Source: a virus. Taken from it: a DNA stretch of 22,619 bases. The DNA lies in IMG/VR virus record IMGVR_UViG_3300001450_011794, positions 4,740 to 27,358 of that record. One strand, written 5' to 3'. The translations under genes and the position numbers were made by a program. Positions 1 through 22,619 of the stretch are shown one piece after another (within the stretch, counting starts at the first letter, position 1; every line of letters begins with the position of its first letter). A model generated the notes under the pieces. It had not been told where the DNA came from and searched no databases. It was given only the letters and a program-made list of their open reading frames with translations.

Positions 1-29
1 ATTATCGATCGAATAAAGGTATAAAAAAA

Positions 30-245
30 ATGAAATATGTAATTGGATTTTGGGCAATACTTCCCTATTTGCCCGGTGAGAACCTATTTATAGAAGAGGA
101 AGAAGTAAATATATTACAAGCTGTAGTTTTAAATTCTGACGAAATTGATACTATTGATGAGAAATTTATTTTAGATCTGCCTCAAAACGAATGGTACAAC
201 TTCAAAAATGATATCGTCGCCAAAAATAGGGGATTTAATAATTGA
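30..245 (+). CDS. Small acidic protein of unknown function (71 aa)
   Basis: A 71-residue ORF starts with ATG behind a weak AAAGG at 16-20. It is acidic in the middle (a run of four Glu near residue 22) and hydrophobic at the start, but the start is too short and too broken by Pro and Gly to call a signal peptide or membrane segment with confidence. I do not recognise a family. Its last 38 nt overlap the next gene in another frame, as is common in this tightly packed set of genes. No function is proposed. It is supported mainly by its place in a continuous same-strand gene run and its good fit to its neighbours. Confidence 0.55.
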   Translation: MKYVIGFWAILPYLPGENLFIEEEEVNILQAVVLNSDEIDTIDEKFILDLPQNEWYNFKNDIVAKNRGFNN

Positions 246-432
246 ACTGGAAACCAATTCAATTGGCGTTCTTATTGAGAAAAAAAGAAAAATATATATA
301 ACAGATGAGGAGGAATACTACTGGATGATACATTGGATTCTAGGATCGTATATGCCTCCATATATTGAAGAAAATTACTTGATTATTTGCCTGGAAAATG
401 GTATACTAAGAATACCACAGGAGAAAAAATGA
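208..432 (+). CDS. Small beta-rich phage protein, possibly SH3-like (74 aa)
   Basis: This 74-residue protein opens with a PKIGDLI stretch followed by alternating hydrophobic residues, a pattern seen in many small phage proteins thought to form an SH3-like beta barrel (K-x-G-D-L at the first strand, then G-V-L and a Trp-rich strand W-M-I-H-W). Two other proteins in this window, at 857-1192 and 10576-10854, show the same opening. The ATG has no good Shine-Dalgarno, so translation may depend on coupling from the gene it overlaps by 38 nt. Its stop overlaps the ATG of the next gene (ATGA at 429-432). Function unknown; the fold is an inference from sequence pattern only. Confidence 0.55.
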   Translation: MISSPKIGDLIIELETNSIGVLIEKKRKIYITDEEEYYWMIHWILGSYMPPYIEENYLIICLENGILRIPQEKK

Positions 433-878
433 CAACAAACAATTGGAACGTATACAAACTTTTTGCAAATGGAAAAAGAGCGAAATTTCCCATGCATACA
501 TTCAAATATGACGATGAAGCACTGGTTTTTGAGTTTTTTACGAAACAGATCGAGCCAACTTTCACTGTAAAACAGAAAAAATCAAAATATATACTGATTC
601 GAGAAGACCTTCCGCAAGAAAGAGATGAAAATACAAAGAGGCCAGAAGAAATTTTGCATCAAAAACGATCAAAAGTGTTTCGCGAGCACCTCATGAGCGT
701 GAATAAAGCGGCTATTGCCGAAAAAAATACTCAATTTGGGATGATTTTGTGCGAAGAAAGCGAATGGAAGTGGCAATGGGCTGCTATGGAGACGGGGACT
801 CTTCAATATTTGCTTGGGGTATCCCCGCTTTTTAAATCACAAGAAGCCGCAGTAGAATGGATGGACTCTCAAATTTAA
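429..878 (+). CDS. Conserved-looking phage protein of unknown function (149 aa)
   Basis: I choose the ATG at 429 because AGGAG lies about 5 nt upstream (in caggagaaaaaATG) and because the protein then begins MTTNNWNVYKLFANGKRAK, which reads as a natural start. A start at 387 would add 14 residues with no ribosome binding site. The protein is basic in its middle (residues 55-90) and ends with a Trp-rich section (SEWKWQWA) and a short helix. I recall similar proteins in large marine phages but know no function. It overlaps the gene before by 4 nt and the next by 22 nt if that gene starts at 857, which suggests coupled translation. Confidence 0.65.
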   Translation: MTTNNWNVYKLFANGKRAKFPMHTFKYDDEALVFEFFTKQIEPTFTVKQKKSKYILIREDLPQERDENTKRPEEILHQKRSKVFREHLMSVNKAAIAEKNTQFGMILCEESEWKWQWAAMETGTLQYLLGVSPLFKSQEAAVEWMDSQI

Positions 879-1192
879 AAATGCCAAAAAACTTGCAACA
901 TGAGGGGCGCTACAACTTCATAAAAAAAGGAGATTTGGTAAAATATACAGTTGAAAGTTTTTCTATGACAACCCAAAGCGGCTTTATAATCGAAGAAGAG
1001 AGGTTTTTAGGCATCATTGTAAGTGATCTGATAGAAGCTCATGGTTATGGGACAATTTCTGATCTGTCTTCACTTGGCCACCCGATGACTGATAATCACG
1101 ACATGGTTCATTTTAGAGTCTATTGCATAAAAAGTGCCGAAGTATTATATATTTCTTGCGATAAGATAGAACTAGTCTCAGGCACCTACTAA
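857..1192 (+). CDS. Small beta-rich phage protein, last gene before a terminator
   Basis: The protein is 111 aa from ATG 857, or 103 aa from ATG 881 (MPKNLQHEG). Neither start has a clear Shine-Dalgarno. The one at 857 overlaps the previous gene by 22 nt and fits coupling, but the one at 881 looks like a natural N-terminus. The segment YNFIKKGDLVKYTVES followed by strands such as FRVYCIKSAEVLYI resembles the small SH3-like phage proteins also seen at 208-432 and 10576-10854. No catalytic motif is visible. The stop codon lies at the base of a strong terminator hairpin, so this gene closes the first transcription unit in the window. Confidence 0.6.
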   Translation: MDGLSNLKMPKNLQHEGRYNFIKKGDLVKYTVESFSMTTQSGFIIEEERFLGIIVSDLIEAHGYGTISDLSSLGHPMTDNHDMVHFRVYCIKSAEVLYISCDKIELVSGTY

Positions 1193-1220
1193 AAGACGAC
1201 ATAATTGTCGTCTTTTTTTT
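1191..1220 (+). terminator. Rho-independent terminator
   Basis: A perfect 8-bp stem (AGACGACA at 1194-1201 and TGTCGTCT at 1206-1213) with a 4-nt TAAT loop is followed by a run of seven T. The A residues before the stem can extend it. It starts inside the stop codon of the gene before, so transcription from upstream ends here before the Nudix gene. Confidence 0.9.
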
Positions 1221-1245
1221 GTCTAGGGTAATGGAACACAGTCAA

Positions 1246-1284
1246 TCCAACTATTTATAGTATATTCTATATGAAGGACAGGCT
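1246..1284 (+). promoter_or_regulatory. Leader of the Nudix gene with a CTATTTATAG element
   Basis: The 64 nt between the terminator and the GTG start must hold the promoter for the next unit. No TTGACA is visible. The leader contains CTATTTATAG at 1251-1260, whose reverse complement contains the T4 late-promoter core TATAAATA, and an AT-rich stretch after it. Similar TATTTA elements precede the genes at 5271 and 10119. AAGGA at 1274-1278 is the ribosome binding site, 6 nt from the GTG. The promoter reading is tentative. Confidence 0.25.
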
Positions 1285-3735
1285 GTGGAGAAGAAAAAAG
1301 TAGCAAATGTGATTATTTTGGATGATAATGATCGTTTTTTAGTAATTAAGCGGACAAAAACTGCACCAACTCACCCTTTACACTGGGATTTGCCCGGAGG
1401 ACACGTTGAAAAAGGCGAATCTTTTGAAGAAGCAGCAATAAGAGAGGCTTTTGAAGAGACAAATCTCGAAATTAGCGCGCTACAGGCTGCAAAAGTGACA
1501 AATCCGTTCAGAAGCTTCTTTATTACAAGAAAATATTCCGGAAATATTGAATTTAAAGAAAATCCAGAGTCAGGATTCGTCGAACACAGCGATCACAAGT
1601 GGGTAACACTCGAAAAATATAAAAAAATGGAAGATCTAAGCATAAAACCAGAGGATATTGAAAAAGCAATGGAAAATTTATCGAAAAAAAGCCTTTATGA
1701 GCAAAAATATCAAGAAAGATTGGAACTTTTGCTTATGGAAGGCCGCAAAGACAACGTTTTTAAAAAATATGCCGCATTGGGGCAGCAAAATTTAGGAAGA
1801 TTTGCTGATTATGACGAAGAAAACAATTATAAGCACTTAGGGTGGATGGCAAAACAACTTGCGGCCATTCCAGACCTAGATAAATATAAAACAACTGCGC
1901 AGCGCGAAGAGGCTGTAAAGATTACCGACGCTGTTGATAAATTTCTGGAGTATGGTCCTCGCTTAAAGCGCAAAGATCTAAATCAGTACAAAAATATTGA
2001 AGATATTGCCATGGCAGTCCATACCGATATTATAATGCCGCGAATTGCAAAGTCCAAAAAGGAGAGAGGCAAAGATCCTAGAACAACACAGTTCTCAGAA
2101 AGGGGCGAAGGAACTATAATATACGAAGATGATCGATATTTTGTAGTTAGACCTGATACTCTGGAGGCTTCTTGTTACTTTGGACAAAAAACTAGATGGT
2201 GTATAGCCCAGCCAGGAAATTCATATTTTACAGACTATACGGAAAATGAACAGAAGACATTTTATTTTATAAAAGATGATGGCTTGAGAGCAGATGACCA
2301 GTTCCGCCAAATGGCAGTTCAAATGGGGCCGGGTCCGACATTTGAAATGTTCTGGGATAGACACGATGAGCCATATGATGACCATACGGAAGATTGGGAA
2401 ATGTTCGCGGAGCATATGCATGATGCAACAGATATGCCGATCGGTATTGCTGAAAAAATTATGGAAGCAATATATGATCACGCAGAAGACAATCCACCTC
2501 AAGAGAATGCGTTTCGCGCATTATCTATGAGAGTTGATGAGGAGAACGAATTTGATTCACAAAATATAACACTCCACTCCGGTTTCGATGATTATGACGA
2601 CGGGCGGGGGTCGATGAGTCCCTATGGCGAAGTGAGGATTGTCATTGATCTGGATGAACAGTTAGAAGAATTTTTAGCACAGAGGGCATTCATAGATTGG
2701 GAAGACGAAGAAGCAGACTTTCAAGAAATATTTATTGAACGACTTGAGGCGGGCATAACAGAAAATGAGGAAGAGTATCAAGATTATAAAACTGGCGAAG
2801 AAGTAGAATATCCAGAAGGTTTTGCAACCGATTGGTGGCACATAATAGGTGTTGAACCCGAGTCGTATGTAGATTTTGAAAACTTAAGAATAGGCATAGT
2901 TGGTGATAAGTTCTATCTTGATTTTTATGTGGCGGAGAAAGGTAGTTATGGAGACACAAGACTGTTTACAGACGCTGATGAGGCGGAGTATGAGATTGGG
3001 CACTTAGCTAGTATATTTGATAACGATGCTGACTTCTCTGGCTTGGAGCCTTTGTTATATCAGTTGATTCCTGAGATGATTACAGGCGGGATGGCAATGT
3101 CGGATGTAATCGAAGCATTCGATAAAATGGCTAAAGCCCTGCGACTTACTTCTTATGGCGATCATAAAATATCGATCGATGTAACTCGGGTCGATCAATA
3201 TAACCGTAATGCTGATATGAAGGCTTTATTTGACATTCCAGTGCCAGATTTTTATAAAAGTCTTGGTTATAATACTGGAGAGATTGCAATGCAAGAACAG
3301 TTGGAAGAAATTATTAGAACAACGTTAAAAGAAATATGGGATAGCGCACACGCTATGGCTGCAAATCAACTGCGGTTACAGTTTGGCTCTGAATATGATG
3401 AAAGAGGTAGTGGTATGGCCATGCCAGGGGTTGTTGTAAATCTTGTAGATCAAACGCGCCAACGAAAAGCAATCCGAGCATGGCTTAGGGTTGATGTCCG
3501 ATTTATGGATACACCAGAAGAAATGTGGACAGCATATAATTTCTTTAAGTTTATTGCCACTAATTATGATAAATTGTCGGCAAAGTTCACAAAAGAATTT
3601 AATCGAGAAATAGAAATTATGCAAAAAAGAACTGGTCAAGTTGTTGGCTATGCCGGCGGGGGTCGGGTAAATATAGGGGGTGATGAAGAGGCAGTAATCA
3701 CCGATGACGATATTGTATCAGAAGGAAGCAAATAA
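1285..3735 (+). CDS. Nudix hydrolase fused to a large WCIA-motif phage domain (816 aa)
   Basis: The start is GTG, chosen because AAGGA lies 6 nt upstream and the Nudix domain begins at once. Residues 1-125 form a Nudix domain with a complete box (G39, E45, then REAFEE at 53-58), so it probably hydrolyses a nucleoside diphosphate derivative; the substrate cannot be read from the sequence. Residues 135-310 carry LLLMEGRKDNVFKKY, a YKHLGWMAKQ helix and then T-x-W-C-I-A (WCIA 305-308) followed by YF..Y and FYFI. The same WC(T/I)A block recurs in the tagged protein at 6141-7319. The remaining 500 residues are acidic, without a motif I recognise, and end in a Gly-rich segment and an acidic tail. 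The L-L-M-E site at 149-152 resembles a prohead protease site. It is directly followed by the Lys/Cys-rich gene with no gap. Nudix call firm; the rest unknown. Confidence 0.85.
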   Translation: MEKKKVANVIILDDNDRFLVIKRTKTAPTHPLHWDLPGGHVEKGESFEEAAIREAFEETNLEISALQAAKVTNPFRSFFITRKYSGNIEFKENPESGFVEHSDHKWVTLEKYKKMEDLSIKPEDIEKAMENLSKKSLYEQKYQERLELLLMEGRKDNVFKKYAALGQQNLGRFADYDEENNYKHLGWMAKQLAAIPDLDKYKTTAQREEAVKITDAVDKFLEYGPRLKRKDLNQYKNIEDIAMAVHTDIIMPRIAKSKKERGKDPRTTQFSERGEGTIIYEDDRYFVVRPDTLEASCYFGQKTRWCIAQPGNSYFTDYTENEQKTFYFIKDDGLRADDQFRQMAVQMGPGPTFEMFWDRHDEPYDDHTEDWEMFAEHMHDATDMPIGIAEKIMEAIYDHAEDNPPQENAFRALSMRVDEENEFDSQNITLHSGFDDYDDGRGSMSPYGEVRIVIDLDEQLEEFLAQRAFIDWEDEEADFQEIFIERLEAGITENEEEYQDYKTGEEVEYPEGFATDWWHIIGVEPESYVDFENLRIGIVGDKFYLDFYVAEKGSYGDTRLFTDADEAEYEIGHLASIFDNDADFSGLEPLLYQLIPEMITGGMAMSDVIEAFDKMAKALRLTSYGDHKISIDVTRVDQYNRNADMKALFDIPVPDFYKSLGYNTGEIAMQEQLEEIIRTTLKEIWDSAHAMAANQLRLQFGSEYDERGSGMAMPGVVVNLVDQTRQRKAIRAWLRVDVRFMDTPEEMWTAYNFFKFIATNYDKLSAKFTKEFNREIEIMQKRTGQVVGYAGGGRVNIGGDEEAVITDDDIVSEGSK

Positions 3736-4812
3736 ATGTCTAAACAAAACTTAGAAGAAAAGAAAGCACAGAAATGCTGGCCCGGTTATAAAAAGAAGGG
3801 CACCAAAAAAATGTTTGGTAAGACAGTCAATAACTGTGTCAAAAAAGAAGAGCTTGAAGCAGTTCTTGATGAGAAGCGCAAAAAGAAGAAGAAAAAGTCC
3901 AAAGGCAAGAAGGACGCCTGCTACCACAAAGTAAAATCTCGATATAAAGTTTGGCCTTCTGCATATGCTTCGGGTGCTCTTGTAAAATGTCGCAAAGTTG
4001 GTGCTAAGAATTGGGGAAATTCTAAAAAAGAGTCTCTTCGCATTGTCATCGAAGATGAGCTTTCTCAAATAATGTTAGAAGGAGAACAGGATATCGACGA
4101 TCTTAAAAAAGCAATTATGAAAGCCTTAAGAGACGAAGGTGGTGCAGCAGGGATGGATGCTTTAGAAAAGCATACAGATGCATCTGAAGAAGAAATAAGA
4201 AAAGTCATCAACAAAGAAGATGATATTCAAGTTCATGACGATGGCGATATTATTGATATTAGTGGACTAGAAAAAACAATCGAAGAAGAGCTTATGGCAT
4301 ATTTATTGGAAAAGAAGCAAGCAAGTTCAGAAGATAGTCTTCGAGATTGGTTTGGCCGGAAAGGCGAGAAAGGCTCCACCGGGGGCTGGGTTGACTGTAA
4401 TGCTCCAGATGGCGATGGTGGTTATAAAAAATGTGCTCAAGGCGATAGAAAAAAGAAGCCGTATTGTCGTCCGACACCTTCGGCATGCAAAGAAGAGCCT
4501 CAAAATGAAGAATTGGACAGAATTATCGATGAGGAAATCGACGCGGTTCTTGATGAGAAAAAGAAAAAGAAAGCCTGTAAACCCTCGAAGGGAAAGCGCT
4601 TTGCGAAGCGTGTAAATGGCAAATGTCGCTCATACGGGCAAAAAGGAAAAGCCAAGGATGGCGGAGATCGTATACGACCCGGCACAAAGAAGGGCGATGC
4701 GTACTGTGCGCGATCAGCAAAGATTAAGAAGTGCAAAAACCCCCCCTGCGCCAACGCATTATCCCGCAAGAAATGGAAGTGTCGTGGCTCAAAATCTATG
4801 AAGAGTGAATAA
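3736..4812 (+). CDS. Modular Lys/Cys-rich protein, probable DNA-associated virion protein (358 aa)
   Basis: The protein alternates basic Cys-containing modules with short acidic helices. Module 1 (residues 1-37) has CWPGYKKKGTKKMFGK; module 2 (47-98) has CYHKVKSRYKVWPSAYASG; residues 119-178 look like a small winged-helix segment; module 3 (200-252) has GGWVDCN and YCRPTPSAC; module 4 (275-358) is rich in Lys and Cys. The linkers end in L-x-E-like sites: VLDE46, MLE115, LLE192 and VLDE274, each followed soon by basic residues. In T4, L/I-x-E sites are cut by the prohead protease, so I infer that this may be a precursor processed into several small basic peptides that bind packaged DNA. The modules resemble phage domains of unknown function I recall from marine phages. 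SD-like GAAGGAAG at 3721-3728. Coding is certain, role uncertain. Confidence 0.8.
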   Translation: MSKQNLEEKKAQKCWPGYKKKGTKKMFGKTVNNCVKKEELEAVLDEKRKKKKKKSKGKKDACYHKVKSRYKVWPSAYASGALVKCRKVGAKNWGNSKKESLRIVIEDELSQIMLEGEQDIDDLKKAIMKALRDEGGAAGMDALEKHTDASEEEIRKVINKEDDIQVHDDGDIIDISGLEKTIEEELMAYLLEKKQASSEDSLRDWFGRKGEKGSTGGWVDCNAPDGDGGYKKCAQGDRKKKPYCRPTPSACKEEPQNEELDRIIDEEIDAVLDEKKKKKACKPSKGKRFAKRVNGKCRSYGQKGKAKDGGDRIRPGTKKGDAYCARSAKIKKCKNPPCANALSRKKWKCRGSKSMKSE

Positions 4813-5207
4813 TGGAATTAATTTCAACACATATATGTAAAGGAAAAAACGTTGGTGTTCACGGAAATCTATTCGGTGGCACAATGTTAGCATGGTTAGA
4901 TGAGGCTGCCGCAGCGTTTGCCGCACAGTCTTGTGATACACCCCGTGTAGTGACCGTGAAGCTATCTGAGGTCCATTTTAAAAAGCCTGTGAGGGTAGGA
5001 CATATCATTAAAATATATGCCGACGTAAAGAGCATAGGGGACACTTCTATGACGATTAATTTAGAGGCCCGCAGACACTCTCCTTATAACGGCACTCAAA
5101 GATCTGTTTGTGAGATGCACATTACTTTTGTTCGAATTGATGGAGATGGTGAGCCGATTCCATTAAGTGAAAAAGTTAAGAATAAATTTAAAGATGGCAC
5201 GAAATGA
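4812..5207 (+). CDS. Hotdog-fold acyl-CoA thioesterase (131 aa)
   Basis: The length and the motif HGNLFGGTMLAWLDEAA at residues 17-33 match the YciA/BFIT type of acyl-CoA thioesterases: H-G-x-x-F-G-G before the central hotdog helix, with the acidic D30/E31 at the catalytic position. Later strands (VTVKLSEVHFKKPVRVGH, then SMTINLEARR) also fit the family. The enzyme would split acyl-CoA thioesters to free acid and CoA in the cytoplasm of the infected cell. It is unusual in phages and is best seen as an auxiliary metabolic gene. The ATG shares one nucleotide with the stop codon of the gene before, so the two are coupled. Acyl chain preference cannot be read. It is the last gene before a 63-nt gap. 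Confidence 0.85.
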   Translation: MELISTHICKGKNVGVHGNLFGGTMLAWLDEAAAAFAAQSCDTPRVVTVKLSEVHFKKPVRVGHIIKIYADVKSIGDTSMTINLEARRHSPYNGTQRSVCEMHITFVRIDGDGEPIPLSEKVKNKFKDGTK

Positions 5208-5270
5208 ATATAAGAAGTATTTATGTATGTAAGTAGAATTTATTCTTATTAGCAAAAAGGGAGAAGTAAA
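5208..5270 (+). promoter_or_regulatory. Gap before the tagged-gene cluster, candidate promoter
   Basis: This 63-nt AT-rich gap is one of the few real gaps in the first 10 kb. It contains GTATTTATGTATG near 5218, similar to the TATTTA element at 1252 and near 10090, and ends with a good ribosome binding site (GGGAGAAG) before ATG 5271. No TTGACA box and no terminator hairpin are seen. A promoter for the tagged cluster is plausible by position only. Confidence 0.25.
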
Positions 5271-5714
5271 ATGAAGTTATTGCTTGAAAATTGGCGTAAG
5301 TTTGTGAATGAGGCAAAAAAATTAGTTTGCCCGAAGCCGACACAGGATCTTGAATTAAATACAAAGAACAGAAATGCGGCTATTCAAGCAGAGCATATAC
5401 AATATGGGCCTTTAAACCTAGCAGATGAAGAATACTGGGAAAAGGCTGCAGATCATTGGAATACCGATGTTGAAGTCGCGAAAAAGTCTCGTTGTGGAAA
5501 TTGTGTCGCTTTTGATGTTTCGCCAAGAATGTTAGAGTGTCTTCCTGGTCCTGTCTCAGAACCAATTGAAGATGAAGAAGGCAAATTGGGTTATTGTTGG
5601 ATGCATCATTTTAAATGTCATTCTGCACGGGCTTGTTATACATGGGCCGGCGGTGGTCCAATTTCAGAAGATGAAGTTTCTGCTGAGTGGCAAGAGCCAG
5701 GAGCGAAGGAGTGA
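5271..5714 (+). CDS. Tagged Cys-rich protein, possible Fe-S or Zn protein (147 aa)
   Basis: Residues 1-15 are the shared N-terminal tag MKLLLENWRKFVNE followed by Ala, like the T4 capsid-targeting sequence with its cut after (I/L)-x-E; here the position is V-N-E, a slightly weaker site. The C-terminal half has six Cys in the order C75-x2-C78-x11-C90-x18-C109-x6-C116-x5-C122-x-W, followed by GGGPI. This pattern is reminiscent of small high-potential iron-sulfur proteins and of a Cys-rich phage family I recall from marine myoviruses, but Zn binding is equally possible. A complete iscU lies 1.6 kb downstream, which fits a demand for Fe-S clusters. Good SD (GGGAGAAG) 5 nt upstream. First gene of the tagged cluster; its stop overlaps the next start. 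Confidence 0.8.
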   Translation: MKLLLENWRKFVNEAKKLVCPKPTQDLELNTKNRNAAIQAEHIQYGPLNLADEEYWEKAADHWNTDVEVAKKSRCGNCVAFDVSPRMLECLPGPVSEPIEDEEGKLGYCWMHHFKCHSARACYTWAGGGPISEDEVSAEWQEPGAKE

Positions 5715-6157
5715 AGCTTCTATTTGAAAATTGGCGAAAGTATTTGAATGAGGCTTACCTTGATACTTATGCAGGATTTGCTGGCCGGAAAACAAGGACA
5801 TCTCTTCAGGATCCTTTAAAAGATCCGGGCAACGAAGGATCCTTTAGCCAATCGAAAAACACTTTAAAAAATATTTTAACACTTTATGCCATTGTTGGTG
5901 AAGAAGGAAACATTCTTACAAAACCAGAGGAAATTAGAGGAAAGTATCCACCAGCGCTGGAACGTTTTATTCCGGAAGAATGGGCTAGGGGAAATATAGA
6001 AGATCCCGAATTGAAAGAACTTGTAGGCGAAAAGTGGAAACCCCTAGGAGAATTCAGCCTGCGAGATTGGCACAGATATAAGAAACATAAAATAAATGTT
6101 TTGTCCCATCTCAGAAAGTATTTGCTCGAAGGAGTAAAAAATGAAACTCCTACTTGA
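5711..6157 (+). CDS. Tagged phage protein of unknown function (148 aa)
   Basis: I place the start at GTG 5711, with AGGAG at 5699-5703, because the protein then begins exactly with the shared tag, (M)KLLFENWRKYLNE followed by Ala. An upstream ATG at 5687 would bury the tag. The GTG overlaps the previous TGA (GTGA). After the tag comes a low-complexity stretch with Gly, Lys and Ser (residues 20-50), then a predicted mostly helical part rich in Pro, Glu and Trp (KYPPALERFIPEEWARG, FSLRDWHRYKKHK) and, near the end, RKYLLEG, which is another L-x-E site. I recognise no enzyme motif. Its stop TGA lies inside the tag DNA of the next gene. By the tag, I infer a protein loaded into the capsid and trimmed. 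Confidence 0.8.
   Translation: MKLLFENWRKYLNEAYLDTYAGFAGRKTRTSLQDPLKDPGNEGSFSQSKNTLKNILTLYAIVGEEGNILTKPEEIRGKYPPALERFIPEEWARGNIEDPELKELVGEKWKPLGEFSLRDWHRYKKHKINVLSHLRKYLLEGVKNETPT
5724..5751 (+). repeat. Direct repeat: 28-nt core of the tag DNA (copy 1)
   Basis: These 28 nt, coding for the end of LFENWRKYLNE, are identical to 6154-6181 in the next gene. Because synonymous sites are also the same, recent duplication or gene conversion between the tags is likely, beyond selection on the peptide alone. Confidence 0.85.
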
Positions 6158-7319
6158 AAATTGGCGAAAGTATTTGAATGAAGTTTCCTTTTCGGACGCA
6201 AAAGATATTCTGGACTCCAAACGCACTTTAAAAATTATTAAAGCATATAACTATGATAGAGCACAAGATGATGTATATTATTCTGTGCACGATGGAGAGA
6301 TGGGTATTCAACACCGTAACTTCAAGAACTATCTTCTAGATATGATACCAGACGATCTAACAGATAATCAAAAAGGCACCTCTGTTCTATGGATTTTAAA
6401 ACTGGCAAGAGAAGACCCAAAAGTTGCTTCGGATCTTATTAATGGTCGCATGCGACCGTACCGGGGGGGTTGGTCCGGACTGGAAACATTTTTCCACCAT
6501 CAGCGATTTATGCCTAGGCAAGATCTCATGCAAGTCAAATCTTGGATAGATCTTATTGATATGGTAGACGACGCAAAAGAGGAAATTCGAAAAGCACAAG
6601 AGAAAAAGAATTATCTTGATGCAGAAAAAGGCACAGAAATCTTCAGAGATGACGATAAGTGGACTATCGCGGCGCTTCACAATAAAGGTGCTGCATGCGA
6701 ACTCGGTAAAAACACCGACTGGTGTACTGCTGCGCCCGGTTTAGACTATTTTCAAAATTATTATAAACCAGAAGATCCTTTGTTTTATTTTGCATCAAAA
6801 GAGTCAGATCTTGGTGGAATGGTAAGCGCCAAATATCAATTTCATTATGGCTCATCTCAATTTATGGATTCGAAGGACAACCGGGTCAATAAAGAAACTT
6901 TTGAAGTGTTGCACGACATGCTTATTGAAACAGAAGCATATAACAAGTATGATATACTCAAAACATTTGATTTGAAGAGAATGGCGCAAATGCGCCTCGT
7001 TGAAGGACCGGGTTCGGAGGCACTGATAGATGAGATGAGGGAGATTCTGAATTCTTTAAAAGATTACGCGCAGCCCTACAGTATATTAGAAGAGATAACA
7101 GAAATGGCAACTTTAGATCATTTTAATATTCCAACATATATTCTAAGATGGTTAGCTAGCGAAGAGTTTTATAAATATGCTGGAATTGCTAGAAGGATTA
7201 TTAAATACCATGATATTGTTCCTTCGAGTATCCTAAAGGACTTGGCAGAAAACAATCCATATGGGAGAACAAGAGAGATGGCTAAAGACGTTTTAGAAAG
7301 AAGGGTTAACTCTAAATGA
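6141..7319 (+). CDS. Tagged WCTA-motif protein (392 aa)
   Basis: Residues 1-14 are the tag MKLLLENWRKYLNE with GAAGGAG upstream. The ATG sits 17 nt inside the previous gene. Residues 165-225 contain D-D-D-x-W-T-I-A-A-L, then ACELGKNTDWCTAAPG (WCTA at 194-197) and YF..YY..EDPLFYF. The same ordered block is found in the Nudix fusion at 1285-3735 (GQKTRWCIAQPG, YF..Y, FYFI). This shared domain probably has one fold and, from the fixed W-C-(T/I)-A, perhaps an active or ligand site; I do not know its function. The C-terminal third (about 270-392) is helical and may be a HEAT-like repeat region. The stop overlaps the truncated tag minigene (ATGA at 7316-7319). By its tag it is a likely injected protein. 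Confidence 0.82.
   Translation: MKLLLENWRKYLNEVSFSDAKDILDSKRTLKIIKAYNYDRAQDDVYYSVHDGEMGIQHRNFKNYLLDMIPDDLTDNQKGTSVLWILKLAREDPKVASDLINGRMRPYRGGWSGLETFFHHQRFMPRQDLMQVKSWIDLIDMVDDAKEEIRKAQEKKNYLDAEKGTEIFRDDDKWTIAALHNKGAACELGKNTDWCTAAPGLDYFQNYYKPEDPLFYFASKESDLGGMVSAKYQFHYGSSQFMDSKDNRVNKETFEVLHDMLIETEAYNKYDILKTFDLKRMAQMRLVEGPGSEALIDEMREILNSLKDYAQPYSILEEITEMATLDHFNIPTYILRWLASEEFYKYAGIARRIIKYHDIVPSSILKDLAENNPYGRTREMAKDVLERRVNSK
6154..6181 (+). repeat. Direct repeat: 28-nt core of the tag DNA (copy 2)
   Basis: Identical to 5724-5751. Other copies at 7316, 7723 and 9140 differ by a few bases. Confidence 0.85.
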
Positions 7320-7339
7320 AACTCCTATTTGAAAATTGG
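7316..7339 (+). repeat. Tag-derived direct repeat left of iscU
   Basis: The 24 nt at 7316-7339 match 7723-7746 at 22 of 24 positions (differences at positions 6 and 9, both synonymous). The two copies bracket iscU, leaving only 10 nt between the left copy and the iscU ATG. Confidence 0.85.
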
Positions 7340-7348
7340 TGGAAATAA
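7316..7348 (+). pseudogene. Truncated tag minigene (10 codons) before iscU
   Basis: ATG 7316 opens a frame reading MKLLFENWWK and then TAA at 7346-7348. Its first 24 nt match the tag DNA of the kinase-like gene at 7723 at 22 of 24 positions, so it is clearly a copy of the tag. After ENW the CGA codon of other copies is replaced by TGG and the frame closes two codons later. The change creates GGTGGA at 7338-7343, 6 nt from the iscU ATG at 7350, so the broken tag supplies the iscU ribosome binding site. It may be a remnant left when iscU was inserted, or a translated leader peptide that couples iscU to the upstream gene (stop and start lie 1 nt apart). Confidence 0.8.
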
Positions 7349-7349
7349 T

Positions 7350-7739
7350 ATGGCATATTCAAATAAAGTAATAGATCACTTTGAAAATCCACAGAACGTG
7401 GGCAGTATGGATCGAAATGATCTGGATGTGGGCACTGGTATAGTTGGTGCGCCGGCTTGCGGCGATGTAATGAAGCTTCAACTGAGAATCAATGACGATA
7501 ATATTATCGAGGACGCCAAGTTTAAAACATTTGGTTGTGGTTCTGCAATTGCTTCTAGTTCGCTAATTACGACAATGGTTAAGGGGAAGCACACGAGCGA
7601 AGCAGAATCCATCAGCAACTCTGATATTGCACGCGAGCTTTCTCTCCCGCCGGTTAAGATTCATTGTTCTGTTTTGGCAGAAGACGCAATCAAAGTCGCT
7701 ATTAAAGATTGGAAGGATAAAAATGAAGCTACTATTTGA
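7350..7739 (+). CDS. iscU: IscU iron-sulfur cluster scaffold protein (129 aa)
   Basis: The protein begins MAYSNKVIDHFENPQNVGS and keeps the length and numbering of bacterial IscU. The three cluster ligands C37, C63 and C106, the aspartate D39 and H105 are all present, and the HscA-binding motif LPPVK is intact at 99-103. In cells IscU receives sulfur from IscS and iron and builds [2Fe-2S] clusters that HscA/HscB release to target proteins. No iscS, hscA or hscB is in this window, so the protein would have to use the host machinery. It does not carry the tag: ATG 7350 is preferred over an in-frame ATG at 7329 because homology starts at MAYS. The last codons and TGA lie within the tag DNA of the next gene. 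Complete and apparently functional; a captured host-type gene. Confidence 0.95.
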   Translation: MAYSNKVIDHFENPQNVGSMDRNDLDVGTGIVGAPACGDVMKLQLRINDDNIIEDAKFKTFGCGSAIASSSLITTMVKGKHTSEAESISNSDIARELSLPPVKIHCSVLAEDAIKVAIKDWKDKNEATI

Positions 7740-7746
7740 AAATTGG
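7723..7746 (+). repeat. Tag-derived direct repeat right of iscU
   Basis: Right partner of the repeat at 7316-7339; it overlaps the last 17 nt of iscU and begins the kinase-like gene. Confidence 0.85.
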
Positions 7747-8799
7747 CGAAAGTTTTTGAAAGAGAACAAAGCCCCCAAGGAACCCGAAGTTAAAGCGGTT
7801 CTAAAAAAACTGGGATTGACCTACACACGATGGCTTGGTTCTGGATACTATGGCTCTGTCGTTGAGATCGAGAACCCAAAAACAGGAGAACGGCGCGCAG
7901 TAAAGATTGTAGTAGACCAACCAGATGAAGAAAGAATTTATTCTTATGTTATGAACAATAGGGATAAATTTGGAGAATATGCCAAGTATCTACCGGAGGT
8001 TTATTCAATTGATTCCGTTCAACTTGGCCAATACAAGAAGTATGCAGCCATTCAAATGGAACTATTAGAACCAGCACCAGAAGCACTCCGGAGAGTCTTT
8101 GTCAACGCAGAGCAGGCCGAGGACACTGATTATAGCATCAGAGATAGGGCACTGTTTAAGAACCCTAAGTTCGTTACGCGAGTGACTACAGAGGCTGTGG
8201 AGGACTTCCAAAGGTCGCTAGATACGATTTATGATTATCGGAAGACTTCGCCTTGGGCCGAAGAGGCAATCAAGCGCATCGCAGCGAAGTTCTTTTCTGT
8301 TGGCGTGAAGATGTCTATGGAGTTTTCTCCGCAGAATAAATCAATTATTGGCAATTCAGATGCAGCGTATTTGAAATCGAAAGAGTCCATAACACTCATG
8401 AATCTTATTTTGGAAGATTTTGCAGATGTCTTTCTCCATGGAAAAGGCCGATTCAGCATGTTGCAATCCGGTAATAAGCCGTTCTATCAGAAGAATCCCG
8501 CCACGCTTGATGATTTCCTCAAGAACCGAATGGGAGGATCCGCAAGCGTCTTTTATGAAGCATATTCACAAGAATTTATTCCAACCTATCCGGTCACAAA
8601 TAAATGGCGTCCAAATCCCGAAGAGGCGGCAGATCTTCCGGAAGTTCAGGCAATTACAGCCGCTTTGGAGAAATTAGGAGAACTTGGACTGAATCCGGGT
8701 GATGTCCATTCGGGAAATATTATGATCCGATCTGGGACGAATGATGTCGTTTTTGTTGATCTCGGATTATTTAAGATAGGGAGAGTGAAAGCAAAATGA
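7723..8799 (+). CDS. Tagged protein kinase-like protein, probable injected kinase (358 aa)
   Basis: ATG 7723 with GGAAGG at 7711-7716 gives a protein starting with the tag MKLLFENWRKFLKE. A longer reading from 7627 would run through iscU in another frame and is not credible. The kinase motifs are in order: Gly loop LGSGYYGSV (38-46), lysine of AVKIV (K61), a possible C-helix Glu near residue 69-70, catalytic loop GDVHSGNIM with D327, H329 and N332, and VDLG with D346 in place of DFG. The catalytic and metal residues are all present, so activity is likely; the H-x-x-N loop is nearer to small-molecule and atypical kinases than to HRD kinases. About 200 residues sit between the lobes without a motif I know. 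With the tag, it may be delivered with the DNA to phosphorylate host targets. It overlaps the next ATG by 4 nt. Confidence 0.85.
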   Translation: MKLLFENWRKFLKENKAPKEPEVKAVLKKLGLTYTRWLGSGYYGSVVEIENPKTGERRAVKIVVDQPDEERIYSYVMNNRDKFGEYAKYLPEVYSIDSVQLGQYKKYAAIQMELLEPAPEALRRVFVNAEQAEDTDYSIRDRALFKNPKFVTRVTTEAVEDFQRSLDTIYDYRKTSPWAEEAIKRIAAKFFSVGVKMSMEFSPQNKSIIGNSDAAYLKSKESITLMNLILEDFADVFLHGKGRFSMLQSGNKPFYQKNPATLDDFLKNRMGGSASVFYEAYSQEFIPTYPVTNKWRPNPEEAADLPEVQAITAALEKLGELGLNPGDVHSGNIMIRSGTNDVVFVDLGLFKIGRVKAK

Positions 8800-9143
8800 A
8801 ACTACCAATTTTTATCGAAAATAGCAAAATCCCAGTTTGGCTATCTTATTTGTCTCCAATTAATATTGGAGCTATAGCCTTCGGACCACTGGTTATCTCG
8901 CGAGGAACAATGGGGGAAAACACAAGAAGGCATGAATCCATTCATTGGGAGCAGTATAAAGAGTGTTTAATCATTGGCTTTCTTTTATTATATTTGGCTT
9001 TTTGGATTCGCGGTCTTTTTCGTGGATATGGGGGTGATGGGGCATATATGAGCATTCCCTTTGAAAGAGAGGCTTATGACAATGAGGAAGACACAGAATA
9101 TTTAGCGGATAGAAGTCGGTATGCATGGAGGCATTATTTATGA
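8796..9143 (+). CDS. Small membrane protein with HExxH zinc-protease motif (115 aa)
   Basis: The protein has R-R-H46-E-S-I-H50, a gluzincin-type HExxH motif, then a hydrophobic segment of about 15 residues (LIIGFLLLYLAFWI, 58-71) and PFEREAYDNEED (89-100), whose Glu could be the third metal ligand. The N-terminal half has a hydrophobic stretch (INIGAIAFGPLVI) that may be a second membrane or buried segment. I recall similar short proteins in many marine phages, with no known substrate. The start MKLPIFIENS resembles the tag only by chance: it lacks W-R-K and the L-x-E end. The ATG overlaps the previous stop, and its own stop overlaps the next tagged start. Confidence 0.75.
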   Translation: MKLPIFIENSKIPVWLSYLSPINIGAIAFGPLVISRGTMGENTRRHESIHWEQYKECLIIGFLLLYLAFWIRGLFRGYGGDGAYMSIPFEREAYDNEEDTEYLADRSRYAWRHYL

Positions 9144-10081
9144 AACTCCTACTTGAAAACTGGCGAGAATATTTGGATGAAAAGAATAGCTATCGCGATC
9201 GTATAAAATCTTATATTAAAGATAGAGATAAAATGCTTGGTCAAGGCGGGCAAAAAAACGTGCCGCCTTATACTGGCGGCTTAGGAAAGCACGTTACATT
9301 TGATAAACAAACAAATAATGTCGGCGAATCGATAGAAGAAGCAGACGAAGAAAGCTTTAAAATTCGTGATTCTATGCAAGCTGACATATGGCAAGACGAA
9401 ATCTTAAATCCAGAAGTGCAAAATCGATTACTAGAAATAGCGGAAAATTTTCTAAACGGTCTTGAAGTTGAAGTGCAGATGGAGGATTTGCGTTTTACTG
9501 GATCGCTAGCGAATTATAACTGGTCGCAGTATTCTGATGTCGATATACATATTGTTGTAGATTTTTCGAAAGTCAATGAAGACGCGGAACTCGTTAAAGC
9601 ATATTTTGATGAAGCTCGCATGCGGTGGAATGACAAACACCGGATTATGATTCACAGCTTCGAAGTTGAAATATATGTTGAAGATACGGATGAGGATCAC
9701 AAGTCTTCTGGAATCTATTCTATTATTGATAATGAGTGGATCAATAAACCTGATCCAGATGGAGATGGCATTGATTATGAAACTGCCCAAAAGAAAGCGA
9801 ATGATTTTGTAAATCGTGTACAAAGCATTGAGAAATTAGTATCAAAAGAAAAATATCAAATAGCCCTCGACAGGATTGATCGCACAAAACAAAAGATAAG
9901 AGATATGCGACAAGCAGGACTAGAAAGCGAAGAAGCGGAGTTCTCTCCTGAAAATATTGCCTTTAAAATACTTCGAAGAGATGATATACTAAAACAATTA
10001 AATGATCTTAGGCGCAGTGCTTACGATGAACAGATGAGCCTAAAGCAAGAAAATGATGGCGGCAATAGCTTTCAAAATTAA
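9140..10081 (+). CDS. Tagged nucleotidyltransferase (Pol beta-like, 313 aa)
   Basis: ATG 9140, with GGAGG at 9127-9131, starts the tag MKLLLENWREYLDE; an upstream ATG at 9125 would add five residues before it. The core has the Pol beta/MNT superfamily signature G121-S122 followed by Y-S-D133-V-D135-I-H, with E175 or E177 in SFEVEIYVED as the third metal ligand. Such enzymes transfer a nucleotide to protein, RNA or small molecules; the target is not evident. A Lys-rich helical region (about 210-300) follows. As a capsid-tagged enzyme it is a candidate for modifying host components right after injection. A Gly-rich stretch (residues 34-50) lies between tag and catalytic domain. Last gene of the tagged cluster, followed by a 37-nt gap. 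Confidence 0.85.
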   Translation: MKLLLENWREYLDEKNSYRDRIKSYIKDRDKMLGQGGQKNVPPYTGGLGKHVTFDKQTNNVGESIEEADEESFKIRDSMQADIWQDEILNPEVQNRLLEIAENFLNGLEVEVQMEDLRFTGSLANYNWSQYSDVDIHIVVDFSKVNEDAELVKAYFDEARMRWNDKHRIMIHSFEVEIYVEDTDEDHKSSGIYSIIDNEWINKPDPDGDGIDYETAQKKANDFVNRVQSIEKLVSKEKYQIALDRIDRTKQKIRDMRQAGLESEEAEFSPENIAFKILRRDDILKQLNDLRRSAYDEQMSLKQENDGGNSFQN

Positions 10082-10118
10082 ATGACACTATTTACTTTTG
10101 TCAACAAGAGGGTACAAA

Positions 10119-10442
10119 ATGTCTGATGACAACGGATGGAGCGAGTATTCTAAATTAGTTTTAAAAGAGTTGAGCAGTCTGGCTTCAAGCATCCAGTCAT
10201 TAAATAATGAAATTCAAGAACTTAAGCAAGAAATTACTAGAATGCGCGAAAGAGAAGACCGTGTAGAAGAACTGAGAGCTTGGAAAGAGAAAATAGATGA
10301 AGTCGCATCGCCTTCTCAGTTACAAGCTGTTCTCAAAGAAATCGAATCTCTTAAAGAATTTAAAACAAAATCAGTAACCGTTTTTATGGTAGTCCAATTC
10401 TTGATGGCTACAGCGGTTGCGGCATCAAAAATTTTAGGATAA
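10119..10442 (+). CDS. Coiled-coil protein with C-terminal membrane segment (107 aa)
   Basis: I start at ATG 10119 (MSDDNGWSEYSKLVL), with AGAGGG upstream, and not at the TTG seven codons earlier. Residues 15-60 form a heptad-rich coiled coil (LSSLASSIQSLNNEIQELKQEI, in outline), followed by a second helix and a C-terminal hydrophobic segment VTVFMVVQFLMATAVAA at about 85-102. The topology, a soluble coiled coil anchored by one C-terminal membrane helix, is seen in phage lysis and membrane-remodelling proteins, but there is no specific match to a holin or spanin. The 37-nt gap upstream contains CACTATTTAC, similar to elements before 1285 and 5271. Confidence 0.7.
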   Translation: MSDDNGWSEYSKLVLKELSSLASSIQSLNNEIQELKQEITRMREREDRVEELRAWKEKIDEVASPSQLQAVLKEIESLKEFKTKSVTVFMVVQFLMATAVAASKILG

Positions 10443-10445
10443 TAA

Positions 10446-10586
10446 ATGTTATTTGAATATGGAAAGTTTTGGCAAAATATAACCATTGTTGTTATTACTT
10501 GGATTGTGTATGGCATCTTTGGATTTGAATTTATCTGCGCAACTTTATTAGCACTGCTATTGACTTCACAAATAAATGGAAGATAA
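10446..10586 (+). CDS. Small membrane protein (46 aa)
   Basis: ATG 10446 opens a 46-codon frame ending at TAA 10584-10586. The peptide begins MLFEYGKFWQN and has two hydrophobic stretches, ITIVVITWIVYGIFGF (12-27) and FICATLLALLL (29-39), so it probably inserts in the membrane, perhaps as a hairpin. It fits exactly between neighbours: it starts 3 nt after the previous stop and overlaps the next start by 11 nt. Its pairing with the coiled-coil membrane protein just upstream may mean they work together, for example in lysis; that is speculation. No strong Shine-Dalgarno is visible, so coupling is likely. Confidence 0.55.
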   Translation: MLFEYGKFWQNITIVVITWIVYGIFGFEFICATLLALLLTSQINGR

Positions 10587-10854
10587 GAAGCCTTTTGGTT
10601 CCATACATTCACAAAGTTTTTCGCCCGGTGATTTAGTCAAGTGGGCTAAGTGGAACACTAAAACTTCTAGCTGGGAAAAGAAATATGGCGTGATTGTTAA
10701 GATAAAAAATGAAATAAGGACCAACCGCCTTGTTTCAATTTCTTATGTCTATGTATATGAAAGAGAAGGTGTAAAAGAATTTTTTACCCTCAGTTTAAAA
10801 AAAGTAGGTGACCATGAAGAGTATAGTCGATCATATCGCGATATTGGTGGATGA
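10576..10854 (+). CDS. Small beta-rich phage protein, SH3-like (92 aa)
   Basis: The protein reads SFSPGDLVKWAKWN, then WEKKYGVIVKI and later VKEFFTLSLKKV, a strand pattern with a P-G-D-L-V entry strand as in SH3-like barrels and in the small proteins at 208-432 and 857-1192. It has no catalytic motif and the role is unknown; I recall similar short proteins spread through marine myovirus genomes. It starts inside the preceding 46-aa gene and overlaps the VOC gene that follows by 41 nt, so translation is coupled along this stretch. Confidence 0.6.
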   Translation: MEDKKPFGSIHSQSFSPGDLVKWAKWNTKTSSWEKKYGVIVKIKNEIRTNRLVSISYVYVYEREGVKEFFTLSLKKVGDHEEYSRSYRDIGG

Positions 10855-11158
10855 CTTAAGTGTTGCTGAGGATTGGTATTGTTCTCATCTATGCGGTGAG
10901 GTTAAATTTCGTGACGAAAGATACATTCGCCTCAAGCTTAAAAATACTAATATTGCCCTAATTGATAAAAAATATTATCCACATGCCCATTGTGGCATTT
11001 TGGTTGACAAAATAGAAGACCTCCCTATGGAAAAAGGTGAAATTGTAAAACATCGTGATGGAACTATGGGCGTTTATGTAAAAGACCCGTTTGGAAACTA
11101 TTTAGAGTATATATGGTATTCGGATAACCAAAAAGAAGTTTTTTTAAACAATGATTAA
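10814..11158 (+). CDS. VOC (glyoxalase/bleomycin-resistance fold) protein (114 aa)
   Basis: The protein starts MKSIVDHIAILVDDLSVAEDWY, the usual first beta-alpha unit of the vicinal oxygen chelate fold, and its second half has HAHCGILVD and GVYVKDPFGNYLEYIWY. Candidate metal ligands are the His of VDHIA, the His of HAHCG and the Glu of NYLEY, so a metal site seems intact. VOC proteins include glyoxalase I, fosfomycin-resistance enzymes and dioxygenases; the short single-module form does not point to one of these. ATG 10814 is chosen over GTG 10808 because of the match to family starts, though the SD (AGGTG) is close. Its last 8 nt overlap the metalloprotease gene. Confidence 0.8.
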   Translation: MKSIVDHIAILVDDLSVAEDWYCSHLCGEVKFRDERYIRLKLKNTNIALIDKKYYPHAHCGILVDKIEDLPMEKGEIVKHRDGTMGVYVKDPFGNYLEYIWYSDNQKEVFLNND

Positions 11159-12491
11159 TACACTTAAGCCACTTATTAAGCAATTTATGCCTTTTGCACA
11201 ACAAAGAATGGGTTTCAATAAACCGCCTAGGCTATTTTTGCGTCAAGATGAGGATAACGCAAAAAATCCGCTTGGAAAAACAGCTTATTATGATCCCAAT
11301 CAAATGTCTGTCACTTTATATATATCCGGTCGTCACCCAAAAGATATTATGAGATCCTTGTCTCATGAGCTAGTACACCATACCCAAAACTGCAATGGAA
11401 TGTTCAATGAGGTTGGAGAAATGGGGGAAGGGTATGCACAAAACGACGAACACCTGCGTGAAATGGAGCGGGAAGCATATGAACAAGGTAATTTATGCTT
11501 TAGAGATTGGGAAGACGGAATAAAACATACTATTTATTTTGAACATTTGCAAAAAGGAGCAAAAACTAAAATGTCTATTAAAAAATGGAAAAACAACGAA
11601 CTTAAAGGTTTGTTAACAGAACAATGGGGATTCCAGATGGATCTCGGCAAATTAAACGAGGCTAAAGGCGAGAAGGGTGACGCTAATCCACTCGGTGGCC
11701 AAAGAGAAGAATTTGATGCAGATCTTGATGGCGCACCTGATGGTGGTGACGCTGATAAAAATGATCCGGACGTTCAAGAAGAAGGGGCTTTCTCGCCCAA
11801 TCACTACTGTGTTCACCATGGTGGAGTTTCTAGAAACGGCTCAATTGAAATGGCGGAAGCTGTCAATCACAACTATAATAAAGGGTTGGGAAAAGTTACT
11901 CATTATGATATGAAGTTTTCTGATGGCTTGATTATGGAGAATGTAGCACTTGAAGATATTCAAATCACAGATGCATCTCTCGCGGAAGGGCACGATCACC
12001 CTATGAAGCGCGATGATGATGAAGAAGATGCCAGCCAGAACGCCCCGCTTGAGGAAATGGACATGAGTGCGTACTATCAAGCTGAGGCAGATTGCCGCCA
12101 GACTTCGAGGGGAGATCAAGAGGTGCTTGATAAATGTATACAGAATACACTTGCGAAGCAGGACGCCCCGCTTGAGGAAATGGGTTGTGGCGACCATGCC
12201 GATATGGGCGGTGAGATCGAAGTTGTCGATGATATGGCTGTTGCTGAAGATCCTGAGTCTTTAATTAATACCATCAAGGGGCTTTTAAGCCAGCTAGAGG
12301 GTTCAATGGGTGCGCCCCCAATGGAAGAGCCAATGATGGAAGGCGGAGATGATGAGGAGCTTGAAGAGCGTCGAGCAAGAGGGCGCGATCGGGAAGGTAT
12401 GGCACCCGATGCACGTCGTCGTCCAATGCAAGAGACAGTCGTTCGTCAGCGAATTCGCAAGATTCTCAAGAACGTTAAATTTAAGAAATAG
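11151..12491 (+). CDS. Zinc metalloprotease domain with long acidic, L-x-E-rich tail (446 aa)
   Basis: Residues 60-120 hold SLSHELVHHTQN, with HELVH at 72-76, and then EREAYEQG (about 106-113), which could give the third ligand of a gluzincin-type protease. From residue 141 the character changes: MSIKKWKNNELKGLLTEQWGF, then a very acidic, Gly-, Asp- and Met-rich tail with L-x-E-type sites (LLTE157, KLNE170 followed by Ala, SLAE, and two copies of APLEEM). The end (VVRQRIRKILK) is basic. A second start at ATG 11571, with AAGGAG 11 nt upstream, could give the tail as a separate product of 306 aa. This could be a protease joined to a scaffold-like or core-like virion protein, or two genes that have fused. 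Protease call good, tail role unknown. Confidence 0.8.
   Translation: MINTLKPLIKQFMPFAQQRMGFNKPPRLFLRQDEDNAKNPLGKTAYYDPNQMSVTLYISGRHPKDIMRSLSHELVHHTQNCNGMFNEVGEMGEGYAQNDEHLREMEREAYEQGNLCFRDWEDGIKHTIYFEHLQKGAKTKMSIKKWKNNELKGLLTEQWGFQMDLGKLNEAKGEKGDANPLGGQREEFDADLDGAPDGGDADKNDPDVQEEGAFSPNHYCVHHGGVSRNGSIEMAEAVNHNYNKGLGKVTHYDMKFSDGLIMENVALEDIQITDASLAEGHDHPMKRDDDEEDASQNAPLEEMDMSAYYQAEADCRQTSRGDQEVLDKCIQNTLAKQDAPLEEMGCGDHADMGGEIEVVDDMAVAEDPESLINTIKGLLSQLEGSMGAPPMEEPMMEGGDDEELEERRARGRDREGMAPDARRRPMQETVVRQRIRKILKNVKFKK
12040..12060 (+). repeat. 21-bp direct repeat, copy 1
   Basis: A GC-rich 21-nt block, identical to 12163-12183, codes for the in-frame peptide APLEEM, which holds an L-E-E site. Spacing is 123 nt (41 codons). 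It is an internal duplication in the acidic tail of the metalloprotease gene. Confidence 0.9.
12163..12183 (+). repeat. 21-bp direct repeat, copy 2
   Basis: Perfect copy of 12040-12060, in the same reading frame. Confidence 0.9.
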
Positions 12492-12501
12492 GAAATAAAT
12501 A

Positions 12502-14652
12502 ATGAGAACCATTCTTAAAGAAGGTAAAGCAAACACCCATTTGACCCATTTAGAAGAACTAGTTCTGACAAGAGGCGAAGAAGGCTATAAAATGGCCAGA
12601 TCGTTCTTGTTGGAAATGATTAAAGTTCTTAGAGGTGATGGAAATACCAAAGTCAGCACTTCGGTTAAATGGGATGGCGCGCCGGCAATCTTCGCAGGCA
12701 TTAATCCAGAAAATGGAAAGTTTTTTGTTGGAACAAAATCTATTTTTAATAAAGTTCCCAAAATAAACTATACTGTAGAAGATGTCGATCGAAATCACGG
12801 GCATGCGCCGGGATTAGTCGATAAATTAAAGAAAGCGCTGTATTATTTACCTTCTTTGGGTATTAACAAAATCCTTCAGGGCGATTTCATGTTCGATGAT
12901 GGAATGATAGAAGTTGTTGATATTGATGGGGAGGCTCATTATAGATTTAAACCAAATACAATTGTTTATGCTGTTCCTGTTGATTCTAAATTGGGACAGC
13001 AAATAAAAAATGCGAAGTTTGGTATTGTCTTTCATACAACATATGATGGCTTACATAGCGGAGCCTCGTTTGGAGCCGATGTAAGTGGACTCAATAGAAG
13101 GCCAGATGTTTGGTTTGATGATGCGTTCTTTAAAAACGATACGGGCTATGTAACATTAACTGACGATGATGAGGAGCGGGTTGTAACGCTTGTTACGCAA
13201 GCCGACGCAGTTAATAGTAAGATAAATTATGAAAATCTTCCTTTAGCGAAAATGAATATCTATCTTAATAGCGAGATTCGCGGGGGTGCATTTGCTGATG
13301 ATGCAGAAGGCTCGTATCAAGGCTTTCTGAATTGGAATCAAAATAGGCTCGACAAAAGAATCAATAAATTAAAAAGCGAAAAAGGCAAGCAACGTGCTAT
13401 GGCTACCGGTCAAGCAGAGTTAGAAGCTATTGAGCGCTCCAAAAACGACATTTTAAATATTTTTAGACTCTCGCGACTGTTATTTGAAGCAAAGAACGTC
13501 TTTATTGAAAAATATAACAATGCGGTGTATGCCACTAAACATTTTGTTGACGATGGCTCTGGCGATCTTAAAGTATCAAACCCAGAAGGCTATGTCGCTG
13601 TTGATTATACAGGCAACGGAGTCAAATTTGTTGATAGATTAGAGTTTAGTCGTGCTAACTTTATGATGGATAAAGGGTTTAAGAAGGCTGGCGTAAAAGA
13701 AAATAACATATTAGAAATATTTTGGAACAATAAGAAATCCACCAAAATGTCTCTTAAAGAATGGCATACATTGCTTCCAAAAACCAGAAAAACGAATAAA
13801 AAGCTTTTCGAAAGCCTTAAATCCGGTAAAATGGTCACCTCTTTGGTGTCTGATAGTAAAATGGTAAAGCTAGCTCTAGCAGAAGCAGTTCAGTGGGCTA
13901 TTGACGAGCAAGAAGAAACTTCCCCTGACATACCCCCTGGTAAAACTATTGCGATCGTTCCAGGGGCATTCAAGCCTCCGCATCTAGGTCACCTTGGTAT
14001 GGTCATGACCTATTCTAGTATGGCTGACGAGGTAGTGGTGCTAATATCTTCTCCAAAAAAACTAAAGTCTCAAAGGACCATTAATGGTAAGTCGGTAACT
14101 GCTCAGAATTCTAAACAAATTTGGGATATGATGATATCGGACGCCGGACTGACAAATGTTTTAGTTCAAATTTCTAATGAGCCATCACCCGTTAGGGCAA
14201 CTTTTCAATATGTTGGCGAAGATGGCCCATTGGATCCAGGAACAACGTTGATTTTAGGAGCTAGCAGAAAAGGTGGCGATCATAAGCGTTGGGCGGGTGC
14301 AGATAAATATATAAAACCCGGAGTTAAGCTTATCGATCCTGCAGTTAGTGCTGTGGTGCCAGAACTTCGCGGTGACGGAGTACCCTTTAGTGCTACCGAC
14401 GCAAGAAATGCTTTATCAAACAATGAGGACGCAGATCTCTTCTTTGGGGATGGCAAAACGCAAATAGCTAGAGACATACTAGGATTGGATGAGATGCAAG
14501 AGATGTCAGCAGTGGCAGGAATGGCAGGAGGGACAGGAGGGGCTGTGACTGGTTATTCTGGCCCTTTGGGGTCTACAAAGGATGATGAAGAAGAAAGAGA
14601 ATTTGTTAATGAAGTCATCTACTATTTATACAAACAAGGAATTTTAAAATGA
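12502..14652 (+). CDS. Two-domain nucleotidyltransferase: ligase-like N-terminus, cytidylyltransferase-like C-terminus (716 aa)
   Basis: The C-terminal domain (about 483-680) has VPGAFKPPHLGHLGM with HLGH at 494-497 and later FSATDARNAL, the (H/T)xGH and SxTxxR-like motifs of the cytidylyltransferase/NMN adenylyltransferase superfamily; this call is firm. The N-terminal 400 residues, conserved in large phages as I recall, contain VKWDGAPA (K56-x-D58-G59), LQGDFMF (126-131), GIVFHTTYDG (174-183), PEGYVAV (361-367) and VKFVDR (374-379). In that order these match motifs I, III, IIIa, IV and V of covalent nucleotidyltransferases (DNA/RNA ligases, capping enzymes), so K56 may form a lysyl-AMP. That is my inference. 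The protein could link nucleotide transfer to RNA/DNA end repair or NAD metabolism. SD AGGA about 9 nt before ATG. The next gene overlaps by 4 nt. Confidence 0.85.
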   Translation: MRTILKEGKANTHLTHLEELVLTRGEEGYKMARSFLLEMIKVLRGDGNTKVSTSVKWDGAPAIFAGINPENGKFFVGTKSIFNKVPKINYTVEDVDRNHGHAPGLVDKLKKALYYLPSLGINKILQGDFMFDDGMIEVVDIDGEAHYRFKPNTIVYAVPVDSKLGQQIKNAKFGIVFHTTYDGLHSGASFGADVSGLNRRPDVWFDDAFFKNDTGYVTLTDDDEERVVTLVTQADAVNSKINYENLPLAKMNIYLNSEIRGGAFADDAEGSYQGFLNWNQNRLDKRINKLKSEKGKQRAMATGQAELEAIERSKNDILNIFRLSRLLFEAKNVFIEKYNNAVYATKHFVDDGSGDLKVSNPEGYVAVDYTGNGVKFVDRLEFSRANFMMDKGFKKAGVKENNILEIFWNNKKSTKMSLKEWHTLLPKTRKTNKKLFESLKSGKMVTSLVSDSKMVKLALAEAVQWAIDEQEETSPDIPPGKTIAIVPGAFKPPHLGHLGMVMTYSSMADEVVVLISSPKKLKSQRTINGKSVTAQNSKQIWDMMISDAGLTNVLVQISNEPSPVRATFQYVGEDGPLDPGTTLILGASRKGGDHKRWAGADKYIKPGVKLIDPAVSAVVPELRGDGVPFSATDARNALSNNEDADLFFGDGKTQIARDILGLDEMQEMSAVAGMAGGTGGAVTGYSGPLGSTKDDEEEREFVNEVIYYLYKQGILK

Positions 14653-15410
14653 GTAATGAAACAATGCTTAGAGAAAGTATACGATCAGTTGTAAAGTTTG
14701 TCAAGGAAAAAAGACTGAAAGAGGAAAAAGACCTTAGAAAGATCATTCGCAAGATGCTTGATTATGAACTTAGTAGCTTAAACGAAACACAAGTAGCCGA
14801 TACAGATCCAACCCCGAATAAATCAACTGGGATTAATGTTTTAGAAGATCTTTTGAAAAAAATAATTCCTATTCTAGAGACAGATTATAAAATCCTAACA
14901 ACGAACGTTGAACAAAGAAATTCTTTTCGCTCTCACGTTATTCAGGCAATTGTACAAACTTTAAAGCCTGTGGAAGTGAACAACGACGCGGATCTAGATC
15001 CTGGTGATGATCTGAATGAAGACATCGAAATAGAGCTTTCAGACGATCAAAACGATGATGATAAATTTATTGACATTCGCACAGATGCTGAAAAAGAAGC
15101 CGATGTAGAACCAGAGGATCCTCGTCAAGATTTTGGTATTGAGGGTCAGGATCAAACTGGAAGAAATATGGCTTATAGTTCTTTTAAGAAAATTGAAACA
15201 AATATTATTGATTCATTTGAATTGCTTTCGAATGATGAAGATAAAGAATTATTTCACGATTATCTAATAGCAAATGTAAAGCTTTATTTTGATAAATTTG
15301 AAACAGAACTATCAGATAAGGTAGCAGAGCCAACAAATCAAGCCTATACTGCAGCTTCAGAAGAAAACAGTGAAGATCCAACAGAAGATGAAATTGACTT
15401 GGGTTTATAA
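14649..15410 (+). CDS. Acidic protein with possible protease-cut N-terminus, candidate virion protein (253 aa)
   Basis: The first 46 residues are amphipathic and basic-acidic (LRKIIRKMLDYELSSLNE ends at 46 and is followed by Thr), like a targeting helix ending in an L-N-E site. The rest is strongly acidic: DLDPGDDLNEDIEIELSDDQ and a tail rich in Glu, Asp and Thr. Between them, FKKIETNIIDSFELLSNDEDKELFHDYLI suggests a helical bundle. No enzyme motif is seen. I recall similar proteins in marine myoviruses beside the two-domain nucleotidyltransferase. The composition fits a prohead core or scaffold protein, but this is inference. AAGGA lies 7 nt before ATG; the start overlaps the previous stop (ATGA). 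It is the last gene before a strong promoter. Confidence 0.7.
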   Translation: MSNETMLRESIRSVVKFVKEKRLKEEKDLRKIIRKMLDYELSSLNETQVADTDPTPNKSTGINVLEDLLKKIIPILETDYKILTTNVEQRNSFRSHVIQAIVQTLKPVEVNNDADLDPGDDLNEDIEIELSDDQNDDDKFIDIRTDAEKEADVEPEDPRQDFGIEGQDQTGRNMAYSSFKKIETNIIDSFELLSNDEDKELFHDYLIANVKLYFDKFETELSDKVAEPTNQAYTAASEENSEDPTEDEIDLGL

Positions 15411-15417
15411 AAAAGAC

Positions 15418-15446
15418 TTGACAAGCAATTAAAACATTGTTATAAT
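15418..15446 (+). promoter_or_regulatory. Consensus sigma70 promoter (TTGACA-N17-TATAAT)
   Basis: TTGACA at 15418-15423 and TATAAT at 15441-15446 are separated by exactly 17 nt, a perfect match to the bacterial housekeeping promoter. The expected start, near 15453, lies only about 10 nt before ATG 15463, which leaves an almost leaderless mRNA with no Shine-Dalgarno. Two further promoters (19326, 20279) have the same -35 box and spacing. Confidence 0.9.
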
Positions 15447-15462
15447 ATGATTGTAAAAACAA

Positions 15463-15777
15463 ATGAAAGAAATAAAAACTAACAATATTAATAGTCTAAC
15501 ACAAAAAGGCTTATTAAACAATGAATTATTGGTTTTAATATCAAATTTAACTTTAGAAGATTTAATAGCTATCAAAATTGAGCTAGCTTCTTTACATTTA
15601 AAAAATAGACTTTATGGTCTTGACATTTGGAAGAAAATGAATTATATTACTAAAGAAGCATTATTGAGAGTTGCTATATCCTGCACTAAATCAAATTCTG
15701 AAGCATCAAGGTTTTTAGGAATTTCCTTAGATAGTTATAGAAAGAACCTTCAGAAATTTAATATGTATAAGGAATAA
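15463..15777 (+). CDS. Fis-like helix-turn-helix DNA-binding protein (104 aa)
   Basis: Residues 20-60 are helical (LVLISNLTLEDLIAIKIELAS), and residues 66-101 read ALLRVAISCTKSNSEASRFLGISLDSYRKNLQKFN: the S-x-x-E-A-x-x-x-L-G-I-S spacing is the Fis-type helix-turn-helix, also found in the C-terminal domain of NtrC regulators. The protein lacks the AAA+ and receiver domains, so it probably binds DNA or holds RNA polymerase as a small dimer; I recall short proteins of this type in cyanophages. It is the first gene behind a perfect sigma70 promoter and has no SD. That suggests an early gene transcribed by the host polymerase, perhaps a switch to later expression. Function inferred. Confidence 0.8.
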   Translation: MKEIKTNNINSLTQKGLLNNELLVLISNLTLEDLIAIKIELASLHLKNRLYGLDIWKKMNYITKEALLRVAISCTKSNSEASRFLGISLDSYRKNLQKFNMYKE

Positions 15778-15782
15778 AACTA

Positions 15783-16481
15783 ATGAAATTTATAAATGAG
15801 TGGAGACAGTTTTTAAAAGAAGAAAACTTTATAAAAGACTTTCCTCTAGAGATTGATGAGGAGGGGAATGTTATTTTATATCACGTTTCTTCAACAGCAA
15901 ATATTACTGAATTCAGACCAGCAATTGCTGCAGCCAATGCCCAAAATTATACAACAAGAGATTATGTGACTTGGGATAGGCCAAGAGTTTTCTTTTTTAC
16001 AAAAAGAGGACAGCAGGATACCGGAATAGGTGAAATACCGGGTAAAAGCTTTTATAAAATAAAAGTTGCACCAGATAAACTTTATCCTGTGGCGCAAGAC
16101 CCTGCGCAACTTTCTTCTAGACAGCAGGTTCAAGAATATATGGCAGAACACATTCCTGCTTTCAATGAGAAATATGAGAAAGCTCAGAAATGTGATTCAG
16201 TAAATGATGAATATAATGAATGGCACATATGTTCAAAAGCGGAAGACTCTAATGGCATGGCTTGGTATCAGGATAGGTTTGCCGGCAAAAGGTTTTTAAT
16301 CGATGACCCCAAGTTTCATTCAGACAAGCCAAACGTTTATGAATTGGTAGCCAGATTAGCAGAAGAAAGATATGGGACAATTGGATTTATATACCCACAG
16401 GAAAGCGGGGATCCAGATACAATGATAGCTGTAATATGGCGTCCCATTGAAACTTCACAGTTAGAAGACAATTTTTATTAG
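15783..16481 (+). CDS. Tag-like N-terminus with possible ADP-ribosyltransferase-type domain (232 aa)
   Basis: The first 13 residues, MKFINEWRQFLKE, are a diverged form of the tag (E-W-R then F-L-K-E), still ending in an L-x-E site. The next part, VILYHVSSTANITEFRPA, followed by RPRVFFFTKR and SFYKIKVAPDKLYPV, resembles the opening of ADP-ribosyltransferase-like toxins (Y-H in the first strand, then hydrophobic strands), but I cannot fix a catalytic Glu with certainty. T4 Alt is the model for an injected ADP-ribosyltransferase. It could equally be a small-molecule-binding or unknown fold. It sits 5 nt after the HTH gene and 9 nt before the next, which suggests one operon from the 15418 promoter. 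Confidence is high for coding and low for function. Confidence 0.75.
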   Translation: MKFINEWRQFLKEENFIKDFPLEIDEEGNVILYHVSSTANITEFRPAIAAANAQNYTTRDYVTWDRPRVFFFTKRGQQDTGIGEIPGKSFYKIKVAPDKLYPVAQDPAQLSSRQQVQEYMAEHIPAFNEKYEKAQKCDSVNDEYNEWHICSKAEDSNGMAWYQDRFAGKRFLIDDPKFHSDKPNVYELVARLAEERYGTIGFIYPQESGDPDTMIAVIWRPIETSQLEDNFY

Positions 16482-16490
16482 GAGAAAAAA

Positions 16491-16841
16491 ATGAAAAGTA
16501 AGTTTTATGGAGCACCAATCACTAATATTTGGGGGAATACAATTCGTTATGGTATTGTTCGCGACTCAAAGGAGAGGGATGGTTGGCTTTATTTAGAGTG
16601 CGATTGGATTGATGATGAGCTTTATGAACACGATGTAGAAAGGGTTTGTAATCTAAGAGGCATTGAAAAAGATGAAAGTTTAGAATGGCTTAGAATCGAT
16701 AAAATAAATATTATTGACATCAAAGAGCATGTAACAAAGCTTTCAAAACTATCTTATGCAGTTAAGGAAGTAGATGGTAGCGCTGATTATAATTATTATT
16801 TAACCGAAAGTTCCCACGATCCTTATACTATATTAACTTAA
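16491..16841 (+). CDS. Small phage protein abutting tmRNA (116 aa)
   Basis: A good AGGAG precedes ATG 16491. The protein starts with a GAPITNIWGNTIRYGIVRDSKERDGWLYLECDWIDDE stretch, in which G-N-x-I-x-Y-G-I-V and a Trp-rich strand again look like an SH3-like small beta protein. The second half (EHVTKLSKLSYAVKEV) is helical. I know of no function. Its stop codon TAA (16839-16841) ends on the base directly before the first G of the tmRNA, so mRNA and tmRNA precursor are probably made from the same transcript and cut apart by host RNases. Confidence 0.65.
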   Translation: MKSKFYGAPITNIWGNTIRYGIVRDSKERDGWLYLECDWIDDELYEHDVERVCNLRGIEKDESLEWLRIDKINIIDIKEHVTKLSKLSYAVKEVDGSADYNYYLTESSHDPYTILT

Positions 16842-17177
16842 GGGGGTAATCTAGGCTTCGACAGGGTAAAAGATTAAAAGAGTGCAAGCAGGTTAGATAC
16901 GACCTTAACAGTTCAAAAAACATAGTTGCAAATAACAACACACACTTCGAAGCAGTCGCGTTAGCGGCCTAATCGGGAGGCTGATTAGAGCCTTCTGTCC
17001 AATCTAATCAACACAACAGATAAGTTGTAAAAATCAAAAAAGCTCAATGCAATAGGCCGGTAAGCGTTGTTTTAAAGCCGGCTATCTTTGTTAGTTTGTT
17101 ATAGTAAACTAAATAAGCTTGTGAATGACTTAATATTGGCATTATTCTGGACGGGGGTTCGACTCCCCCTACCTCCA
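16842..17177 (+). ncRNA. ssrA: tmRNA (ssrA), one-piece
   Basis: The ends fold as a tRNA-like domain. Acceptor strand GGGGGTA (16842-16848) pairs with TACCTCC (17170-17176), giving seven pairs with G-U at position 3, the alanine identity pair G3-U70. The T arm is GGGGG (17153-17157), loop TTCGACT and CCCCC (17165-17169), followed by the discriminator A at 17177. CCA is not encoded. The tag reading frame starts at GCA 16928 and stops at TAA 16970-16972: ANNNTHFEAVALAA, ending in the ALAA that ClpXP recognises. The GGCTTCGAC motif near the 5' end matches other tmRNAs. It would rescue stalled ribosomes and tag their products, with SmpB from the host. Length of about 336 nt is normal. The one-piece form means it is not the permuted kind. 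No promoter is visible directly upstream. Confidence 0.96.
16928..16972 (+). other. tmRNA tag reading frame (ANNNTHFEAVALAA)
   Basis: Fourteen sense codons and TAA inside the tmRNA, with GCA (Ala) as the resume codon preceded by TAGTT. The peptide ends in ALAA as in most tmRNA tags. Comparison with host tmRNA tags is the best clue in this window to the host. Confidence 0.9.
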
Positions 17178-17186
17178 CTTTAAATT

Positions 17187-17459
17187 ATGGAAACACTTTT
17201 TTTGACACCTTTTTCGTTTTTTTGTTGGCTTTGGATAATAAGCTTTACTATTATATATTTAAGTCGTGAGACGCTATATAACTATATGGTAGAGGTCTTA
17301 GAAGCGGCAAAAGAGAGACTTAGGGTTCCATCCCCTCACGAAATTTCAGAACACAATTTTAATTTTAACCATCCAGCCACTAACGTTGAGGAAGAAGACC
17401 CATTAACCTATTCACATTTAGGGAAAAAAATTTCAGTATTATCAGATACAGAACAATGA
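17187..17459 (+). CDS. Small membrane protein of unknown function (90 aa)
   Basis: The N-terminus is one long hydrophobic segment (about residues 3-25, FLTPFSFFCWLWIISFTIIYL), which should act as a signal anchor or single transmembrane helix. After it comes a soluble, acidic part of about 65 residues without a motif. It begins 9 nt after the tmRNA end. There is no clear SD; the ATG follows a stretch of AT. The stop overlaps the HNH start by 4 nt (ATGA). Function unknown; it could be a short-lived membrane factor or a minor lysis gene. Confidence 0.6.
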   Translation: METLFLTPFSFFCWLWIISFTIIYLSRETLYNYMVEVLEAAKERLRVPSPHEISEHNFNFNHPATNVEEEDPLTYSHLGKKISVLSDTEQ

Positions 17460-17977
17460 AAAAAATAAAAATATATCCAAAAGCCTTAAAGCTAGATTCA
17501 TCTTACAGACCACTAGGATTAATCGACTCTTTAGAGGCTTTAGTTTTATGTATTTGCGGCAAAGCGGTAGCAGTCGAACAATATTGCAAAACAATAAGTT
17601 CGGTTTCACAAGTTTTTAAATTACCAGCCGTTATTGTTTTGAAAAGATTCGTTAAACACAGATTTACTGAACTTGCTCCAAGAAAAAGAAATATATTTTG
17701 GAGAGATGCGAACGTTTGTCAATACTGCACTAAGGCATTTCACATTAAAGATTTGACAGTTGATCATGTGATCCCTAAAAGCCGAGGTGGAAAAAATACT
17801 TGGCAAAACTTGGCAACCAGTTGTATGAAATGTAATCAAAAGAAAGGGGCAAGAACCCCAGAAGAGGCCAACATGAGGCTTTTGAATAAGCCACATAAGC
17901 CATCCAGTTTTCTTTTGAAGAACGTCGGTAAGGGCCAAATTAGTGATTTGTGGTCTAATTATCTATGGCACGTTTAA
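17456..17977 (+). CDS. HNH endonuclease (173 aa)
   Basis: The protein has the full layout of a widespread bacterial HNH family: an N-terminal part reading KLDSSYRPLGLIDSLEALVL and GKAVAVEQ, then the Zn-binding CQYC, the HNH core LTVDHVIPKSRGG with WQNL, and SCMKCNQKKG, which supplies the second Cys pair, followed by a PEEANMRLL helix. All core residues are present (D-H in VDHV, N in WQNL, N in CNQKK), so it is probably active. It cuts DNA; in phages such enzymes act in packaging, recombination or homing. Position next to a tmRNA would suit a homing enzyme, but no intron is visible. Overlaps the previous gene by 4 nt. Confidence 0.9.
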   Translation: MKKIKIYPKALKLDSSYRPLGLIDSLEALVLCICGKAVAVEQYCKTISSVSQVFKLPAVIVLKRFVKHRFTELAPRKRNIFWRDANVCQYCTKAFHIKDLTVDHVIPKSRGGKNTWQNLATSCMKCNQKKGARTPEEANMRLLNKPHKPSSFLLKNVGKGQISDLWSNYLWHV

Positions 17978-17989
17978 GGAGTCAATTAA

Positions 17990-19318
17990 ATGGCAGTTAA
18001 GAAAAACTACTTGTTAGATACCAGTGTATGTCTGACAGATTCAGAATCAATATTTAAATTTGATAATCATGATATCTTTTTACCGTTGAAAGTATTGGAA
18101 GAGATTGATAAACACAAAAAAAGACAAGATTCCGTTGGCATTAATGCTAGAAAAATAATTCGTTCGCTAGATGAACTTCGAACAAAAGGGAATTTGCAAA
18201 AAGGTGTTCGTTTGGGAAAAGGAAAGGGCGTTTTAAAGGTAATGACCTATGAAGCTGCCCAAGGAACAAAGTTTCCGCCTGATTTGAATAAAAATATTCC
18301 AGATCATATAATCATTGCTACAGGGATGGCTGTTACAAAATCTTCCCCAAAGAGAAAGACCATTATCGTTAGCAATGATATCAATATGAGAGTAATTTGC
18401 GATTCTTTAGGTTTGATGGCGCAGGACTATACTTCAGAAGAAGTGGTTAATAATACAGATGAGCTTTATGATGGATTTAGTGATGTTTTGGCAGATGACG
18501 AAATTATTGATAGATTTTATTCGGATGAAAAAATATTTTTAGATGAGGTTGATACAGAAGAAAAACTGTCCTCAAATCAATACTTAATGCTATCATCCAT
18601 TGCCAACCCAAAGAAAACCTGTTTAGCGCGCTTTGAAGACTATCAGAGTCCCTTGAAAAAAATAGTCTATACCAGCATACCCGATTGGAATATAAAGCCA
18701 AGGAACAAGGAACAGAGCTTCGCTATCGATATGCTTTTAGATCCATCAATCAGGTTGGTTTCATTAATTGGCCGAGCAGGGTCTGGAAAAACGCTTTGTG
18801 CAATTGCTGCAGGGTTGCAACAAACAATTGGAAAAGATAATTTATATTCGCGTTTGATTGTTTCTCGACCGGTTCAACCGATGGGTAAAGATATTGGCTT
18901 CTTGCCCGGTACAATGCAAGAAAAAATGCTACCATGGTTAATGCCCATTCAAGATAATCTTAAATTTTTGATGGGAGATAAGACCAGTCTAGAAATGTAT
19001 ATAGAAAAGGGTAAGATAGAAATAGAGGCTTTGACTTACATTCGTGGTCGATCAATTTCTGACGCTTTTATTATTATTGATGAGGCTCAAAACCTCACTA
19101 GACACGAAATAAAAACAATTATTACTAGAATTGGAGAAAACACAAAAATTGTCCTAACAGGTGATATTGAACAAATTGATAATATTTATGTTAATGAAAC
19201 CTCAAATGGTTTAGCCCACGCAGTTGAAAGCTTTAAAGATTATAAAATAGCAGGACATATAACTTTCAGAAAAGGTGAAAGGTCAGAGTTGGCAACGTTA
19301 GCATCGAAAGTTTTATGA
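17990..19318 (+). CDS. PIN domain-PhoH ATPase fusion (PhoH-like, 442 aa)
   Basis: Residues 1-150 are a PIN nuclease domain with D10 in LLDTSV, E37/E38, D105 in DHIIIAT and D130 in VSNDINM; these acidic residues form the metal site, so RNA cleavage is likely. Residues 235-440 are a PhoH ATPase: Walker A GRAGSGKT at 261-268, the RPVQPMGKDIGFLPG block, FIIIDEAQN as Walker B and a TGDIEQID loop. In bacteria the PIN-PhoH proteins act as RNA helicase plus ribonuclease; phage PhoH genes are common but often lack the PIN domain. Start ATG 17990 has AAGGAG 8 nt upstream. It lies directly downstream of the HNH gene and ends 7 nt before a promoter. Firm family call; exact role in infection unknown. Confidence 0.93.
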   Translation: MAVKKNYLLDTSVCLTDSESIFKFDNHDIFLPLKVLEEIDKHKKRQDSVGINARKIIRSLDELRTKGNLQKGVRLGKGKGVLKVMTYEAAQGTKFPPDLNKNIPDHIIIATGMAVTKSSPKRKTIIVSNDINMRVICDSLGLMAQDYTSEEVVNNTDELYDGFSDVLADDEIIDRFYSDEKIFLDEVDTEEKLSSNQYLMLSSIANPKKTCLARFEDYQSPLKKIVYTSIPDWNIKPRNKEQSFAIDMLLDPSIRLVSLIGRAGSGKTLCAIAAGLQQTIGKDNLYSRLIVSRPVQPMGKDIGFLPGTMQEKMLPWLMPIQDNLKFLMGDKTSLEMYIEKGKIEIEALTYIRGRSISDAFIIIDEAQNLTRHEIKTIITRIGENTKIVLTGDIEQIDNIYVNETSNGLAHAVESFKDYKIAGHITFRKGERSELATLASKVL

Positions 19319-19325
19319 TAGAAGC

Positions 19326-19354
19326 TTGACAAATATTGTATAATATGTTATATT
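19326..19354 (+). promoter_or_regulatory. sigma70-type promoter (TTGACA-N17-TATATT)
   Basis: TTGACA at 19326-19331, 17-nt spacer, TATATT at 19349-19354. An alternative TATAAT at 19339-19344 is too close to the -35 to act with it. A strong Shine-Dalgarno (AAGGAGG, 19362-19368) lies before ATG 19373, only a short leader away. Confidence 0.8.
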
Positions 19355-19372
19355 TGTTTCTAAGGAGGAGAT

Positions 19373-19642
19373 ATGGAAGTTCAAGATGAACAAATAAAGA
19401 CAGAAAACGAAATACACACTAATCCAATGCTAGCAATGGTAGTTGAAAAAGATACAGAATTAAAAGCTTATCTTGTAGAGTATGTTGGGAAAAAGCTTGA
19501 CTGCGAAAATGTAACTGTAAATATGATTGCCGAAGTATTGGCGACTGATTTTGCTGAGTTCACTTTGGCTTTTGCCGAAGAGAATTTCTTGAGAGGATAT
19601 CAACTGGGGTTAAACGATGCTGAGTTTCTTGAAGGAAAGTAA
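19373..19642 (+). CDS. Conserved small phage protein of unknown function (89 aa)
   Basis: The protein is acidic and fully helical, with VTVNMIAEVLATDFAEFTLAFAEENFLRGY as its core; I recall a close version of this core in several T4-like marine phages, where no function has been assigned. It begins behind a promoter and a near-perfect ribosome binding site, so it should be made early and in quantity. Its C-terminus (FLEGK) runs to 19642, and the protease gene begins 7 nt later. The lack of any signal peptide, Cys or catalytic motif suggests a binding or regulatory protein. Confidence 0.75.
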   Translation: MEVQDEQIKTENEIHTNPMLAMVVEKDTELKAYLVEYVGKKLDCENVTVNMIAEVLATDFAEFTLAFAEENFLRGYQLGLNDAEFLEGK

Positions 19643-19649
19643 TCAAAAA

Positions 19650-20282
19650 ATGAATAATTTTTATACCCCAACAGGTATTAATGTTTATGTTAAAGATCCG
19701 TTAACGAACGGTTTAGACATGGAAGAAATAATAAGTGTTGTGGAAGCTAGAATTCCTCACAAATTTTTATCTGAGGTTGAGATGATCATTGTGGGAGATC
19801 TAGAAGAATTCGAGGAAAGAGAAATTAATGCCATGTATAAAGATGGCTGTTTATATATTACAAATCAGCAAGAAGATGCCGCCGATTTGATTGATGACAT
19901 CATCCATGAGGTGGCCCATTCTATGGAGGAGCCTTATGGAATGGATATTTACGGAGATAAAAAACTAGAAACCGAATTTATTAATAAAAGAGGCCAACTG
20001 AGAAATATTTTATGGCAGCGAGATTTCAAAGCCCAGTTAAGTTTCTTTATGAATACAGAGTATGATCCAGAATTTGATGACTTTTTATTAAATAAAGTTG
20101 GGTATGATAAGTTATCTATCCTTATGCAAGGACTATTTATAAGTCCTTACGCTGCAACTTCTCTTAGAGAATATTTTGCTACAGGTTTTACAGAATTTTT
20201 TATGGTGCCGGATCATAGGCTTTTAAAGACGGTTTCTCCGGTTCTATATAAAAAACTAAAAAAACTTTACAAAGCTGATTGA
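19650..20282 (+). CDS. Zinc metalloprotease-like protein (210 aa)
   Basis: DDIIHEVAHSMEE gives an HExxH motif (H86-E87-V-A-H90), and further on REYFATGFTEFF has a Glu in the spacing of a gluzincin third ligand, as in anthrax-lethal-factor-like proteases. The start is set at ATG 19650 (MNNFYTPTGINVYV) because that matches my memory of this phage family; a start at 19617 would add 11 residues and overlap the gene before by 26 nt. No signal peptide or membrane segment is seen, so it should act in the cytoplasm or in virion assembly. Substrate unknown. Its stop TGA lies within the -35 box of the following promoter. Confidence 0.8.
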   Translation: MNNFYTPTGINVYVKDPLTNGLDMEEIISVVEARIPHKFLSEVEMIIVGDLEEFEEREINAMYKDGCLYITNQQEDAADLIDDIIHEVAHSMEEPYGMDIYGDKKLETEFINKRGQLRNILWQRDFKAQLSFFMNTEYDPEFDDFLLNKVGYDKLSILMQGLFISPYAATSLREYFATGFTEFFMVPDHRLLKTVSPVLYKKLKKLYKAD

Positions 20283-20307
20283 CAAAATTGTTTTTTCGTG
20301 TTATATT
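20279..20307 (+). promoter_or_regulatory. sigma70-type promoter (TTGACA-N17-TATATT)
   Basis: TTGACA at 20279-20284 overlaps the stop codon of the previous gene; after 17 nt comes TATATT (20302-20307). GGAG at 20316-20319 is about 7 nt before ATG 20327. It is built like the promoter at 19326. Confidence 0.8.
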
Positions 20308-20326
20308 ATGATCACGGAGAAATAAT

Positions 20327-21100
20327 ATGAATCATATCTCATATTCCGAACTCAAAGAATGGGTTCATTGTGCTTTTAGTCACAAATTAATTAGAGTTGA
20401 TAAAATCGATGGTTTCAAGGGTAACGCTTTTACGGCATTTGGAAATGCTATTCACAATGTCTGCGAAAAGAAGCTTTTAAAAGAACAAATAAATGATGAA
20501 GAATATTTTCTTCAAGAATTTGAAAAGTTTCTTGACAAATTACCAAAAGATGTAGAAGTCGATCAAAAACTTGTAGAGCAGATGCGGCATCAAGGAAAGT
20601 CTCTTTTAGAAGAGCCTTTAATCGAAAACGCACTTAAGGAATATTTTAAAGATGGTTATGAAGTTTTGGAAGCGGAGATGGCCCTATATGAGCCAGTTGA
20701 AGGCTACGAAGATTATAAATTCAAAGGGTATATTGATGGTATCGTAGCCACACCTGATGGCAAGGTACATATTTTTGATTGGAAAACTTGTTCATGGGGT
20801 TGGGATGCTCGTCGCAAAAATGATGCGATGACGACATATCAATTAACTCTATATAAACACTTTTTTGCACAAAAACTGGAAATAGATCCAAAGAACGTTG
20901 AAACTCATTTTGCACTGATCAAAAGAACAGCAAAGAAAAACAGAGTTGAATTCTTCAGAGTTACAAGTGGTCAGAAAAAAACAAAAAATGCCCTTAAACT
21001 TTTGAACAAAGCGTTGTATAATATTAATAATAAACGTTACATTAAGAATAGACTTTCTTGCAGAAATTGTAAATTTAGACATACAGTACACTGTCCTTAA
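20327..21100 (+). CDS. Cas4/RecB-type PD-(D/E)XK nuclease with Fe-S cysteines (257 aa)
   Basis: The nuclease core has FGNAIHNVCEK (H43), YIDGIV with D137, IFDWKT with D151 and K153, and TTYQLTLYK with Q172, the RecB/Cas4 order of catalytic residues. C15 near the start and C245, C248 and C256 at the end form the four-Cys set that binds a [4Fe-4S] cluster in Cas4 and AddB. Such proteins resect DNA as 5'-3' exonucleases; in phages they are thought to act in recombination or host DNA breakdown. There is no CRISPR array in the window. It starts its own promoter unit. A complete gene, with a firm family call. Confidence 0.9.
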   Translation: MNHISYSELKEWVHCAFSHKLIRVDKIDGFKGNAFTAFGNAIHNVCEKKLLKEQINDEEYFLQEFEKFLDKLPKDVEVDQKLVEQMRHQGKSLLEEPLIENALKEYFKDGYEVLEAEMALYEPVEGYEDYKFKGYIDGIVATPDGKVHIFDWKTCSWGWDARRKNDAMTTYQLTLYKHFFAQKLEIDPKNVETHFALIKRTAKKNRVEFFRVTSGQKKTKNALKLLNKALYNINNKRYIKNRLSCRNCKFRHTVHCP

Positions 21101-21139
21101 TTTTATAGAAAGCCTACAAATATTTGGAGTAGAATATAT

Positions 21140-22150
21140 ATGTTAGCAGAATATATATGGGTTGATGGGACATCCCCGTATAAGTTATTACGAAGTAAAA
21201 CAAAGGTTATCGAGGGTTGTAAGAATACACTCGACCCTGATGATTTTCCGCTATGGGGTTTTGATGGCTCTTCAACAAATCAGGCTTCTGGGTGCAATTC
21301 CGATTGTATCCTAAAGCCTGTTTTTGTCGTTGCGGATCCTTTTCGACCACGCAATAGTGATGGGGTTTTAATATTGTGTGAAGTTCTGAATGTAGAATTG
21401 ACAGAACACGATAGCAATACACGCCGAATGGCGAGAGAAGTTGAACAAAAATATTTTAAACAGAAGGCATTATACGGTTTAGAACAGGAATACACACTTT
21501 TTAAAGATGGCCAGCCTTTAGGCTTTCCAGAAAATGGATATCCAGAACCTCAAGGTAAATATTATTGTGGTGTTGGAGGAAATAGGGCATTTGGAAGAGA
21601 TATTGTGACAGCGCATCTAGAGCTTTGTTTATCGGCCGGCTTAGAAGTTGGCGGAATCAATGCAGAGGTTATGCCGGGACAATGGGAATTCCAAGTTGGG
21701 CCATTAGGAACAGTGTCAGCCGGTGACCATCTTTATATGGCGCGATATATACTTGAAAGAGTATCCGAGATTCATGGCGTTTCAGTAAATTATGCTGCAA
21801 AACCGGTTGAAGGTGATTGGAATGGCGCAGGCTGTCATACTAATTTTTCTACAGAGAATATGAGGAAGTCGTATCTCGCCTGCATCGAGGCTTGCGAATC
21901 TCTCGGCAATAATGTCGATGAGCACATTAAAAACTATGGTTATAACATTGAAAGCCGCCTAACTGGACAACATGAGACTTGTTCCTATAAGGAATTCCGC
22001 TACGGTGTATCAGACAGGACAGCGAGCATTCGTATACCATGGCAGGTTAAAAAAGATCAAAAAGGTTATATTGAGGACAGAAGACCTAATGCGGATTGTG
22101 ATCCGTATGTGGTCTGCAGTTTAATTTTAAAAACAGTTATGGAGTATTAA
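21140..22150 (+). CDS. Type II glutamine synthetase (336 aa)
   Basis: The protein has the short GSII size and motifs: WGFDGSST (39-46), GLEQEYTLF (113-121), AEVMPGQWEFQVGP (175-188), AGCHTNFST (230-238) and EDRRPNADCDPY (312-323). The Glu and His metal ligands of the active site are visible in these motifs. The enzyme makes glutamine from glutamate, ammonium and ATP in the cytoplasm. GSII (glnII-like) is the eukaryote-type enzyme, found in only some bacteria. A phage copy could hold up glutamine supply for nucleotide and protein synthesis in infected cells. SD GGAG is about 11 nt upstream; a weak promoter region of 39 nt precedes it. The stop shares its last A with the next ATG, so the two genes are coupled. 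Length and motifs appear complete. Confidence 0.93.
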   Translation: MLAEYIWVDGTSPYKLLRSKTKVIEGCKNTLDPDDFPLWGFDGSSTNQASGCNSDCILKPVFVVADPFRPRNSDGVLILCEVLNVELTEHDSNTRRMAREVEQKYFKQKALYGLEQEYTLFKDGQPLGFPENGYPEPQGKYYCGVGGNRAFGRDIVTAHLELCLSAGLEVGGINAEVMPGQWEFQVGPLGTVSAGDHLYMARYILERVSEIHGVSVNYAAKPVEGDWNGAGCHTNFSTENMRKSYLACIEACESLGNNVDEHIKNYGYNIESRLTGQHETCSYKEFRYGVSDRTASIRIPWQVKKDQKGYIEDRRPNADCDPYVVCSLILKTVMEY

Positions 22151-22619
22151 TGAAAAAAACAAAGATATTAGTGATTGCGGATCATCCGTTATCACCTTCT
22201 GGTGTAGGTACACAAACAAAGTATTTTATTGAGGCATTGCTAAAAACTGGCAAGTATCGATTTATTTGCTTAGGTGGTGCGATAAAACATCGCGACTATA
22301 GCCCTCAAAAAGTAGAACCATGGGGTGAAGATTGGAAAATTTTTCCAATAGATGGCTATGGGAATGATGAAATTATTCGCTCCGTTTTACAGAAAGAGCG
22401 CCCTGACATATTATGGTTTATGACAGATCCCCGCTTTTATGGCTGGTTGTGGGAAATTGAAAATGAAATCAGGGCAAATGTGCCTATGGTTTATTATCAT
22501 GTCTGGGATAACTTTCCAGCACCACAGTATAATGGCAAATTTTATCGCTCGACTGATGAAGTGGTCTGTATCTCGAAAGTAACACATGATATCGTACAGG
22601 AAGTATCACCAGATGTTAG
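22150..22619 (+). CDS. Glycosyltransferase, N-terminal part (runs off the window)
   Basis: ATG 22150 overlaps the stop of the previous gene by one base, and the frame stays open to the window end (156 full codons). The start MKKTKILVIADHPLSPSGVGTQTKYFIEALL has the first Rossmann strand and the G-V-G-T loop of GT-B glycosyltransferases (family 4 type). PDILWFMTDPRFYGWLW and VPMVYYHVWDNFP follow as further conserved parts, and I recall close versions in marine phages. The sugar-binding and nucleotide-binding C-terminal half is not in this window, so donor and acceptor cannot be judged. Possible targets are phage DNA, virion proteins or the host envelope. Confidence 0.88.
   Translation, partial: MKKTKILVIADHPLSPSGVGTQTKYFIEALLKTGKYRFICLGGAIKHRDYSPQKVEPWGEDWKIFPIDGYGNDEIIRSVLQKERPDILWFMTDPRFYGWLWEIENEIRANVPMVYYHVWDNFPAPQYNGKFYRSTDEVVCISKVTHDIVQEVSPDV

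Follow-up and report, generated by a model that had tools for sequence, protein, structure and literature searches.

Several described systems resemble the element reported here. Bacterial one-piece tmRNA (Rfam RF00023) has a tRNA-like domain with a G3-U70 pair, a tag frame, pseudoknots PK2, PK3 and PK4 and a tag ending in LAA, all of which the present gene shares; it differs from the bacterial molecule in being phage-borne, in its tag block ANNN-x-HF, in a PK1 whose second stem was not found and in a 3′ end without encoded CCA. The 5′ processing of bacterial tmRNA is performed by RNase P (PMC3985003). The E. coli tag contains binding sites for SspB, ClpX and ClpA, LAA is the common C-terminal tag motif and ClpXP is the main protease (PMC9382460). 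Phage genomes with tmRNA made up 402 of 18,146, about 2%, in one survey (PMC9004378). Among cultured phages, the mycobacteriophages Bxz1 and Wildcat, for example, and Bacillus phage G likewise carry complete ssrA genes and are presumed to use host SmpB; a comparison of our gene with 50,697 phage records gave no match at the DNA level. The tmRNA of the OM43 phage Melnitz also belongs to a marine phage and has had the same roles proposed for it, but its gene is permuted, in two pieces, and lies under a glutamine riboswitch (PMC9004378); the present gene is one-piece, and no Rfam riboswitch matched in the DNA analysed at the gathering threshold. Huge phages encode tmRNA together with SmpB (PMC7162821); rescue of translation is phage-carried there too, but in our case no SmpB was found in the (partial) viral records searched. 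A large clade with dozens of diverged tmRNAs bears on the question of why phages carry tmRNA.

The window, the whole stretch of DNA that was analysed, comprises 22,619 nucleotides (positions 4,740 to 27,358) of the IMG/VR virus record IMGVR_UViG_3300001450_011794, a fragment of 50,003 bases whose PhoH, HNH endonuclease and exonuclease families fit a phage. The record carries one tmRNA. ARAGORN reported a complete one-piece tmRNA with the tag ANNNTHFEAVALAA followed by a stop codon as its sole tmRNA call, and the covariance model RF00023, a comparison suggested by a previous sequence-only reading of this DNA, accepts the molecule at positions 16842–17180 over the full model (1–374) with 112.6 bits, against a gathering score of 47, and E 1.3e-43. 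The proposal made in that reading, a phage tmRNA with a G3-U70 pair and with intact tRNA-like ends, T arm and tag frame, is thus borne out, by both programs and by inspection of the sequence. Its end coordinate, 17177, is the discriminator A; an incomplete CCA starts at 17178, the 3′ end reading A and then CTT. The permuted two-piece model (RF04321) scored 45.9 bits, below 47, over just the shared tag region and is rejected, since the one-piece model spans the entire gene. The features of the locus are collected in Table 1.

Table 1. Features of the tmRNA locus, in window coordinates
Feature	Position	Strand	Basis or remark
116-aa ORF, its stop abutting the tmRNA	16491–16841	+	No known family; kept beside tmRNA in loci L002 and L003
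ssrA, one-piece tmRNA gene	16842–17178	+	ARAGORN; Rfam RF00023, 112.6 bits
Acceptor 5′ strand GGGGGTA, carries G3	16842–16848	+	Direct reading
Hairpin in PK1 position, stem AGGT/ACCT	16890–16905	+	Helix 4
Tag frame ANNNTHFEAVALAA (16928–16969) and stop TAA (16970–16972)	16928–16972	+	ARAGORN; coding constraint
PK2	16978–17009	+	Helices 5 and 6; in the second stem both sides changed in 5 of 6 pairs
PK3, short	17013–17035	+	Helices 7 and 8
PK4	17045–17084	+	Helices 9 and 10
Additional hairpin preceding P2 3′ strand	17091–17112	+	Helix 11
T arm GGGGG-TTCGACT-CCCCC	17153–17169	+	Helix 12, 100% paired in 35 sequences
Acceptor 3′ strand TACCTCC, then A17177 and CTT	17170–17176	+	Direct reading
90-aa ORF, start 9 bases past the tmRNA	17187–17459	+	ORF reading

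Relatives were drawn from IMG/VR in three ways, by PhoH, by tag pattern and by a small protein encoded upstream of the tmRNA, which yielded 98 distinct viral tmRNAs spread across an uncultivated phage clade. Among 50,697 phage records there was no DNA relative of the tmRNA, and the window PhoH was less than 60% identical to every one of them; the clade therefore has no close cultured member in that collection. It is probably marine, a habitat that we infer and did not take from sample records. G3-U70 (16844 with 17174 in the window, where GGGGGTA and TACCTCC form seven pairs) is present in all 98 tmRNAs and the 7-bp acceptor stem in 97. The 3′ CCA is encoded in 88 of the 98, unlike in the window copy, whose 3′ end must thus be completed by a CCA-adding enzyme.

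Covariation was measured on 35 aligned viral tmRNAs and backs PK2, PK3 and PK4. In the structure with these three pseudoknots and the additional hairpin, both sides had changed at 36 pairs, a number not reached in any of 500 shuffles. Pairing amounted to 93% in the proposed structure and to 28–42% when partners were slid, a percentage biased in favour of the structure because this was derived from the window sequence; the double changes are for that reason the stronger evidence. A second stem of PK1 was searched for and not found, while the first, a 4-bp hairpin, is present, so that PK1 appears to be reduced to it.

In its evolution the tag behaves as coding DNA: two blocks, ANNN-x-HF(E/D) and LAA, are constrained, and the spacer between them, which in relatives usually ends in Arg (RLAA), is free. 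So that the choice of sequences would not prejudge the result, constraint was computed again on 78 tmRNAs that had not been picked by tag pattern; 72 of them have ANNN. In these 72, pN/pS was 0.0 at codons 1–4, a zero that arises partly by construction as the subset is defined by ANNN (0.027 in all 78); it was about 1–1.2 at spacer codon 5, 0.18 at codons 6–8 and 0.02 at the last three codons. Position −4, occupied by R or A, is nearly free (0.72–0.96; 0.72 in the 72). With a larger tmRNA set the wrong reading frames gave 1.4 and 2.6, and LAA ends 90 of 92 ANNN tags of the larger set. The low values in the blocks indicate that the tag is maintained as a peptide with a loose spacer. The clade thus shows selection on the tag itself, not just on ribosome release, and which of its residues matter. 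The two-block plan is that of the E. coli tag, by analogy with which the first block may bind an adaptor. In L082, L083 and other loci with the tag ANNNNHFEQRLAA, the frame closes with two consecutive stops, TAGTAG or TAATAG.

The tag had been called unusual, with the suggestion that it may point to the host. It proved to be characteristic of its phage clade and not singular, and no host was identified from it: an exact tag-like pattern had no match in 84,980 species. With a relaxed pattern, ANNN tags from many phyla were among the matches listed, as was ANNNKHFALAA, partly similar to the phage tag, in two MAGs that look GC-rich by eye; this is insufficient to name a host. A search for SmpB (PF01668), proposed in the same reading, was run on the 50-kb record of the window, which is partial, and detected none; nor was any found in 48 other viral records of up to 273 kb, fragments included, while control searches were positive in 10 reference genomes. 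The phage tmRNA therefore probably uses host SmpB, which is the simplest assumption.

We conclude, with a probability of roughly 0.85, that the gene encodes a tmRNA that is functional and belongs to an uncultivated phage clade, probably a marine one. Its structure, its conservation across the clade and the protein-level selection on its tag, LAA included, support the view that the molecule is intact and acts in trans-translation. The apparently reduced PK1, the CCA that is not encoded and the 50-kb size of the record, beyond which the genome may hold an SmpB gene, weigh against it. The window tmRNA is genuine and ordinary in kind, phage tmRNAs being already known; the clade-wide constraint on the tag and the linked small gene described below go further. 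From the observed gene, structure, tag frame, tag selection and SmpB search we infer the following course of expression, processing, activity, proteolysis and benefit. The tmRNA would be transcribed within the gene cluster; host RNase P would cut the 5′ end at the stop codon of the neighbouring gene, host 3′ nucleases would form the 3′ end, CCA would be added and alanine loaded by way of G3-U70. Host SmpB and EF-Tu would deliver the molecule to ribosomes stalled on broken mRNAs, and the ribosome would move to the tag frame and append A-ANNNTHFEAVALAA. Through its LAA end the tagged product would be degraded in the host, probably by the protease ClpXP, and an adaptor or unfoldase would probably bind the conserved ANNN-x-HF block. 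For the phage, the benefit would lie in recycled ribosomes and removed fragments during mRNA destruction. The role of the tmRNA may be ribosome rescue while host mRNA decays, or the targeting of chosen proteins.

A working tmRNA might also serve to swap the host tag for a phage tag and so lead products to another protease or adaptor, or to another degradation rate. This would be a special case of the reading preferred above and not its opposite, and we hold it to be unlikely: the tag block without an exact match, the full constraint on its N-terminal part and the prevalence among relatives of RLAA (59 of 78 tags) over ALAA (17 of 78, the window tag among them) speak in its favour, but the LAA end is ordinary and the position that distinguishes R from A is the nearly free one. 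Far less probable is that the RNA is an inhibitor that binds host SmpB as a decoy and blocks host trans-translation, a role suggested for the tmRNA fragment that mycobacteriophage DS6A carries. That tagless phage tmRNA is similar to a molecule for which inhibition of tmRNA has been shown (PMC4131195; PMC11915505), but in the present clade selection keeps the tag frame, the stop codon, the surroundings of the resume codon and the pseudoknots, and a decoy has no need for a tag ending in LAA. The least probable reading is that of a host gene picked up through recombination and carried along by the phage without selection. It draws on the use of tmRNA genes as sites of prophage integration and on the occurrence of ssrA fragments in prophages (PMC9004378), but it is already contradicted by the selection data, by compensatory stem changes and by a complete, constrained tmRNA kept in dozens of phage lineages within a conserved gene neighbourhood.

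In most relatives a conserved basic protein of 66–85 amino acids is encoded directly before the tmRNA. Eighty loci (L287–L366) were collected by this protein alone, the tmRNA not being used; seven of the tmRNA 5′ ends were read by eye. A tmRNA followed the small gene in 78 of the 80, and in the remaining two, L329 and L356, none was seen. In 75 of the 80 the small gene is overlapped or immediately followed by the tmRNA, 5′ ends truncated by a contig border being counted as well, and in three it lies 60, 61 and 672 bases beyond. The stop codon of the small gene falls inside the tmRNA in 58 of the 80 loci, most commonly at nucleotides 6–8 (the TGA in GGGGATGA); in L292, for example, the gene occupies 2501–2710 and the tmRNA 2703–3036. 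A stop located where the tmRNA begins, or shortly ahead of it, is retained in 17 loci, and the frame of the overlap varies. As the loci are related, the count does not represent 80 independent events.

For the small protein, AlphaFold2 predicts a small fold with confidence (pLDDT 91.6), made up of two strands, a helix and three strands. Searches gave no convincing match in Pfam, nothing convincing in PHROGs (one marginal match, E 0.0045), no sequence relative in the PDB and no PDB fold at Foldseek E < 0.1 (VIA best Z 4.7); BFVD holds one unnamed viral protein that is 71% identical. No description of the pair of small gene and tmRNA was found in the open-access literature searched, which is not proof of absence. 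This tmRNA-linked gene seems to be the new element here, and its tight linkage makes the protein a concrete candidate for a phage-specific partner in trans-translation.

In E. coli, RNase III makes the nonstop mRNA through which ArfA is controlled (PMC3989581). The phage pair is similar in that the mRNA of the small gene would lose its stop by RNA processing and become a tmRNA substrate, since an RNase P cut before nucleotide 1 of the tmRNA would leave the upstream mRNA without a stop codon; the cut would be made by RNase P at the tmRNA 5′ end, whereas that of ArfA is made by RNase III. Such an overlap was found in relatives and not in the window itself. The overlapping pair may provide a naturally occurring example of tmRNA processing that renders an mRNA nonstop. 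Extended further by analogy, the two genes would form a module in which the small protein is a working partner (an adaptor, a tmRNA-binding protein or a back-up rescue factor), excision removes its stop, and the tmRNA tags and limits its neighbour as with ArfA, the partner having been lost or replaced in the lineage of the window. We advance this idea tentatively and doubt that it holds as a whole: the 17 loci with the stop at or before the tmRNA start and the varying overlap frame argue against a required mechanism, a pattern that genome compaction also explains.

The small protein was searched for and not found in the record of the window, nor in L002 and L003. The 116-aa ORF found in its place has no family match in Pfam or PHROGs; its homologs (57% identity) adjoin the tmRNA in L002 and L003, the only loci in which a scan found relatives, with partial matches in a few others. 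Its TAA (16839–16841) abuts nucleotide 1 of the tmRNA, as the sequence-only reading had stated; because the gene ends exactly there, its stop codon would survive processing. Many loci share the genes at 14649 and 15463, so that the neighbourhood of the window tmRNA is the same as in relatives, and the sequence of this tmRNA is closest, after those of L002 and L003, to tmRNAs with the small protein. These two similarities suggest that the small-protein neighbour was likely replaced in this lineage. No terminator was seen between the tmRNA and the 90-aa ORF, and scans for promoters and terminators did no better than chance.

Other genes of the window were also noted. The product of the one at 15463–15777 is 104 aa long and has relatives in the majority of the clade's tmRNA loci; in L046 and L250 the gene of a similar protein lies immediately before the tmRNA or overlaps it. 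Shortly after the tmRNA, an HNH endonuclease gene (17456–17977) perhaps represents a free-standing homing endonuclease. A glutamine synthetase gene (21140–22150; Pfam Gln-synt_N and Gln-synt_C) is present in this phage and has a relative in only one other collected locus, L042. There are also a NifU/IscU-like Fe-S scaffold gene (7344–7739; PF01592, E 1.1e-50; PHROG 8429) and a DUF6267 protein fused with a cytidylyltransferase-like domain (12502–14652). ORFs starting near 5271, 5714, 6141, 7723, 9140 and 15783 encode otherwise different proteins that share an N-terminal peptide like MKLLLENWRKFLNE. These peptides end in LxE or similar and resemble the T4-type capsid-targeting sequence cut by the prohead protease; by this analogy, the proteins that carry them may be packaged and injected.
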